NCBI RefSeq assembly: GCF_024972735.1
Contig: NZ_CP087723.1
Location: forward strand, 620,001 to 684,000
Direction: 5' to 3'
DNA: 64,000 nucleotides
Source: Halalkaliarchaeum sp. AArc-CO
GTDB lineage: Archaea > Halobacteriota > Halobacteria > Halobacteriales > Haloferacaceae
The position numbers and the translations under genes were made by a program. Positions 1 through 64,000 of the stretch are shown one piece after another. Position 1 is the stretch's first letter; the number at the start of each line of letters is the position of its first letter. The notes under the pieces were generated by a model, which did not search any database, was not told where the DNA came from, and worked only from the letters and a program-made list of their open reading frames with translations.

Positions 1-1098
1 TTCGACGTCGCCGTCGAGCGTCAGATCCGCGTTAAGGGGACTGATGCCGAGGCGTTCGTCAACTACGTCATCACCCGAGACGCGACTGAAATCGAGACAA
101 TGCGTGGCAAGTACGCCATCTGCTGCAACCAGGACGGCGGGATCCTCAACGACTTCGTCCTGTTGCGACCCGACGACGACGAGTTCTGGTTCTCCATCGC
201 CGACTCCGATCTGATGCAGTGGTTGCAAGGGGTCGCAGTCGGAACCGACTTCGAGGTCGACATCGACGAGATCGACGTCTCGCCGATGCAGATTCAGGGC
301 CCGAAATCACTCGACGTGATGAAGTCGCTCATCGGTGACGACGCCGAAGGCGTTCCCTACTACGGACTGTTTGAAGCGACGATCAACGACGTTCCGGTGA
401 TGGTGAGCCAGACGGGCTTTTCCGGAGAAGAAGGGTTCGAAATCTACGTCCGCGAGGCGACGGAAAACGCCGAAGCGGTGTGGAATCCAGTACTCGAGAC
501 GGTCAAAGACCACGGCGGTGGCGTGACAGCAGTCTCCCATCACCGACGTGTCGCTGCCGGTATCCTGTCGTTGGGTCAGGACATGGACTCCGAGACGTCG
601 CCGTTCCAGGTCAACCTCGGCTATCAGGTTCCCGACGACAAGGACGCAGACTACGTCGGCAAAGCCGAACTGGAACGCCAGAAGGAAGCGATCGAAAACG
701 GGGAGTTCCCGTTCGCTCACAAACTGGTCGGGCTGAAAATAGCGGGCGAACCGATCCGGGAGTGGGCTCCGGACTTCTGGCTCATCTCGGACCCGGAGAC
801 GGGTGAGGAATGTGGCTACCTGACGTCGGCGTGGTGGAATCCGGAACTCGAGACGAACATCGGCCTCGGATACGTGCCGGCGGAGAAACTGCAGGAGGCG
901 ACGGACGTCCCCCTCGACGACTCGATATATGACGTCGACGCCGACGTCGAGTTCGGAGTGCACCTCCCGGACGAGTACGCCGAGGTGCCCGATGAACCCG
1001 TCTATGCGACGCTGGCGAAGGTTCCGTTCAAAGAGTCAGCCAATCCCAGTGCCCGCGAACAGGCCAAGATTCACGACAGGAACGACGTAGACGAGTAG
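1..1098 (+). CDS. DmdA/GcvT-like aminomethyltransferase-family protein (5' truncated by window edge)
   Basis: The reading frame is open from base 1, so the start lies outside the window and 365 residues are visible. The protein belongs to the tetrahydrofolate-dependent GcvT fold family. The segment DVAVERQIRVKG, then NQDGGILND, FWFSIADSD and DVSPMQIQGPK resembles dimethylsulfoniopropionate demethylase DmdA more than classical glycine-cleavage T-protein. No other glycine-cleavage gene is visible nearby, which also argues against a gcv operon. It ends about 120 bp before a Bat-type regulator in the same direction. The exact substrate (DMSP, dimethylglycine or another methyl donor) cannot be decided here, because the family is functionally broad in haloarchaea. 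The family call is firm and the substrate uncertain. Confidence 0.75.
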   Translation, partial: FDVAVERQIRVKGTDAEAFVNYVITRDATEIETMRGKYAICCNQDGGILNDFVLLRPDDDEFWFSIADSDLMQWLQGVAVGTDFEVDIDEIDVSPMQIQGPKSLDVMKSLIGDDAEGVPYYGLFEATINDVPVMVSQTGFSGEEGFEIYVREATENAEAVWNPVLETVKDHGGGVTAVSHHRRVAAGILSLGQDMDSETSPFQVNLGYQVPDDKDADYVGKAELERQKEAIENGEFPFAHKLVGLKIAGEPIREWAPDFWLISDPETGEECGYLTSAWWNPELETNIGLGYVPAEKLQEATDVPLDDSIYDVDADVEFGVHLPDEYAEVPDEPVYATLAKVPFKESANPSAREQAKIHDRNDVDE

Positions 1099-1218
1099 AA
1101 GTCGGTTCTCCGAAGACGAGCTGTGACGGGGTCTGCGGATTCCTACTCCAAGACACGACTCGCATTCAGAAACTGTGATCGCAAATACTCATATGTTGAA
1201 AACTTCTACCCCACAGCA

Positions 1219-1884
1219 ATGGCCGACAGTAAAGCGGTCGTCCGGGTCGAACATCCTGACATCGTGCTCACAGAGACCGTTACTCACGACCCGAGTTCGA
1301 AAGTCAGGTCGGTGTCGGAGGCAGGAACTGACCCGACGTCGGGAAAATTCTTCTATCACATAACGTCGTCCGATTTCCGCCAGTTCGAAGAGGGATTACG
1401 GAACGATCGCACGATTGGTGAATTCGAACGGGTCATCGAAACCGGAGACGAGGAGGCGATCTATAGCTTCGTGTATACAGACGAGGCGAAGATCGTCTCG
1501 CCAGTGATTTCGGCTGCGAATGGCGTCATCCTCGACATGGAAAACGACGGGAGCGCCTGGATCCTCACAGTGTGGATGCCCGAGCGAACGGGTCTGGCTT
1601 CTCTCTGGGACTATGCACAACAGAACGACATTAGCATCGAGTTACTGCGCGTGAACGAATACGCTAGTTTGGGCAATACGAACGCCGGCTTGACCGATAG
1701 CCAACGGGAAGCGCTCCTCGTCGCCGTCGAATCGGGCTACTTCGAAGAACCACGGAACGCAACTCTCAGCGAGGTCGCTGCCGATCTGGATATCTCTCAA
1801 CCTGCAGCCAGTGGGCTCCTCCGACGTGGAATCAAGCGACTCATCATATCGTCACTGATGGACGACAGCGAAGAGCCAGAGTGA
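1219..1884 (+). CDS. Bat-like helix-turn-helix (HTH_10) transcriptional regulator
   Basis: This is a protein of about 221 residues. Its C-terminal segment starts LTDSQREALLVAVESGYF and continues through a SEVAADLDISQPAASGLLRR recognition helix, the signature of the bacterio-opsin-activator HTH_10 family. The N-terminal 150 residues form the GAF-like/PAS-like sensory half usual for these haloarchaeal regulators, with no recognisable ligand residues. The ATG at 1219 was preferred to an upstream in-frame GTG at 1123 because conserved-looking sequence begins at MADSK and an AT-rich box (CTCATATG) lies about 30 bp upstream. It follows the DmdA-like gene in the same direction and could regulate it, which is inference only. 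Confidence 0.75.
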   Translation: MADSKAVVRVEHPDIVLTETVTHDPSSKVRSVSEAGTDPTSGKFFYHITSSDFRQFEEGLRNDRTIGEFERVIETGDEEAIYSFVYTDEAKIVSPVISAANGVILDMENDGSAWILTVWMPERTGLASLWDYAQQNDISIELLRVNEYASLGNTNAGLTDSQREALLVAVESGYFEEPRNATLSEVAADLDISQPAASGLLRRGIKRLIISSLMDDSEEPE

Positions 1885-1979
1885 CCGACGGGTACCCGCG
1901 GAGGACTCTTCGCCTTCAGGCTGGAGCGGAACTCGATCGGGGCTGTGACGACGATGACTTCTGTGCTCAGCTCACGATC

Positions 1980-2219
1980 TCATTCATCGAATTCGTCGTC
2001 GTACTGCTCGTAGGTAATCGTCAGCTTCCCCGGTGTTGGATGTTTCCCTGCGTCTCGAAGTGATTCGAACTCCTGCAGTAGTTCGGCACCGTCGTCGGTG
2101 CCCTCTCGGACGCTCCGTGACTCTTCGCGGATTGTGTCGTACACTTGCTCCAATATTCGTCGCACGGCGTGTGAATCCGTTTTTTCGTTGATCTCGAAGG
2201 TGGCCTCGTATCGCGCCAT
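1980..2219 (-). CDS. Small haloarchaeal hypothetical protein (79 aa)
   Basis: The product is short and acidic, begins MARYEATFEI and ends in DDEFDE. The frame extends upstream to 2306, but that part reads like non-coding sequence, so the internal ATG at 2219 is taken as the start. No enzyme motif is visible. Predicted helices in the middle (RRILEQVYDTIREES) and terminal beta-like segments suggest a small alpha/beta domain. It is transcribed toward the Bat-like regulator. The function is unknown. Confidence 0.55.
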   Translation of the reverse strand: MARYEATFEINEKTDSHAVRRILEQVYDTIREESRSVREGTDDGAELLQEFESLRDAGKHPTPGKLTITYEQYDDEFDE

Positions 2220-2470
2220 ATTCGTGTTTCGTGTTATTCTCGGATAAGACCCTTCGCTGTCGATTAACAGTTCGGGAAACTGTCTGGAAGGCCAACACGC
2301 CAACACACCCCCCGGCTAACGAGGATCGCAGTACGTCGTGGACGTGTGGAATACCCTGTTCCGGTTCAAACCGCGAGACCGATCTCTCTCGGGGGTAGAA
2401 TGCCGAAATTGGGTGGCTGGGGAGTTCCCGGCCCCAATCTCTCCCGGCCGAAAACGGCCAGGATGTCAGG
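2220..2470. other. Intergenic stretch, no gene seen
   Basis: No coding signal or RNA fold was recognised between the small hypothetical gene and the tRNA. The AT-rich run near 2225-2250 probably holds the promoter of the minus-strand small gene. Confidence 0.4.
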
Positions 2471-2544
2471 TGGGCCAACGCGGATTTGAACCGCGGACCT
2501 CCCGGTTATCAGCCGAGCGCTCAACCTGACTGAGCTATTGGCCC
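2471..2544 (-). tRNA. tRNA-Ile (anticodon GAU)
   Basis: The reverse strand folds into a complete cloverleaf without an intron. It has an acceptor stem GGGCCAA/TTGGCCC with discriminator A, a D stem GCTC/GAGC, an anticodon stem CTCGG/CCGGG around loop CTGATAA (anticodon GAT), and a T stem CGCGG/CCGCG with loop TTCAAAT. No CCA is encoded. No rRNA genes are adjacent, so this is a free-standing tRNA gene. Confidence 0.97.
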
Positions 2545-2674
2545 AGGTGAGCGCAATAGGTCGTTGCGCGGGTAACTGTTTAAGATTTTCCTTTCGATAT
2601 CGCGTTTACGTCCGTCGATTTCCGGTGCTGAAACCGTCGTTCGGCGAGGCGATTGCCCCCGAGAGAACAGCCTC

Positions 2675-3340
2675 CTACCGGCGCGGGACGTCGCGAGCGT
2701 CCTCGTCTTCGTCGTCGTCCCGCTCGACCTCGAAGTCGACGTCGACGACGTCGTTGCCGTCGCCTTTCTCCGGCCCGGTCCTGGTGTCGTCCCCGCCGAA
2801 CTCCTGGTCTTCGTCGAACCGCTCGCGGCCGAACCCGACGCCGGCGCCCGGCCCACCTGGGCCGTCGGCGCCGTCGAATCGTCCCCTCCCGAACTGACTC
2901 CCCTCGAACTCGTCGGGGTCCGGGAAGCCGTGGGTCCAGACGCCCCCGGTGACGAAGCCGTCCATCTCGCGGTCGAGGTACGGCACCACGACGTACCGTT
3001 TGAGAACCTCCCGGATCGGATACCGCGTGATCGGGATCGAGATGAGGATCCCGATCGCGTCCGTGACCAGCCCCGGCGTGAGCAGGAACGCGCCGGCGGC
3101 GATCAACAGCGCACCGTCCATGAGCTCGTCGGTCGGCGGCTCCCCGCGGGCGGCCTTGCGCTGGAGCCGACGCAGGGTGTGTCTCCCCTCGGCGCGCACG
3201 AGCAGCATCCCGACGAGCGCGGTGAGCACCACCAGCGCGATCGTCGCGGCCGCGCCGATGTACCCCGCGACCACGACCAAAAGCAGGGCGTCGGCCAGCG
3301 GGATCAAAAGCAGCAGGCCGAGGACGTACCGGAGTCGCAT
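2675..3340 (-). CDS. FxsA family membrane protein
   Basis: The N-terminal 90 residues carry two long hydrophobic segments (about 3-22 and 27-48), then the conserved AEGRHTLRRLQ region and a third hydrophobic stretch (DGALLIAAGAFLLTPG) followed by TDAIGI. This is the FxsA/YtzA pattern. The C-terminal 90 residues are a Gly/Asp/Glu-rich, low-complexity acidic tail typical of haloarchaeal versions. In bacteria FxsA is an inner-membrane protein that relieves phage exclusion when overexpressed; its role in archaea is not known. It is a monocistronic gene between the tRNA and azlCD. Confidence 0.88.
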   Translation of the reverse strand: MRLRYVLGLLLLIPLADALLLVVVAGYIGAAATIALVVLTALVGMLLVRAEGRHTLRRLQRKAARGEPPTDELMDGALLIAAGAFLLTPGLVTDAIGILISIPITRYPIREVLKRYVVVPYLDREMDGFVTGGVWTHGFPDPDEFEGSQFGRGRFDGADGPGGPGAGVGFGRERFDEDQEFGGDDTRTGPEKGDGNDVVDVDFEVERDDDEDEDARDVPRR

Positions 3341-3407
3341 ACCCGCCCTTCGAGCCCCGACGGTAAAAACTGCGGCGGAGTCCGTCCGACCCGTTTTCGA
3401 TCCTCCC

Positions 3408-3761
3408 TCACAGCCCGATGCCGAACCCGAACCGCAACAGCCACAGCGCGCCCATCCCGGCGGCGATCGTCAAAAACAGGTTCTCCGTGCGCCAGGCGAC
3501 TCCGCCCGCGACCAGCCCCGCCGCGAGACGTTCGTCCATCAGTGAGGCAGCGAGCCCGACGTCGGGGTCGATCGTCACAAGTGCCGGCGCGACCAGCGCG
3601 GCCAGCACCGCCGGCGGAACGAACCTGAGTGCCCGCCGAACGCGAGGGGGCACCTCGTCGACGCGGCCGAACAGGTAGATGAACGAAAACCGCAGCGCGA
3701 ACGTCGCCACGCCGATGACGAGGATCGCGAGCCACACCGTCCAGTAGCCGTATTCGGTCAC
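3408..3761 (-). CDS. azlD: AzlD branched-chain amino acid transport subunit
   Basis: This is a 117-residue protein with four hydrophobic segments. It has the family-typical WLAILVIGVATFALRF start and a central RRALRFVPPAVLAALVAPAL motif. It begins with GTG at 3761, overlapping the azlC stop by 4 bp, and ends with a hydrophobic C-terminus. AzlD works with AzlC as the small subunit of a branched-chain amino acid exporter (LIV-E family). The overlapping pair makes the assignment firm. Confidence 0.92.
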   Translation of the reverse strand: MTEYGYWTVWLAILVIGVATFALRFSFIYLFGRVDEVPPRVRRALRFVPPAVLAALVAPALVTIDPDVGLAASLMDERLAAGLVAGGVAWRTENLFLTIAAGMGALWLLRFGFGIGL

Positions 3762-4438
3762 ACGTTCTCACCTGCCTCGACCGCGAGGGCGACAACGATT
3801 CCAGTGACGGCGGCGATCAGAAGTCCCAGGTTGTACGGGACGCCGGCGGCTCCGACCGCGACGACGGCCGCCACGACGCCGGCTGCGGTCGTGGGACGGT
3901 CCTTCATCGCCGGCACCAGAAGCGCCAGGAACACGAGCGGCACCGCAAACGAGAGCCCCAGCTCCGGCGGAACGCCCGTACCGAGCAACACGCCCGCGAC
4001 CGTGCCCACCTGCCAGACCAGCCAGATCGATCCAGCCACGCCCAGATAGTACGACAGCCGGTCGGTGTCTCCCTCGCGAGAGAACCGCGCTACCGACAGC
4101 GCGTACGCCTGGTCGGTGAGCACGTACGACAGCGGCGCCTGGATCCGACGCCGGAACGACCGGAAGTGTGGCGCGATCGACGCGGAGTACATTACCAGCC
4201 GGAGGTTGATGATCACGGCCGTCGCAACGACGACCGAAAGCGGGGCCGTCTCGCCGAGCAGCTCCAGCGCGGCGAGCTGTGCAGCGCCCGCGAAGACGAT
4301 CACGGACGTCGCCACCGCCTGCACCGGGGTCAGTCCGGCCTCGACGGCGGCGATGCCGGCGACCAGCGCGAATGGGACGATACCCAGAAACAGCGGCGAC
4401 GCGTCCCTGACTCCGGCTCGAAGGTCCTCCCCGTCCAC
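3758..4438 (-). CDS. azlC: AzlC branched-chain amino acid permease subunit
   Basis: The 226-residue polytopic membrane protein carries the AzlC hallmarks GIVPFALVAGIAAVEAG near the N-terminus, SVIVFAGAAQLAALELL, and the charged INLRLVMYSASIAPHF loop, followed by LTDQAYALS. It is the large subunit of the LIV-E branched-chain amino acid exporter and is co-transcribed with azlD through a 4-bp overlap. No regulator gene is adjacent. Export of leucine, isoleucine or valine, or of an analogue, is inferred from the family. Confidence 0.92.
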   Translation of the reverse strand: MDGEDLRAGVRDASPLFLGIVPFALVAGIAAVEAGLTPVQAVATSVIVFAGAAQLAALELLGETAPLSVVVATAVIINLRLVMYSASIAPHFRSFRRRIQAPLSYVLTDQAYALSVARFSREGDTDRLSYYLGVAGSIWLVWQVGTVAGVLLGTGVPPELGLSFAVPLVFLALLVPAMKDRPTTAAGVVAAVVAVGAAGVPYNLGLLIAAVTGIVVALAVEAGENV

Positions 4439-4507
4439 ACGGCAACGTGACGACCGGCAGGCAAACGCCTGTCGATTTCTCCGACGGAGTCCGGGAGTGG
4501 GCGCCGT

Positions 4508-4888
4508 TCACTCTCGACCGATGACGACCGCCTCGCGGATCTCGAGGGCGGCGTCGAACTCCTCGCGACGTTTGGATTCGGCGCCGACGCGCCAGAGCTG
4601 TCGTTCGTGTGCCCGTCGGAGCGCGTCCGCCTCTCTGTCGGTAACACCCAGCTCCCTGCCGAGTTCCTCCCAGTGTCCTGTCGGCACCAGGAAGACCGAC
4701 CGGTCGGAGCCCTCCCGGACACACTCGTACTGTCGTCGATACGTCCCGATCCGCCCGGACAGCAACTCCTGTCCGTCGACGAGCAGCTCCGGCAGCCGGT
4801 TGGGCGCGACGCTCGCGGTGGCGGCGGCGTACAGCAACACCGGGCCGTCGAACGGCAGGTGCTGTTCGAACGGCTCTTCTTCCGACAT
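4508..4888 (-). CDS. Haloarchaeal hypothetical protein downstream of SAMP1 (126 aa)
   Basis: This is a soluble, acidic protein with a helical second half (EELGRELGVTDREADALRRAHERQLWR). It has no cysteine pairs or catalytic motifs that I recognise. Its start codon overlaps the stop of the preceding 100-residue gene by one base (TGATG), and that gene lies 3 bp after the SAMP1 gene, so the three probably form one transcript. It may belong to SAMP or molybdopterin biology by association only. Existence is supported by codon usage and tight packing; function is unknown. Confidence 0.65.
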   Translation of the reverse strand: MSEEEPFEQHLPFDGPVLLYAAATASVAPNRLPELLVDGQELLSGRIGTYRRQYECVREGSDRSVFLVPTGHWEELGRELGVTDREADALRRAHERQLWRVGAESKRREEFDAALEIREAVVIGRE

Positions 4889-5190
4889 CAGCCACCCGCC
4901 CGCATCGCCTTCCGTTTGAAGTCTTCGATCAGTCGGTCCAGGATCGCCGGTTCACCCTCGAACGTCACGGTTACCTCGGTGAGCGTTAGCGAGCGACCGA
5001 TCTCGACGGTGTCCGTCGCGAGGGCCGCCCGCCAGCCGTTCCCTTCGATCTCGGTTGCCGATTCCGGCTCGGCGGCGTCGACGAACTCCCCGCCCAGGTT
5101 GCGGAGATATCTGGCGGCGAGCCGGCGAGATATCCCGCGGAAGGACCGTTCACGACGGTCCCACCCGTCGGGATCGATGCTGTCGACCAC
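4888..5190 (-). CDS. Haloarchaeal hypothetical protein (100 aa), middle gene of SAMP1 operon
   Basis: The protein begins MVDSIDPDGWDRRERSF and ends with a basic segment containing KRKAMRAGG. Its start is 3 bp after the SAMP1 stop and its stop overlaps the next start by one base. The central strand-rich part (DTVEIGRSLTLTEVTVTFEG) suggests a compact beta domain. The terminal Gly-Gly is noteworthy beside a ubiquitin-like modifier that also ends in Gly-Gly, but the flanking sequence is not a beta-grasp fold, so a second modifier is not claimed. The function is unknown. Confidence 0.65.
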   Translation of the reverse strand: MVDSIDPDGWDRRERSFRGISRRLAARYLRNLGGEFVDAAEPESATEIEGNGWRAALATDTVEIGRSLTLTEVTVTFEGEPAILDRLIEDFKRKAMRAGG

Positions 5191-5193
5191 GGC

Positions 5194-5472
5194 TCACCCG
5201 CCGGCGACCGGGGGAAAGATCGACAGCGTGTCGCCATCCACCAGTTCCGTCTCCAGTCCGTCCATGTGCAACACCTCGCGTCCGTTCTTGAGCACGTTTA
5301 TGTGTGAGGCCAGCTCCCCCTGGTCGAGCAGCCGCCCCTCGAGATCCGCGTACTCGGATTCGAGCGCCTCGAGGACGTCGCCGACGACGGCGTCGTCGGG
5401 GAACTCCCGCGTCGTCGTCTTCGTTCCGACGGTCTCGCGGAACGTCGCGAAGAATCGCAGCTCTAGTTCCAT
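5194..5472 (-). CDS. samp1: Ubiquitin-like small archaeal modifier protein SAMP1 / MoaD-like
   Basis: This is a 92-residue beta-grasp protein. It has the MoaD pattern ELRFFATFRETVG at the N-terminus, INVLKNGREV in the middle, DGDTLSIFPPVAGG at the end, and the obligatory exposed C-terminal Gly-Gly. In Haloferax, SAMP1 is adenylated by the E1-like UbaA and is both conjugated to protein lysines and used as a sulfur carrier for molybdopterin synthesis. The length and C-terminus match that family. It is the first gene of a three-gene minus-strand unit with two uncharacterised small proteins. Confidence 0.9.
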   Translation of the reverse strand: MELELRFFATFRETVGTKTTTREFPDDAVVGDVLEALESEYADLEGRLLDQGELASHINVLKNGREVLHMDGLETELVDGDTLSIFPPVAGG

Positions 5473-5544
5473 ACGGGTAGGCTACGGTCCGCGAGGTTAA
5501 AATGTACGTCGGCACCGGCGGTCCTGGATACTCGGCCCGCTCGA

Positions 5545-6021
5545 TCAGGGAAGGTATCGAACCGCGATCACGCCCGGCTCCGATCGGATTTCGACCCGAG
5601 AGACGCCCAGCCGGGCGGCCCGCGAGAGCGTCGCCTCCCTGTCCTCGAGAACGTCGGCGACTGCCGCCTCCGTCTCTGACTCCTCGACGGTTATGACGTG
5701 AATCTCCCCGACTCCGGCGCGTGTTTCCCGGGTGAGCTCGCCGACCGGTTGTGCCGTGGCGAGTTCCCGTTCGTGTGCGGTCGGCGGCTCGTCGCTCTCC
5801 TCGAGCGTGAGGCTGCGCTGCCCTTCGAACTCGACGAGCCGCCAGACAACGCCGAGCGACGAATCCGAGGAGACGACACCGTCCACCGCTTCGTCCTTTG
5901 ACAGCCCCGGATTCGACTCCAGCGTGTGTACCTGTCCGTCCGCGACGTCTTTCAGTACGGCAGACTCCTCGTCGGCGTGTGTGACGAGAAACGTGCTCTC
6001 TTTCGTATCGTCGTCGGTCAT
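5545..6021 (-). CDS. Haloarchaeal conserved protein, DUF5812-like (158 aa)
   Basis: The protein begins MTDDDTKESTFLVTHADEES and is built of short beta segments. The N-terminal part (residues about 10-70) looks like a small OB- or TRAM-like domain, and the C-terminal part (GEIHVITVEESETEAAVADVL) is alpha/beta. The longer upstream frame to 6177 overlaps the neighbouring gene and was rejected in favour of ATG 6021. I associate it with a haloarchaea-only family named DUF5812 from memory and cannot verify it. The function is unknown. Confidence 0.65.
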   Translation of the reverse strand: MTDDDTKESTFLVTHADEESAVLKDVADGQVHTLESNPGLSKDEAVDGVVSSDSSLGVVWRLVEFEGQRSLTLEESDEPPTAHERELATAQPVGELTRETRAGVGEIHVITVEESETEAAVADVLEDREATLSRAARLGVSRVEIRSEPGVIAVRYLP

Positions 6022-6094
6022 CGACGGATGGTATCCGCCGGAGGGGTTTCCCCGTTTCGTCATCCCTCGACAACTGCGTGTACTCCCCTCCCGA

Positions 6095-6625
6095 TCACCG
6101 AAAGAGCCGGTGGAACACGCCGATGAGGAGCGCCGCAACGAGGGGGAAAACCGGCGAGAGGAGCTGTGGAACCGCATACAGTGTGGCGACGACGGGAGCG
6201 GTCAGTCCCTCGGGAGGCGGCCGACACACCGTCTCGCCGTCGAGGAGGAAACACTCCGGCATCGAGGCAACTCCGCCGGCGTACACGGCCAGAAGAAACA
6301 GATAGCCGCTCGCCGCCATCGCGGCGTCGTACCGCCGGTCGTGGCCGGTGCCGCGACGGTGTCTGCGAGCCACCAGAAGCGTCGGCGCAAGCAGCGGTGC
6401 CACCAGCAGCACGCCGACCAGGAGTACGAAGCTTCGGGAAAACGAGAGCGTGCCGGCCCGCCCACCAGTCTGTCCGAGCAGGACGATCACCCCAAGGACG
6501 AACAGCGTCCCGATAAACGCGGCGACGAGCGTCCCGACGACGGCGTAGCTTTTGAACAGATACGAGTCGCTTTGTCCGAACGCGAACGGGATCGCGCCGA
6601 CGACGCCGCGGTAGCCGTCTTCCAT
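6095..6625 (-). CDS. Haloarchaeal membrane protein (176 aa), four or more TM segments
   Basis: The hydrophobic segments lie at about residues 27-50, 65-85, 105-123 and 145-172, separated by a basic loop (RRHRRGTGHDRR) that is probably cytoplasmic. A pair of cysteines flanking SMPECFLLDGETVCRPP sits in a predicted external loop and could form a disulfide. No transporter signature is recognised. The gene lies downstream of another membrane protein in the same direction. Confidence 0.6.
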   Translation of the reverse strand: MEDGYRGVVGAIPFAFGQSDSYLFKSYAVVGTLVAAFIGTLFVLGVIVLLGQTGGRAGTLSFSRSFVLLVGVLLVAPLLAPTLLVARRHRRGTGHDRRYDAAMAASGYLFLLAVYAGGVASMPECFLLDGETVCRPPPEGLTAPVVATLYAVPQLLSPVFPLVAALLIGVFHRLFR

Positions 6626-6838
6626 CCGGTCGAGCGTACGCCCCGTGGCCGATTAAATCCGCCGAATACGGCTGCGTCTGTTCGACTCTTCGGATCTCTC
6701 GTGTCGGTCGTTTCGTACCGCCACAACAGCCGTTCGATCGGCGTCGCTCCCCTGTTTATTTTTGTCATGTTAGTGTGTGGCATGAACTCGCGGATAACCC
6801 TCTCGGCGGCGATGCCGGGGGTCTCGTCGGGAGCCGGA

Positions 6839-7396
6839 TCACCGTTCCGACTCTTCGACGAACTCCTCGTAAAACTCGGGAGAGAGCTGTTCGCGTTGCC
6901 AGGCACGCCGACGGTCCTCGTCGAGGGCCGCCGCCCACACCGCGAGCAGCGACGCGAAAAAGACGGCACCGGGGAGAATCAACGCGGCGGCGGAAACCAG
7001 CACTTCCACCGGGAACAATACGAACCCGAACCGGTCGAGCAGGCCGCCGATTTCGGGACCGAACACAGCCCACCGAACCGCGACCGGCAACACCGCGACG
7101 ATAGGGACAGGGTAGACGACCGCGTTCAAGACCGGGCCGCCGCGCCCCCGGACGAATCCGACCGCAAACACCCCCCAGCAACCGAGGGATCCGAAGGCGC
7201 CGGCTATCAGGCTGGGTCCCCGTGGAGCTCCCGGCCCGAACGTCTCGAGTCCTTCGAAAAACAGCACTGCGCACCCGAGATATCCCGCCACGAACCCGGC
7301 CGCACCGACGATAACCAAAAGCGCGTGTCCGAGGCGAGTTTCCCCGGTAAACGCCGACAGCCCAACCGGGAGCTGTCTCTCTTCCGGTCGGGTCAT
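6839..7396 (-). CDS. Haloarchaeal membrane protein (185 aa)
   Basis: The ATG at 7396 (MTRPEERQLP) was chosen over a start 60 bp upstream, which lacks conserved-looking sequence. Four hydrophobic segments are visible, with a glycine-rich first pair (HALLVIVGAAGFVAGYLG). The soluble charged tail is rich in Glu and Arg (DEDRRRAWQREQLSPEFYEEF). The family was not recognised. It forms a minus-strand run with the next membrane gene downstream, separated by about 210 bp. Confidence 0.6.
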   Translation of the reverse strand: MTRPEERQLPVGLSAFTGETRLGHALLVIVGAAGFVAGYLGCAVLFFEGLETFGPGAPRGPSLIAGAFGSLGCWGVFAVGFVRGRGGPVLNAVVYPVPIVAVLPVAVRWAVFGPEIGGLLDRFGFVLFPVEVLVSAAALILPGAVFFASLLAVWAAALDEDRRRAWQREQLSPEFYEEFVEESER

Positions 7397-7480
7397 TGAC
7401 CGAACTGGCGTCGGAGAGTGGTTGAAACTTCCGACCTGGGCTTTTCCCAGTCGCACCGGTGTCGGTCCTGCCTGCTTCGT

Positions 7481-8329
7481 TCAGGAAAGCTTTCCGAGTG
7501 CTTCGAAGAAGTCCGAGGCGGGGCCGGCCAGCCTGACGGGGGGATCGCACCGTTCGATCGTCAGTTCGACGGGAACGGAAAGCTCGTGTGGGTTCCGGCC
7601 GTCGCTTACCACGACTACGCGCTCGGCGCCGGTGACGCGAACGGTCACCTCGGCGTCGCCGTCGACGACCAGCGGTGGCATCCCGCCGGATGCACACATC
7701 TCGTTGACGACGAACCCGCCGATCGATGGATGGACGAGCGGACCGCTCTCCGACAGGTTGTACGCAGTGGAGCCGGTCTGTGTCGCTACCAGCACTCCGT
7801 CGGCGTGGCCGCCGGAGTACAGCGAGCCGTCGACCCGCAGGTCGTAGTCGATGCCGCCCCCGTGTCCCCGGCGACCCCCTTGAACGACGATCTCGTTGAC
7901 GGCAGGCCCCGACGTCCAGCTGTTCGTTCGTGCGCTCACCCGTGGTACCTCGCGCACCTCCTGTTTCCCCCGCCGGTACGCCGTCACCTCCGCACTGATC
8001 ACCTCGACTGCCTCGGAGGGGGACACCGCGTTGAGGAAGCCGACCTCACCGAGATTGACGCCGAGAACCGGTGTCCCTCCGGCTCCCCTGGCGGCAAACA
8101 GGAACGTTCCGTCGCCGCCGATCGAGACGACGAGATCGCACTCGTGAAACGTCTCGACCGGGCGACCGATCAGGTCGGCCGGTTCCCCTCCGTCGACGGC
8201 TGCGAGCCGGTCTGCCGTCGCCTCGTCGAGACGGACGGCGACGTCGAGTTCGAGAAGTCGCTCGCGGATCTCGGACGCGAGCCTGGCGGCCCGGACGTTT
8301 CCCCGCTGTGCGACGATGCCTACCTCCAT
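7481..8329 (-). CDS. nadK: NAD(+) kinase
   Basis: The 282-residue enzyme phosphorylates NAD to NADP in the cytosol. The catalytic GGDGT motif lies at residues 71-75, followed by [14 protein letters not shown] and the glycine-rich [11 protein letters not shown]-type segment ([19 protein letters not shown]), which are the other nucleotide-binding blocks of the ATP-NAD kinase family. The ATG at 8329 gives the family-length N-terminus ([10 protein letters not shown]); a longer frame upstream overlaps the divergent kaiC-like promoter and was rejected. The roughly 120-bp gap to the divergent gene holds both promoters. Confidence 0.93.
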
Positions 8330-8448
8330 GCGACGCGGTTCGACACCCCTCGACAAAAGCACCACGGGTGCGATCCGACGGGCAAAGTTCATCACGCGGG
8401 GACTCGATTGTTCGGACAGCCGACACCGGCCATGGGGTCCCGACGAGT

Positions 8449-9432
8449 ATGACCGACAACGACGACTGGTTCGAACGGGCGCTTCGTGAACTCGAAACGG
8501 ACAGCGAACCGTCCGGCCGGCACGCGCGTCGATCCGACGCGAACGAAGACGCCGACACCGACGAGTTCGGGTTCGAACGGTTCGAGGAGGGGCCGGAATC
8601 CGCCCCGGACGATTTCGGTTTCGCCGACTTCGGCGATTCCGACGGATCGGCCGGCGATCCATTCGGCGGGGCAGCACCCGGCGAGACTCCCGGTGGATTC
8701 GACGCCGATCTCGAGGAGATGGAACTGGACTCCGACGTCGAGCGAGTCCAGATCGGAATCGACGGCCTCGACAGCATGATCCTCGGTGGTATCCCGAAGC
8801 GGTCCCTCGTCTCGGTGATCGGAAGCGCCGGAACCGGAAAGACGACGTTCGCCCTGCAGTTCCTCCAGCACGGACTCGAGGCGGATGAACGAGCTGTCTA
8901 CCTCACACTCGAGGAGAGCAGGGAGGCGATCCTCTCGACAGCCGAGGAGAAGGGCTGGCCGTTCCGAACGTACGTCGACGACGACAAACTGGCTGTCGTC
9001 TCGATGGATCCCATCGAGATGGCGAACAGCCTCTCCAGCATCAGATCGGACCTCTCGCGGCTGGTTGCCGACTACGAAGCCGACAGGCTGGTCCTGGACT
9101 CGGTGTCGCTTCTGGAGATGATGTACGACCACCCGGCGAAGCGACGCTCGCAGGTGTTCGAGTTCACTCGGTCGCTCAAGGAGGTCGGAGTGACGACGCT
9201 TCTCACCTCGGAGGCGAGCGAGGAGAGCGCGTACACCTCGCGGTACGGGATCGTGGAGTATCTCACCGACGCAGTGTTCGTCCTCCGGTACGTTCGGACC
9301 TCGAACTTCCAGGAGACGCGTCTGGCCGTCGAGATCCAGAAGATCAGGGACGCGAACCACTCTCGGGAGACGAAGCCCTACGAGATCACCAACGAAGGAA
9401 TCAACGTCTACCAGCAGGCGAACCTTTTTTGA
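8449..9432 (+). CDS. KaiC-domain (RecA-superfamily) ATPase
   Basis: The protein has 327 residues. The first 95 are acidic and Gly/Asp/Phe-rich, probably disordered, and followed by a single KaiC/RecA core. The core has Walker [10 protein letters not shown] at 125-133, a catalytic Glu pair in YLTLEESRE, and a Walker B-like [12 protein letters not shown]. Only one ATPase domain is present, so it is not a clock-type double-domain KaiC. Haloarchaea carry many such ATPases, some linked to signalling or to the archaellum ArlH. The ATG at 8449 is the first in-frame Met after the NAD kinase promoter region. It is transcribed divergently from nadK, and its specific role is unknown. Confidence 0.85.
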
Positions 9433-9433
9433 T

Positions 9434-9793
9434 TCAAGTCGACGATTGACACCGGTTCTCCACCCGCGCGTCGACGATCAGTTCGCCGTCGACGACGAGA
9501 TCGTAGTCCTCGCCGGCGATAAACGCTCTGCAGTCGTCCAGTGAATCGAAGCTGAACTCGATCCGTACGCGTCGCTCGCCCGGGTGTCGGGTGAATGCAA
9601 TGTCTCGGGGTGGACCCCACTCGACCATCCAGGAGATGACCTGGAGTAGCCACCACTCTCGATCGTCAGGGAGGTCTTCACCCATCTCGTAGACGATCTG
9701 GCAGTTGTACTCGCCGTCGCCGGAAAAAACGCAACCGGTTCGGTCGGCAGTATCGGGACCCGTCGATCCCGCTCCAAAAGCGATGAACGTCAT
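9434..9793 (-). CDS. Hypothetical protein (119 aa)
   Basis: This is an acidic soluble protein with Trp-rich centre (REWWLLQVISWMVEWG) and a strand-helix pattern near the C-terminus (RVRIEFSFDSLDDCRAFI). It converges with the KaiC-like gene, the two stops being one base apart. Three cysteines are scattered and make no zinc site. It probably encodes a haloarchaea-specific single-domain protein; no function is suggested. Confidence 0.55.
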   Translation of the reverse strand: MTFIAFGAGSTGPDTADRTGCVFSGDGEYNCQIVYEMGEDLPDDREWWLLQVISWMVEWGPPRDIAFTRHPGERRVRIEFSFDSLDDCRAFIAGEDYDLVVDGELIVDARVENRCQSST

Positions 9794-9926
9794 TTAGCAG
9801 ATTGTACACCCCAGCTCTACGAATCCGTACTGCTGTATATTATCTGTTTATTTAGGGAATTGTTTATCATGATGAATCCTGCTGTTGATCCGTATCGAGA
9901 ACTGCCGTCGACTCCGCGGTCGTGAA

Positions 9927-10724
9927 CTAGCTAAACCTGTGGGCTCCCTCGACAGTCACGTCGTCGAACCGGCCGCCGTACGCGACGTGGGTCGGGTGTG
10001 TCGGTTCGGTCCCCGAGAGGAACACGCGGTCGAACTTCTCGTAGCTGTTCTCCCAGAACAGGTGTGCGTACTCTTTGAGCCCCTGGAGACGGTGTCCGGC
10101 GCCGCTGTGCCGCAACACTCGTCGGGGTGTCCCGTCGCGGAGTGCCTCGACGAGGTTAGTTTCCGAGTGGATCTCGGCGTCGAACTGCGTCCACACTTCG
10201 CCGACAGTTCTTCGGAGGTGAGCGTACGACGATCCGAACACCGGGAGCCCAGTTTCCCCCGCGATCTCGCGGGCCTTGCCGTTCTGATAGGGAAACAGTT
10301 TCGCGTTGTAGGTCTCGATGCCGTCGAGGCGACGGAGGTTCGAGTGGATCTCTGGCCCGGTGAGGCTCACCGTCGCGAACGCGGGATGGGGAACGAGCAC
10401 GACTGCGTTCTGGCGCTCGAACTCCTGCATCGCGCCCTCGAACGTGATGAAGTCGGGAACTGGCTTGGAGAGCCCGACTGCAAGGAGATGGCGGCGCGAG
10501 TGCCAGTCGCCCGTGAACACCTCTCGGGCCGGGACGACCAGCAGTTCCTCGTCGCTGAAGCGTTCGGCCCGCCGTCTGATCTCCGGCAGCCGGGTGAAGT
10601 GTGGCGCGTACACGAGGACGTCTATTCCGCGATCCTTCGCACGCCTCGCGACCGACTCGTCGAGCACCTTCACGTGCATGTCGACCCGCGTCTCGGCGCC
10701 GCCGGCCGACGTGTTCGCCGCCAT
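9927..10724 (-). CDS. PHP-domain metal-dependent phosphoesterase family protein
   Basis: The 265-residue protein has PHP-like features: an early metal-binding DMHVK (a variant of the usual DxHxH), ARRAKDRGIDVLVYAPHF, a middle VLVPHPAFATVSLTG histidine, and the ETYNAKLF and VFGSSYAHLRRTVGEVW segments. The first motif is DMHVK instead of DLHxH, so one metal ligand is replaced. The PHP family includes histidinol-phosphate phosphatases and nucleic-acid-associated phosphoesterases. No histidine gene is adjacent, and the substrate is not inferable. Confidence 0.75.
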   Translation of the reverse strand: MAANTSAGGAETRVDMHVKVLDESVARRAKDRGIDVLVYAPHFTRLPEIRRRAERFSDEELLVVPAREVFTGDWHSRRHLLAVGLSKPVPDFITFEGAMQEFERQNAVVLVPHPAFATVSLTGPEIHSNLRRLDGIETYNAKLFPYQNGKAREIAGETGLPVFGSSYAHLRRTVGEVWTQFDAEIHSETNLVEALRDGTPRRVLRHSGAGHRLQGLKEYAHLFWENSYEKFDRVFLSGTEPTHPTHVAYGGRFDDVTVEGAHRFS

Positions 10725-10845
10725 ACACGGGGATTCGGATCCGCGAGTAAATCGGTTTCCTCTTCGGATTCCGAGGGAGCAGCCAACCGGATGGGGCCCC
10801 TCCAGACGGGAAAACGGTTAACCACTGCGGGGGCGTCGTGTCGGT

Positions 10846-11208
10846 ATGGTCCGCTGGAACTGCGGTATCGACGGCTGTGACGCCGGGTTCGACACCGTCG
10901 AGGACGCGATCGTTCATCAAACGACTGAACACCAACGACACGAGTGTAACGTCTGTGGGACGATCGTCCCGGAGGGGTACTTTGCGATCCGGCACGCGTT
11001 CGAGGAGCACACCCGTGCCGAATACGTCAGGGCATACGACGCCGACTCCACTGCGGTTCGACTGCGGGAACAGGTGAAAGAACAGATCGAATCGGAAGCC
11101 GACCTCCAGCAGGTGGTCGAGCGCCTCGATGACGTCCGTGGCGGGGAAACGCCGCCGTCCGAGGGATCGGCCGACGGTTCGGCCGACGGTTCGATCGAGT
11201 CGTCGTGA
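10846..11208 (+). CDS. C2H2/CxxC zinc-finger protein (120 aa)
   Basis: The N-terminal half holds a C2H2-like finger: CGIDGCDAGF, then VHQTTEH. A second CxxC knuckle follows (CNVCG) with further histidines (IRHAFEEH). The C-terminal 50 residues are acidic and Gly/Ser-rich with a short repeat (SADGSADGS). Small zinc-finger proteins are common in haloarchaea and most are uncharacterised; DNA or protein binding is possible. The gene converges on spt5 with a 15-bp gap. Confidence 0.75.
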   Translation: MVRWNCGIDGCDAGFDTVEDAIVHQTTEHQRHECNVCGTIVPEGYFAIRHAFEEHTRAEYVRAYDADSTAVRLREQVKEQIESEADLQQVVERLDDVRGGETPPSEGSADGSADGSIESS

Positions 11209-11223
11209 CCGGGACGCCCGCCG

Positions 11224-11661
11224 CTACCGTTCGTCGGAGTCGAGCACCCGGATCTGATCGCCGCGAACGGTGACCGGGATCGGAACGGTCGCCTCGTACA
11301 GTTCGACTGTGACCTGGTCTTTGCCCTCGTCGATCCGCTGTACCCGCGCCTTCTCGCCTTTGAACGGCCCCGCGATGAGTTCGACGATGTCTCCCTCGGC
11401 GATCCCTTCGACGTCCGGCGTCGGCGAGAGGAAATGCTCGACCTCGGCCATCGACGACTCCCCGGGGATGATGCTGCGCGCGTGGGGGATCTCGTCCATG
11501 ATCCGCTCGATGACCGCGATGTTGTCCGACTCCACCATCACGTAACTCGTCAACGAGTCCGGAGCCAGCACCGCGTGGATCTCGTCTTCTTCCCTGTTTG
11601 CGATCATGTCGGCGACGGTCATCTCCTGGCTGGCCGTCGTCTTGACGGCGAACAGGGGCAT
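11224..11661 (-). CDS. spt5: Transcription elongation factor Spt5 (NusG homologue)
   Basis: The 145-residue protein has an N-terminal NGN domain ([20 protein letters not shown] through LSPTP) and a C-terminal KOW domain ([20 protein letters not shown]). It binds the RNA polymerase clamp with Spt4 and raises processivity. The length matches archaeal Spt5. Its start overlaps the secE stop by one base (TGATG), the conserved secE-spt5 arrangement, so the two are one transcript. Confidence 0.95.
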
Positions 11662-11837
11662 CAGACACCCACCCCTGGGAGGAGGCTCATGATCGCGAAG
11701 ATGAGGAATCCGATGAAGCCGACCAGAAGGATCCCCGCTCCTGCGATCTTCGACACCTGGATGAACTCCCCCCAGGTCGGGGTGCTGGCGAGTTTTAACA
11801 CCCGAATGTAGCTGTTGAGGTCGTACGGGACGTCCAT
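11661..11837 (-). CDS. secE: Protein translocase subunit SecE (Sec61 gamma)
   Basis: This is a 58-residue gene translated directly from the reverse strand. It begins [17 protein letters not shown], followed by [16 protein letters not shown] and a single transmembrane helix ([16 protein letters not shown]) near the C-terminus. The cytoplasmic amphipathic helix followed by one tail-anchor TM is the SecE pattern, and the location immediately upstream of spt5 is conserved in archaea. SecE clamps the SecY channel. It was small enough to be missed by simple ORF length cut-offs. Confidence 0.93.
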
Positions 11838-11940
11838 ATCAAGCGCGGCTACGGTTTCGGAGGTTTTCTATCTGTTGATGGGAAGGCGGTCCGGGTCAAT
11901 CGCGGATCGGCGGTCGTCGCCGATCACGGACGACCGGAGA

Positions 11941-13089
11941 TCACTCGACGTAGTCGATGTCTTCGGTTCCCTGGATGGATTCGGCCGGGGGCTGACCGTC
12001 GGTTCCGCCGTAGATCTGCGGTGACTGGACGCCGGTGACGACGATCATCGTCCGCATCTGTCCGTCGAGTTCCTCGTCGATCGACGTGCCCCAGATGATG
12101 CGTGCGTCGGGGTCGATCCGGTCGTAGATCTCCTCGACGACGCCCTCCGCCTCCTCGATGCTCATGTCGGAGCCGCCGGTGACGTTCACCAGCGCGGAGT
12201 TCGCACCGGAGATGTCGACGTCCAGAAGCGGCGAGCGAAGCGCGGACTTCACCGAGTCCTGTGCCTTCGACTCCGAGTCCGACTCCCCGAGGCCGATCAT
12301 CGCCACGCCACCCTTCTCCATCACTGTGCGGACGTCCGCGAAGTCGAGGTTGACGAGGCCGGGCATCGTGATCAGTTCGGTGATCCCTTTGACGGACCGC
12401 ATCAGCACCTCGTCGGACACTTTGAACGCCTGACGGACCGGGAGTTTGCCGACCGCATCGAGCAGCCGGTCGTTCGGCACGACGATCACCGTGTCGGAGA
12501 CGTCACGGAGTCGTTCGAGCCCCGCCTCGGCGTTCGTCCGGCGGACCTCCCCTTCGGCGGTGAAGGGCGTGGTGACGATCGAGATGGTGAGCGCGCCGGT
12601 CTCCCGGGCGGCCTTGGCGACGACGGGGGCAGACCCCGTTCCGGTGCCGCCGCCGAGTCCGGCGGTGACGAACACCATGTCCGACCCTTCGATTGCGTCG
12701 TAGATCTCTTCTTGGGATTCCAGGGCCGCCTCCTCGCCGACCTGCGGGAGCGATCCCGCCCCGCGACCCTGCGTCTTCTGTTGTCCCATCAGGATCTTGG
12801 TGTCGGAATCGACGTTCACCAGGTGCTGGACGTCGGTGTTGGCGGCGACCAGCTTCGCCCCGTGGATCCCCTCCTCGGACATCCGGTTTACGGTGTTGCC
12901 GCCGGCGCCGCCACAGCCTACGACGGTGATGTTTGTCTGGAGGTCCTGCAAGACGTCGCGGAGCTCGTCGTCGGACATCGTCCCGGTCGGCGTGGCGTCG
13001 CGGTTCGCCTCGCCGCCGAACTCCCCTTCGGGCGGATCCTCCCCCGGTTCCTCGGCCTCGTCAATCGCATCCTCGACGATGGAGTCCAT
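11941..13089 (-). CDS. ftsZ1: Cell-division protein FtsZ1
   Basis: This is a 382-residue FtsZ. The tubulin GTP-binding signature [12 protein letters not shown] is at residues 144-155, [13 protein letters not shown] (G1) at about 58-70, and the catalytic T7-loop segment [11 protein letters not shown] is present. The acidic first 40 residues and the [14 protein letters not shown] start match haloarchaeal FtsZ1, which in Haloferax assembles the Z-ring scaffold. An in-frame ATG 45 bp upstream was not used because the FtsZ1 family starts at MDSIV. It lies just upstream of secE-spt5 on the same strand. Confidence 0.96.
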
Positions 13090-13180
13090 ACTCTTGCCCA
13101 CGGGTTGTGTACCGAGCCTATTTACCTTTCCCATTCGTCAGACGCCCGTCTGACACCGGATATCGGCTGAATACGGGGGA

Positions 13181-13777
13181 TCAGACGAGTTCTCCGTCGA
13201 GCCCGAGGTGGACGAGACAGCCGAGAAAGAAGCCGGCGACGACGACGACCGCCGCGATCTGGTAGGCCGGCTCGAACTCTCGGACCAGAAGCCAGATCCC
13301 GGCGGCGAAAAGCACCGTCAAAACGAAGTTGATCGGAACGCTGTGGGTCCAGTCCCTGTGTTGTCTGGTCACGACCCCGATGAGCGGATCCACGAGCGCG
13401 GCGCTCCCCAGCGCGAGCATCGCGATCCCGCCGCTCGCCACCATCTCCGTGGGTACGACGCCCTCCGAGAGCAGTTCCTCGACCGGAACCGCCGCGGCGA
13501 ATTCGACCAGTCGTTCCCAGTGTAACAGGCCCAGTGAGACGACGCCGAACACAGCGAAGCCTCGGAAGATTCGGGTCGCCTTCCGTCGGGGGATCGAATT
13601 GTGGTGGTCGACGTCCGGATAGATCGAGCCGACGAACGTCGTCGCCGCCGCGCCGACCGCGGCGACGACGGCCAGGATCGGGAGCTCGAACGTTCCGTAG
13701 ATTCCCACACCCACCGACAGAGCGACCACGACCGCCGCGCGACGACCCCATCGTGCGTGGGTCCGATAGTTCGGCAT
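13181..13777 (-). CDS. YdjM-type membrane-bound metal-dependent hydrolase
   Basis: This is a membrane protein of about 198 residues beginning MPNYRTHARW. The DVDHHNSIPRRKATR motif after the second TM and the QHRDWTHS motif with HxxxH spacing later on match the YdjM/DUF457 family of inner-membrane hydrolases, which coordinate metal through His and Asp residues. Four to five hydrophobic segments are visible. The physiological substrate is unknown. It sits between ftsZ1 and a PAP2 phosphatase, with no evidence of a shared operon. Confidence 0.8.
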   Translation of the reverse strand: MPNYRTHARWGRRAAVVVALSVGVGIYGTFELPILAVVAAVGAAATTFVGSIYPDVDHHNSIPRRKATRIFRGFAVFGVVSLGLLHWERLVEFAAAVPVEELLSEGVVPTEMVASGGIAMLALGSAALVDPLIGVVTRQHRDWTHSVPINFVLTVLFAAGIWLLVREFEPAYQIAAVVVVAGFFLGCLVHLGLDGELV

Positions 13778-13849
13778 ACTTCTCAGTATCACATCCCACA
13801 GTATACATCTCTCGACTCGGCTGTAGTTTTCCTGGCACGCGGTACAGAT

Positions 13850-14569
13850 TCACCGACCGATCGCGCCGACGATGCGACGCTTGACCGCCGGCCGCTCGAC
13901 CAGCTGCCAGCCTCCAGCGGCCCCGATCGTTCCGGCGGTCGCGAGCAGCGCCCGGGTTTCGCCGCCGCTTGCGGCCGTCGCGAAAAGCGCCACGCCGATC
14001 GCGACGGCGAACGCCCGCCGCGGGCGGAGCTGGGTTACGTACGCGATCCCGACGAGATACCCCACGCCGAACCCGACCGAGGCGATCACGTCGACGAGGT
14101 AGTGAACCCCGAGCGCTAGCCTGGAGGCACCGACAAGCAGTATCGCCGAGGCTGCCACTCCGAACCTGAGGTGGCGTCGCCCGAGAGTCGTCCACAGCGC
14201 CAGCGCTCCCCAGAAGACGGTCGCCGCCATCGTGTGTCCGCTGGGGAACCCGTGCTCGCTCGGGGTAATCGCGTGTAGTTCGGCCGGCGGACGAGGGAGC
14301 GCGAACGTCGCTTTCAACAGGACGATCAGCGCAAGTCCACCGAAGACGGTCGCGACGATGAACGCGGTGCGATCGGAGCAGAGCGCTTCCTCGCCGGCAC
14401 GACCGTCGCTTTGACGCAGGCTCTCGGCGACGTCGACCAGATACAGGACGCCGAGGACCGGAACGATAACCGTGAGATCTCCGAGCACAGAAACCGCGGC
14501 GAACAGGATGGTTGCCCACTCGGGGAGGAACTCCCGCAGGGCGACGGTTACACCGAGTCCACGGCTCAT
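13850..14569 (-). CDS. PAP2-family membrane phosphatase
   Basis: The 239-residue polytopic protein carries the three PAP2 motifs: KATFALPRP (motif 1), PSGHT (motif 2) in HGFPSGHTMAATVFW, and SRLALGVHYLVDV (motif 3, with the catalytic His). Such enzymes dephosphorylate polyprenyl pyrophosphate or phosphatidic acid at the membrane. The ATG at 14569 gives a short cytoplasmic N-terminus before the first TM. A lipid-carrier recycling role is plausible in archaea but not shown here. Confidence 0.9.
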   Translation of the reverse strand: MSRGLGVTVALREFLPEWATILFAAVSVLGDLTVIVPVLGVLYLVDVAESLRQSDGRAGEEALCSDRTAFIVATVFGGLALIVLLKATFALPRPPAELHAITPSEHGFPSGHTMAATVFWGALALWTTLGRRHLRFGVAASAILLVGASRLALGVHYLVDVIASVGFGVGYLVGIAYVTQLRPRRAFAVAIGVALFATAASGGETRALLATAGTIGAAGGWQLVERPAVKRRIVGAIGR

Positions 14570-14620
14570 GGCGGTACGACGCCGTTCGAGCGACTAAACC
14601 GTCCCGGTTCGGAATCGGCG

Positions 14621-14675
14621 GAGTCGGTCGAGCGGATCGAGTCGGTCGAGCGGATCGAGTCGGTCGAGTCGGTCG
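14621..14675. repeat. 18-bp direct repeat, about 3 copies, between PAP2 and actin genes
   Basis: The unit GAGTCGGTCGAGCGGATC occurs twice in tandem (14621-14638 and 14639-14656) and is followed by two truncated GAGTCGGTC units. It lies in the non-coding space between the PAP2 start and the downstream end of the actin-like gene, where it could affect the minus-strand promoter of the phosphatase. Confidence 0.8.
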
Positions 14676-14718
14676 ACCCGACTGCGTTTCGGCTTCCCGT
14701 GTCGAACGTCTCGCGTCC

Positions 14719-15849
14719 TCAAGCGGAGACCAGCCGTTCCGCGATCCGATGAGCACCCTCCGCGGCCGCGAGATCCGGGCGGTCGGCGGTCACGACTGAA
14801 ACCTCGCGGTCGAGTTCCGCCGACAGACGGCGCTTCCACTCCTCGGCGATCCCCGGAATACAGGCCATGCCGCCGGTGAGCGCGATCGGTTTCCCGAGTG
14901 CGATCTGGTACGGTTTCATGTAGCCGGAGGCGAGCTCCGGGAGGAACTCGTTTGCGACGACGTCGACCGCCTCGTCGACGTACCGGTCCAGCGGCTCCAT
15001 TACCCCCCGCTCGACGGTGAACTCGTGGCTCCCGCCCCCGGGCTGCTGGACGACATCGGTGAACGGTTCGAACGACTCGAAGTCGGCGTGTTCCTCCTTG
15101 TATTCGCGGGCCGTCGTCCGGTCGACGTTGACTCGTCCCTGGGTCTCCTCCTCGATCGCGTTCGCGATCCAGCGGTCGGCCTCGTTGCCGGTGACCGCGC
15201 CGGTCGTGAACGGAGCGAGCTGTTCGCCGCGCCGGTAGGCACACGCCTCGAGGTTCGTCGACCCCATGTTGATCGCGACGAACACCTCCTCGATCGCCTC
15301 GAGGCCGTCGCCGTATGCGGGAATTGCTCCGCAAAGCGATTCGGGATACGAGCGGACGAGGTCGCCACCGATCGGGGCGTCCTCGATGACGTCCCGCAGA
15401 TTGGAAAGCCCCTCCTCGTTGTCGATCGTCGGTACCGCATACACGACGGCGCTGTCCTCGGGCACTCCTTCGGCGCCGACCAGTTCATCGAAGTACCGCC
15501 TCGCCGTAGCCACGCGGTCGCCGTCTTCGGGGAGTCCAGAGCGGAGCATGAACTCCACCCGATCGGGGTATTCCTGGGCGGCGCGTTCGCCGTACAACAC
15601 GCGTTCCTCCCCGGTCAGCGGATCGTCGTAGGTCGCCAGACACGTCAGCGTCCGGGAGCGGTGCAGGTCGCCGGTCCCGTTTCGGAACTCCACGACCGTC
15701 CGGGTGCTCCCGAGCTTCACGCCGACCGGCGTCGGACGATTCGTCTCCGCGAACTCTCCGCCGTTTCGTTGTTCTCCAGTCGCTTCTGACTCCTCTGCCG
15801 GTTCGTCGCTCGATTCTCCGTCCGTTTCGTCGGATGCGTCGTCACTCAT
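14719..15849 (-). CDS. Actin-superfamily ATPase, probable salactin orthologue
   Basis: The 376-residue protein has the actin/Hsp70 ATPase motifs: phosphate-1 GVKLGSTRTVV at about residues 42-52, phosphate-2 VAINMGSTNLEACAY near the middle, and an adenosine-binding IALTGGMACIPG near the C-terminus. The first 40 residues are an acidic Ser/Glu-rich extension. It is distinct from crenactin and MreB in its motif surroundings and resembles the haloarchaeal actin named salactin, which forms dynamically unstable filaments in Halobacterium. It overlaps the preceding FlaD/E-domain gene by 8 bp, so the two are translated together. The orthologue call is by recollection and not checked. Confidence 0.75.
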   Translation of the reverse strand: MSDDASDETDGESSDEPAEESEATGEQRNGGEFAETNRPTPVGVKLGSTRTVVEFRNGTGDLHRSRTLTCLATYDDPLTGEERVLYGERAAQEYPDRVEFMLRSGLPEDGDRVATARRYFDELVGAEGVPEDSAVVYAVPTIDNEEGLSNLRDVIEDAPIGGDLVRSYPESLCGAIPAYGDGLEAIEEVFVAINMGSTNLEACAYRRGEQLAPFTTGAVTGNEADRWIANAIEEETQGRVNVDRTTAREYKEEHADFESFEPFTDVVQQPGGGSHEFTVERGVMEPLDRYVDEAVDVVANEFLPELASGYMKPYQIALGKPIALTGGMACIPGIAEEWKRRLSAELDREVSVVTADRPDLAAAEGAHRIAERLVSA

Positions 15850-16447
15850 GATCGTAGTCGTCCTTGGGTCCGTCTGTCGGCCTCGTGGCGTGGTCCTCCT
15901 TCGAGTCGGCCAATGACTCCGCCGTTGCCGCCCCACGCCCCGGGGCTGTCCCTCGATCCTCCGTTCGGGTGGCTTCGACCGCGGCGATCCGCCGCAGACA
16001 ACACAGCGAGATCCGATGGTCCGCCGGCTCGTACGGTCGCCGATGTCGCGGCGACCGGAGTCCCGGGAGGCGTCTCTCCAGCGCCGACCGGGCCTCGGGG
16101 GCGATCCAGCCGATCCGTTCGTAGTATGAAAGCGCCTCGCTGGCGCCCTCCTGGCCCCCGATTTCGACCAGATACGAGAGCCAGTCGCCGACCAGACGCT
16201 CGGCAGAGACGCCTGTCGGTACAGTCTGCAGATACGGCCGCCCGGACGCTGTCGACCGCCCACGGGAGCCGAGCACCAGTTCGACGAACTGGGCGGTGTA
16301 GGCCCGCGCCTCGCTTTGATTTCGCGCCGGCGACGTCGACGATTCTCTGTCCGGAGCCTGTTCGACTCCGGCCGCTGGTGCTTCGTCCGGATGCGTTCCC
16401 GCGAGGGTACGCAGCTCCCGTACGTCGTAGTTCCGGGGGTCGTTCAT
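15842..16447 (-). CDS. FlaD/FlaE (ArlD/E)-domain protein in actin operon
   Basis: The protein has 201 residues. The middle (about residues 65-130) matches the C-terminal domain of archaellum proteins FlaD/FlaE: RPYLQTVPTGVSAERLVGDW followed by LSYLVEIGGQEGASEALSYY and ERIGWIAPEA. The N-terminal 60 and C-terminal 65 residues are charged and low complexity. No archaellin or other archaellum gene is nearby. It is transcribed upstream of and overlaps the actin-like gene, which suggests that it is an accessory or localisation partner of that filament. The domain call is good and the function inferred. Confidence 0.7.
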   Translation of the reverse strand: MNDPRNYDVRELRTLAGTHPDEAPAAGVEQAPDRESSTSPARNQSEARAYTAQFVELVLGSRGRSTASGRPYLQTVPTGVSAERLVGDWLSYLVEIGGQEGASEALSYYERIGWIAPEARSALERRLPGLRSPRHRRPYEPADHRISLCCLRRIAAVEATRTEDRGTAPGRGAATAESLADSKEDHATRPTDGPKDDYDHE

Positions 16448-16678
16448 CTGTCGGTTGGACGGTCATGTGTCGGAATGGGCCGGTGGACTCCGACCGCGGT
16501 CGATGCCGCTGTCTCTCTGTGCACAGGGGGCGGGTTTCAAGATTGTCCACCAGTTATCAGTCCCGAGAACCGACCGACGGGACGGCCGAGGCGATCGTCG
16601 CCGGCGACCGCCCCAACACTGTGACTCCTCCCCATCCCTTCGGTCCGTTTAAGTTCCACAACCGAGACGGATACGGTA

Positions 16679-18160
16679 ATGAGCGAACCGACAACCGAGC
16701 AGGAACTCGGCATCACCAAAAGCAAGGAACACGAGACCGGCGAGTGGTACGCCGAAGTCGTCCGGAAAGCGAAGCTCGCGAGCTACGGCCCCGAGGGAAT
16801 GAGCGGCTTCATCATCACCCGGCCCCGCGGCTACGCGCTGTGGGAGGCGATCCGGGACGACCTCGATGAGCAGTTCAAGTCGACGGGTGTCCGCAACGCG
16901 TACTTCCCCGTTTTCATCCCCGAGTCGTATCTCCAGCGGGAGAAGGACATCATCGAGGGGTTCGACCCCGAGGTGGCGTGGGTCACCCACGGCGGCCACG
17001 AGGAGCTCGAAGAGCGACTTGCCGTCCGGCCCACGAGCGAGTCGATCATCACGCCGTACATGAGCCAGTGGATCCGCAGCCACCGCGATCTCCCGCTGCG
17101 CGTGAACCAGTGGTGCGGCGTGGTGCGCTGGGAGGCCACCGAGACGAAGCCGTTCTTCCGGACCAAGGAGTTCCTCTGGCAGGAGGGCCACACAGCCCAC
17201 CGGTCCCGCGAGGACGCTCTCGAGGAGACGTTCCTCCGGCTCGACCAGTACGAGTCGACCTACGAGGACCTGCTGGCGATGCCCGTCCTCAAGGGCGAAA
17301 AGCCCGAACACGACAAGTTCCCCGGAGCGGACACGACCACGACGATCGAAGCGCTGATGCCCGACGGCAAGTCCGTCCAGGGGTCGACGAGTCACTACCT
17401 CGGGACGTCGTTCGCGGAGGCGTTCGACATCACCTACGCCGACGAAGACGAAGAGCAGAACCTCGCACACACCACTTCCTGGGGGATCTCCTGGCGGGCG
17501 ATCGGCGCGCTGATCATGACCCACTCGGACGATCAGGGGCTCGTGCTTCCCCCGACAGTCGCGCCCGAACAGGTCGTCGTCGTCCCGATCTGGCAGTCCG
17601 ACACCAAAGACGACGTGCTCGCGTACGCCGAGGACCTGACCGAGGAGCTCGAGGAAGCTGGCGTGCGAGTAAAACTCGACGACCGCGAGGGACGCAACCC
17701 CGGCTTCAAGTTCAACGAGTGGGAGCTGAAGGGCGTCCCCCTCCGGATCGAGATCGGCCCCAACGAGGTCGACGACGACGAGCTCACGCTGGTGCACCGC
17801 TCCGACGGCGAGTCAGTCGTCGAGGACCGTGAGGGCGCAGACGAGACGGTGCAGGGCCACCTCGACGAGGTGTACGCGAAGCTGTACGCCAGCGCCGAAG
17901 AGGTCCTCGAGAACGGCGTCCGAGACGCCGACTCCCGCGACGAGATCCTCGGAACCATCGGCCAGCACGGCGGCTACGTGAAGGCGCCCTGGTGCGGCGA
18001 GGAGGACTGTGAAACCGAGGTCAAAGACCAGATCGCCGCCGAGATCGTCATGGTCCCCTTCGAGGAAGAGGACGACCTCGCGGACGGCGACCACGACGAG
18101 ACGTGTGCGGTCTGTGGCGACGACGCCGAACGGACCGCGTACTTCGCGAAGTCCTACTGA
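16679..18160 (+). CDS. proS: Prolyl-tRNA synthetase
   Basis: The 493-residue class II aminoacyl-tRNA synthetase starts at ATG 16679. It has motif-2 and motif-3 blocks visible in RVNQWCGVVRWE, FFRTKEFLWQEGH and SWGISWRAIGALIMTHSDD, with anticodon-binding and C-terminal zinc-type segments at the end (APWCGEEDCE and CAVCGDDAE). The length and absence of an editing INS domain fit the archaeal/eukaryotic-like ProS. It is transcribed divergently from the actin/FlaD-E pair. A T6 run right after the stop (18167-18172) probably terminates transcription. Confidence 0.95.
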   Translation: MSEPTTEQELGITKSKEHETGEWYAEVVRKAKLASYGPEGMSGFIITRPRGYALWEAIRDDLDEQFKSTGVRNAYFPVFIPESYLQREKDIIEGFDPEVAWVTHGGHEELEERLAVRPTSESIITPYMSQWIRSHRDLPLRVNQWCGVVRWEATETKPFFRTKEFLWQEGHTAHRSREDALEETFLRLDQYESTYEDLLAMPVLKGEKPEHDKFPGADTTTTIEALMPDGKSVQGSTSHYLGTSFAEAFDITYADEDEEQNLAHTTSWGISWRAIGALIMTHSDDQGLVLPPTVAPEQVVVVPIWQSDTKDDVLAYAEDLTEELEEAGVRVKLDDREGRNPGFKFNEWELKGVPLRIEIGPNEVDDDELTLVHRSDGESVVEDREGADETVQGHLDEVYAKLYASAEEVLENGVRDADSRDEILGTIGQHGGYVKAPWCGEEDCETEVKDQIAAEIVMVPFEEEDDLADGDHDETCAVCGDDAERTAYFAKSY

Positions 18161-18166
18161 ACGACC

Positions 18167-18696
18167 TTTTTTGACGGGGGCCTCGCTCACTGTGTTCGCT
18201 CACGGGTGGCTTCGCTCCCCGTTCGCGTCTTCGAGGCGCTCTCTTCGCTCGCGCCTCGCTCTGCGCGCTCACGGGTGGCTTCGCTCCCCGTTCGCGTCTT
18301 CGAGGCGCTCTCTTCGCTCGCGCCTCGCTCTGCGCGCTCACGGGTGGCTTCGCTCCCCGTTCGCGTCTTCGAGGCGCTCTCTTCGCTCGCGCCTCGCTCT
18401 GCGCGCTCACGGGTGGCTTCGCTCCCCGTTCGCGTCTTCGAGGCGCTCTCTTCGCTCGCGCCTCGCTCTGCGCGCTCACGGGTGGCTTCGCTCCCCGTTC
18501 GCGTCTTCGAGGCGCTCTCTTCGCTCGCGCCTCGCTCTGCGCGCTCACGGGTGGCTTCGCTCCCCGTTCGCGTCTTCGAGGCGCTCTCTTCGCTCGCGCC
18601 TCGCTCTGCGCGCTCACGGGTGGCTTCGCTCCCCGTTCGCGTCTTCGAGGCGCTCTCTTCGCTCGCGCCTCGCTCTGCTCGACCCCCGTCAAAAAA
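18167..18696. repeat. 69-bp tandem array (7 units) bounded by a 14-bp inverted repeat
   Basis: Seven near-perfect 69-bp units begin at 18201, 18270, 18339, 18408, 18477, 18546 and 18615; the last ends at about 18678. The unit is GC-rich and 23 codons long, so frames on both strands stay open, yet no start, ribosome site or conserved protein fits. The array is bracketed by TTTTTTGACGGGGG at 18167-18180 and its exact inverse complement CCCCCGTCAAAAAA at 18683-18696. There are no spacers, so it is not a CRISPR. Copy number is likely to vary between strains. Confidence 0.93.
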
Positions 18697-18704
18697 GCTC
18701 GACC

Positions 18705-18743
18705 AAAAAAGCCGATAGCTCGGGCCTCGGCCCTCGCTATCGG
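18705..18743 (-). terminator. Strong hairpin followed by T6 on the minus strand
   Basis: The stem CCGATAGC (18712-18719) pairs with GCTATCGG (18736-18743), and an inner GGGCC/GGCCC stem pairs across a 2-base internal loop. On the minus strand the hairpin is followed immediately by C then TTTTTT (18710-18705), the shape of an intrinsic terminator, and a second T6 lies 14 bp further on. It may end a short minus-strand transcript that starts at the TATA-like boxes at 18761-18831, or simply stop transcription entering the array. Confidence 0.55.
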
Positions 18744-18767
18744 TGAGGTACTTCTTCCCCTTATATG

Positions 18768-18831
18768 GGTTGTCGGGCCTGTCCACGTTCGTTTAAATAG
18801 GTTGTCGGGCCTGTCCACGTTCGTTTAAATA
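18768..18831. repeat. Tandem 32-bp duplication carrying TTTAAATA box
   Basis: Two identical 32-bp units (18768-18799 and 18800-18831) begin GGTTGTCGGGCC and end GTTCGTTTAAATA. TTTAAATA is close to a haloarchaeal TATA element and reads well in either direction. An additional ATATAA lies at 18761-18766 on the minus strand, upstream of the hairpin. This may be a duplicated promoter for a small minus-strand RNA or a recent replication-slippage event. Confidence 0.7.
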
Positions 18832-18962
18832 ACCCCTTTCGATGGCTGGCTCCTCCACGACGGCAGGAGGGCGTCGCGACGAACGGCGACGGCTGCTTCT
18901 CGCCGAAGTCAGTGGGCGACGGCGAGGATGGCGACGCCGAGGGTGATGCTCGCGTTCCGGAC
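18832..18962. other. Low-complexity GC-rich stretch between promoter repeats and IS relic
   Basis: No gene is supported here. A minus-strand frame reads EVRNASITLGVAILAVAH and then stops, which could be the tail end of another decayed transposase, but I could not assign it. Confidence 0.3.
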
Positions 18963-19168
18963 CTCGTGTTCGCCCCCGCTTCGAGTGGGCGAACACGTCG
19001 TACTCCAGCAGAAAAAAGAAATTGAAGTGTTCAAACAGCGGCACTGTCTCGGTAGCCGCGACGTTCAAGAAGTCGCCCACTGAAGCTATGTCTTGCAGGG
19101 TTGCGCTGGTGTTGGACACACTTCCCGCACCCTGCCGCTTCCTCCGTGGCGCTTTCTATGACACTCTC
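18963..19168 (-). mobile_element. Left-end relic of the same IS family as the copy at 59.8 kb
   Basis: From the outer end at 19168, a terminal inverted-repeat-like sequence (13 of 15 bases as in the intact copy) is followed 49 bp later by a GTG start at 19119. This is the same spacing as in the element at 59835. The first 50 or so residues (MSNTSATLQDIASVGDFLNV and onward) closely match that transposase up to RGRTR, after which homology ends abruptly. No catalytic region remains, so it is dead. Confidence 0.85.
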
Positions 19169-19175
19169 GTAGTGG

Positions 19176-19394
19176 TCAAACCCCACCGCCGCGATGATGG
19201 AGGTCACCTTCTCGAGGTGATGACCCGGAGACGAATACGACGACCGAAGTGACGATCAGCAGTATTCCGATCGACATGAGAGCGATCGACCACATCTCGA
19301 CTGGCCCGAAGACGAGCGAGGAGGCGACCACGGCGAGTCCGATCAGCGAACCTATGACTCCAGAAATCTGATTGCTCGTGAGTGTATTCTCCAT
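19176..19394 (-). CDS. Small membrane protein (72 aa), two TM segments
   Basis: It begins MENTLTSNQISGVIGSLIGL and has two hydrophobic helices (about 10-30 and 33-55). The charged tail SPREGDLHHRGGGV ends 8 bp from the IS relic, so the native C-terminus may have been altered when the IS inserted. Haloarchaea have many similar unassigned two-helix proteins. It is transcribed away from the small membrane gene at 19.6 kb. Confidence 0.5.
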   Translation of the reverse strand: MENTLTSNQISGVIGSLIGLAVVASSLVFGPVEMWSIALMSIGILLIVTSVVVFVSGSSPREGDLHHRGGGV

Positions 19395-19618
19395 AGATTG
19401 ACGGGCGTCTCTACTGACTTATAGGCACTGGCGATGTCGACTGCTGTTTCGCGGTCTGACGAAACGTGGTGAACTACCTTCTGTTACCCGGTATCGTCCC
19501 CGTTCTGGCCGCCGGGTGGGTCCGACACCGCACAACTGAAGAGATTTTCAGTAACGCCGCTTACAGAAATATCATTCAGATTATAGTTAAGTCGGTGGAT
19601 CCCCTGTCTCTATTCACG

Positions 19619-19819
19619 ATGCAACACTCGTCTCACACCCTGCAATGCGAGAGATCGACCGAATCGTCGAACAGAAACACCTGGTCGTTCGGCGGGTTGA
19701 TCGGCTACCTGGCGGCGCTTTTGGCGCTGCCGCTGATGGTCGCCGAACCCGCGTTCGCCGGCGGGACCCTCTTCGGCGCGGTCATGCTGACGTTCCTGGA
19801 GCGAACAGGCGGTGGGTGA
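19619..19819 (+). CDS. Small membrane protein (66 aa)
   Basis: The ATG at 19619 is preceded at about -33 by an AT-rich box (TTATAGTTAAG), typical of a leaderless haloarchaeal gene; the longer frame from 19466 was rejected. The product is MQHSSHTLQC then SFGGLIGYLAALLALPLMVA, one or two hydrophobic helices, and FLERTGGG at the C-terminus. The function is unknown. Confidence 0.5.
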   Translation: MQHSSHTLQCERSTESSNRNTWSFGGLIGYLAALLALPLMVAEPAFAGGTLFGAVMLTFLERTGGG

Positions 19820-19888
19820 CCGCCGCGCCGGAGTCGGCGACGTCTCCCGCCGGAACGATTTATGTCGGTGGAGTCATACGAGGGTTCC

Positions 19889-20797
19889 ATGACCGGTCCG
19901 GAGTTCGTCGAAACCAGCGACACCGAGGCGGCGTTCACGGCACTCGCGGACGAGACCCGGATCGAAATCATCCGCACGTTGTGGGCGGCCGACGGCCACG
20001 AGGCGCGATTTTCCGAACTCCGCGAGGCGGTCGGCGTCCGGGATTCCGGGCGGTTCAACTACCACCTCGAAGAACTTCTGGGTCAGTTCGTCGCCAAAAC
20101 CGACGACGGGTACGAACTCGCCGAAGCCGGCATCTGGGCCAACGGGGCGATCGAACGGGGGGCGTACACGATGGAAGGCACCCTCGAACCCGTGACGCTC
20201 GAGGAGCCGTGTCGAACCTGTGGGGAACCGCGAACGCTGTACTACGAGGGCGAGACGGTCCGGATCGAATGTGAGTCCTGTCCCGTCAAAAGCGAATTCA
20301 CCGTCCCGCCGAGCGTCTTCGTCGACGTCGATCGAGAGCAGGTTCCCGACACTGCCGGGCGGTATCTCCGATCGATGTTCCAGCACCTCGGCAACGGCTT
20401 CTGCTGGTACTGCGACGGCCGGATTCGACGGCGAGTCGGGCCGGCAGCCGATCCCGACGAGGAAATCCCGGAGGACGCGTCCGTCGAACTGTTCGAACAG
20501 CTACTCGAGTTCCCGCTGGTCGAATACGACTGTCGCCGATGTGGGGCGACGTCCTCCACGGGGATCGGCCACGCCCTGCTCGATCATCCGGCGGTCGTGG
20601 GGTTGTTCAACGAACACGACGTCGGCGTCGACGGGCGTTCTGTCTGGCGGTTCGCGGCGCTCGACACCGACCGCGCGCGGATCCTCGAGCGCGATCCGTT
20701 CCGTGCGGCGGTGACCTACGAAGCCGAGACAGAATCGCTTACCCTGACCGTCGACGGGAACTGTGACGTCCTCGAGATCGACGATTCCGACGCGTGA
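19889..20797 (+). CDS. ArsR-like winged-helix regulator with zinc ribbons
   Basis: This is a protein of about 302 residues. The N-terminal winged helix (ALADETRIEIIRTLWAA, then RFNYHLEELLGQFV) is of the ArsR/DUF7351 type. Cysteine pairs at CRTCGE, CESCPV, CWYCD and CRRCG indicate two zinc-binding sites in the C-terminal part. A TATA-like GATTTATG lies about 27 bp before ATG 19889, so I prefer this start to the ATG at 19862, which would overlap the box. It is followed by the trp operon promoter region, but no link to trp control is shown. Confidence 0.78.
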   Translation: MTGPEFVETSDTEAAFTALADETRIEIIRTLWAADGHEARFSELREAVGVRDSGRFNYHLEELLGQFVAKTDDGYELAEAGIWANGAIERGAYTMEGTLEPVTLEEPCRTCGEPRTLYYEGETVRIECESCPVKSEFTVPPSVFVDVDREQVPDTAGRYLRSMFQHLGNGFCWYCDGRIRRRVGPAADPDEEIPEDASVELFEQLLEFPLVEYDCRRCGATSSTGIGHALLDHPAVVGLFNEHDVGVDGRSVWRFAALDTDRARILERDPFRAAVTYEAETESLTLTVDGNCDVLEIDDSDA

Positions 20798-20812
20798 GTG
20801 CGGGGCGTCGAC

Positions 20813-20880
20813 GTCGACTCCCGGACTGTGACGCCCCATTCGGGATGCTCTCGCTGTCGACTCCCGGACTGTGACGCCCC
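20813..20880. repeat. Imperfect tandem repeat upstream of trpD
   Basis: A 25-bp sequence (GTCGACTCCCGGACTGTGACGCCCC, split here as GTCGACTCCCGG and ACTGTGACGCCCC) occurs at 20813-20837 and again at 20856-20880. Each copy is followed by similar GATGCTCTCGCTG/GCGTGCTCCTGCTG tails, giving a repeat period of about 43 bp. It lies between the regulator stop and the trp promoter. Confidence 0.75.
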
Positions 20881-20906
20881 CGTCGGCGTGCTCCTGCTGC
20901 CGACAG

Positions 20907-20966
20907 TCTTATATTGATGAGCAGACTTGTACATTACAAGACGAACTCATACATTGGTGCAATAAT
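20907..20966 (+). promoter_or_regulatory. trp operon promoter with palindromic operator candidate
   Basis: A TATA element (CTTATATTG at about 20908-20916) is followed by the palindrome CTTGTA-CAT-TACAAG at 20926-20940, located where transcription should begin, about 26 bp before ATG 20967. It contains TGTACA, the core bound by the archaeal tryptophan regulator TrpY in Methanothermobacter. Use of the same operator here is inference, as no TrpY gene is in the window. Confidence 0.6.
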
Positions 20967-21968
20967 ATGGCTATCGAAACGTACCTCGAACGGGTAACGG
21001 ATGGGGACGATCTGAGCCTGGCGGAGGCGCGGGAGGCCGCCTCGTTGGTGTTCGAGGAGGCGACGGAGGCACAGATTGGGGCGTTGCTGGCGGCGCTCCG
21101 GGCGAAAGGCGAGACCGACGCGGAGATCGCCGGCTTCGCCCAGGGGATGCGGGAGGCGTCCCGGACGATCGAGCCCGACCGTGCGCCGCTTGTGGACACC
21201 TGCGGCACCGGCGGGGACGACTACGACACCATCAACGTCTCCACGACCAGCGCGATCGTCGCCGCCGGCGCGGGGGCGGCAGTCGCCAAACACGGCAACT
21301 ACTCGGTCTCCTCCTCCTCGGGCAGCGCCGACGTCCTCGAGGTGGCGGGCGTCGAGATCGACGCCGAACCGCCGGCAGTCGAGCGAATGATCGAGTCCGA
21401 CGGGATCGGCTTCATGCTCGCGCCGGTGTTTCATCCGGCGATGAAGGCGGTGATCGGTCCCCGGAAGGAACTGTCGATGCGGACCGTGTTTAACGTCCTC
21501 GGCCCGCTGACGAACCCTGCGGGCGCGGAGGCGCAGGTGTTGGGCGTGTACGACTCGGACCTCGTTTCACGGATCGCCGGAGCGCTCACCAGGATGCCCG
21601 TCGAGCGCGCGCTGGTGGTCCACGGCGACGGCATCGACGAGATCGGCCTCCACGGTCCGACGACCGTCGCCGAGGTCGACGGCGACCAGGTAACCGAGTA
21701 CACACTGACGCCCGAGGATCTCGGGCTGGATTCTGCGCCCATCGGCGCAGTCGCCGGGGGAACCCCCCAGGAGAACGCCGCCGAACTCGAGGCGATCGCG
21801 ACCGGCGATCGCCAGGGGGCAAAGCGGGACATCGTGCTCGCCAACGCCGGCGCCGCCGTCTACGTCTCCGGGCTGGCAGACGATCTGCGAGACGGTGTCG
21901 AGCTGGCGGCACAGGCCATCGACACCGGGGCCGCCGCTGAGACGCTCGAAATCATGCGAGGCTCCTGA
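20967..21968 (+). CDS. trpD: Anthranilate phosphoribosyltransferase
   Basis: The 333-residue enzyme transfers phosphoribosyl from PRPP to anthranilate. CGTGGDDYDTINVST (PRPP-binding loop) and KHGNYSVSSSSGSADVLE are the diagnostic motifs, with the Gly-rich anthranilate-site segment NPAGAEAQVLGVYD later. The ATG at 20967 (MAIETYLERV) follows the palindromic operator. It overlaps trpF by one base (TGATG). The order trpDFEG with tight overlaps indicates a single operon. Confidence 0.96.
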   Translation: MAIETYLERVTDGDDLSLAEAREAASLVFEEATEAQIGALLAALRAKGETDAEIAGFAQGMREASRTIEPDRAPLVDTCGTGGDDYDTINVSTTSAIVAAGAGAAVAKHGNYSVSSSSGSADVLEVAGVEIDAEPPAVERMIESDGIGFMLAPVFHPAMKAVIGPRKELSMRTVFNVLGPLTNPAGAEAQVLGVYDSDLVSRIAGALTRMPVERALVVHGDGIDEIGLHGPTTVAEVDGDQVTEYTLTPEDLGLDSAPIGAVAGGTPQENAAELEAIATGDRQGAKRDIVLANAGAAVYVSGLADDLRDGVELAAQAIDTGAAAETLEIMRGS

Positions 21969-22615
21969 TGGCCCGCGTGAAGATCTGCGGCATCACCCGC
22001 AGCGAGGATCTCCGCGCCGCGGTGGAGGCCGGTGCGGACGCCGTCGGCGTGATCGCCGACGTCACGGTCGACACGCCGCGGGAGGTCGATCTCGCGGAGG
22101 CGGCGGAACTCGTCGCCGAGGCGCCGCCGTTCGTCACCACCACGCTCGTTACGATGCCCGAGTCACCGTCGGACGCGGTCGACGCCGTCCGGACGGTCCA
22201 GCCAGACGTAATCCAGCTCCACGGGGAGTTCGATGCCGACGAACTTGGCTACCTGCGGAGCGAAACCGGAAGGAAGCTCGTCGTCGCGGTCGACTCGGGG
22301 GAGGCCGACCGTGCCCGGGAACTCGACTCCGCAGTGGACGCGCTGCTGGTCGACTCCACCACCGACGAGGGCGCCGGCGGAACGGGGCAGACACACGACT
22401 GGGAGGCGACCCGGGAACTCGCCCGGCAGCTCCGATCGCCGGTGGTGTTGGCCGGCGGGCTCACGCCGGAGAACGTGACTGAGGCAGTCCGGATCGCCGA
22501 ACCGTACGCCGTCGACGTCGCGAGCGGCGTCGAACTCACCGGGGGCGTCAAAGATCACACGGCGCTCGCGACGTTCGTCCGAAACGCCGAGCGGTCGCCG
22601 GAGGTGGTGCAGTGA
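21968..22615 (+). CDS. trpF: Phosphoribosylanthranilate isomerase
   Basis: This is a 215-residue TIM barrel. It has the N-terminal VKICGITRSEDL with catalytic Cys and the C-terminal SGVELTGGVKDH phosphate-binding region. It catalyses the Amadori rearrangement of N-(5-phosphoribosyl)anthranilate. It overlaps trpD by one base and trpE by 4 bp (GTGA), so it is co-translated with its neighbours. Confidence 0.95.
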   Translation: MARVKICGITRSEDLRAAVEAGADAVGVIADVTVDTPREVDLAEAAELVAEAPPFVTTTLVTMPESPSDAVDAVRTVQPDVIQLHGEFDADELGYLRSETGRKLVVAVDSGEADRARELDSAVDALLVDSTTDEGAGGTGQTHDWEATRELARQLRSPVVLAGGLTPENVTEAVRIAEPYAVDVASGVELTGGVKDHTALATFVRNAERSPEVVQ

Positions 22616-24228
22616 CGGCGACGGATGTCGACGCCGGAAGCGCGTTCGAACTCGACCGTACCCGCGAGGAGTTTTGTGATCTCGCGGCGGGAGCCTCCGG
22701 TCCGGCGGTCGTTCGGCTGTCGGCGACTCTCGACGTCGACACCTCGCCGCTTTCGGCGTACGCGGCGCTTACCGCCGACAACGGCGACTACACCTTCCTC
22801 CTGGAGAGCGCACGAAAGGTCGCCTCCAGCGACCCGGACGGTGCGTTCGCCCCTGGATCGGACGTCGAACGTCACGCCCGATACTCCTTCGTCGGTTACG
22901 ATCCGGACGCGGTGATTTCGGTGTATCCGGATCGGACGGACGTGGAGTCGTTCGGTCCGGCGGCCGAGGCGATCGAGGTCGACGACGCCGGTGACACGCT
23001 CGACCGCCTTCGGGCGTCGATGCCGACCGTCGAACCCGTCGGCTTTCCCGAGACGGATCGCCAGCAGCTGTCGGGGGGGCTGGTCGGCTTTCTCGCGTAC
23101 GATTCCGTCTACGACATCTGGCTCGAGGAGGTGGGCGTCGACCGCCCCGAGCCGATTGTCCCGGACGCCCAGTTTTGCCTGACGACGCGGACGCTCGTCT
23201 TCGACGACGTCGAGGGGACCGTCGAACTGGTGTTGACGCCGTTTCTGCAGCCGGAGGACGATCCGGGCGACCGGTACGACGCGCTCGTCACCGAGGCACA
23301 GGAGGTCGCCGAAACGCTGTCTGCGGCGGCGAAGGAACCGGTCGCCACCGGGGACGGGATCACGATCGAGACCGAGCGCGCCGGCCCACGGGAGGAGTAC
23401 GAGGACGCAGTTCGGCGTGCGAAGCGACACGTGCTCGACGGCGACATCTATCAGGGCGTCATCTCGCGAACGCGGGAGTTCGACGGGGAGGTCGACCCGC
23501 TGGCGCTGTACGCGGCACTCAGGGACGTGAACCCGTCGCCGTACATGTACCTCCTCTCGTACGGGGACCGATCGATCGTCGGCGCCAGCCCGGAAACGCT
23601 CGTCTCCGTTCAGGGGCGCCGGCTCGTGTCGAACCCGATCGCCGGCACCGGTCCCCGGGGTGACAGCCCCGCGGAGGACCGCAGGCTCGCCGGCGAGATG
23701 CTCGCCGACGACAAGGAACGGGCCGAACACACGATGCTCGTGGATCTTGCCAGAAACGACGTCAGACGGGTGTCCACGCCCGGCTCGGTTCGGGTCGAGG
23801 AGTTCATGAACGTCCTCAAGTACAGCCACGTCCAGCACATCGAGTCGACGGTCACCGGTCGTCTCGCCGCCGACGCCGACGCGTTCGATGCGACCCGCGC
23901 GACGTTCCCGGCGGGGACGCTCACCGGCGCGCCGAAGATCAGAGCAATGGAGATCATCGACGACCTGGAGACCACACCACGTGGGGTCTACGGCGGTGGG
24001 GTCGGATATTACTCCTGGACTGGCGATGCGGACATGGCGATCGTGATCCGGACGGCGACGATCGACCACGAGGAAACGGTCGACCGGCTCACCGTCCGGG
24101 CCGGCGCTGGTCTCGTCGCCGACAGCGAGCCGACAGCCGAGTACGACGAAACCGAACACAAGATGGACGGCGTTCTCGCTGCCGTCGACCGGATCGACTC
24201 GACGACCGACCTGGGGGCGTCACGATGA
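22612..24228 (+). CDS. trpE: Anthranilate synthase component I
   Basis: The 538-residue subunit converts chorismate to anthranilate using ammonia from TrpG. The chorismate-binding core is seen in RAKRHVLDGDIYQGVISR, PSPYMYLLSYGDRSIVGASPE and FPAGTLTGAPKIRAMEII, with an N-terminal Trp-feedback domain (LLESARKV region). It starts with GTG overlapping trpF by 4 bp and ends overlapping trpG by 4 bp (ATGA). Length and motifs are standard. Confidence 0.96.
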   Translation: MTATDVDAGSAFELDRTREEFCDLAAGASGPAVVRLSATLDVDTSPLSAYAALTADNGDYTFLLESARKVASSDPDGAFAPGSDVERHARYSFVGYDPDAVISVYPDRTDVESFGPAAEAIEVDDAGDTLDRLRASMPTVEPVGFPETDRQQLSGGLVGFLAYDSVYDIWLEEVGVDRPEPIVPDAQFCLTTRTLVFDDVEGTVELVLTPFLQPEDDPGDRYDALVTEAQEVAETLSAAAKEPVATGDGITIETERAGPREEYEDAVRRAKRHVLDGDIYQGVISRTREFDGEVDPLALYAALRDVNPSPYMYLLSYGDRSIVGASPETLVSVQGRRLVSNPIAGTGPRGDSPAEDRRLAGEMLADDKERAEHTMLVDLARNDVRRVSTPGSVRVEEFMNVLKYSHVQHIESTVTGRLAADADAFDATRATFPAGTLTGAPKIRAMEIIDDLETTPRGVYGGGVGYYSWTGDADMAIVIRTATIDHEETVDRLTVRAGAGLVADSEPTAEYDETEHKMDGVLAAVDRIDSTTDLGASR

Positions 24229-24863
24229 AGGTGCTCGTGATCGACAACTTCGACTCGTTCACCTACAACCTGGTCGAGTATCTCTCCGAACAGCAGGTCA
24301 GCGGCGCAACCGGGGACGATCACGAGGCTGTCGACGTCGAGGTGTACAAAAACACGGCGTCGCTCGCCGACGTCTCGGCGGTCGATCCGGACGCCGTCGT
24401 GATCAGCCCCGGCCCGGGACATCCGAAAAACGACCGCGACGTCGGCATCACCCGCGAGGTCCTCCGAGAAACGAGCAGCACCGTCCCCACGTTCGGGGTC
24501 TGTCTCGGGCTCGAGGCTGCCGTTTACGAGTACGGCGGTGAGGTCGGTCACGCACCCGCACCGATCCACGGGAAGGCCTCGCGGATCGACCACGACGGGC
24601 GGGGCGTGTTCAGTGGACTCCCGGACGGGTTCAGCGCAGCCCGGTATCACTCGCTGGTCGCACGGACGGTTCCGGACTGTTTCGAGGTGTCAGCCACCAC
24701 CGAACACGGCGACGAGACGCTCGTGATGGGGATCCGCCACCGGGAGTATCCCATCGAGTGCGTCCAGTTTCATCCCGAGAGCGTGCTCACCGGGGTCGGC
24801 CACGAGGTGGTTTACAACTTCCTCGAGCAGTACGTCACCGCGTCGCCGACTTCCACGTCCTGA
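24225..24863 (+). CDS. trpG: Anthranilate synthase component II (glutamine amidotransferase)
   Basis: The 212-residue class I glutamine amidotransferase begins MKVLVIDNFDSFTYN. The nucleophilic Cys is C93 in TFGVCLGLEA, and the His/Glu of the triad are in CVQFHPESV. It supplies ammonia to TrpE. It is the last gene of the trp operon, and its 3' end overlaps the convergent SDR gene by 29 bp, so opposing transcripts share sequence there. Confidence 0.95.
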   Translation: MKVLVIDNFDSFTYNLVEYLSEQQVSGATGDDHEAVDVEVYKNTASLADVSAVDPDAVVISPGPGHPKNDRDVGITREVLRETSSTVPTFGVCLGLEAAVYEYGGEVGHAPAPIHGKASRIDHDGRGVFSGLPDGFSAARYHSLVARTVPDCFEVSATTEHGDETLVMGIRHREYPIECVQFHPESVLTGVGHEVVYNFLEQYVTASPTSTS

Positions 24864-25533
24864 GGTCGATCCGTTCGCCGTCGAGGCTTTCCGGATCGGC
24901 CTCGACGGCCGCCCACACGAACATCGGGGCGACGTCCGCCGGGTCCCGGGCCCGATCTGCGCCCGTGAGATCGGTCGCCACGAGGCCGGGATCGACGACT
25001 CCGACCGCCTGTTCGAGGTCGGCGGAAAACGCCCGGGCGACCGCCTCGGCCCCGGCTTTCGACACCGCGTACGCACCCACACCGGACTTCGTCTCGTGGG
25101 CGACGCCACCCGACGGGACGAGCACCCGCGCGTCGGGCTGGAGGTGGGGCAGCGCCTCGCGGATCGTCGCGAACACTCCCCGGACGTTGGTCCGGAGCGT
25201 GTCGTCGAACGTCGCGTACTGCTCGGAATCGATCGGCGTCTGTCCCGGCGTGCCGTGAGCGACGCCGGCGTTCGCGACGACGACGTCGATCCCGTCGGCC
25301 ACACCAGCGCGGGCGGCGTGTTCCATCAACCGTTCGACGTCGAATTCGTCGCGGACGTCGGTTCGGAGGCCGGACGCCGACCCCTCGAGCGCAGACAGCT
25401 CGGCTACCGTTTCCTCGATAGCCTCCTCTCCTCGCGAAGCGACGACGACGTGGTCGCCACGCTCGACGAACGCGCGGGCGACGCCGCGCCCGATCCCGCG
25501 CGTCCCGCCGGTGACGACGACCGTCAGAACCAT
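24835..25533 (-). CDS. Short-chain dehydrogenase/reductase
   Basis: The 232-residue classical SDR begins MVLTVVVTGGTRGIGRGVAR (TGxxxGIG dinucleotide motif). It has NNAG-equivalent VVANAG, the catalytic Ser in VPSGGVAHE, and the YAVSKAG YxxxK pair with Lys. The substrate is not inferable. It converges on trpG with a 29-bp overlap and is divergent from crtI, so the 95-bp space upstream holds both promoters. Confidence 0.9.
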   Translation of the reverse strand: MVLTVVVTGGTRGIGRGVARAFVERGDHVVVASRGEEAIEETVAELSALEGSASGLRTDVRDEFDVERLMEHAARAGVADGIDVVVANAGVAHGTPGQTPIDSEQYATFDDTLRTNVRGVFATIREALPHLQPDARVLVPSGGVAHETKSGVGAYAVSKAGAEAVARAFSADLEQAVGVVDPGLVATDLTGADRARDPADVAPMFVWAAVEADPESLDGERIDLRTWKSATR

Positions 25534-25628
25534 ACTCTCTCTTCGCTCGGCACAGCCTTAGTTGTTCAGCTCGTGGACGCTCTCTTGCCGGGGCAAGATT
25601 GACACTCGTGTCCGACCTATCAGGATGC

Positions 25629-27137
25629 ATGGATTCGCCTCCGGATCTCGGTTCGCTCGCCGGTGAGTCCGTCGTCGTGATCGGCGGCGGGTTCGGCGGG
25701 CTCTCGACCGCCTGTTATCTCGCCGATGCTGGCGCCGACGTGACCCTCCTCGAGAAGAACGAACAGCTCGGCGGCCGTGCGAGCAGGCTGGAAGTCGACG
25801 GGTTCGAGTTCGATATGGGCCCCTCGTGGTATCTGATGCCCGACGTGTTCGAGCGGTTCTTCGGTCACTTCGGCCGGGAGCCGTCCGAGTACTACTCGCT
25901 GTCCAGACTCGATCCACACTACCGGATCTTCTTCAAGGACGGGGACCGTGTCGATCTGGTTCCGGATCTCGAAGAGAACAGACGGCTGTTCGAGTCCTAC
26001 GAGCCTGGCGCCGGCGAGGCGCTCGCTCGGTACCTCGAGACGTCGAAACGGAACTACGAGCTCGGAATGCGGGAGTTCGTCTACGAGGACCGCCCTCGTC
26101 TCAGGGATTACGTCGATCTCGAGGTGCTGCGACACTCTCGGCACCTTTCGCTTCTGGGAACGATGCAGGGCCACGTCGAGGAGTACTTCTCGCACCCGAA
26201 GCTCCAGCAGATCATGCAGTACACGCTGGTGTTCCTGGGCGGATCGCCGCACAACACGCCCGCGCTGTACAATCTCATGAGTCACGTCGACTTCAACATG
26301 GGCGTCTACTACCCGGACGGCGGAATCGGCGCCGTCGTCGACGGGATCGTCGAGCTCGGGGACGAACTCGGCGTCGCGTTTCACACTGGCCAGCCGGTCC
26401 GAAAGATCGCCGGCAGACGCGGCGGGTTCGCAGTCAGAACCGAAGCAGACGGGGAGTTCCTCGCGGATCTGGTGGTTTCCGACGCCGACTACGCCCACAC
26501 CGAACAGGAGCTGCTCCCCCCAAAAAAGCGGCAGTATCCCGCCGAGTACTGGGAGAGCCGGACGTACGCACCGTCGGCGTATCTCGTATATCTGGGGGTC
26601 GAAGGCGACGTCGAACCGCTCGCGCACCACACGCTGGTGCTTCCGACCGACTGGGACGACCACTTCGAGGAGATCTTCGAGGAACCCGCTTGGCCCGAGA
26701 ACCCGGCGTACTACCTGTGTGTCCCCTCCGAAACCGACGACTCGGTCTCCCCGGACGGGCACAGCAACCTGTTTGCGCTGGTACCGATCGCGCCCGGGCT
26801 CGAGGACACGCCCGAGCGCCGGGCGGCGTTTCGAGAACAGTTGTTCGACGATATCGAGGCGAACACGGGCGTCGATCTCCGGGATCGGATCGTCGTAGAG
26901 GAGACCTTCTGTGTGGACGACTTCGCCGACCGATACAACGCGTACGCCGGCTCCGCGCTCGGACTCGCACATACGCTGTCACAGACGGCGCTGCTTCGCC
27001 CGAACCGAACGTCGACTGCGGTTGACGGGCTCTACTTTACGGGATCGTACACCACTCCCGGAATCGGCGTCCCGATGTGTCTCATCAGCGGCCAGCTGAC
27101 TGCAGAACGGATGGCGGAGACGAGTGGGGAGAACTGA
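25629..27137 (+). CDS. crtI: Phytoene desaturase
   Basis: The 502-residue FAD enzyme converts phytoene to lycopene in four steps. The dinucleotide motif VVVIGGGFGGLSTACYLA lies at about residues 15-32 and the C-terminal FTGSYTTPGIGVPM segment is the bacterial/archaeal CrtI signature. Of several in-frame starts, ATG 25629 leaves a short N-terminus before the FAD motif. It is followed 13 bp later by lyeJ. Confidence 0.93.
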   Translation: MDSPPDLGSLAGESVVVIGGGFGGLSTACYLADAGADVTLLEKNEQLGGRASRLEVDGFEFDMGPSWYLMPDVFERFFGHFGREPSEYYSLSRLDPHYRIFFKDGDRVDLVPDLEENRRLFESYEPGAGEALARYLETSKRNYELGMREFVYEDRPRLRDYVDLEVLRHSRHLSLLGTMQGHVEEYFSHPKLQQIMQYTLVFLGGSPHNTPALYNLMSHVDFNMGVYYPDGGIGAVVDGIVELGDELGVAFHTGQPVRKIAGRRGGFAVRTEADGEFLADLVVSDADYAHTEQELLPPKKRQYPAEYWESRTYAPSAYLVYLGVEGDVEPLAHHTLVLPTDWDDHFEEIFEEPAWPENPAYYLCVPSETDDSVSPDGHSNLFALVPIAPGLEDTPERRAAFREQLFDDIEANTGVDLRDRIVVEETFCVDDFADRYNAYAGSALGLAHTLSQTALLRPNRTSTAVDGLYFTGSYTTPGIGVPMCLISGQLTAERMAETSGEN

Positions 27138-27150
27138 CGAGCGATCGATC

Positions 27151-28005
27151 ATGGGCTGGGATCGACTGTCGTATCTCATCACGCTGTCTCGCCCCCGGTT
27201 CTGGCTGTATCTCGCCGGCCCGGTGGTCGTCGCCGTCGCGTTCGGAGCGACTACTGTCTCGGAGCTTTTCACAGTCGAAACGGTTCTGCTCGCGGTGTAC
27301 TTCCTCGTCCCGGCGAACGTGCTCCTCTACGGCGTAAACGACGTCTTCGACGCCGAGATCGACGCTGTCAACCCCAAAAAGGAGGCTCGGGAGGCCCGGT
27401 GGACGGGCGACTGGTTCGTTCTCCTCGTGGTGATCGCGTCCGGCCTCCTCGGGGTCGGCCTCTTTGCGATCACCCCGACGGGTGCCTGGCCATGGCTCGC
27501 TGGGTTCTTCCTGCTCGCGGTGGGGTACAGCGTACCCCCGGCCCGGTTCAAAACCACGCCGTTTCTGGATTCACTCTCCAACGGGCTGTACGTTCTCCCG
27601 GGGATCGCCGCCTACGTGACCGTCGCCGGGGGACAGCCGCCGGTGGCGGGGGTCGTCGGCGCGTGGCTGTGGACGATGGGGATGCACACGTTCTCGGCGA
27701 TCCCCGACATCGAACCCGACCGCGCGGCGGGAATCCAGACGACGGCGACTGTCCTCGGCGAAACGCGGACGTTCGGCTACTGTGGCGGCGTCTGGCTGCT
27801 GTCCGCGGTCGGGTTCGGTCTCGTCGACCTCCGTCTCGGTGCGCTTCTGCTGGTGTATCCCGCGGCGGTGCTTGTCGTCTATCGCTCCGACGTTGACGTC
27901 GCCCGAGCATACTGGTGGTATCCGACACTCAACACGCTCGTCGGCACCGTTCTAACGCTCGGGGCGCTGTGGCGGATCGTTCCGCTCACGGAGGTGATCG
28001 CGTGA
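27151..28005 (+). CDS. lyeJ: Lycopene elongase/hydratase (UbiA-type prenyltransferase)
   Basis: This is a polytopic 284-residue UbiA-family protein. The NDVFDAEID motif lies at 63-71, with the second aspartate-rich motif in DIEPDRAAG. In Haloferax and Haloarcula the equivalent gene adds C5 units to lycopene ends and hydrates them, giving C50 bacterioruberin precursors. Position directly between crtI and cruF makes this role very likely. It overlaps cruF by 4 bp (GTGA). Confidence 0.92.
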   Translation: MGWDRLSYLITLSRPRFWLYLAGPVVVAVAFGATTVSELFTVETVLLAVYFLVPANVLLYGVNDVFDAEIDAVNPKKEAREARWTGDWFVLLVVIASGLLGVGLFAITPTGAWPWLAGFFLLAVGYSVPPARFKTTPFLDSLSNGLYVLPGIAAYVTVAGGQPPVAGVVGAWLWTMGMHTFSAIPDIEPDRAAGIQTTATVLGETRTFGYCGGVWLLSAVGFGLVDLRLGALLLVYPAAVLVVYRSDVDVARAYWWYPTLNTLVGTVLTLGALWRIVPLTEVIA

Positions 28006-28883
28006 GCGGACGTACCGTCCCCGAATGGGTCTCTATCGGAGCGGTCCGCGACCGACTGCCGAACACGCGACGGGAGTTCGAACGGGCACTCGACCGCACG
28101 GTCGACGAGAACCGATTCACGATCGCGGTCCTCTTCCCGACGGTCGGCGGGCTGCTCCTGGTCGCCAGTGCGGAGGGGCTGCTTCCGGAACCTCTCGCCT
28201 TCAACCCCTGGTTACTCCTGGTCGGCGTCGCAGTGATGCGGTCGCCGCTCGTGGCCGGCGTGGCACCTCTGGTCGACCGGCGGGCCGGTGCGTGGCTCGG
28301 GTTGCTCGTCGCGTACACCTATGTGATCGAACACGTCGGTGTCCGGACGGGCTGGCCGTACGGCCACTTCGAGTACGGAATCAGCCTCGGCCCGATGGTG
28401 GGGGGCGTTCCCCTCGCGTTGCCGCTGTTTTTCATTCCCCTCGTGGCGAACGCGTACCTGCTTTGCCTACTTTTGCTGGGGTCGCGGGCGAACTCGACCC
28501 CGATCCGGCTCGCGACCGTCATCGGGTTCGTCATCGCGATGGACGCCGTCCTCGATCCCGGTGCAGTCGCACTCGGATTCTGGGAGTACGACGGCGGTGG
28601 GATCTTCTATGAAGTCCCACTGTCGAACTACGCAGGATGGGTGCTGTCTGCGACGGTCGCGGTCGTCTCGCTCGATCGGGCGTTCGACCGTACTGGATTG
28701 CGTTCGCGCCTTCGTTCGACGCCGTTCATGCTCGACGACATGGTGAGTTTCGTGATCCTGTGGGGCGGCATCAACGTCTGGTTTGGCAACCCGATCCCCG
28801 CGCTGCTTGCGGCGGCGATGGCTGCGGGTCTGATCGCGACTGATCGCTTCGACTCGGAACTGCTGTGGCCGTGGCGCGACTGA
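28002..28883 (+). CDS. cruF: Bisanhydrobacterioruberin hydratase CruF
   Basis: The protein of about 293 residues is highly hydrophobic with at least seven TM segments. It starts at GTG 28002, overlapping lyeJ by 4 bp. The segments GWPYGHFEYG and MDAVLDPGAVALGFWEY match the CruF carotenoid hydratase family, which hydrates the C50 end groups in the last step to bacterioruberin. The upstream extension to 27915 was rejected because it lies within lyeJ. Confidence 0.92.
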   Translation: MSGRTVPEWVSIGAVRDRLPNTRREFERALDRTVDENRFTIAVLFPTVGGLLLVASAEGLLPEPLAFNPWLLLVGVAVMRSPLVAGVAPLVDRRAGAWLGLLVAYTYVIEHVGVRTGWPYGHFEYGISLGPMVGGVPLALPLFFIPLVANAYLLCLLLLGSRANSTPIRLATVIGFVIAMDAVLDPGAVALGFWEYDGGGIFYEVPLSNYAGWVLSATVAVVSLDRAFDRTGLRSRLRSTPFMLDDMVSFVILWGGINVWFGNPIPALLAAAMAAGLIATDRFDSELLWPWRD

Positions 28884-28956
28884 CGGACTTCGTGTGTCAC
28901 CACGACCGGTGTCTCGGCGCGAAAACGTCTTGTCCGTGCTCTCCCCTGTGTAATTC

Positions 28957-29088
28957 GTGACAGCGAACCCGACTGGTGGCGGCCGACCGTGCCCGCTCTG
29001 TGGCCGCCCCATGGCCCGTCGCCACTGCAAGTATGTCTGTCCCAGTCACGGCGTCGTCTACGACTGTTCGGATACGTTCTGGTACTGA
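28957..29088 (+). CDS. Zinc-finger microprotein (43 aa), HVO_2523-like
   Basis: Read directly from the sequence, this frame starts at GTG 28957 and encodes MTANPTGGGRPCPLCG, then RPMARRHCKYVCPSHGVVYD and CSDTFWY. Six Cys and two His residues, including CPLCG, CKYVC and the terminal C, give up to two zinc sites. In Haloferax a zinc-finger protein of this type lies next to crtB, the context seen here. It is too short for ordinary ORF lists. Its function is unknown, but association with the carotenoid cluster suggests a regulatory role. Confidence 0.8.
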   Translation: MTANPTGGGRPCPLCGRPMARRHCKYVCPSHGVVYDCSDTFWY

Positions 29089-29241
29089 CATACTCCCGCC
29101 GAACGACGGGTATTTATGTTATCTCTGTGGTCTGTGGATCCGGGTTCGCACGAACTGTTATATGATTGGCACCCCTACTACGAAGGTGTAAAATGCGCCC
29201 CCGGAATAACACCTCGATAGCGACCCTGCCCGCCTCCAGAG

Positions 29242-30201
29242 ATGATCGATGACGAACAGATCGCCCGAAGCAAGGCGATCCAACAGCGGACCGGGAAGAC
29301 GTTTCACGTCGCCACGCGACTCCTTCCCGAGCGCGTCCGCGAGGCGACGTACGTTCTGTATGCGTTCTTTCGTGTTGCAGACGAAGTCGTCGACGATCCC
29401 GGTGGCAAGGGGCCCGCCGAACAGCGGGCGGAGCTCGAGCGGATCCGTCGGGCTGCACTCGGGGAGGAGTCGACGGACGATCCCGTCCTGTCGGCGTTTT
29501 CGGAGCTTCGCGTCGAGTACGGGATCGACGACCGGGACGTGAACGTCTTCGTCGACGCGATGGTAGCCGACATCGACACCTCCAGATACGAGACCTACGA
29601 GGAGCTGGAGGTGTACATGGACGGCTCCGCCGCCGCGGTCGGCCGGATGATGACCGCCGTAATGGATCCAGACTCGCCGGAAGATGCGCTCTCTCACGCG
29701 ACTGCGCTGGGGGAAGCGTTTCAGCTCACGAACTTCCTCCGGGACGTTCGGGAGGACGTACTCGAGCGCGATCGGATCTACCTCCCGAAGTCGACGCTTT
29801 CCGACCACGGAGTCACCGAAGAGCAGATCGAACGCCTCCGGATGGACGAGGGGTTCGCTGCGGCGATGCGGACGGAGCTCGCCCGCGCGGAACGCCTCTA
29901 CCGGGACGGTGTCGCCGGGATCAAGTATTTGCCGAAGGATTGCCAACTGGCAGTCCTGCTCGCTGCGGTACTGTACGCCGACCACCACCGACTCATCCGC
30001 AAGCGGAACTACGACGTCCTCTCGGAGACGCCCCAACTGTCGCTTTCCCGAAAACTGTATCTGCTGGCGAAAACCCGCTGGAAGTGGTCCTGGAACAAGG
30101 ATCCGGAAGCCGTCTTTCGCGACGTCGCCGCGGGATTCGGGGAAGAACGGCCGAGTCCCGGACGCGGGCCGCACGATCCGCCGGCCGTGGGAACGGATTA
30201 A
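29242..30201 (+). CDS. crtB: Phytoene synthase
   Basis: The 319-residue squalene/phytoene synthase family enzyme condenses two GGPP to phytoene. The first DxxxD motif is DEVVDD at about residues 47-52, and the second is in NFLRDVREDVLERDR near residue 170, with YLPKS following. A TATA-like TTATATGATT lies about 80 bp upstream. It completes, with crtI, lyeJ and cruF, the route to bacterioruberin. The convergent reductase gene ends 37 bp downstream. Confidence 0.95.
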   Translation: MIDDEQIARSKAIQQRTGKTFHVATRLLPERVREATYVLYAFFRVADEVVDDPGGKGPAEQRAELERIRRAALGEESTDDPVLSAFSELRVEYGIDDRDVNVFVDAMVADIDTSRYETYEELEVYMDGSAAAVGRMMTAVMDPDSPEDALSHATALGEAFQLTNFLRDVREDVLERDRIYLPKSTLSDHGVTEEQIERLRMDEGFAAAMRTELARAERLYRDGVAGIKYLPKDCQLAVLLAAVLYADHHRLIRKRNYDVLSETPQLSLSRKLYLLAKTRWKWSWNKDPEAVFRDVAAGFGEERPSPGRGPHDPPAVGTD

Positions 30202-30237
30202 CCGCCTTCACCGCCCGAAGGGAGTACTGGCGTTATC

Positions 30238-33200
30238 TCAACACTCCGACCAGCCACAGGACTCGCAGGTCTTACAGCCCTCCGAGTAGTACAGCGACAT
30301 CGAGCCACACTCGGGACACTCGGGCGACTCTCCGGCGTCGATGAGCGCCTGGGTCGCGTCGACGCCGTCGTCCCTCCCGGCATCGGTACCGGCCCCGTTC
30401 TCGGCGAGTGAAGAGCCCCCGTCGGTTTCCTCGTCGCTGTCGACGTCGTGGACGTCGTTGTCGCCGACGGCCGCGGACATCCCGCCGGCGGCCTCTTCGA
30501 GACGCTGTTGCTGTGGGTAGCCCTTTTCGATTTCGTCGTCCAGGTACCGCCGCATCGCGGTGCCGATCGCGTCCGGGATGGACTGTATCTGTTCGCCTTT
30601 GTCCCAGGCGACTTTCGGCGACCGGGTCCCCTGGAGTTCGTCGACGATCTCGTGGGGGTCGACGCCCGACCGCAGCGCCGTCGAGATCACCTTCGCCAGC
30701 GCCTCCGTAAAGGAGTTGGTGAACCCGCCCGAGTGGCCGATGTTCGCGAACAGCTCGAACGGTTCGCCGTTCTCGTCCTCGTTGACGGTCACGTACATCT
30801 TCCCGTAGCCGGTGTCGATCCGCTGGGTGACACCGGTGAGCGAGTCGGGTCGGGCCCGACGCTCGGTGTACTTGGACCCGTCGTCGACCGACTCCAGCAA
30901 CGCTTCGATCTCCGCGTCGAGCGCCTCCCGGACGTCGTCGTTCTCGAGGAACGACTCGAGCCCGCCGAACACCTCCTGGATCTGCTCGGTGATCGCCTCG
31001 GCGGCCTCGCTCTCGTCGGCGAAGTCGGTGTTCTTCGCCCGCGTGGTCAACACCTGCTTCGAGCGAGTGCCGTCCCGGTAGACTGTGACGCCCTTTCCGC
31101 CGTGATCGTAGATGTACCGGTACACCTCGTCCATGTCCTCGACGGTCGCCTCGTTCGGGAAGTTGCAGGTCTTGGAGATCGCAGAGTCGACACCTTCCTG
31201 ACAGGCACACTGCACCGAGGCATGTTGCTTTCCAGATAGGTCTTCGGTGATGACGAACAGCTCTCCGATGGAGTCTGGCACCGTCGACAGCCCTTCGACG
31301 CCGTCAAACTCGTTTGCGGCCATCTGCTCTTGTGCCTCCTTTTTCACCGATGAGACGTCGATATCGTTTGCCTCGAGCACCCTAAGGAAGTAGTCGTCGA
31401 ACTCGACGAGCATCTCGTCTCCCTGCACGTCGTCGGTGACGTTTTTGTAGTACGCGACGTTATATATCGGCTCGCAGCCACCTGTCGTATTTCCGAGCAT
31501 CGAGGTGGTGTTGTGGGTGACGAACCCGTTCGCGACGTAGGTGTTGTTCGACGGGACGCTGATGTCCTTGGTGTAGGCCTTCTCCTCGGAGACGGTCTCG
31601 ACGGTCGCCGCGTAGAAGTCCGTGAGACACCGTCCGTCCAGGTGTACCGTCTCGCCCGTCTCGGCTTCTACGTCCCGCACCAGCTTCCGAGAGACAGAAC
31701 CGTTCCTCGGCGACTGGTTGACCCGGTGTTTCACCGAGCTGCTCACCGCGTCGTAGCCGTCGACGTCCCGCAGCGCCTCGACGATCGCCGGCGGATACGT
31801 GTCGTTCTTGTACGACTGGGCCGTGAGTTCGATCTCGGTCGACTTCGTGACGAAGCCGACCTCCTCGAGGAACCGCTTGTCCTCGCGCCTGTTCGCTCCC
31901 CGCAGACAGTGGCGCGGGTGGTCGCCGTAGTGGTCCTCCCTGGCGTCCATCTCCAGAACGTCGCGGACGAACACGACGCCGAGCGAGAGCAGGAGCGTCT
32001 GGACCTGATCCGCCAGCGTCTCCGAGACGGTCGAAAGCTCGACCTTCCGCGAGGCGGTCCCGTCGGCCTCGAACAGCCCGCGGAGGAACGCCTTCGCGAC
32101 CGCTTCGTCGCTCGCGAGCACCTCCTCGGGGACGAACGCGCTTGCGGCACCCTCGCCGGTGTTCCCGTCGGCCTTCTTCCAGCCGTTGTCTTCGAAGTAC
32201 CGCGGGAGGTGACGACCGCCGAAGACGAGCACGTGTCGCGTGTCCCGGTCCTCCACTGTTGGCTCGACGCCGAACAGGGATTCTCCGAGTTCACGGAGGT
32301 ACGTGTCCAGCTCCTCGGCGTCGGACTCGACGACGAGCTTGATCCCGACGTCGTCGTGGACGTAGCCGTCGCCCATGAAGTACCCGAGGAACTCTGCGAG
32401 TTCGGGCGTCATCTCTTCCGGGAGTGTCAGGTTCTCGTCGGAGTTCCAGTGGCGGTTCCCCTTCTCGCTGGTATCCAGTGACGTCCGCGGGCCGTTCTGG
32501 AACGTTCCCCGCTGCAGCATGACGGTGTCGCCCGGCTCGAAGTCGTCGGCCTCCTTCCAGGCGTACTCGCCGTCGTCCGTGAGCGTCCGGAACCGGTGGT
32601 TCGGGGTGGCGGCGACGCTGAAGCCGCCCTCGGTTTCGATCCGGCGCACGTCGGCGAAGCCGTTGTCGTACACGGCGGTCGCGGTCTTCGTCCCGCCGTC
32701 GGTCGAGACGCCGACCTCGATCTCGTCCCACTGCTCGAACTCGGCGGTCGTCTCGTCGAGGTTCTTGATCGGCTGCAGCCCCTCGTCGGTCGAGATCAGC
32801 GAGTCCTCGTCGACGCAGCCGGTCGGTGCGATAGTCGTGGTGTTGTGGTTCCGGATCGGGAACCCGTCTTCCCACTCGTCGGCGTCGAGTCCGGTGTGGT
32901 GCTCGAACCACTCGGCGTACTCGGTCGGGTTCGCGTACTTCGAGTCTTCCCAGTCGGCGAATGCGCCGCGATCCTCTGCCAGCTCGTGGGACGTCCACTT
33001 CGAGGTGTGGTTGATGTGGGTCATGAGCTGGCGGGCGATCTCGTTGCCGGTCTCGGAGCCGTACCGGACGCCCAGCTGGACGTACAGCTGCGCCAGCCCC
33101 ATGATCCCGAGGCCGATCTTGCGCATCTCCCGGACCTTCTGTTCGATCTTCTCGACCGGGAAGTCCGACATCGTGACGACGTTCTCGAGGAACCGAGTGC

Positions 33201-36200
33201 CGCGATCGATCCGGTAGTCGAACTCCTCGAAGTCGATCGCCTCCTCCAGGAACGCCTCGACCGCCTCGGCCTGGCTGTCGTACTCGTCTTCGTGCTCGGC
33301 ACTCCAGGCACGCCAGTCGGGTGCGTCGAGGGCCGCAAGCGTCGAGAGGTTGATGTGACCCAGGTTGCAGGCCTCGTATTCTTCAAGCGGCTGCTCACCA
33401 CAGTTATGAACTACTATCCCATTTCCGATGAACGAATGTGTGTCTGTTTCCGTTAAATCAAACACTTCTTCAGTTCCGTCTTCGAAAACGGATTCCACAG
33501 TCGCCGTATACGTTTCACTGTACGGCCCGTGCGTGTAGGAGTCGATATGTGCCTCGAGTTTCGACTGCTTGTCTTCCCGGAGGAAGCCGATTTCGTCCCG
33601 GAACCGAACGAGATTATCCTTCGAAATGACGAGATCGTGGAATCCCTGGGTTTCGTACTCTTTAGTTCCTCCATTTCCGTCAGGAAGTTCTCGTTTTCCG
33701 GAGGATTTGCGCCCCTCGTATATCGTGCTCGCGATCCCGAAGTTCAAAAGGAGTTGCTGAACTTGAGCGAGAAGGTCGACATCTACACTCGCGAGTCTGA
33801 CTGTTCGGCCGTTTTCCTTGGTCCCCTGTACGCTTCCATCCGCTGTAAACAGCGACTGTAGGAAGCCACGAACCATCTCTTCGCTTCCCTTGAAAACAGC
33901 CTCTGGAACCTGTAACTTGTCGGCTTCGAGGCCGAGGTCGGCTGCGAGTTCGTAAAGACGCTCTGATCGAACCCGCTCTTCTCTTCCGGCCTCGGAACGG
34001 TGACTCTCACGGCGCTGAATCTGTGTTACGCCGACCCCGTAGTCCGCATTTCCGATGGGGTTGCGGACGATTTCGTTTACGTATCCAGCAAACTCCTCGG
34101 AGAGTTCCGTGTCTCGATCGTAGAAGTGGAGAACGGCCCGTTCTTCCGAAGATTTCATCTGGCCGTCGCCGACCAGCCAGCCGAGCACGCGTCCCTCGGC
34201 GGCGGATCCGTGCCGGCCGAATTCGCCTTTCCGGTTCTGGACGTGGACCGTGTCGCCGGCGTCCAGGTCGGCGGCCTCGACCCAGCCGTCGTCGGTCATC
34301 ACGCGGTGGTCGGCGGTCAGGCGGAGTTCGTACCCCTCCTCCGTGGTGAGTTTATATACCTCTTTCTCGCCGGTCCGGTAGACGCTGCTGGCTTCCTTGA
34401 CTCGATCCTCGCTGAGCCGCCCGTCGACGACGACGTCGCGAGCGACGCCCTGCTCGTACAGCTCCTCGGCCGGGATCAGCCCGCTTTCGGTGCTGATGAG
34501 CGTGTCGCCGGTGACGCACGGATTCGTGGCGAGTATGCGATGATCCGGATGGTCCTCCACGTCGAACGAATGCTCCTTGTTCACCCGCTCGAGGTAGATC
34601 ACGCCGGGCTCGCCGTTCTCGTGGGCGCCCTCGACGATGTCCTGCCAGATTTCGGCCGCCGGTACCGACAGCACCTCGCCGACCTCGACGTACTCGCCGA
34701 GGCCGAACATGTCGTACAGTTCCTTCGTCTCCGGGGTCGCGACGTGGGGCTCGCCGGTTCGCGGGTTGGTGAAGGTGAACTCCTCGTCGTTGTACAGCGC
34801 TTCCATGAAGTCGTCCGTGACGCCCACGGAGATGTTGAAGTTAGAGAGGTGTCCCTCGACGGCGTTCCGGAGATGTTTGGGGACTCGGCCCTCGTCGTCG
34901 ATGAGTTCCCGTGCCTCCTCGAGCGCCTCCTTGAAGGAGTTGTGCGTGTAGTCGTCCGGATCGTTCAGCCGCAGCGAGTGAGCCAGCGAGACGTCCTTGT
35001 TCTTCGCGTGGATGAACTGGATGACGTCCGGGTGAGAGACGCGCATCACCCCCATCTGCGCGCCACGGCGGGCACCTCCCTGTGCGATAGTCTCGCAGTT
35101 GTGAACGACAACGTCCTCGGCGACGTATGTGTGGGTACCCGCGACTTCGGCGTTGTAGACCGGTCCACTGTAGTGCGTCCGTTCGATCGAATCGATCGCA
35201 ACGACTTCTCGACCGTTCGCCTGCTTTGTCCGATCCCGTGGAGCGAACCCGTCGGGAACCTCCTCGAAGAGGCATTCGAGTGGGGTTCCGAGTGCAGTAC
35301 TCACGCTCGCACTGACCGAGTACGTCGGCTGCCGGTCCTCCGGGGTCCTATCGTGGCGAGAGAACTGGACGCCACAGCGGACTCCGACCTGGAAGACGAA
35401 GTCGACGATCTCCTCGTTGGCCAGCTTGAGCTGTACGCGCTGACTCTTTCCACGCTTTTCGAGCCGTCCGTCGCCCTCGAACAGCGTCTCCAGCACGCGT
35501 GCCTGAACGGAAACGGGTGCGTTCCAGAGGAAACGGGGGACCGACTTCTCCGACGCGCCGGTGCCGAACGTTCCTTCGATGAAACCCGCGAAGCTGGTAT
35601 GTTCCGCGTGAACGTGGAGCGTGTTCCGGTCTTCGACTTCGCGGATCCGCGAGTCGACCCCGAAGGAGTTGAGCGCTTCCCGGATCTCTTCGGCCGCCGC
35701 CCGCTCGTCGTTGTTCAGCGTAAACGTTACTGTTGAAGGGATCCTCCGCTGGTAGCGGATACTTCCTTCCGCGAGATACCAGCCGGCGACCGTTGCGAAA
35801 TCCTCCGTCGGGACCTCGGATTCGAACGCCGCCGGGGGCGTCCCCTTCGAGACGCCGTAATGCTCCCGGTTGATTACGACCCCTCCGTCGGTGAAGACGA
35901 GGGGGCCGGAAGCCAACCCGGTGAGATCTATCGTCCCGTCGATAGCGATGTCGTTTTCGTCGCTCCAGTGTCCCAAGACGAGATGGTCTCCTTCCTCCAG
36001 ATCGCCGGCATCGATCCACTCGAATCCGTCGTCACGGACGACTTTGAACGGGTGTTCTTCGGTTACGCGAAGCGGCTTGTTGATCCGCTTCGGCGTGATT
36101 TCGACGATCTCCTCGTCGACGAATCGCTCCATCGTCTCAGTGACCGGCTGTGCGTCCCCGTTCTCGTCGATTACCAGTTGACCCTCGTCCAGTTCTTCGA

Positions 36201-39200
36201 TCGATGTCGTCCCGCCGGGAGTGAGGATTTTCGTTTCAGGGACGAAACACATCTGGTCATAAGTCCTCATAAATGTGATAGGCCCGGAGGCGATCCCGCC
36301 GGTCGAGCCAACCGCGTCGCCGTAGGGACGGAGCTTCCAGAACGCGTATCCCATACCACCGCCGCTGTTGTGAGAGACCACCGAGCTCGCGACGTACTCG
36401 GGCTCCTCCTCGACGGTCACGTCGTAGACGACGTCGGTGCCGGCCGCCTCGACGCGTTCGACCGGGACCTCCCACGTCGAGCCGTCGATCGTTCCGAACG
36501 TCGTCCCCGCGTGATCGATCTCGGCCAGTTCCGATCGCATCTCCTCCGTTCGGCCGTCCACGAAGCCGACCAGGTCGGCGAACCGCTCGAGGCCGACCTC
36601 CCCGGTCGGACCGACGTTGTCGTAATCGCGATCCGTGGAGTCGTGCTCCCACGTCGCCGCCGGAATTCCGAGACCGACGAAGAGCTGCTGGACGTCGTCG
36701 ATCAGTTCCGCGGAGGCGCTCCACAGCCGGGGATACGCTCCCTTCTGCAGGCTGCCGTCGGTGGAGTACAGCCCCCGGAGGAATCCAGCGATGACGTCGC
36801 GGTCCGCGCGCCGGACGGGCCCGGGTACGGACGCGGTCGTCGACTCGGGGTTCGCGTCGCCGAAGTTCTCGAGCCAGAAGCGCCTGATCTCGTGGCTGTG
36901 CAACACCGCGTCGTAGCAGTCGTCGGCCCACTGCCAGTCGAGCCCCTCGTCGAACAGCTCCCGGCACAGCCGGTCGGCGTGCTCGAGCGTCTCCTCGCGG
37001 CGCAGATGGAACCGAATCCCGTCCTCGTGTGTCGACCCGTCGCCGACCCACATACCCACAAGTTCGGCGAGGTCGGCGGTGAGCGTCGTCGGTTGGGTGA
37101 CGGCCTTCGCCGGGCGACCGTTCGGCTCCAGCGACTGCTGCTCCCGGTACCGGGCGACCGACCGCGGCGAGAGGCGGGTCTCGGCGGCCAGTTCGCCGTC
37201 GGTGGGTGTCGAGATCGACTCCCGTACGCCGCTTTCGACGGACGCGAGTTCGACCTCCTCGCCGATGTCGGGAATCCAGCCCAGCCGAACGGAGAGCGCG
37301 TCGCCGGGCTCGATCTCGTCGATCCGGGTCCAGTCGCCGTCCACGAAGAGTTCGTGGTTCGGCGTGCCCGTGAGCTCGATTCCCGCCTCCGTGACGACCC
37401 GGAAGACGGGTGCGTCGTCGTACGCATGGGTTTCCTCGACCCGTCGCGTGCGGTGTCCTTCCCCGTCGCGTCCTCGAATCTCGTCGCCCGGCTCGACGTC
37501 CGCGATCGAGACGAGCCCCTTGTCCTCGACGAAGACGGTGGTGTCCTCGGTGAGACACTGGAACACCTCCGCCGCCTCCTTCATCGTCTGGTGGATGTCG
37601 GTGATGTCGTCCTCGGGAGAGTCGACGAAACAGGCGGAGAGCTGCTGGAGTTCGTCGCCGGCGTTCATTATTGTGGGGCTGTTGTGGCTCACGAACCCCT
37701 CGACGACGTACGTGTTCCGGCGGGGAACCTGCATGTCTTCGACCGCCATCGTACCGAGTTCCGTGATCGAGACGACCGGCTCGTAAAACTGGTCACGTTC
37801 GACGTGTTCTGCGACTGGTGACTCCCATAGTTCGGGGTACGTTTCTGCGTACGTTTCGAACAGTTCCTCGCCGATTTCCTGATGATACTCCGACGTCGGA
37901 TCGATAAGGAACTGCGAGAGGTCTTTGTAGGCGTCGTGGTCGAGGTCGCTTTCTCGATACCACTCGAGGAGCCGTTCGGTCTGGTTCGGGATCTTCAGCG
38001 ATGTGGCACTGTCCGCGACCGTTTCGAACCGTTTTGCGTGACTTCTCTTTCGGTCACTTATGAATCCGACCTGCTCGACGAAGCGCTTTCCACACCGGTT
38101 CTTTCGAATACTGACCCGATAGCCGTCACGTTTCTCCCGGATCGTCGAGCGGATCCCGAGTCCCAAAAGGAGTTTCTGTGCCTGTGAGGCGAGGGCTTCG
38201 CTGTGGGTATACAGCTCGATCGACCGCTCTCCGACTGTGCCGTCGGCTTCGAACAGCCCCCGCAAGAACCGTGCTACGGCTGTTCGCCCGGACCGGAGTA
38301 CGGTGTCCGGAACCGTCGCAGTTTTGGAACTGTCCTTCAATAGGTCGTTCCCTTCCAGGAAATCGTACAGTTCGCGTCGACTTGCGCGTCCGATAATACA
38401 CGCTGCCTCTCCGTGAGGTCCGGCAGTCGGTTCGAATCCGAAGACCTTCTCTGTCAGGGAGCTCCAGTGCTCGACGAGATCTTCGTCGGCGTCGTCGAAC
38501 GCCATTCTGACCCCGCTTTCGCGGGCGGTTCCGTCTCCGATGTACAGGCCGAGCCACTCGGCGAAATCGGGTGTAACCGTCTCGGGTGTTTCGATCGAAA
38601 GCCGGTCCCGTCCCAGCGAGGGGAGACTGGCGGACGTCCCTCCGTCAGTGGCGTGTGTTTCTGTTCGGAGTACGGGCTGTTCCCCGTCGTCGTCCAGGAA
38701 GTTCCGCTGGAGGGCGATCGTGTCTCTCGGTTCGAGTTCTTTCAACTGGCGCCACGCGTACTCCCCACGTTCGTCGATTACGCGGAAGTAGTGCTCCGGT
38801 GTTGCCCGTACTGTATATCCGGAATCCGTTTCGATCTCCAGAACTGGTTTCTCCCCGTTCTGATACTTCTCTTCGACGTTGGCGTTTCCATCCACGTCGT
38901 CGTACACGCGTTCCCCGGGTTCGACATCGGTGAGCGGTTTCATTCCACCGCCTGCAGCGACCAGCGAATCCGGCGGAACGCAGTTCGGAACGAAAGAAAG
39001 GTCCTCCATGATCTTCCGGAACTCTTCGGCCTTCTCCTGGACTACTGCGGCGATTTCCGGCGGGAGTTCCGGAACGATCGTCTCGTAGGCGAATTTGTTG
39101 ACGTTGTAGACAGAAAGCGTGGTTTCCGCGTCGTCCTCGGAAGTGACGCCTTTTCCGAACACCTCCTCGGCGAGTTCGTCCCGCCGGGGATGGTCGGGCT

Positions 39201-39462
39201 TGAGCTGGTCCGGCGTCACCGTGACCTCGACGCCGCGCTTTTCGGCCTCGAACACCGCCTCGGCGAGCGCGATGTTCTCCGCGATCCGGACGAACAGTTC
39301 CTCCTGTGTTTCGATCAGTTCTCCGTCGGCATTTTTTCGGAGATATCGGGCCGGCAGGATGTTCTCGTAGGCGTTGTCGGTGAGGCGCTCTTTCAGCGTC
39401 TCGCCTTCGGTGCGTTTGATCGGCAGATCGATCTCCTCTACCGTCCGTTCGGCGTCGCTCAT
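30238..39462 (-). CDS. nrdJ: Adenosylcobalamin-dependent ribonucleoside reductase with five inteins
   Basis: One uninterrupted frame of 3074 codons encodes a class II ribonucleotide reductase broken by five inteins (residues 161-594, 636-1032, 1072-1455, 1649-2020, 2216-2651). Removing them leaves 1051 residues, the family size, with splice joins PN-SPTIMNAG, EVFQ-SGGGMGYAF, YDQM-CETIAQGG, TNP-CGEQPL and APTG-TTSML. The radical/catalytic Cys lies in NPCGEQ. A C-terminal CPECG...CKTCESCG zinc ribbon follows. The enzyme makes deoxyribonucleotides and depends on B12. The promoter lies near 39670. Start ATG 39462 is supported by its fit to the family N-terminus. Confidence 0.97.
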   Translation of the reverse strand: MSDAERTVEEIDLPIKRTEGETLKERLTDNAYENILPARYLRKNADGELIETQEELFVRIAENIALAEAVFEAEKRGVEVTVTPDQLKPDHPRRDELAEEVFGKGVTSEDDAETTLSVYNVNKFAYETIVPELPPEIAAVVQEKAEEFRKIMEDLSFVPNCVPPDSLVAAGGGMKPLTDVEPGERVYDDVDGNANVEEKYQNGEKPVLEIETDSGYTVRATPEHYFRVIDERGEYAWRQLKELEPRDTIALQRNFLDDDGEQPVLRTETHATDGGTSASLPSLGRDRLSIETPETVTPDFAEWLGLYIGDGTARESGVRMAFDDADEDLVEHWSSLTEKVFGFEPTAGPHGEAACIIGRASRRELYDFLEGNDLLKDSSKTATVPDTVLRSGRTAVARFLRGLFEADGTVGERSIELYTHSEALASQAQKLLLGLGIRSTIREKRDGYRVSIRKNRCGKRFVEQVGFISDRKRSHAKRFETVADSATSLKIPNQTERLLEWYRESDLDHDAYKDLSQFLIDPTSEYHQEIGEELFETYAETYPELWESPVAEHVERDQFYEPVVSITELGTMAVEDMQVPRRNTYVVEGFVSHNSPTIMNAGDELQQLSACFVDSPEDDITDIHQTMKEAAEVFQCLTEDTTVFVEDKGLVSIADVEPGDEIRGRDGEGHRTRRVEETHAYDDAPVFRVVTEAGIELTGTPNHELFVDGDWTRIDEIEPGDALSVRLGWIPDIGEEVELASVESGVRESISTPTDGELAAETRLSPRSVARYREQQSLEPNGRPAKAVTQPTTLTADLAELVGMWVGDGSTHEDGIRFHLRREETLEHADRLCRELFDEGLDWQWADDCYDAVLHSHEIRRFWLENFGDANPESTTASVPGPVRRADRDVIAGFLRGLYSTDGSLQKGAYPRLWSASAELIDDVQQLFVGLGIPAATWEHDSTDRDYDNVGPTGEVGLERFADLVGFVDGRTEEMRSELAEIDHAGTTFGTIDGSTWEVPVERVEAAGTDVVYDVTVEEEPEYVASSVVSHNSGGGMGYAFWKLRPYGDAVGSTGGIASGPITFMRTYDQMCFVPETKILTPGGTTSIEELDEGQLVIDENGDAQPVTETMERFVDEEIVEITPKRINKPLRVTEEHPFKVVRDDGFEWIDAGDLEEGDHLVLGHWSDENDIAIDGTIDLTGLASGPLVFTDGGVVINREHYGVSKGTPPAAFESEVPTEDFATVAGWYLAEGSIRYQRRIPSTVTFTLNNDERAAAEEIREALNSFGVDSRIREVEDRNTLHVHAEHTSFAGFIEGTFGTGASEKSVPRFLWNAPVSVQARVLETLFEGDGRLEKRGKSQRVQLKLANEEIVDFVFQVGVRCGVQFSRHDRTPEDRQPTYSVSASVSTALGTPLECLFEEVPDGFAPRDRTKQANGREVVAIDSIERTHYSGPVYNAEVAGTHTYVAEDVVVHNCETIAQGGARRGAQMGVMRVSHPDVIQFIHAKNKDVSLAHSLRLNDPDDYTHNSFKEALEEARELIDDEGRVPKHLRNAVEGHLSNFNISVGVTDDFMEALYNDEEFTFTNPRTGEPHVATPETKELYDMFGLGEYVEVGEVLSVPAAEIWQDIVEGAHENGEPGVIYLERVNKEHSFDVEDHPDHRILATNPCVTGDTLISTESGLIPAEELYEQGVARDVVVDGRLSEDRVKEASSVYRTGEKEVYKLTTEEGYELRLTADHRVMTDDGWVEAADLDAGDTVHVQNRKGEFGRHGSAAEGRVLGWLVGDGQMKSSEERAVLHFYDRDTELSEEFAGYVNEIVRNPIGNADYGVGVTQIQRRESHRSEAGREERVRSERLYELAADLGLEADKLQVPEAVFKGSEEMVRGFLQSLFTADGSVQGTKENGRTVRLASVDVDLLAQVQQLLLNFGIASTIYEGRKSSGKRELPDGNGGTKEYETQGFHDLVISKDNLVRFRDEIGFLREDKQSKLEAHIDSYTHGPYSETYTATVESVFEDGTEEVFDLTETDTHSFIGNGIVVHNCGEQPLEEYEACNLGHINLSTLAALDAPDWRAWSAEHEDEYDSQAEAVEAFLEEAIDFEEFDYRIDRGTRFLENVVTMSDFPVEKIEQKVREMRKIGLGIMGLAQLYVQLGVRYGSETGNEIARQLMTHINHTSKWTSHELAEDRGAFADWEDSKYANPTEYAEWFEHHTGLDADEWEDGFPIRNHNTTTIAPTGCVDEDSLISTDEGLQPIKNLDETTAEFEQWDEIEVGVSTDGGTKTATAVYDNGFADVRRIETEGGFSVAATPNHRFRTLTDDGEYAWKEADDFEPGDTVMLQRGTFQNGPRTSLDTSEKGNRHWNSDENLTLPEEMTPELAEFLGYFMGDGYVHDDVGIKLVVESDAEELDTYLRELGESLFGVEPTVEDRDTRHVLVFGGRHLPRYFEDNGWKKADGNTGEGAASAFVPEEVLASDEAVAKAFLRGLFEADGTASRKVELSTVSETLADQVQTLLLSLGVVFVRDVLEMDAREDHYGDHPRHCLRGANRREDKRFLEEVGFVTKSTEIELTAQSYKNDTYPPAIVEALRDVDGYDAVSSSVKHRVNQSPRNGSVSRKLVRDVEAETGETVHLDGRCLTDFYAATVETVSEEKAYTKDISVPSNNTYVANGFVTHNTTSMLGNTTGGCEPIYNVAYYKNVTDDVQGDEMLVEFDDYFLRVLEANDIDVSSVKKEAQEQMAANEFDGVEGLSTVPDSIGELFVITEDLSGKQHASVQCACQEGVDSAISKTCNFPNEATVEDMDEVYRYIYDHGGKGVTVYRDGTRSKQVLTTRAKNTDFADESEAAEAITEQIQEVFGGLESFLENDDVREALDAEIEALLESVDDGSKYTERRARPDSLTGVTQRIDTGYGKMYVTVNEDENGEPFELFANIGHSGGFTNSFTEALAKVISTALRSGVDPHEIVDELQGTRSPKVAWDKGEQIQSIPDAIGTAMRRYLDDEIEKGYPQQQRLEEAAGGMSAAVGDNDVHDVDSDEETDGGSSLAENGAGTDAGRDDGVDATQALIDAGESPECPECGSMSLYYSEGCKTCESCGWSEC
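31510..32817 (-). other. Intein 5 of nrdJ (436 aa), LAGLIDADG type
   Basis: Residues 2216-2651, from Cys2216 (CVDEDSLIST) to GFVTHN, with Thr2652 as +1, the only Thr nucleophile of the five. Block B is TPNHRFRT. Endonuclease motifs are FLGYFMGDG (D2365) and LRGLFEADG (D2467). It splits the conserved APTG-TTSMLGN. It shares many short blocks with intein 1. Confidence 0.95.
33403..34518 (-). other. Intein 4 of nrdJ (372 aa), LAGLIDADG type
   Basis: Residues 1649-2020, from Cys1649 (CVTGDTLIST) to GIVVHN, with Cys2021 as +1. Block B is TADHRVMT. Endonuclease motifs are VLGWLVGDG (D1766) and LQSLFTADG (D1875). It splits the radical-site motif NP-CGEQPL, so the intein must be removed for activity. 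The N-terminal third (34150-34518) is clearly more GC-rich than the rest. Confidence 0.95.
35098..36249 (-). other. Intein 3 of nrdJ (384 aa), LAGLIDADG type
   Basis: Residues 1072-1455, from Cys1072 (CFVPETKILT) to VVVHN, with Cys1456 as +1. Block B is TEEHPFKV. Endonuclease motifs are VAGWYLAEG (E1232 replaces the usual Asp) and LETLFEGDG (D1331). Insertion site is YDQM-CETIAQGG, only 39 extein residues after intein 2. Confidence 0.95.
36367..37557 (-). other. Intein 2 of nrdJ (397 aa), LAGLIDADG type
   Basis: Residues 636-1032, from Cys636 (CLTEDTTVFV) to the terminal His-Asn in VVSHN, with Ser1033 following. Block B is TPNHELFV. Endonuclease motifs are LVGMWVGDG (D808) and LRGLYSTDG (D902). 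The GC content is similar to the host gene, suggesting older residence than intein 1. Insertion site is EVFQ-SGGGMGYAFW. Confidence 0.95.
37681..38982 (-). other. Intein 1 of nrdJ (434 aa), LAGLIDADG type
   Basis: Residues 161-594, from Cys161 (CVPPDSLVAA) to the terminal His-Asn in GFVSHN, with Ser595 as the +1 nucleophile. Block B is TPEHYFRV. LAGLIDADG motifs are LGLYIGDG (acid D310) and LRGLFEADG (D407). The DNA is visibly A/T-richer than the flanking extein, which fits horizontal arrival. Inserted at the PN-SPTIMNAG site. Confidence 0.95.
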
Positions 39463-39964
39463 TGCGTCATCACTCCACGATGCGTGCGAGGCGGCTCTCG
39501 ATTGCTGTGTGAATTCCCGGTATCCATGGGTTGTTCTCTCGGTGAGTGGGCCCCTTCATGTTTGCGTTTCCCGGGCCCGATGGGTCGGTACCTCTCCAGG
39601 TTCTGATCAGTTCTCCCCCCGCGACAGTTACGGCGTCGCGTACACACCACCAATACAACGGAGCGTTGCATATAACGGTATCTAGAGCGGAGTGAAAGTA
39701 GTATTAGAGACTAAAAATCGCAGTACTGAGCTGGTGTACACAGTAGAAGTGAGGGGGTTTTTCGGCTGGTCGTTCGAGAGGCAATTCACCACCGAGACGG
39801 CCGTTCCGTAACGGCTACCGCTGTCAATCACTTCCAGTTTCTCCCTTTTATATAATATCTTTTATATTAGGACGTTACCTCATCACATGGGTCCTCGTGA
39901 CGCAGGTCCTGCAGGCGTCAAGCGGGCGCCCAAAGCTTATTCCCTCGTCCGCGCAACGGAGGGT
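39463..39964. other. Divergent intergenic region between nrdJ and small membrane gene
   Basis: It holds the nrdJ promoter near 39670 (minus strand) and a leader of about 180 nt before ATG 39462. A minus-strand frame (TTG start 39658, stop 39470) could encode about 62 residues containing GPTHRENNPWIPGIHTAIES, but its codon use is not typical of the region and no partner gene is known; I regard it as unproven. A second frame ends at 39459, overlapping the nrdJ start by 4 bp. The remainder up to about 39930 is AT-rich with no gene seen. Confidence 0.5.
39656..39676 (-). promoter_or_regulatory. nrdJ promoter with palindrome next to TATA
   Basis: On the minus strand TTATATGC (39676-39669) is a TATA element. 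It is followed directly by CAACG-CTC-CGTTG (39668-39656), a perfect 5-bp inverted repeat with a 3-base centre, placed where polymerase or repressor would compete. No NrdR gene is in the window, so the regulator is unknown. Confidence 0.5.
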
Positions 39965-40201
39965 ATGGCACTCTCATCCGACGCGGCCGTTTTGGGGATC
40001 CTTGCGATCCTCCAGGGCGCCCCGGTTCTCCAGGCTGGACTCTTCGCGACCCCGATCGGGCAACTCCTGGTCGTGCTCGTGGGTATTGCGATAGTCATCC
40101 TGATCGGCCGGCTCGTGTTGCGGATCGCCTGGCGGCTGGTCACTATCGCCGCGGTGATCGTCGGGATCGCGCTCGTGCTCTCGATGATCGGCCTGTTGTG
40201 A
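39965..40201 (+). CDS. Small membrane protein (78 aa)
   Basis: It starts at ATG 39965 (MALSSDAAVLGILA) with an AT-rich box (AGCTTATT) about 28 bp upstream, the leaderless pattern, so the longer frame from 39887 was rejected. Three hydrophobic segments with almost no polar residues cover most of the chain. No family was recognised. It is adjacent to the convergent MscS gene. Confidence 0.6.
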   Translation: MALSSDAAVLGILAILQGAPVLQAGLFATPIGQLLVVLVGIAIVILIGRLVLRIAWRLVTIAAVIVGIALVLSMIGLL

Positions 40202-40225
40202 TCGACACGCCGTTCACTCCGCCGA

Positions 40226-41089
40226 TCAGTCGTCGGCGCCTCTCGCCCGTTCGACGAGTTCGACGCTGCCGGTGAGCTCGCGGTGGACGTAGGGGATGTC
40301 GATCCCCTCCTCGTCGAACCGCTCTTTTACCGCCTGAACGTACTCCGAGCGAACCCGCATGAAGTCGGCGCGGTCGGGCTCTTCGATCCAGATCCGAGCC
40401 TGGAGCCCGACGTCGGAGTCGCCCAGATCCACCAGCCGAACCGACGGCGCCGGATCGGCGAGGATCTCCGGATGGTCTTTTGCAGCCTCGATGATGTAAT
40501 CGGTTGCTTCGTCGATATCGTCGTCGTAGCCGATCCCGAAGACGAACTTCTGGCGGAGTGTCTCGTAGGCGACGGGGTTTTTCACTGCGTTGTTGGCGAG
40601 ATCGCCGTTCGGGACGGTAATTCGTTCGTTGTCGAACGTCCGAACCCGCGAGACGCGGAGGTCGATGTCCTCGACCCGGCCGCTTTTACCGTCCCACTCG
40701 ATCCAGTCGCCGACCTCGAACGGCTTGTCCTTGAGGATGAACACGCCGGCGACGAAGTTGCCCAGAAGATCCTGTGCGGCGAACCCGATCGCCAGCGCGA
40801 ACGCGCCCCCGAAGACGGCGAACGCCGAGAGGAACGCGCCGTAGCCGGCGACGGTGAAGGCGACGGCGATTGCTGCGAGCCACACGACTGCGTTCGCGAC
40901 GCTGGTTCCGAGGCTCTGGACCGCCTCGTCGAACCCTCGCGTCCCGAGGGCTCTCCGAACGACTGGCACGAACGCGATCTTGCCCAGCAGGAAGACGACG
41001 ACGAACCCGACGACGAACGCGACGAGCCCGGTCGCGACCGCGCCGACGTCGATGGCCTCCCACACCGACTGGAGCTGCAACACTGACAT
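40226..41089 (-). CDS. MscS-family mechanosensitive channel
   Basis: This is a 287-residue MscS-like protein. It has three TM segments (about 15-37, 60-82 and 88-108), the TM3 Gly/Ala-rich pore helix AALxIGFAAQDLLGNFVAG (here IGFAAQDLLGNFVAGVFIL), then the beta domain KPFEVGDWIEWDGKSG at about 122 and RTFDNERITVPNGDLANN. The channel opens under membrane tension to release solutes, which matters for osmotic down-shock in halophiles. Length is minimal MscS-type. Confidence 0.94.
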   Translation of the reverse strand: MSVLQLQSVWEAIDVGAVATGLVAFVVGFVVVFLLGKIAFVPVVRRALGTRGFDEAVQSLGTSVANAVVWLAAIAVAFTVAGYGAFLSAFAVFGGAFALAIGFAAQDLLGNFVAGVFILKDKPFEVGDWIEWDGKSGRVEDIDLRVSRVRTFDNERITVPNGDLANNAVKNPVAYETLRQKFVFGIGYDDDIDEATDYIIEAAKDHPEILADPAPSVRLVDLGDSDVGLQARIWIEEPDRADFMRVRSEYVQAVKERFDEEGIDIPYVHRELTGSVELVERARGADD

Positions 41090-41115
41090 GTTCCGTCACG
41101 AACGACGGTTCCTAC

Positions 41116-42240
41116 TTAAAAGAAGGTGTTGACTTCCCGATCGTCCGCTGGGGCGAACTCGCCTGCATCGACCCGTCGGCGGATCCGTCTGCTCGACCAG
41201 CCGTCCCGGAGATATCTATCGTACACAGGGAGCCGCTCGACGAGCGGGACACCGGCGACATCGGCGATTTCGCGCAACTCCGACAGGGCGGGCCACTCGT
41301 ACTCCGGATTGACGTAGTCGTCGGTCACGGGGGAGACGCCGCCGAGGTCGTCGACGCCGCAGTCGAGCAACGTGCGGGTCGGCGAGAGGTTCGGCGGCAC
41401 CTGCACCGACACTGACGCCGGCAGCGCCGCACGCGCCATGGCGACGGTCCGACGCATGGTCTCTCCGTCGGGCCGTTCGAACTCCGATCGGTCGTTCGGG
41501 ACGACGTTCTGGACGATCACCTCTTGAACGTGGCCGTACCGTTCGTGTAGCTCCCGAATCGCCAGTACCGACTCCGCCCGGTCCCGCGCTGTTTCCCCGA
41601 TTCCAACGAGGATCCCCGTAGTGAACGGTACGCGTGCACGTCCTGCGTCCCGTATCGTTGCGAGCCGCTGTCCGGGTAGCTTTCGGCGGTTTCCCGCGTG
41701 GGCCTGCACGTCGGCGGTCGTCTCTAACATCACGCCCATCGACGCGTTCACCTCCCGGAGTCTGCAAAACGCCGACTCGTCCAGGTCGCCGGGGTTCGAG
41801 TGCGGTAACAGCCCTTCCTCTAGAGCAATTTCACACGCTCGATACAGATACTCGAGAACGTCGTCGTACCCCCATTCTGCCAACTGCTCGTGGATCCGCT
41901 CGTACCGCGCGTCGGGATCGTCGCCGAAGGTGAAAAGCGCCTCCGTACAACCGGCGTCGGCCCCTCGACGGCACTCTCTGCGGATCTCGTCCGGGCTCAT
42001 GAGCGACGCCTCGCCCGGTGGATCGTAGAACGTACAGTACGTGCAGGTGTACCGGCATGCGGTTGTCAGCGGCAGGAAGACGTTCCGGGAGAACGTGAGT
42101 GCTTCGGCGCTCTCCACGTCGTCGGGCGTGACTTCGAGAAGTGCATCAACCTCCCGTCGGTCGACCGTCACGTCGACGCCGTACTCTTCGCTGCCGGGAA
42201 ACACGCTGGCGTCTCCGGCGCGGACACACAAAAACCTCAC
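41116..42240 (-). CDS. cofG: 7,8-didemethyl-8-hydroxy-5-deazariboflavin synthase subunit CofG
   Basis: This 374-residue radical-SAM enzyme has the Cys triad C62, C66 and C69 in CRYTCTYC, which binds the 4Fe-4S cluster, followed by an HSNPG-type (LLPHSNPGDLDE) and VQNVVPN segments typical of CofG. With CofH it makes the deazaflavin core of coenzyme F420. It starts with a GTG 12 bp after the cofC stop, so the two are one operon. No cofH or cofD is in the window. Confidence 0.92.
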   Translation of the reverse strand: MRFLCVRAGDASVFPGSEEYGVDVTVDRREVDALLEVTPDDVESAEALTFSRNVFLPLTTACRYTCTYCTFYDPPGEASLMSPDEIRRECRRGADAGCTEALFTFGDDPDARYERIHEQLAEWGYDDVLEYLYRACEIALEEGLLPHSNPGDLDESAFCRLREVNASMGVMLETTADVQAHAGNRRKLPGQRLATIRDAGRARVPFTTGILVGIGETARDRAESVLAIRELHERYGHVQEVIVQNVVPNDRSEFERPDGETMRRTVAMARAALPASVSVQVPPNLSPTRTLLDCGVDDLGGVSPVTDDYVNPEYEWPALSELREIADVAGVPLVERLPVYDRYLRDGWSSRRIRRRVDAGEFAPADDREVNTFF

Positions 42241-42252
42241 TCCCGCAGGAGA

Positions 42253-42888
42253 TCACTCCCGTCGGACGCCGACCCGTCCGTCGGTGGCGTCGAGTTCGAA
42301 CCCGGCGCGTTCGAGCCACGCACGGGCGAGCCCATCCGACAGCGACAGTACCTCCACGAGATCCGCAGGCTCGTCGACGTCCGTCGACAGTCGGTGGGAA
42401 TCGAACTCGCGGACGCTCGCCCCGATCCCCTGGGCGATCCGGAGGTGATCCAGATACGACGTGCCGTGGTAGTCGACGGAAAAGTCGGCGTCGCGCACGA
42501 CGAGCGCGTTCGTCCCGCCGCCGCGCCCGGGTGCGATGGCGACGTCGCCGTCGACCTCGAGGAACCGGCGGAGTACGGTGGGGGTAACGAGCGGGAGGTC
42601 GCTCATCACCACGGCGATCGGGACCTCGTCCAACCTGGCGTTGACCGCATCCGTCAGCGGTCGATCGTCGACGATCGTCCGGGCGTCGGAAAGTACCGTC
42701 TGCAGTTTGTCGGTCGGATCCTCGGGCGGCGCCGTCGAGAGCACGACCGGTTCGTGTCCGGCTGCGAAAATCGCTTCGAGAACGTCACAAAGCATTGCGG
42801 AGGCGAACGCGGACCGCTCTGCAGAGGAAAGGACAGGGTCGAGTCTCGTCTTCGGTCGATCGGCTGCGAACGGAACGAGTACGTGCAC
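42253..42888 (-). CDS. cofC: 2-phospho-L-lactate guanylyltransferase CofC
   Basis: The 211-residue nucleotidyltransferase has MHVLVPFAADRPKTRLDPVL, VVMSDLPLVTP and GGGTNALVVRD, the CofC pattern. It makes the lactyl-diphospho-guanosine used by CofD for F420. It lies upstream of cofG with a 12-bp gap, and downstream of cetZ1 with a 26-bp gap; a promoter for cofC-cofG could fall inside the cetZ1 3' end. Confidence 0.92.
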   Translation of the reverse strand: MHVLVPFAADRPKTRLDPVLSSAERSAFASAMLCDVLEAIFAAGHEPVVLSTAPPEDPTDKLQTVLSDARTIVDDRPLTDAVNARLDEVPIAVVMSDLPLVTPTVLRRFLEVDGDVAIAPGRGGGTNALVVRDADFSVDYHGTSYLDHLRIAQGIGASVREFDSHRLSTDVDEPADLVEVLSLSDGLARAWLERAGFELDATDGRVGVRRE

Positions 42889-42914
42889 GTTCCTCGAATC
42901 GGTGGCCGCGGAGG

Positions 42915-44093
42915 TTAGAACAGCGATTCCAGCTCGTCGGCGTCGTCGTTGATGAGACTCGAGAGGTTCTCCTCGCTTTCCTCCCGGATCTCGTCGAGGT
43001 TGTCCTGCGCCTCGATCGCCACCTGCTGGAGCTCCTTGATGCGCGGGACGTTCGTGACGCCCGACAGGAGGATGACGCTGGCGACGAAGTCGCTGCCGCG
43101 TACGGGGTAGTCACCACCCCGGACCTCCATGCTCCCGGTCTGCTCTTCGATCCACTTGCGTCCCCGTTCGATCCCTTTCCGGTTGAGGTACCGCGGCGGA
43201 CCGGCCATCACGAGGAGAGCGCGCTCGGCCCCCTCGATCTCGCAGGGGAGAGTCAGGCGTCCGAGCGCCGCCTTCCGAACGAGACTCGTGATCCGGTTCG
43301 TCGTGTGCGCCGTATCGAGCTCGTCGTCGCTGTCGTCGCCCCGAAGCCGGGAGAGCAGTCCGCCCGACTCCCGCGGTTCGACGTCCTCGCTAGCGTAGCC
43401 GACCGTCGAGACTCCGCCGCCCGACAGCGTGTTGATGATCTCCGAGGAGTCGACGACGCTCTCGGCCACCTCCTGGCCTTCGGCCACTTCGCCGGCGCCA
43501 AAGAGGATGCCGAACCGGCGAACGATCTCCTCGTTGATCTGATTGTACCCCCCAGAGACCGACTCGCCGGTCTGGCGCCACGCGTCGTTGTCGAACACGA
43601 GGAGGTTGTCGACCTCGCGGACGAACGTCTGGAACGACCGTGCGGCGTTCAGCGTGTAGATCCCTCCCTCGTCGGAGCCCGGAAGGATCCCCAGTCCGTA
43701 GACGGGCTCCGTGTAGATCCGCTTGAGGTGCTTTGCGAGTACCGGAGCGCCGCCGGAACCGGTCCCCCCGCCGAGCCCGGCGACGATGAGGAACGCGTCC
43801 ACCTCGTGGACGGGAATCGAGTCGATCGCTCCCTGGATCTCGTCGATGTCCTCCTCGGCGATCTCGGCGCCGAGTTCGTTGTCTGCGCCGACGCCGTGGC
43901 CCTTCACGCGGGCCTGTCCGATGAGCACCCGCTTGTCCTGTGGGACGTGTTTCAATCCCATCAGGTCCGCCTTCGCGGTGTTCACCGCGATCGCGGACCG
44001 AACGATCTCGGAGCCGTGTCTTTCGTCGTACTCGATGAACTTGTCGACGATCTTTCCCCCTGCCTGCCCGAAGCCGATCATTGCGAGCTTCAT
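42915..44093 (-). CDS. cetZ1: Tubulin-superfamily CetZ1
   Basis: The 392-residue protein begins MKLAMIGFGQAGGKIVDKF and carries the tubulin signature GLGGGTGSGGAP at residues 106-117. NNELGAEIAEEDIDE-type (DNELGAEIAEEDIDEIQG) and the C-terminal variable tail match CetZ1 of Haloferax, which controls rod shape and motility. It is distinct from the FtsZ1 encoded at 12 kb. The 277-bp upstream gap holds its promoter; the CetZ sequence is otherwise standard. Confidence 0.95.
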   Translation of the reverse strand: MKLAMIGFGQAGGKIVDKFIEYDERHGSEIVRSAIAVNTAKADLMGLKHVPQDKRVLIGQARVKGHGVGADNELGAEIAEEDIDEIQGAIDSIPVHEVDAFLIVAGLGGGTGSGGAPVLAKHLKRIYTEPVYGLGILPGSDEGGIYTLNAARSFQTFVREVDNLLVFDNDAWRQTGESVSGGYNQINEEIVRRFGILFGAGEVAEGQEVAESVVDSSEIINTLSGGGVSTVGYASEDVEPRESGGLLSRLRGDDSDDELDTAHTTNRITSLVRKAALGRLTLPCEIEGAERALLVMAGPPRYLNRKGIERGRKWIEEQTGSMEVRGGDYPVRGSDFVASVILLSGVTNVPRIKELQQVAIEAQDNLDEIREESEENLSSLINDDADELESLF

Positions 44094-44370
44094 TCCTTAT
44101 TCCCCGTCCTCATTGCTGGATTCAAACACGATTGCGGATATAAGCCTTGTGATGGCTGTACCCGCCGTTTCGATCCGCCGTATTGCTGACCCCGTCGTCG
44201 TCCGTTATTGGTGATCATTCGTTGTCGTTATCTTTTCCGTTCGTCCGACGGTGCGCCTTCCTGACACGTTCCGATGTCGTGCCCGGACATATTAGCGTTC
44301 GTATCAAATTATCACCCGTGATATATCCTGTGAAAGTGTGACGATCCGACGATCTGGTGTCTCTTGCCAG

Positions 44371-45270
44371 TCAAACCCCCAGATACTCCCGAAACGTCAG
44401 TAATTCCTCCTGGTCGACGTCGAACGCACCGATGTCGTTTTCGGCGGTCGTGTTTTCGAATTTGAGCGAGCGATACTGGTCGGGCCCCATCGGGAACCCC
44501 GGTACGACGTCGAGAACGGTCAATCCGATTCCGGCAAGTCCCATCGGGAGCGAAACGATGGTGACGTTTTTCCCCTCCGACTCGTAGACGAGATCCGTGA
44601 TCTCCCGGAGCGTGAGCGGTTCGGGTCCGCCGATCTCGTACGTCTGCTCGGCGTGTTCGTCCGACTCGACGGCGTCGGCGAGCATCGGCACGAGGTCGCC
44701 GACGTAGATCGGCTGGAATCGCGTCTTCCCGCCACCGGGAAGCGGATAGACTGGAACGCCGGGCGCGAACATCTTTTTGAGCCGTTTGGTAAAGGAGACG
44801 AACTCACCTCCCTCACCGAAGATCACCGAGGGACGGAAGATCACCCACGAGAGATCCGATTTCCGAACGGCGGTTTCCGCCCGGCCCTTCGCTCGAATGT
44901 AGGCGGTGTCTCCGTCGGGATCCGCGCCGAGTGCGCTCATCTGTACGAACCGGTCGACGCCTGCCTGTTCGGCAGCCGTGACCAGGTTCTCGGTACCGCG
45001 CCGGTGGACCAGGTCGTGCATCTCGTTTCCGCCCTTCGGAACCGACAGCGGTGACAGGGACACCAGATTCACTACGACGTCCTGGTCGGCGACGGCGGGC
45101 TCGAGCGAGTCGATCGCCGTGACGTCGCCGGCGACGGCCTCGACGCCGTCTGGGAGCCGCTCCTCGTCCGGCGTCCGAGCCAGAACGGTCACCTCGTGAC
45201 CGCGATCGACGAGTTCCCGACAGAGGTGAGTTCCGACAAAACCGTTTCCGCCCGCCACGAGCACTCTCAT
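44371..45270 (-). CDS. NAD(P)-binding (complex I NDUFA9-like) epimerase-fold protein
   Basis: This is a 299-residue atypical SDR. VLVAGGNGFVGTHLCREL is the GxxGxxG dinucleotide motif, and VIFRPSVIFGEG and the FQPIYVGDLV segment match the NDUFA9 / complex-I-associated and NmrA-like group. The usual Tyr of extended SDRs is not clearly present, so it may act as a redox sensor or assembly factor. It stands alone between cetZ1 and tmk. Confidence 0.8.
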   Translation of the reverse strand: MRVLVAGGNGFVGTHLCRELVDRGHEVTVLARTPDEERLPDGVEAVAGDVTAIDSLEPAVADQDVVVNLVSLSPLSVPKGGNEMHDLVHRRGTENLVTAAEQAGVDRFVQMSALGADPDGDTAYIRAKGRAETAVRKSDLSWVIFRPSVIFGEGGEFVSFTKRLKKMFAPGVPVYPLPGGGKTRFQPIYVGDLVPMLADAVESDEHAEQTYEIGGPEPLTLREITDLVYESEGKNVTIVSLPMGLAGIGLTVLDVVPGFPMGPDQYRSLKFENTTAENDIGAFDVDQEELLTFREYLGV

Positions 45271-45387
45271 ATCGTCAGTTTACGGACTCTCGAGACCTAA
45301 AACTACCGCGGCGTCAGACGTGTGACAGACGGCCCACTGATCCGCCCAACCGACGGAGCCTTAAACGCTCCACCGGCACGTTCGGGT

Positions 45388-45978
45388 ATGCTCGTCACCC
45401 TGGAGGGACTCGACGGAACAGGGAAAACCACCGTTTGGGAGGCGTTGCAACCTCGATACCCCGAGGCAGTCTTCACTCACGAACCGACCGACTCCTGGTA
45501 CGGCGACGCGGTGAACCGATCGATAGCCGACGACGACGCCGACTCGCTTGCGGAGCTGTTCCTCTACACGGCCGATCACGCCGACCACCTCTCGAGAGTC
45601 GTCCGTCCGGCCCTTTCGGCGGGGACCCTGGTCATCTCTGACCGCTACTCCGATTCCCGATTCGCGTATCAGGGCGCGACGCTGGCTGCCGAGACTGATC
45701 TGGAACGGCCGATGGAGTACGTTCGCGGCGTTCATTCGGCGTTCTCCAGGAAACCCGACCTCACGCTCTACTTCGATCTCGATCCGAAAACCGCAGCCGA
45801 GCGGGCCGGCGCGACGAACAAGTTCGAACAGGTGGAGTATCTGACTGCGGTCCGGGAGAACTACGAGCGGCTGGTCAGTTCAGAGCCCGAACGGTTCGTC
45901 CGGATCGACGCCTCGAGATCCCCGGAAACCGTGATCGAGCGGTGTGAACGCGTTCTCGCCGAGCGGATCGACGGCTGA
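45388..45978 (+). CDS. tmk: Thymidylate kinase
   Basis: The 196-residue kinase has P-loop [10 protein letters not shown] (residues 6-15), [12 protein letters not shown] and [11 protein letters not shown], and converts dTMP to dTDP. ATG 45388 is preceded by a TTAAACG box about 28 bp upstream (leaderless gene), so the upstream frame from 45322 was rejected. It is convergent with the CopD-like gene. Confidence 0.93.
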
Positions 45979-46027
45979 TTGCAACTGGCCCGAAGGCCGG
46001 CTGACTACAGGCGACCGTCATCTGACG

Positions 46028-46492
46028 CTAGACGCCGGCGGCAAGCAGCCCGGCGGTGACGAGCAGGAGGATCGCGAACAGTGCTGCCGCCTGAAACAGT
46101 CGGCGCGCGTTCCGGGCGGGCTCTCTGAGTTTCCGCTGGCTCAGTCCCGACTGGACCCGGCGGGAACCGACCTCGACGAGGCCAGTAACGACGAGCCACA
46201 GGAAAAACATCGTGAGCACCGTGTGTCCGCTCGGTGTGGCGACGAGTGCACCGAACTCCGGCGGAATCCCCGTGTAGCGAGTCCCGACCAGGTGGGCGCC
46301 GGTGACGAGAAATATCACCGCGCTCACGCGGGTGAGCAACTGTAGCTTCGAGAGAAACTCCTCCAGGGGATCGACGTCGATTTCACCCCGGTACGCCGGC
46401 GGCATCACCACGCCGGCGACGAACAGAACGCTTCCGGTCCACACTCCCGCAAAAACGACGTGGAGAACCCACATCGCCGTGTCGACGACCAT
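46028..46492 (-). CDS. CopD-like membrane protein (154 aa)
   Basis: The product has four TM segments: MWVLHVVFAGVWTGSVLFVAG, then VSAVIFLVTGAHLVG, HTVLTMFFLWLVVTG and the C-terminal AALFAILLLVTAGLLA. Two His residues in the TM regions (LHVVF and GAHLVG) resemble the heme- or copper-binding CopD/DUF2269 families. Function in copper or heme handling is possible but not demonstrated. Confidence 0.7.
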   Translation of the reverse strand: MVVDTAMWVLHVVFAGVWTGSVLFVAGVVMPPAYRGEIDVDPLEEFLSKLQLLTRVSAVIFLVTGAHLVGTRYTGIPPEFGALVATPSGHTVLTMFFLWLVVTGLVEVGSRRVQSGLSQRKLREPARNARRLFQAAALFAILLLVTAGLLAAGV

Positions 46493-46609
46493 ATCTCTCT
46501 GTCGGGTGGCCTCCCCTTTGATGTGTCGCTCCGTGGCCCGCTTGACACTGGGAGTCTGGTGCCTCCGGTCTCGGAAACTGTTTTCCTGCTGTAGCCCCAG
46601 ATTCGGTCG

Positions 46610-47299
46610 ATGGAACGCGACGCCGCCCTCGAATGGATCGAATCGATGCTCGACGTGCTCGACGACGAGGTGATGCCGGTTCCCGTCCGCGAGGTGTGGG
46701 TGTACGGCGACGTGGCAATCGGGCTGGATCCGATCGATCGCCTCGACGTGTATCTCACCAAGGACATTCTCATGCGGGGCGACGACGAAGCGGCCGCCGA
46801 ATTCGAGGAATCACACGGGGTGAAAGGCGTCGGACGAACTGTCAGGGCCGAGTGGGCCCACGAGCATCCGGGGTACGTCGCGACGAACGACAACGGATAC
46901 GTCGCACCGGAACGGTGCCTGGCGACACACCTTCTGGATGCGACAGTACGGACTACACTACAGTCGACGGACGAACAGACGACCGGGCGGCCCCCAGTTC
47001 ACTTCGAGGTGTGTAACGCCAGTTTCGATGCGAACGTTACGCAGCGACTGAAGGGGGCGTTGCCCCGTGAGGCGTACGACGAACTACTCGACCCTCGGGG
47101 GGTCTGTCTGTGGGTCGATGGTCACCGCGACGAGGACGCGCTCGAACGCTTGCGCGAAGGATCCTTCGTGATGCCCACGCTGTCGGACGCGCTGGAGATG
47201 ATCGGTGCGGACGGGGAAAGAGCCGACGTGGCGGCACGGACGATCCGCGAGCGCCGCCGAGAACAGTCGGGATCCAGCGTCCGTGGCGACGTCGTCTAG
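46610..47299 (+). CDS. Haloarchaeal conserved protein, DUF7095-like (229 aa)
   Basis: A soluble acidic protein beginning MERDAALEWIESMLDVLDDE. The VWVYGDVAIGLDPIDRLDVY part resembles a nucleotidyltransferase-like strand with a GxG-Asp pattern, but the full catalytic set is missing. I recall a haloarchaeal DUF7095 of this type and could not confirm. It converges on the CPBP gene with a 4-bp overlap. Confidence 0.6.
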   Translation: MERDAALEWIESMLDVLDDEVMPVPVREVWVYGDVAIGLDPIDRLDVYLTKDILMRGDDEAAAEFEESHGVKGVGRTVRAEWAHEHPGYVATNDNGYVAPERCLATHLLDATVRTTLQSTDEQTTGRPPVHFEVCNASFDANVTQRLKGALPREAYDELLDPRGVCLWVDGHRDEDALERLREGSFVMPTLSDALEMIGADGERADVAARTIRERRREQSGSSVRGDVV

Positions 47300-48162
47300 C
47301 TTGCATTCGGTCGTGCGTCCGGCCGGGGATCGCCGTCGAACGGCTCCCACCCGAGCGCCTCGTGGACCAGGAATTCGAGGACGTTGACCACGTAATGAGC
47401 TACGATCACGAGAAGCAGGCTCCCGGACGCGATGAACAGCGCCGCGAGGAGGAACCCGAGCACTCCAGTTACTACGATCCCCAGTTTCCCCTGGGCGCCG
47501 TGACCGAAGCCGAAGGCGACCGAGGAGACGACTGCGAGCAACCACGGGGAGACGTCGAACCCCGCTGCTGCCACGCCGATCAGTGCGCCGCGAAAGAGCA
47601 CCTCCTCGAAGACGGCGATCAGCGGCAGCACGACGAAGAGTAACGCGAACCACCCCACGACAGTATCGGGTGCAAGGCGGCGACGGAGTTCTTCCGAGCC
47701 CGTAAACCCGTGTCGCTTGCCGATCGCTGCCGCCGCTTCGTTTCCGAGGTACAGGAGGACGCCGGCGACGAGGCCCAACCCCACGAGATCGACGCCCACT
47801 GTGGCTTCGTCAACGCCGAACGCCCACGCCGGAACTCCGAACAGCCAGGCGCCCAGACCGATCAGGAGCAGAAACGCACCCTGTGAGACGGCGACGTTGG
47901 CAAGCAGCGCGGTCGTCGTAAGCTCCGGCTCTGCGGTCGTCATCGTCGACTCCGCACTCGTCGTCGCCGACTCCGTGCTCGCCGGTACGTCACCGGGGGC
48001 GGCGGCCCGCCCGTCGTTTCCCGGCTGTCCGCTGTCGTCGGCGTCGGTCTGGCTTTCCGGTTGATCGGTCCGGGCGAGCATCGACTGGGAGGCACGAGCG
48101 AGAAGCAACACGAGCACAGTCGTCACGGCTGCAAACGCCGTGAACGTCGTCCAGTCCGGCAT
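47296..48162 (-). CDS. CPBP-family intramembrane glutamic protease
   Basis: This 288-residue protein has one N-terminal TM, a disordered Ser/Thr/Glu linker (residues 30-85), and a polytopic CPBP core with motif 1 FEEVLFRGALIG (EExxxR), motif 2 FGFGHGAQG and the HYVVNVLE motif 3. CPBP (Abi/Rce1) proteases process prenylated or bacteriocin-type substrates, and this may be an accessory protease. A Rce1-like role in prenyl-protein processing is not established. Confidence 0.85.
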   Translation of the reverse strand: MPDWTTFTAFAAVTTVLVLLLARASQSMLARTDQPESQTDADDSGQPGNDGRAAAPGDVPASTESATTSAESTMTTAEPELTTTALLANVAVSQGAFLLLIGLGAWLFGVPAWAFGVDEATVGVDLVGLGLVAGVLLYLGNEAAAAIGKRHGFTGSEELRRRLAPDTVVGWFALLFVVLPLIAVFEEVLFRGALIGVAAAGFDVSPWLLAVVSSVAFGFGHGAQGKLGIVVTGVLGFLLAALFIASGSLLLVIVAHYVVNVLEFLVHEALGWEPFDGDPRPDARPNAS

Positions 48163-48218
48163 TCGTGTGTGGTGATGGAAAATCGGAGTCGGGCTTCGGT
48201 CGGCCCGCCGTGACTGTG

Positions 48219-50522
48219 CTATTGTGGGCTCGGACTCGATGGTCCGGACACGCTTGCCCCCTCGTTCAGCGCCGAGCCGGTGATGCTCTTGAGGCGGTCG
48301 ACCAGCGAATCCTTCTCGGGTTCGCCCTCCAGGGCGACGTCGAGCACTTCGCTGATGTGCGAGACCGGGATGATTTCGATCATCTCCTCGTATTCGTCTT
48401 CGATCATCACGTCCTGCTCGTTCGCTTTGGGGATGATCACGCGTTCACAGCCGGACTTTGCGGCCGCCTCGATCTTGTGGGTGACCCCGCCGACGGGGAG
48501 CACGTCACCCCGGACGGACAGCGATCCGGTCATCGCGAGGCTCTGATCGACGCCGACGTCCTCCAGTGCGGAGATCACCGCCGTCGCGACCGTGATCGAC
48601 GCCGAGTCGCCGTCGACACCCTGCTGGCCCGCCTGGATGAACTGGATGTGGATGTCTTTCTCCGAGATGTTGACGTCCGAGAACTTCTTGATGATGGCGG
48701 AGACGTTCGAGACGGACTCCTGGGCCATTTCCTTGAGTTTGCCGGTAGCGATCACTTCGCCGGGGCCCTGGGAAGGGGTGACTTCTGCCATGACTGGTAG
48801 CATGATCCCGGAGTCTTCTCCCATCACCGCGAGCCCGTTGACGCGACCGACGACGAACCCTTCAGAGACCTGCATCTCGTAATCCTTCCGACGCTCGATG
48901 TAGTCGTCGGCGAGCTGCTGTTCGATCGACCGGGAGCGGTCCTTCGCGGAGAGCACGTGCTGTCGGGTGGTCATCTCCGCGTCCTCGCCGCGGGCGATGT
49001 CGCCGGCGACGCGGACGAGCCCGCCCAGCGTCCGGAAGTGAAGCGTCAGGTGGTTCTTCCGCCCGGCACGCCGTTTCGCTTCCAGGATGAGCTCCCGAAT
49101 CGCGTCGTCGGTGAACTCCGGGAGCCGGCCGTCCTTGGCGACCTCTTGGGCTACGAAGCGTGCGTACTTGCGCCGCATTTCTGGAGTGTCCTCGATGGTG
49201 TCCTCCATGTACACCTCGTAGCCGTATCCCTTGATCCGGTTCCGCAGCGCGGGGTGCATGTTCTCCATCGCGTCGAGGTTCCCCGCGGCGATCATGATGA
49301 AGTCCGTCGGGACCGGTTCCGTCTGGACCATCGCACCCGAGGAGCGTTCGGACTGGCCGGTGATGCCGAACTCGCCCTCCTGGATCGCGGTCATCAGGTG
49401 CTGCTGGCTGCGGATGTCCAGCGTGTTGATCTCGTCGACGAACAGCACGCCCTTGTTCGCCTTGTGGATGGCGCCGGCTTCGACACGGTCGTGACTCGGC
49501 GTCTCCATGCCGCCGGACTGGAACGGGTCGTGGCGGACGTCCCCCAGCAGTGCACCGGCGTGGGCGCCGGTGGCGTCGCGGAACGGCGCCGTTTTCGTGT
49601 CGGCGTTGTTCACCAGCAGGTTCGGCACCATCGCGTCGGAGCCTCGGGACGCGTACTTGAAGGCGATGTAGATGATACCTGCCGCGAGGATACCCAGCAG
49701 GATCTGTCCCGCGATGATGAGCGCGTACCCGAGCACCACGATGATGATGATCCACATCAAAAACGAGCGCATCTGGTTGCGCTTGCGGGCCTCCTCCTTG
49801 TGGGCCTGGACGATCTGTTCGCCCTTGCCCGCCGGCACCGTCCGAACTTTGGGCTTGTTGCCGTCGTCGGGATTGTGGTAGACGAGGACGTCCTGAAGCT
49901 CCTCTTTCGGGAGGAGTTCGGACATCGCCTTCGCCAGCATCGACTTCCCGGTTCCCGGGGAGCCGATCATCATCACGTGGCGCCGCTGTTTGGCAGCCTT
50001 GATGATTACGTCACGGGCGTGTTCCTGGCCGATAACCTGATCGACCAGCCGTTCGGGGATGTTGATCTCCTCGGTCGAGTCGATCTTCAGCCCACCGAGT
50101 AGGTCCTCGGGGTCGGGATCCTCTTCGATCTCTGCGTCGATCTCGACGTCGCTACCGAGGTCGTCGATCGACGGTGCTTGCTCCTCCCCGTCGGCCGACT
50201 GCTCGTCGGCCCCTTCCTCGAACGTCTCTCCCGGTGATTCGCCGTTTCCGGCGAGCGTTTCTTCGATCGCCGATCCGGGGGTTTGCCACGGATCGTCGTC
50301 GTCCTGTTTGTTCCCGTCGATCGGATCGACTGAATCGCCGACTTCCTCGGAATCACCGACTTCCTCGGAATCACCGACTTCCTCGGAGCCGTCGGACTCC
50401 TCGACGTCTTCCGATTTCTCGGGGATTGTCCGTTCCTCGCGGTCGGACGACGCGTCCTCGGCGGGCTCTTCCCCGTCGGAACGTCGCCGATCGCGGGAAC
50501 CGTTGTTGTCGTCGTTACTCAT
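48219..50522 (-). CDS. lonB: Membrane-anchored ATP-dependent protease LonB
   Basis: The 767-residue protein has Walker A GSPGTGKS at 187-194, a two-helix membrane anchor at about 254-290 inserted in the AAA domain, Walker B FVDE at 361-364, and the Lon Ser/Lys dyad S640 (DGDSASIT) and K683 (THKIEAA), 43 residues apart as in Lon proteases. LonB is essential in Haloferax and controls membrane lipid and carotenoid levels through phytoene synthase turnover; crtB is in this window. The N-terminal 150 residues are acidic with three SEEVGD repeats (46-63). Confidence 0.95.
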   Translation of the reverse strand: MSNDDNNGSRDRRRSDGEEPAEDASSDREERTIPEKSEDVEESDGSEEVGDSEEVGDSEEVGDSVDPIDGNKQDDDDPWQTPGSAIEETLAGNGESPGETFEEGADEQSADGEEQAPSIDDLGSDVEIDAEIEEDPDPEDLLGGLKIDSTEEINIPERLVDQVIGQEHARDVIIKAAKQRRHVMMIGSPGTGKSMLAKAMSELLPKEELQDVLVYHNPDDGNKPKVRTVPAGKGEQIVQAHKEEARKRNQMRSFLMWIIIIVVLGYALIIAGQILLGILAAGIIYIAFKYASRGSDAMVPNLLVNNADTKTAPFRDATGAHAGALLGDVRHDPFQSGGMETPSHDRVEAGAIHKANKGVLFVDEINTLDIRSQQHLMTAIQEGEFGITGQSERSSGAMVQTEPVPTDFIMIAAGNLDAMENMHPALRNRIKGYGYEVYMEDTIEDTPEMRRKYARFVAQEVAKDGRLPEFTDDAIRELILEAKRRAGRKNHLTLHFRTLGGLVRVAGDIARGEDAEMTTRQHVLSAKDRSRSIEQQLADDYIERRKDYEMQVSEGFVVGRVNGLAVMGEDSGIMLPVMAEVTPSQGPGEVIATGKLKEMAQESVSNVSAIIKKFSDVNISEKDIHIQFIQAGQQGVDGDSASITVATAVISALEDVGVDQSLAMTGSLSVRGDVLPVGGVTHKIEAAAKSGCERVIIPKANEQDVMIEDEYEEMIEIIPVSHISEVLDVALEGEPEKDSLVDRLKSITGSALNEGASVSGPSSPSPQ

Positions 50523-50690
50523 AGAACCGATTGGTTACCCGAAAAGTAGTCCTCGCGATTGATATACTTTCTCCCCCTGGGCGATCCGTGTGCACCGAGT
50601 TAATCACCAGATAGAGGGCGTATACCTCCGTTATTCTGCGTTTCGATCGGACCCGCGGACTTTATAAATGTACTCGAGAAAGAACGGTGT

Positions 50691-51272
50691 ATGCGGGGGT
50701 TCTACATCGGCCGCTTCCAGCCGTACCACAACGGCCATCAGTACATGGTCGAGGAAATCGCCGAGGAGGTCGACGAGCTCGTCCTCGGAATCGGGTCGGC
50801 GGGTGACTCTCACACCGAGAAGAACCCCTTTACTGCGGGGGAACGCGTCATGATGCTCACGAAGGCAGTGCAGCCGTACGACCTCACCGCGTACGTAGTT
50901 CCGATCGAGGACCTCGATCGCAACTCCGTCTGGGTGAGCCACGTCCAGTCGATGTCGCCGGCGTTCGAGGTGGCCTACTCGAACAATCCCCTGGTCATTC
51001 AGCTGTTCGAGGAAGCGGGCGTCGAAGTACGGCAGTCGCCGATGTTCAATCGGGACGTCCTGGAGGGTTCAGAACTCCGACAGCGGATGATACACGGCGA
51101 GCCCTGGAAACATCTCGTTCCCGAACCTGTCGTCGAGGTGATCGACGAGGTCGATGGCGTCGAGCGACTCCAGCGGGTCAGCGAGACGGACTCGACCGAC
51201 GACGAGTACGGCGTCGACGATCCCGATATCGGATCGTTCGACGAATCGGAGACGGAAACCGACGCGAAATGA
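50691..51272 (+). CDS. nadM: Nicotinamide-nucleotide adenylyltransferase NadM
   Basis: The 193-residue archaeal NMN adenylyltransferase has the HxGH active site in GRFQPYHNGH (residues 7-16) and the second LEGSELRQRM (SxxR) motif. It makes NAD. A TATA box TTTATAAAT lies about 27 bp upstream of the ATG, as in leaderless haloarchaeal genes. The last 40 residues are an acidic tail. It overlaps the next gene by 4 bp (ATGA). Confidence 0.93.
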   Translation: MRGFYIGRFQPYHNGHQYMVEEIAEEVDELVLGIGSAGDSHTEKNPFTAGERVMMLTKAVQPYDLTAYVVPIEDLDRNSVWVSHVQSMSPAFEVAYSNNPLVIQLFEEAGVEVRQSPMFNRDVLEGSELRQRMIHGEPWKHLVPEPVVEVIDEVDGVERLQRVSETDSTDDEYGVDDPDIGSFDESETETDAK

Positions 51273-52165
51273 TCACGCTCAGTTCGGACTTCGGATCGCC
51301 GTATCCTGCCGCGATGAAGGGGGTACTTCTCCGACGCACGGACGCCCGAATCGTCGATGTGGCCCACGACCTTCCCAGACAGGACGTCCGCGCGGCCGGT
51401 TTCTGGCTTCGGTTCGTTCTCCCGGAGTTTCCACCTGGAGTTCACTGTGCGGTGGTCGATCCTGGTGTCGGGACCGACCGGGATGCGATCGTCATCCGAG
51501 CCGGCGACCACGCGCTCGTGGGTCCGGACAACGGGTCGCTCGTTCCGGCTGCCCGAGCGTTCGTTGACGAAGGCTCGCCCGGTCGCGGGTCCAGTGGAGA
51601 CGAGTCGGGAGGCGACTCGGGGGGCGATCGCTTCGAGGTGTTCGTCTATCGTCCCGACGATCCCGCCTCGTCGACGTTTCACGGCCGGGACGTCTTCGCG
51701 CCGCTTGCCGCGGACGTCCACGAAGCGGGGATATCGTCGATCGAGGATATCGACGGGGTGGAACCGACCGGGTCGTTCGTCGATCTCCGATTTCCCGAAC
51801 CGGTGCCGATCGACGACCCAGAAGCGGTAGGCAGGGACGTTGACACTGTCGACGGGATCGCGGGGGAAGTACTCGTGGTCGACGGGTTCGGTAACGCCAT
51901 CACAAACGTTCCTGGTGCTGTCGCGGAAGGCCACGACCGGGCCGCAGTGAACGGGACATGGCTGCCGGTCGTGGACACGTTCGCAGACGTCGATCCGGGA
52001 GATCGCCTCCTCACGGTCGGAAGTCACGGCTATCTCGAGTGTGACGTCCGGGAAGGCCGAGGGGACGAAGCGTTCGATCTCGAACCGGGAGATCGAGTCG
52101 TGTTCGGGTTTCCCACGGCGGCCGATGGCTCCGGAGACGTTTCGGAGAGACTCCGCAACGGTTAG
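51269..52165 (+). CDS. SAM hydrolase / hydroxide adenosyltransferase family
   Basis: The 298-residue protein belongs to the DUF62/SAM-hydroxide-adenosyltransferase family: ITLSSDFGSPYPAAMKG, VVDPGVGTDRDAIVIR, GPDNGSL and DGFGNAITN. Family members cleave SAM to adenosine and methionine, or use a halide as nucleophile. The 4-bp overlap with nadM suggests shared expression. The choice of nucleophile cannot be decided from the sequence. Confidence 0.9.
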   Translation: MITLSSDFGSPYPAAMKGVLLRRTDARIVDVAHDLPRQDVRAAGFWLRFVLPEFPPGVHCAVVDPGVGTDRDAIVIRAGDHALVGPDNGSLVPAARAFVDEGSPGRGSSGDESGGDSGGDRFEVFVYRPDDPASSTFHGRDVFAPLAADVHEAGISSIEDIDGVEPTGSFVDLRFPEPVPIDDPEAVGRDVDTVDGIAGEVLVVDGFGNAITNVPGAVAEGHDRAAVNGTWLPVVDTFADVDPGDRLLTVGSHGYLECDVREGRGDEAFDLEPGDRVVFGFPTAADGSGDVSERLRNG

Positions 52166-52190
52166 GGGCCGAGCAGCCGGACTGGAGCGT

Positions 52191-53024
52191 ATGAGCGAGT
52201 CAGACTGGGGAACGTGGCTGCCGGACGCGATCGCAGACGCCGAACCGGAAACCGTCGCCGTGTGGTATCTGGGCTGCAACGGCTTCGTTTTCAAGGGATG
52301 TGCGGGAACGACGGTGTGGATCGACCCGTACGTCGGCCTCGGTGATCCACCACGGACGGTTCGGATGATCCCCGTGCCGTTCGACCCGGAGGACGTCGAG
52401 GAAGCCGATGCGGTTCTCGCGACTCACGAACATACCGACCACGTTCACGGGCCTTCACAGGCACCGATCCTGGCAACCACTGGGGCGACGTATTACGCAC
52501 CCGACGACTCGCTGGCCGTCGCCCGGGACGAGGAATTCTGGACGGAGCACTGGGGCGTCGAGGAGAGTCAGTTCGCCGAGGTCTCCGAGGGTGATACCGT
52601 CGAGATCGGGGAGTTCGAGATCGACGTCGTCGAGGTGTTCGATCCGGACGCGACTCACCCGGTCGGTTACGTCATCGAACACGACGCGGGGACCGTCTTC
52701 CACGGCGGCGACACCAAACCGTCGGACGACTTCTCGCAACTCGGGCAAGAGTACGACATCGATCTCGGAATCCTGGCGTTCGGGAGCGTCGGGAGGATAC
52801 CGGACAAAGAGACCCGCGAGCCAGTTCGGACGAAGTGGTACAGCGACGAAAACGAGATCGTCGAGGCGGCGAGCGATCTCCAGTTCGATCGGCTGGTCCC
52901 GTCTCACTGGGATATGTGGAAGGGACTCACTGCGGACCCGACTGTCCTCCACGATCACGTCCGGAGCTTCGAGTACCCCCGCCGACTGGAGGTCGTCGAG
53001 ATCGGGGATCGGATCGATCTCTGA
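52191..53024 (+). CDS. UlaG-like metallo-beta-lactamase-fold hydrolase
   Basis: The 277-residue MBL-fold protein has ATHEHTDHVHG (HxHxDH) and FHGGDTKPSD, with late SHWDMWKGL giving the third metal-ligand His. This pattern fits the UlaG/L-ascorbate-6-phosphate lactonase-like group. Start ATG 52191 is the first in-frame Met after the SAM hydrolase stop. The substrate is unknown. Confidence 0.85.
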   Translation: MSESDWGTWLPDAIADAEPETVAVWYLGCNGFVFKGCAGTTVWIDPYVGLGDPPRTVRMIPVPFDPEDVEEADAVLATHEHTDHVHGPSQAPILATTGATYYAPDDSLAVARDEEFWTEHWGVEESQFAEVSEGDTVEIGEFEIDVVEVFDPDATHPVGYVIEHDAGTVFHGGDTKPSDDFSQLGQEYDIDLGILAFGSVGRIPDKETREPVRTKWYSDENEIVEAASDLQFDRLVPSHWDMWKGLTADPTVLHDHVRSFEYPRRLEVVEIGDRIDL

Positions 53025-53090
53025 ACCGAGTCGTAAGTTCCCCAAAAGGGCACCCGTGCGTTTATGTCATCTCCCAGACGAACTTCGGGT

Positions 53091-53537
53091 ATGCGCCACG
53101 CGCTTGCGGTCGTCTCGTCGACGGAGGGATCGAAGGAGCTGGTTCGAGAGGCGGGAACGCTCGCGGCAGGTGTCGACGCCCGGCTCACGCTGTTGCACGT
53201 CACGACGGAGGAGAAGTACAACGATACGTATCGGGAGCTACAGTCGATCTCCAGCTACGGCGGAGAGTACGGGGTTTATCAGGCGGAACAGGGTGCGGCG
53301 AACTACGCGGAGGACATCGCACGGGAAGTGCTTTCGGACGTCGACATCGAGTACGACGCCGTCGGGGCGCTGGGCGATCCCGTAGAGACGGTGCTCGCTC
53401 ACGCCGAAAGCGAGGGGTGTGACCACGTTTTCGTCAGCGGCCGGACGCGGTCCCCGACCGGCAAGGCGCTGTTCGGCGACGACACCCAGCAGATCATCCT
53501 CGAGTTCGACGGCCCGGTCACGGTGTTGACGACCTGA
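53091..53537 (+). CDS. Universal stress protein (UspA family)
   Basis: A 148-residue Usp with the ATP-binding GALGDPVETVL and C-terminal SGRTRSPTGKALFGDDTQQ (GxxG-9x-G type) segments, ending VTVLTT. ATG 53091 was chosen over an upstream in-frame ATG because a TTTATGTC box sits about 28 bp before it. It is probably monocistronic. Confidence 0.9.
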   Translation: MRHALAVVSSTEGSKELVREAGTLAAGVDARLTLLHVTTEEKYNDTYRELQSISSYGGEYGVYQAEQGAANYAEDIAREVLSDVDIEYDAVGALGDPVETVLAHAESEGCDHVFVSGRTRSPTGKALFGDDTQQIILEFDGPVTVLTT

Positions 53538-53617
53538 ACCGCTAGGGTTGCGTTCCCAGTATCAACCGCGACAATCGGCCCATACCATTTACAAGCCCGT
53601 CTGCTGAACGGCTATCC

Positions 53618-55726
53618 ATGAGTCCCAGCGACGGCGCCATTACCGCTTCGAACGGCGAGTTGAAGGTGAGAAAGACCTTCAGCACTGACGAATTCCCGGT
53701 GCCGGCGGTTTCGTTTCTGGTCCATTCGACCCACGAAGGGCCGGTCACCGTCCGCCTCGTCGATCAGATCCCGGAGTCGTTCCCGATGGACCGGATCGGG
53801 TTCCATCCCGATTACGGCAGCGAAAACTGGACCGCCTACCGCGACAACAGAGTCGAGTTCCGAACCACCCTGGAGCCTGGAGAAAGCGTCACGACGGTGT
53901 ACGGTGTGCGGACCGACGACCCGTCGGACCTGGAGGCGTTCCGAACCGAGCCGCAGGTCGAGGAGGTGACGGAGGAGGATCCGGAGCCGGAATCGATCGA
54001 GGACGTTCTCGGCTCGGACAACAGTCAGGCGATCCGGGAAGTGCTTGCGGGGGAACGATCGACGCTACCCGGGCTCGACGAGGAAAACGACGGCGAAACG
54101 GACGACGAGGAGCCAGATCCGCTGGCGGACCCCGGGGAGGAGGACCCGCTGGCGGAACCCGGGGAAGCCGATCCCCTGGCGGATCCCGAAGAGTCCAAAC
54201 CTGCAGCCGAAGTGGACGATGCTCCGGACGAGGAGCCGATCGTCCTCGGCGAGCCGGAGGAACCTGCTGAAGCGGACGAGTCGGCGAACGCCGAAGACGG
54301 CGAAGAGGACGAAGAGGAACCTCTCGACTTGGAAGATCCTGTCTCGGTGGAGGAGTCCGAGGCGGAAGGTGAGTTGGAGCTGGACGAGGAGTCGGAGGCG
54401 GAAGATGAGTTGGAGTTGGACGAGGAGTCGGAGACGGAAGATGAGTTGGAGTTGGACGAGGAGTCGGAGACGGAAGATGAGTTGGAGTTGGACGAGGAGT
54501 CGGAGACGGAAGATGAGTTGGAGTTGGACGAGGAGTCCGAAGAGGAGACGAGTCCGGAGCCGGACGCAATACCGGAAGAGACCCCCCCGGCGATCACGCT
54601 ACACGAGGATGACGAGGATCTCGAGGCGGAATCCGCTGTCGACGAAGCGGAACGGAACGTCGGGAGGGTCGAGACTCCATCGGAGGGGATCGCCGCTGCG
54701 TTGGCACGGGAGATCCGAGAAGACGAGGTTTCCGACGACGACCTCGAACTGCTCCGGGAAGAACTCGACGTCGGCGTTCCAAACAGCGTCGACGTGCGGT
54801 TGAGCCGCCTCCAGTCGCGGGTGGCGGATCTCGACGCCTACACGGACGCACTCGAGGAGTTCATCGACGAGAACGGAACTGCAGACGAGCTGCTCGCGGA
54901 ACTCCAGTCGGAGGTCGAGGGCGTCACCGACACCGTCTCCGAGATCGAATCGGACGTCCGACGGCTCGAAGGGGATGTCGAAGTCGGCGCACGGGAACGC
55001 CACGTACTCCGGAAGAACGCGTCGGCGCTCGAAACCGAAACCGAAGAAATCGCCGACTGGACCGGCGAGCTCGCGGAACGGACCGACGCCGTGGAGGCGA
55101 AGGCTGCCGATCTCGACGACATCACGGCGGATCTCGACGACACCACCGTCGAACTCGCGGACCGTGTCGAGGACGTAGCCGGTCGAGTCGAGGACGTGGA
55201 CGAACGGACTGCCGCAAACGAGGAGCGCACTGAAGCGCTCGAGGAGACCACGGAAACGATGGAAACGTCGATCGAATCGGTCGAAGACACGCTCGGCGAA
55301 CTCGACTCTCGGGTCGGGGAGGTATCCACAACCGTCGAGGAACTCGAAACCAGCGTCGGAGAGGTCGAGGCCGAACTCACCGCGGTCGCGAGCGACGCCG
55401 AGGAAGCGACCGAGTCGATCGAAACGCTCTCTGCGGACGTGGCGTCGCTTCGTGAACACGCCGACGAACTGTTCACGTTCAGGCGTGACGTCGACGAGAG
55501 CCTCGAATCGATCGAAGCGCAGGTGGAGGAACTGGAAACGCTCGACGACCGGGTCGATTCGATTCGCACGGATCTCGAGGAACTCGATGCACAGATCGGG
55601 GATGCGGACGACGAAATCGCAGACAGCGTCGAGTCACTTCGGGAAGACGTCGCGGAGATCCACGACCGCCTCGAGACGTTCGACGAGTTCCGGAAGCGCC
55701 TCAGCAGCGCATTCGGCGACGTGTGA
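53618..55726 (+). CDS. Coiled-coil protein with acidic repeat region (702 aa)
   Basis: The N-terminal 110 residues form a beta-rich domain (VRKTFSTDEFPVPAVSFLV). Residues about 140-330 are low complexity, Glu/Asp-rich and contain five 12-residue ELELDEESE(T/A)ED repeats (252-311). From about 380 onward the protein is a long coiled coil with heptad-like DDRVDSIRTDLEEL patterns. There is no TM segment or signal peptide. It resembles cytoskeletal or scaffold proteins but has no assigned function. It is followed by the HisG-like gene at 55.8 kb. Confidence 0.75.
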   Translation: MSPSDGAITASNGELKVRKTFSTDEFPVPAVSFLVHSTHEGPVTVRLVDQIPESFPMDRIGFHPDYGSENWTAYRDNRVEFRTTLEPGESVTTVYGVRTDDPSDLEAFRTEPQVEEVTEEDPEPESIEDVLGSDNSQAIREVLAGERSTLPGLDEENDGETDDEEPDPLADPGEEDPLAEPGEADPLADPEESKPAAEVDDAPDEEPIVLGEPEEPAEADESANAEDGEEDEEEPLDLEDPVSVEESEAEGELELDEESEAEDELELDEESETEDELELDEESETEDELELDEESETEDELELDEESEEETSPEPDAIPEETPPAITLHEDDEDLEAESAVDEAERNVGRVETPSEGIAAALAREIREDEVSDDDLELLREELDVGVPNSVDVRLSRLQSRVADLDAYTDALEEFIDENGTADELLAELQSEVEGVTDTVSEIESDVRRLEGDVEVGARERHVLRKNASALETETEEIADWTGELAERTDAVEAKAADLDDITADLDDTTVELADRVEDVAGRVEDVDERTAANEERTEALEETTETMETSIESVEDTLGELDSRVGEVSTTVEELETSVGEVEAELTAVASDAEEATESIETLSADVASLREHADELFTFRRDVDESLESIEAQVEELETLDDRVDSIRTDLEELDAQIGDADDEIADSVESLREDVAEIHDRLETFDEFRKRLSSAFGDV
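54371..54550 (+). repeat. Five 36-bp in-frame repeats in the coiled-coil gene
   Basis: Unit GAG TTG GAG TTG GAC followed by GAG GAG TCG GAG ACG GAA GAT occurs at 54371, 54407, 54443, 54479 and 54515, the first with GCG and the last degenerate. Each encodes ELELDEESETED. Copy number variation between strains is expected. Confidence 0.92.
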
Positions 55727-55817
55727 GCTACGGGAGAGAACCTTTCGCCCTGCAGCGAAGAGGATAGTCGACACCGAAACGCAACCGGTTTACTTCGCTG
55801 TGCCGTGTTTTCGCGCA

Positions 55818-56714
55818 ATGAACGAGTCGGTTGCGGTCGCGGTTCCCCGGAAGGGACGGCCGCTGGAAACGATTCTCGAGCGGCTAGCGAATCTGGCCGA
55901 CGCGGCGACGCTCGCAGACGAGGTGAGTTCGACGCTGCGGTACGAGAAGGCGATCACGAAAGGCCAGATTCAGCCGGAGAGAGACGTCTACGAACGTCTC
56001 GCCGGCTACAGCGAGCCGGACGCACCGGACGGTCCCGAATACACGCTGTACCGCGACGACCGCCCCGGGTTCCCGCGACGGATCGTGTTCGATTCCGCGC
56101 GGATCGACGTCGGTGGGTTGGACCTCCGGCTGATCGGCCGGGAGGAACCGTTCCGTGCGTTGCGGACCCACGAGTTCGCGTTGGGGTTCGACAGCGCGGA
56201 TCTCGTACTCGAAGAGGCCGTGACGCTGCACGAACGAGGGATCGACTCTATCGCCGAGGTGAACGAACGGATCGATCCCCGGGATACCGACGTCCGTGTC
56301 GTCACCGGACTCGGAGACACGGTCTATCACACGTTGTTGGCCTCCCCCGATTCGGTTCCGGCGGGAGAATCACTCGATCGGTCGTTCCTGCACGACTATC
56401 AGGGGGAACTGTGTATCTCGCCTCGGTACGAACGTCTCGTGGCAGCGGTGCTCGGTACGGAGGTAATCGAGGACGTCGAATTCGTGTTCGCGAACGGCGA
56501 CCGGGAGGAGGAACGAGCGATCGCCGACGCCGGGGTCGGTGTGTATCTCACGGTGACTGGTAGTACCGCACGGGACCACGGGCTCTTGCTCGGGGAACAG
56601 CTGTTCCCGAGCGAAACAGTGCTTTTGAGAAACGTCGCCGAACGAACCCCCGCCGTCGAGCGCGTCGAGCGTCTGTTTTCCGGGCTGGATCTCGAGACCC
56701 AACTCCGGGTTTGA
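55818..56714 (+). CDS. Conserved hypothetical protein with HisG-like N-terminus (298 aa)
   Basis: The ATG at 55818 is the first Met after the coiled-coil gene. The opening VAVAVPRKGRPLETILERL resembles the VAVPNKGRL start of ATP phosphoribosyltransferase HisG, and the middle part has the domain style of a periplasmic-binding fold, but the HisG catalytic and substrate-binding blocks are not visible. There is no histidine operon nearby. It is best treated as a distant or unrelated family. Confidence 0.6.
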   Translation: MNESVAVAVPRKGRPLETILERLANLADAATLADEVSSTLRYEKAITKGQIQPERDVYERLAGYSEPDAPDGPEYTLYRDDRPGFPRRIVFDSARIDVGGLDLRLIGREEPFRALRTHEFALGFDSADLVLEEAVTLHERGIDSIAEVNERIDPRDTDVRVVTGLGDTVYHTLLASPDSVPAGESLDRSFLHDYQGELCISPRYERLVAAVLGTEVIEDVEFVFANGDREEERAIADAGVGVYLTVTGSTARDHGLLLGEQLFPSETVLLRNVAERTPAVERVERLFSGLDLETQLRV

Positions 56715-56943
56715 CCTGGGGACCCCTGCGTCTGTACTGTCTCGAACGTCGATACTGATCCGGGAACGCAGAGTGTGGCGTCACGTCCGCTGGAAAATTG
56801 TTAGGCTTCACACCGGCATTGGGTACATTACCATTGGTAATTGTTCGAACAAGTAGAGGAAAGCAGCAGACTAACTATGTCATAGTCTCACAATACGTTT
56901 TGTAGCTCGGTGAGTAAAACGCGGTCGTGGTGGGAATTAGCGC

Positions 56944-57396
56944 ATGTATTCGAAACTACGCACATTCTACGAGATGTGGCGGAGGGATGGGCTCAAACAA
57001 GCTGCCCGTGAGGTGCTTATCTATTTTAATCTTCTAAACGTCCTTCGATTCAGAGAACCGAGATTGCGGCTTGCATGTGATATTGAACATACTCAGTTGC
57101 CAATTTCGACATTCATTCCCCATCCTGTCGGTATTACAATTGCCAGTTGTGCAGAGATCGGACACGACGTACGGATAGGCCAAAACGTAACAATCGGTAT
57201 GAAGGATGGGGGCTGTCCAACAATCTGTGACGGTGCTGAAATACATACTGGAGCAGTGGTAATCGGCGGTGTGCGGGTTGGAGAAGAGGCAGTAGTAGGG
57301 GCAAATGCTGTGGTCTTGGATGATGTGCCCGATGGGGTCACCGTTGTGGGAGTGCCTGCGAGGAAAATTGAAAAACGAGGTGAAATCGACGAGTAA
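56944..57396 (+). CDS. Serine-acetyltransferase-like hexapeptide acyltransferase
   Basis: The 150-residue protein has a left-handed beta-helix of hexapeptide repeats (IASCAEIGHDVRIGQNVTIG, then CDGAEIHTGAVVIGGVRVGEE) with an N-terminal helix and no N-terminal CysE domain. This short form is common in exopolysaccharide clusters, where it acetylates sugars. It is A/T-richer than the genes before it and marks the left edge of the glycan island. Confidence 0.8.
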   Translation: MYSKLRTFYEMWRRDGLKQAAREVLIYFNLLNVLRFREPRLRLACDIEHTQLPISTFIPHPVGITIASCAEIGHDVRIGQNVTIGMKDGGCPTICDGAEIHTGAVVIGGVRVGEEAVVGANAVVLDDVPDGVTVVGVPARKIEKRGEIDE

Positions 57397-57873
57397 CACT
57401 ATGAGATGGGTATCCTCACTTTGTGCGATCAGTTCAACTGGTTTGTGATCAAAGGACCGAACCGGATCCAGGGTGCACGAACTAGTATCATATTGAACTG
57501 CGGTATACATATGGAAGATGTCGCTGAGGGTATACTGTAATCAGTTAGTGCAAGCTGGCTGGGAAACCGGTCAGGATTGTCGTCCCCTCAAGCTCGCCGA
57601 GCGCACCGAGGGAGCTGGCCTGGCAGGGGTCGTTTCAGTCCCGGACCGGGACGTTCTGGAGGCGGGGATTGACAGCTGTCTCGGGGCATGATCAAGGGTC
57701 ATGGGTAATACTCTGACGGTCATGCTCTCGGCGGCTTTCAGGACGACGCGCTGATGACCGAAGCGACTGTCTGTCATCTCTTAGGGGTGGCAGCTTCCGT
57801 CGGCGTCGATTGCACCGCCTCGATACGGATAAGACGTGACTACTGAAACTGTCGGAATTTGTTTTCAGTACTA
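57397..57873. other. Island intergenic region with possible decayed mobile-element tail
   Basis: The plus-strand frame from about 57507 to 57691 reads MSLRVYCNQLVQAGWETGQD to a Cys-Leu-Gly-Ala stop, and looks like the C-terminal end of a transposase-type protein without the rest. An AT-rich stretch (57397-57500) precedes it. No complete gene is supported. Assignment to a particular IS family was not possible. Confidence 0.3.
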
Positions 57874-58671
57874 ATGGACCTTCGATCCCTCGCGATATCG
57901 TTCAACGAGCGAACGGCCCTCACCACGCGTGCGCCGCAGTCTTCCCCTGTAGTCTTGGCGTATCACTCCATCGGCGTCGATGGAGGGTTTGACAACATAT
58001 CGGTCTCGGATTTCAGGACACAGATCGAGTGGCTCGATAACTACTACGACATCGTCCCGCTTTCCGATGTCGTGGCGGGGGAGAAACTCGATAACAGACA
58101 CGTTGCCGTCACCTTTGATGACGGGCTGGCATCGTTCTACCGGAACGCTCTCCCAGTACTCGCCGAACACTCCGTTCCAGCGACCGTCTTCGTCCTCGCA
58201 TCGGTAATCGAACCACACGAGTCGATCGATTTAGACCGAATCGTCACCGATCGCCTCGAAACGCCGGAGAAACTGATGACGCGTGACACGCTCGACGAAC
58301 TCGTGGACGATCCCTTGATCGAAATCGGCGGCCACACGTGGACACATCCAGAACTCCCCGAGATCGACGATCCTGACCGACTCGAAGAAGAACTCGTCGA
58401 GTCCAAACGAATCCTCGAGTCGGAATTTGGAGTGGCTATCGACCAGTTCGCTTATCCGTACTACGCCTGGGACAACCGAACGCAGGAGATCATTGAACGC
58501 ACGTACAGTATTGGCGTTCGGGGCGACGGTCTTGACGAACCGATCGGGCGAACCACGGATCCACACCTCATCCCGAGAATCAGCGGCGGCGTCGAACCGT
58601 CGCGATTGAAATTTCGTGTGTCGTCGATCGGTCGGATGTTGCTGCGGATCGGAAAACGTTGGTATTGCTGA
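57874..58671 (+). CDS. Polysaccharide deacetylase (NodB/CE4 family)
   Basis: The 265-residue protein starts at ATG 57874 (MDLRSLAISF). It has the CE4 motif 1 TFDDG at residues 80-84, the metal-binding GGHTWTHPEL (HxxxH), and later AYPYYAWDN. The family removes acetyl or formyl groups from cell-surface glycans using a divalent metal. It fits beside the acyltransferase and glycosyltransferase in this island. Confidence 0.88.
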   Translation: MDLRSLAISFNERTALTTRAPQSSPVVLAYHSIGVDGGFDNISVSDFRTQIEWLDNYYDIVPLSDVVAGEKLDNRHVAVTFDDGLASFYRNALPVLAEHSVPATVFVLASVIEPHESIDLDRIVTDRLETPEKLMTRDTLDELVDDPLIEIGGHTWTHPELPEIDDPDRLEEELVESKRILESEFGVAIDQFAYPYYAWDNRTQEIIERTYSIGVRGDGLDEPIGRTTDPHLIPRISGGVEPSRLKFRVSSIGRMLLRIGKRWYC

Positions 58672-58841
58672 TAAATGAACTGAATTTTCAGGCTACGTCG
58701 TCGAGTGACGAATGCCCGGAAAGGACCCATTCTGCTTTTTCATCTCTCATTTCTGTACCAGATGAACGCAGAAACGAGATTATATCAGATAACTATTACT
58801 TTATGAATATATAGTAAAATGGTGACCTCGTATCGCAGAGC

Positions 58842-59762
58842 TTAACTCCTGTTGTCCGTTCGTGTATTTAAAGAGATATGATTTCGCAGACGCCTGGCAG
58901 TATCCCATCCAAACCGGCCGAACAGGGAGGCAACAGCCTGTCCGCCACATCTGAGTTTATTGTCGTCGGAGTAATAGGTGGCTTTGAGGAAACAAAGAAA
59001 CGCGTTCAGTGACCATCGATACTTCCGTATTCTGGCCTGTCCTTCCTTTTCATACAGTTCAGCGAGGACTGCCCGTCGAATCCCTGGATACTGGTCATAA
59101 ATATCGCTTTGGTGGCGAATGATCCGTTTTGTTTCCTCGAATTTTTTTAGCGAAACCCACTTGGAACTTGTTTCTCTCCGGTAAAATGCTAGACACTCGT
59201 CGACGTAATCGAATTTCGTCCGCTGGGCAAGTTCAATCATCAAATCGAGGTCGTCCCCGTAGGTCGCCAATGGCAACGTATCCAGGAGCACTTCTCGTTC
59301 AATCAACATCGTGATTGTACAGCAGGGGAACATTTTGAACCGTAACGCTCGTTCTAACACGTCTCCTGACACTTCAGGATCCGGGAACCTGGGTTCTCGA
59401 ACGTCCATATCCAGTCCACAGTACGCGACACCAATCTCCGGATCATTGTCCAACAACTCTGCCGTTTTCGACAACTTCCCTTCCAAGAGATAGTCGTCGT
59501 CGTCTAGCAACTGAATATACTCGCCAGTTGAGGCTTTGATCCCTGTAGTATACGCACCCCCCCAGCCTCTGTTTTCCTTCCCAATGATGGCCTTGACCTG
59601 GTCGTATTTGTCTAACACTGTTTTTGCGTGTCCCGTGCCGGAATCATCGACGACAATCAGTTCGATCGGATCGTAATCCTGCTGGAGGACGCTTTCGATG
59701 GCCTCGCAAACCAAATCATTTCGATAATACGTCGGTATAATTACCGATATCTTCAGCCCCAC
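58842..59762 (-). CDS. Family 2 glycosyltransferase
   Basis: The 306-residue GT2 enzyme starts MGLKISVIIPTYYRNDLVCE, with the nucleotide-sugar-binding VVDDSGTG and the DxD-type LLDDDDYL at about residues 86-92. It probably transfers a sugar to a lipid-linked glycan or surface polymer. Its start is 73 bp from the intact IS. Acceptor and donor are not inferable. Confidence 0.9.
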   Translation of the reverse strand: MGLKISVIIPTYYRNDLVCEAIESVLQQDYDPIELIVVDDSGTGHAKTVLDKYDQVKAIIGKENRGWGGAYTTGIKASTGEYIQLLDDDDYLLEGKLSKTAELLDNDPEIGVAYCGLDMDVREPRFPDPEVSGDVLERALRFKMFPCCTITMLIEREVLLDTLPLATYGDDLDLMIELAQRTKFDYVDECLAFYRRETSSKWVSLKKFEETKRIIRHQSDIYDQYPGIRRAVLAELYEKEGQARIRKYRWSLNAFLCFLKATYYSDDNKLRCGGQAVASLFGRFGWDTARRLRNHISLNTRTDNRS

Positions 59763-60670
59763 GATTGATCAGTTGCGGTCGGCCATCAAAGTTAATTTTG
59801 AGTTACTTCTGAATAGTCTGTATTCGATAACTATGAGCCTGTCATAGAAAGCGTCACGTACGAAGCGGCAGGGTGCGCGAAGTGTGTCCAACACCAGCAC
59901 AGCCCTGCAAGACGTAGCTTCGGTAGACGACTTCTTGAATGTCGCGGCTACCGAGACGGTATCGCTGTTCGACCATCTTGAGTTCGAGTTTCTGCTGGAG
60001 TACGACGTGTTCGCCCCCGCTCGCCGGGGGCGAACACGAGTTCACGAGCCACCTGATCTCTTTCGCGGCTTTTTGCACTGCTACTACGAGGATGTCTACG
60101 GCACACGTCCGGTGACACGAGAACTTCAGAACGGCCTTGTCTGGTACTACTGCGGACTCGACAAACCGCCATCCAGAGACACGGTTGATCGCTTTCTCAC
60201 CGACCTCGAACACGTTATTGACGATGTCTTCGACAGACTCGTCGAGCAGGCCGCCGCCCGCGGCCTGCTCGACTCCACGTACTCCATCGATTCGACCCAC
60301 GTTGAAGCGATCCAACACAACGACGCTGCCTCGTGGAATTACGATCCAACAGCTGAGGAATACTACTACGGCTTCGGCTGTACGATCGTTTCAACCGGTT
60401 CAAAGATCCCGATAGCAGCGGAGTTCACACAGGCCAAACAAGCGGATCAGGAGACGGCGATGCGCGTCACGCGTGACGCGCTCGCCGTCGATACACCGGT
60501 CTGGATGCTGGGAGACAGCGCCTACGACATCCTCGATTGGCACGACCACCTGCTGGCCGCAGGGGTCGTGCCAATCGCTCCATACAATCCGCGAAACACT
60601 GACGACCCGAAAGACATCGAGTACAGGATCGAAGACCGAATCGAGGAACACAGCGAGGACGTGCAGCTGA

Positions 60671-61792
60671 TAGTGTTTAGTTCGAATCTTTACCGGTAAG
60701 ATACGGCCAGATGTTCGGTTCGGTGATCGCGCTCAGTCCTCGCGGAATGTAGTCTTTCAGCGTCAAGAGATCTGGCATAAGGCGGTACTTGAACCACTCC
60801 TGCAGTTGGTCCCAGCACCCTTCGACAGCGTTCAATTCGGGGAGTTTCGATGGGAAGTACCACACTTCGAGATCGTCACCGCGCACGCACGAGACCGAAC
60901 TGTCTCCGACAGTTTCGGTCTCGCGCTTTCCGCTCACGTGTTCCCAGAGATCCCTCGCGTAGAAGTAGCCCGCTCGATCCAGAAACACCACTAACTCCTC
61001 GCCAAACTTGTCTTTCAATGCCTCTAACAACCGAATCCCGTGGAATCTGGTCAAGTTCTCCTCTGTCCAGCAGTAGAAGCTGTCACCGTCGTCGGTGACA
61101 GCGCCCAGCACTGTCACCGACTCCCAGGACGTTGACGTCTCTATCGTCGGATCTGAACCGATTGGGTACCAGCCACGCCGCTGGACAGTTCCGACGTGTT
61201 TGGTGAATTGATCGACGACAACGACGGTTTTCTCGCTCAGTTCGGGCCGTTTTTTTCGACTGTCTCCTGGAACTCGGCCTTCTCCTCGGGGTCAGCCTCG
61301 TGGTGTTGAGGCCGTGCTGTCCGCAAGGACAGCCCGGCCTCTCTCAACAACTCGTAGGCGTAGTTCTCGTGGTATTCGACGTCATACTCCTCTTTGACGT
61401 GATGAAGCAAGAGCTTCGCTGACCACGCTTGTTGGTCGTAGCCGAGTTCGGTTGGCGGCTGTTGCAACTGTTCGAACAGCTGTTGGCGTTCTTCTCCCTC
61501 GATCTTTGCTGGACCCCCCGGTCGAGGAGCGTCGTAGGGAGCTTGCTCGATCGGTTCTTCCTCGAACCGATCGAGCCAGTTGCGGATCGTTTTCTCAACG
61601 ACGCCATGCCGCTCAGCCAACGTATCGAGTTGGTCGCCCTGCTTGCGCCCGATCGCCGCGAGAACACGTTCTCGCGGCTTTCCCTGATCAATCTCCTCTT
61701 TGAGTTCGTAGAGTTCCTCAAGCGAAACCTCGTCGAGCCGACCCATTACCCACTCTACTACGTCTATCGGTAAATATCTTCCTTAAACACTA
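60671..61792 (-). mobile_element. Intact IS630-family element
   Basis: 1122 bp with ends TAGTGTTTA and TAAACACTA and an imperfect inverted repeat of about 26 bp (18 positions match, the outer 7 perfectly). Direct TGA flanks it at 60668-60670 and 61793-61795. If one TGA is taken as the target duplication, the host transposase frame is restored (VQLKQS). IS630 elements normally duplicate TA; the alternative of a TA duplication leaves the host frame broken. The element encodes a full transposase via frameshift and could be active. Confidence 0.85.
60677..61746 (-). CDS. IS630 transposase made by -1 ribosomal frameshift
   Basis: OrfA (61746 to 61237) has a winged helix N-terminus (LDTLAERHGVVEKTIRNWLD); OrfB (to 60677) has the DDE_3 domain. 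At 61255-61249 the slippery heptamer A AAA AAC lies just before the OrfA stop at 61237; a -1 shift there gives the expected EKKRPELSEKTVVVVDQF. The catalytic acids are in VVVVDQF, VVFLDRAG and NAVEGCW. OrfA alone ends at NGPN. The fused protein is about 356 residues. Confidence 0.85.
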
Positions 61793-62254
61793 TGAAACAG
61801 TCCATCTTGGAGGAGACGTACAACAACCGGACAGGAGTCGAACGAACCAACGACGCAGTCAAGGACTGCGGCCTCGGGCAGGTCTGCGCCCGAGGCCGCG
61901 TCCACGCACGGACAGAAGTGTTCCTTGCGCTGTGTCTCCGACTCGTCGTGGCCATCACCAACTACGAGCGAGGAAACAATCCGGGCTGTGAGAAGCTATG
62001 AGATGGATTCTATGACAGGCTCTAACTATTGCTATTTATGGGTGTTTTAAACGGGTTTGTTCACGTAATCAGGGATTTCGCCACGCTACTATTATAATCG
62101 AGTAACTAGTTTGATTGAAGGAGATAACGCCGGTCCGACAGCGATTGCATACGCAAACAGAGTGCTCGAGAACCGGATTTTCCGGGAAGTGAATCTGATA
62201 ATATGCGCTATGATGCGTTTAACTATGATTTTCTAATACTTTAAATCGATTGAT

Positions 62255-63097
62255 ATGCAAACTGGAAACGTCAAGCGAGCTTTCGAACTCCTCCTGGATG
62301 GGGGGTTTGTTGAACTTGCAACAGCGTCAAACAGGTTTGTGTCTCACTGGATCCGTGATTCTTTATTATCAGTGGAAAAATATTACCTCCAGAGGAAATG
62401 GGGGGAGAGTTATCCGGACCCATATCGTCTTATATACGCGAACCCGAAAGATGTGGAATATTATTTGTTGAATAGTGATAACACAGACTTCCATCTCGGC
62501 GAAGAGTTGGAGGATGACATAAAAGAGTTCCATCAGACTGAACAGGCCCGATTTAGCGGGCGGTTTAACCTCGGGAAAATTGTTGGTGGGGACTGGGATC
62601 GGCACAAGCGGGAGTGGGAAAACCATGACCTGTTCCGTTCCCTTCGGTCGGTGTATGAACACGGTGAAGACTGGGAAAATACAGAATTCATACAGTTGTG
62701 CTTGAACCGTATTGAAAGGGGATACAAAACGTACGGTTACAGTACCAAAGACGGCTTTCTTGAAAATCGAACAGATTATATCGATTTTCTATATCAAGAT
62801 ATAAAAGAAAACGGATATAAGACCCAGGATGAAGCGAGAGATGACCATCGGAATGAAGACATCTTCCATGAGGTCACTGTAAATATCGGTCGGCATGGTG
62901 AGCTAATATTCAATAACGAATCGGGCCAACACCGTCTTTGTCTTGCAAAAATATTGGATGTCTCCAAAATCCCACTGTTAGTTATCGTCCGACATGAGCA
63001 GTGGCAAAAACTTCGGTACGACATCTTCAAGAACGGACTCCCCGAGACGCATGCACATCTTCGTGACCACCCCGACCTCCAGGACATACTCGAGTAA
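62255..63097 (+). CDS. Hypothetical protein of glycan island (280 aa), ParB-like region
   Basis: The segment GELIFNNESGQHRLCLAKIL, then DVSKIPLLVIVRHEQWQ resembles ParB/sulfiredoxin-like GxHR nuclease-fold proteins. The rest, with VEKYYLQRKWGESYPDPYRL and YSTKDGFLENRTDYIDFLY, is not recognised. A/T-rich codon use differs strongly from the core genome, consistent with transfer. Such proteins accompany surface-glycan loci in haloarchaea by my recollection. Its activity is unknown. Confidence 0.6.
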   Translation: MQTGNVKRAFELLLDGGFVELATASNRFVSHWIRDSLLSVEKYYLQRKWGESYPDPYRLIYANPKDVEYYLLNSDNTDFHLGEELEDDIKEFHQTEQARFSGRFNLGKIVGGDWDRHKREWENHDLFRSLRSVYEHGEDWENTEFIQLCLNRIERGYKTYGYSTKDGFLENRTDYIDFLYQDIKENGYKTQDEARDDHRNEDIFHEVTVNIGRHGELIFNNESGQHRLCLAKILDVSKIPLLVIVRHEQWQKLRYDIFKNGLPETHAHLRDHPDLQDILE

Positions 63098-63451
63098 CTC
63101 CGTTCTCGTCATGCTACTACCGTACCGTGTCGTTTGCTTTGCATCAGCCACTGGAGAGTATTTCCAGTCGTGGTTAGGATGATTTGTTATCGCACTATGT
63201 GGTTTATTAAGCCACGGTTTTTAAAGCAGTAACAACCAGGCCGTCGACGATAGCTTCACAGACTCCGTCGGTTTAGAGCAAATCGGGGTTTCGTTTCTCG
63301 GATACTTCCGTCGGACGGACCCGATACCGCGCTCGGCATGTGTGTCGATCAGAATGACCGTAGTCCCAGACGGTCGAGCCGGCCTCTCAGTACAGTTTCC
63401 TCGTCGGCAGCTATCACGCCGGAGCCCCGATTTACTATCGCATTATGTGGT
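63098..63451. other. Region with decayed duplicate of rio2 3' end, no intact gene
   Basis: An A/T-rich stretch (63098-63180), a degenerate copy of the last part of rio2 at 63181-63315, and about 110 bp of unassigned sequence up to the rio2 stop. No separate gene is seen. Confidence 0.6.
63181..63315 (-). pseudogene. Degenerate copy of the rio2 3' end
   Basis: About 135 bp aligns with 63429-63562, roughly three-quarters identical in the order TATCGCAxTATGTGGTTTATT, the CGATAGC(T/G)TCACAGA block, AATCGGGG and GATACTTCC. The frame is interrupted. It lies directly next to the real gene's end in the same orientation, so this is a tandem duplication or the product of an integration event. Confidence 0.75.
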
Positions 63452-64000
63452 TTATTCAGCTGCGAATTCTCGCACACTCGAAAACGATCCGTCGGCGATA
63501 GCGTCACAGAGACCGTCGATTTCGAGGGAATCGGGGACGTCTCGGGGATACTTCCGGCGGAAGTAGCCGATCACGTTCTTTGCGTCCCTGAGGAGTAGTT
63601 CGCGCGCGTTGTCGTGGTCAGTCGACACCGCCTGGGGCCAGTCGAAGATGACAATCCCGGATTCGGAGATCGCCACGTTGTATTCGCTCATGTCGGCGTG
63701 GATGAACCCCAGTTCGTAGGCGGTCGTCAGCTCTTCAAAAACGAGATCGATCACTCCGAGGACCTGATCCGACGGGAGTTTCGATCGAGGAAGCTCGACG
63801 CCCTCGAACTTCCCCATTACGATCGCATGCCGGTTCTGATCGATCGGCCGTGGGACCGAGACGTCCGGATAGAGGGATTCGAGCACTTCGTACTCCCGCT
63901 CGGCGGCCTTCCGTGCGGTATACAGCCAGGAGACGTGATTTCGGTCGGCGGTGTACTCCCGTTCTTTTCTGACCGCCCGGAAGTTGGTGTACCCCTCGCG
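63452..64000 (-). CDS. rio2: RIO2-type serine/threonine kinase (5' truncated by window edge)
   Basis: The frame stays open to base 64000, so the N-terminus is missing; 182 residues of the kinase are seen. REGYTNFRAVRKEREYTADRNHVSWLYTARK-type sequence precedes the catalytic HADMSEYNV (HxDxxxxN) and metal-binding IFDWPQ of the RIO family. RIO2 acts in late small-ribosomal-subunit maturation. It is on the far side of the glycan island, whose right end abuts this gene. Confidence 0.92.
   Translation of the reverse strand, partial: REGYTNFRAVRKEREYTADRNHVSWLYTARKAAEREYEVLESLYPDVSVPRPIDQNRHAIVMGKFEGVELPRSKLPSDQVLGVIDLVFEELTTAYELGFIHADMSEYNVAISESGIVIFDWPQAVSTDHDNARELLLRDAKNVIGYFRRKYPRDVPDSLEIDGLCDAIADGSFSSVREFAAE

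Follow-up and report, generated by a model that had tools for sequence, protein, structure and literature searches.

In Halalkaliarchaeum sp. AArc-CO, a gene for a protein with the FlaD/E domain, the domain of the archaellum switch protein ArlD, runs into the start of a gene for the actin-like filament protein salactin, and this arrangement raises the question of what an archaellum-type protein has to do with a cytoskeletal filament. Salactin of Halobacterium salinarum (VNG0153C) forms dynamically unstable filaments that grow from the cell poles and affects DNA partitioning in low phosphate; Halobacterium is the only genus in which salactin has been studied, and the experimental study reports no useful gene neighbourhood (PMC10746226). 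In Haloferax volcanii, FlaD/ArlD-GFP is found at the poles (PMC6509185; PMC11588486) and ΔflaD cells are non-motile (PMC6509185). The polar setting that an initial sequence-only reading of this DNA had suggested for the pair thus agrees with published work on both families. The open-licence papers searched give no account of what retains salactin filaments at the pole, nor do they mention a link between salactin and FlaD/E proteins, earlier mention elsewhere being possible. In the present work, the pair was analysed in a window of 64 kb (G000:C2:620001-684000, the whole stretch of DNA studied) and in salactin loci of other archaeal genomes.

Features of the gene pair

The two genes and their recognizable parts, in window coordinates, are as follows.

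15842-16447 (-): FlaD/E-domain gene, 201 aa, assigned by PF04659; its closest kin are FlaD/E proteins linked to salactin in Halorubrum and Halobellus
16409-16441 (-): N-terminal motif DPRNYDVRELR, conserved in ArlD-type FlaD/E proteins (from motif counts)
15983-16240 (-): FlaD/E domain, residues 70-155 (PF04659 and the AlphaFold2 helical region)
15842-15849 (-): 8-bp overlap ATGAGTGA, where the FlaD/E gene stops and salactin starts (from the sequence)
14719-15849 (-): salactin gene, 376 aa, actin-like filament protein (PF25229, NF053533)
14728-15735 (-): salactin domain, residues 39-374 (PF25229)

Both open reading frames are seen in the sequence, and the 201-residue protein precedes the actin gene on the same strand with an 8-bp overlap, as the sequence-only reading had it. 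The 376 aa protein, which that reading had called a probable salactin, is salactin: it matches the full domain of the Pfam Salactin model PF25229 (E 2.6e-177, 589.3 bits, above the curated cut-off) and of the NCBIfam equivalog NF053533 (575.7 bits, cut-off 400), models which place it in the same family as H. salinarum salactin. Its residues 1-38 form an acidic tail outside the domain. Volactin of H. volcanii (HVO_2015; PMC10869688) is likewise a haloarchaeal actin homologue that forms dynamic filaments, but the window salactin falls below the Volactin cut-off (19.6 vs. 35 bits).

The sole Pfam match of the 201 aa protein is to Arch_fla_DE PF04659 (E 1.2e-17, 64.1 bits vs. a cut-off of 21), and no FlaC domain was found in it by Pfam, which sets it apart from ArlCE. 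It is predicted by AlphaFold2 to be helical (mean pLDDT 78.6), with a confident helical region at about residues 71-166; a structure search of this model in the PDB gave no match (E up to 0.001), and PDB sequence searches gave none for either protein. A fused FlaD/E-salactin model, a modelling device with paired rows that reads through the intergenic stops and does not represent a natural protein, reached a pTM of 0.59 with no inter-domain error reported, and it yields no usable interface. Other features of the window include an FtsZ-like gene (by eye; 11941-13134, minus strand), which lies on the same strand about 1.6 kb downstream of salactin with two short genes in between, and a 69-bp unit present in seven perfect tandem copies at 18197-18678, shortly downstream of the 16679-18160 gene.

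Conservation of the pair among haloarchaea

Two overlapping sets of loci were compared, viz. 71 loci from a salactin scan of a collection of one genome per species (set 1) and 60 salactin loci spread over genera (set 2). In 58 of the 71 loci of set 1, salactin is immediately preceded by a FlaD/E gene on its own strand (in 4 further loci this gene lies about 5 kb upstream, and one locus has another arrangement); the adjacent pair is present in 41 of the 60 loci of set 2. Since genomes contain about two FlaD/E genes each, this placement is far above chance, and the conserved operon-like pairing that had been suggested from the window alone is borne out in other haloarchaea. The median gap in 101 adjacent pairs is 78 bp and 19 of them overlap; overlaps of 4 to 19 bp are seen in the Halorubrum-type loci. 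The flanks of the 101 pairs comprise 31 upstream and 35 downstream families, and the loci form 15 groups that have no flanking gene family in common on either side; the pair therefore outlives its surroundings. The downstream neighbours of salactin are generally not conserved. The arlD-type FlaD/E gene and salactin are thus a conserved operon-like unit across haloarchaea, and we infer that they are co-transcribed in Halalkaliarchaeum sp. AArc-CO.

A similar association is seen for whole genomes. A salactin match is present in 188 of the 391 genomes of the class and a FlaD/E gene in 187 of these 188, the lone exception (G288) having a weak salactin match (1.3e-5). Nine salactin genomes have a single FlaD/E gene (G183, G187, G277, G290, G337, G351, G360, G379, and G388), which adjoins salactin in all of them but G379, where salactin is fragmented. 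The near relative G359, which has no salactin, has one FlaD/E gene rather than two.

Association with the archaellum and retention of the pair in its absence

The statement of the sequence-only reading that no archaellum gene is present holds within the 64-kb window but not for the genome, which has an arl/che cluster 2.3 Mb from the pair (C2:2.918-2.938 Mb) with flagellins, ArlF/G, ArlH (assigned by NF052589), ArlI, ArlJ, ArlCE, CheD, and CheW. The other FlaD/E gene of the genome (C2:2928841) is ArlCE (PF05377 FlaC with PF04659 FlaD/E). Because the cluster contains no separate small arlD, the window FlaD/E gene is the only arlD candidate, and it is probably the arlD of this organism; it lies outside the arl cluster, where ArlD is usually, though not by strict definition, encoded. 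The view that the FlaD/E gene is unrelated to the archaellum has accordingly to be given up, the more so as the pair ends an arl/che cluster in Haloferax. The gene order in Haloferax and Halobellus is cheW-cheY-cheC-cheD-FlaD/E-salactin, beside flagellins and arlCE-F-G-H, with gene names given by eye from sequence and supported by Pfam on the window genome's own cluster and by the H. volcanii gene order, where CheD, CheC, and CheY are HVO_1205, 1206, and 1207 (PMC2841640). H. volcanii arlD and HVO_1202 have been named as one transcriptional unit (PMC13286277), and from the gene order in Haloferax loci HVO_1202 should be the salactin homologue. In g56 genomes (L107, L165), two salactins are found inside the arl operon, beside FlaD/E genes that fall with ArlCE in the tree described below; the salactin genes at these loci are duplicated, and each is accompanied by an additional FlaD/E gene and by a repeat of arlH.

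Such arrangements could mean that salactin is primarily a motility actin, positioning or stabilizing both the archaellum and the chemotaxis arrays at the pole, and that it is encoded with arlD since both serve the archaellum: the pair ends che/arl clusters in Haloferax and Halobellus, salactin is located within the g56 arl operon, and ParA-CheW genes stand beside the pair in Haloarculaceae. We consider this explanation unlikely, as the pair persists in genomes without an archaellum and without CheD/CheW. No flagellin match was found in seven genomes (G183, G277, G337, G360, G351, G388, and G334), and an eighth (G290) has one flagellin, with two stop codons; none of the eight has ArlJ, the residual matches of the ArlJ search showing the 20-28% identity expected for pilus homologues. 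The adjacent FlaD/E-salactin pair is kept in all eight (read from match coordinates in G337). CheD and CheW are both absent from G334, G337, G360, G351, and the 81%-complete G388, and four salactin genomes that are 95% complete or better lack the archaellum as well as CheD/CheW and still have the pair. Conversely, an archaellum without salactin is found in f6, Halobacterium G012, and f4, and deletion of salactin in H. salinarum causes no motility defect (PMC10746226). This retention strongly indicates that the function of the pair is independent of motility, and because the pair is retained in archaellum-less and chemotaxis-less genomes a salactin-related role of the FlaD/E protein is likely. 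The same genomes led us to reject, as a complete explanation, the possibility of a displaced arlD that serves the archaellum alone.

Relationship of the salactin-linked FlaD/E proteins to ArlD

The window protein shares with the ArlD (FlaD) proteins of H. volcanii and H. salinarum (PMC6509185; PMC2666748) the FlaD/E domain, an N-terminal motif of the type NPRxYDxxELR, and the status of one small FlaD/E protein besides ArlCE; it is unlike them in its extended C-terminal tail and in that its gene accompanies salactin, at a distance of 2.3 Mb from the arl cluster. The motif [ND]PxxYDxxELR is present in 87 of the 101 salactin-linked FlaD/E proteins, as well as in Halobacterium ArlD and the f6 proteins, and in no gene other than FlaD/E genes among 2874 called genes. 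In the best tree of 113 FlaD/E domains, whose columns exclude this motif, most salactin-linked proteins group with Halobacterium ArlD and the f6 proteins apart from ArlCE (split support 78/93). A tree that instead joins Halobacterium ArlD to ArlCE scores worse by 6.8 log units and is not rejected (AU p 0.38), so that orthology of the salactin-linked proteins to Halobacterium ArlD appears favoured by the sequences but not significantly. Long-branch copies, including those of the archaellum-less g69 genomes and of G388, come out on the ArlCE side, and their placement is unreliable.

Further FlaD/E genes were observed in some groups. A third, faster-evolving copy lies a few kb downstream of salactin in Haloferax (L013, L014, L069, and L114-L122), and a second small type without the N-terminal motif is located directly behind arlJ in L095, L097, L098, L099, and L100, in what constitutes another kind of arl cluster.

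It is rather improbable, in our estimate, that the copy adjoining salactin is a paralogue, i.e., a dedicated salactin partner that has lost its archaellum service. In G110 and G252, the arl cluster does contain a small FlaD/E gene of its own in addition to the one linked to salactin, and in the archaellum-less g69 the linked gene is still present, on long branches; however, the salactin-linked gene is the only FlaD/E besides ArlCE in most genomes, the window's included, and it is the motility-essential arlD of H. volcanii that shares a transcriptional unit with HVO_1202 (PMC13286277; PMC6509185).

Loci in which the two genes are apart

Poor synteny of salactin has been reported even within Halobacterium (PMC10746226), and this is consistent with our results because the published comparison was made around Halobacterium, where both genes are unlinked. 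The Halobacterium salactin loci (L064, L143-L148) have no FlaD/E neighbour, and Halobacterium ArlD (156 aa) is encoded beside arlCE. The genes are also apart in some other haloarchaeal genera (L150, L151, L156, L157, L161, L163, and L164), and the linkage has been lost in some Haloarculaceae. FlaD/E genes of this type occur without salactin, in the presence of an archaellum, in the f6 genomes, G311, and G333. In contrast to the window salactin, which overlaps a FlaD/E gene, several Halobacterium salactins are found behind a pyridine-nucleotide oxidoreductase, in a region with mutS/mutL and a sugar kinase, and a lone FlaD/E gene occupies the same mutS/mutL region in f6 genomes that lack salactin (L080, L082, L091, and L092; the genes of this region were named by eye from their N-terminal sequences). 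It looks as though one ancestral FlaD/E-salactin locus existed, of which Halobacterium and f6 each lost a different member. No FlaD/E gene was found near salactin in the loci of the relatives examined beyond haloarchaea, and a linkage ancestral to all salactins is thus without support.

That the pair is adjacent by inheritance alone, with no common function, would fit the loss of linkage in Halobacterium, in part of the Haloarculaceae, and in every relative examined beyond haloarchaea, but is very improbable given that the pair is kept across the 15 groups of loci, that overlaps are frequent, and that it survives loss of the archaellum and of chemotaxis.

Recurrent neighbours of salactin

A divergent ParA-like ATPase is located upstream of the pair in 25 loci, mostly of Haloarculaceae, and is followed in L030 by a CheW-domain gene (PF01584, 3e-22). 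Bacterial systems of a ParA-like ATPase and a CheW-domain protein, e.g., ParC/ParP of Vibrio, place chemotaxis arrays at the poles. The Haloarculaceae arrangement (L030:7315-9200, minus strand, and similar loci, where both genes are divergent to the pair) resembles these array-positioning systems in that, in many loci, a ParA-like ATPase and then a CheW-domain gene stand beside the pair, a likeness in gene order; in the window, unlike in these loci, ParA/CheW genes do not adjoin it. Beyond haloarchaea (L178, L179, L182, L183, L184, L186, and L187), salactin is followed by a coiled-coil-like protein of 168-207 aa and then by a MinD/ParA-like ATPase (in L182, TIGR01969 at 5.5e-29, below the cut-off). 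These three genes lie on the same strand and may represent an older form of the salactin module.

Discussion

We lean, with somewhat better than even confidence, toward the explanation that an ArlD-type adaptor and salactin together form a polar cytoskeletal module, held in common with the archaellum where one exists; that the two-gene unit is ancestral or nearly so in haloarchaea belongs to this explanation and shares its probability. The adaptor would consist of a short N-terminal motif joined by a flexible linker to a helical FlaD/E domain. It would assemble at the cell pole and there anchor or nucleate salactin filaments, which would extend from it toward mid-cell. In archaellum-bearing species, the same protein would also be the ArlD subunit of the archaellum switch or scaffold, thus setting the filament origin and the archaellum on one polar platform. 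On this explanation, the FlaD/E protein would physically bind, anchor, or nucleate salactin. Several results count against it: the genes are unlinked in Halobacterium and apart in some other genera, the salactin deletion of H. salinarum shows no motility defect, FlaD/E genes of this type occur without salactin in archaellum-bearing genomes, salactins beyond haloarchaea lack a FlaD/E neighbour, the fused model does not support an interface, and orthology to Halobacterium ArlD falls short of significance.

A broader proposal, possible but in our judgement doubtful, is that FlaD/E proteins of the ArlD type anchor or nucleate salactin at the pole independently of the archaellum. Salactin would then provide the filament in a positioning module whose other parts are ParA/MinD-type ATPases and adaptors, viz. 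FlaD/E proteins in haloarchaea and a coiled-coil protein beyond them.

The conserved pairing supplies a named candidate for what holds salactin at the pole, from a family that is already a polar marker in H. volcanii, and it suggests a second, motility-independent role for the archaellum switch protein ArlD. The pairing would also connect actin with ParA/MinD-type positioning and with chemotaxis at the archaeal cell pole.
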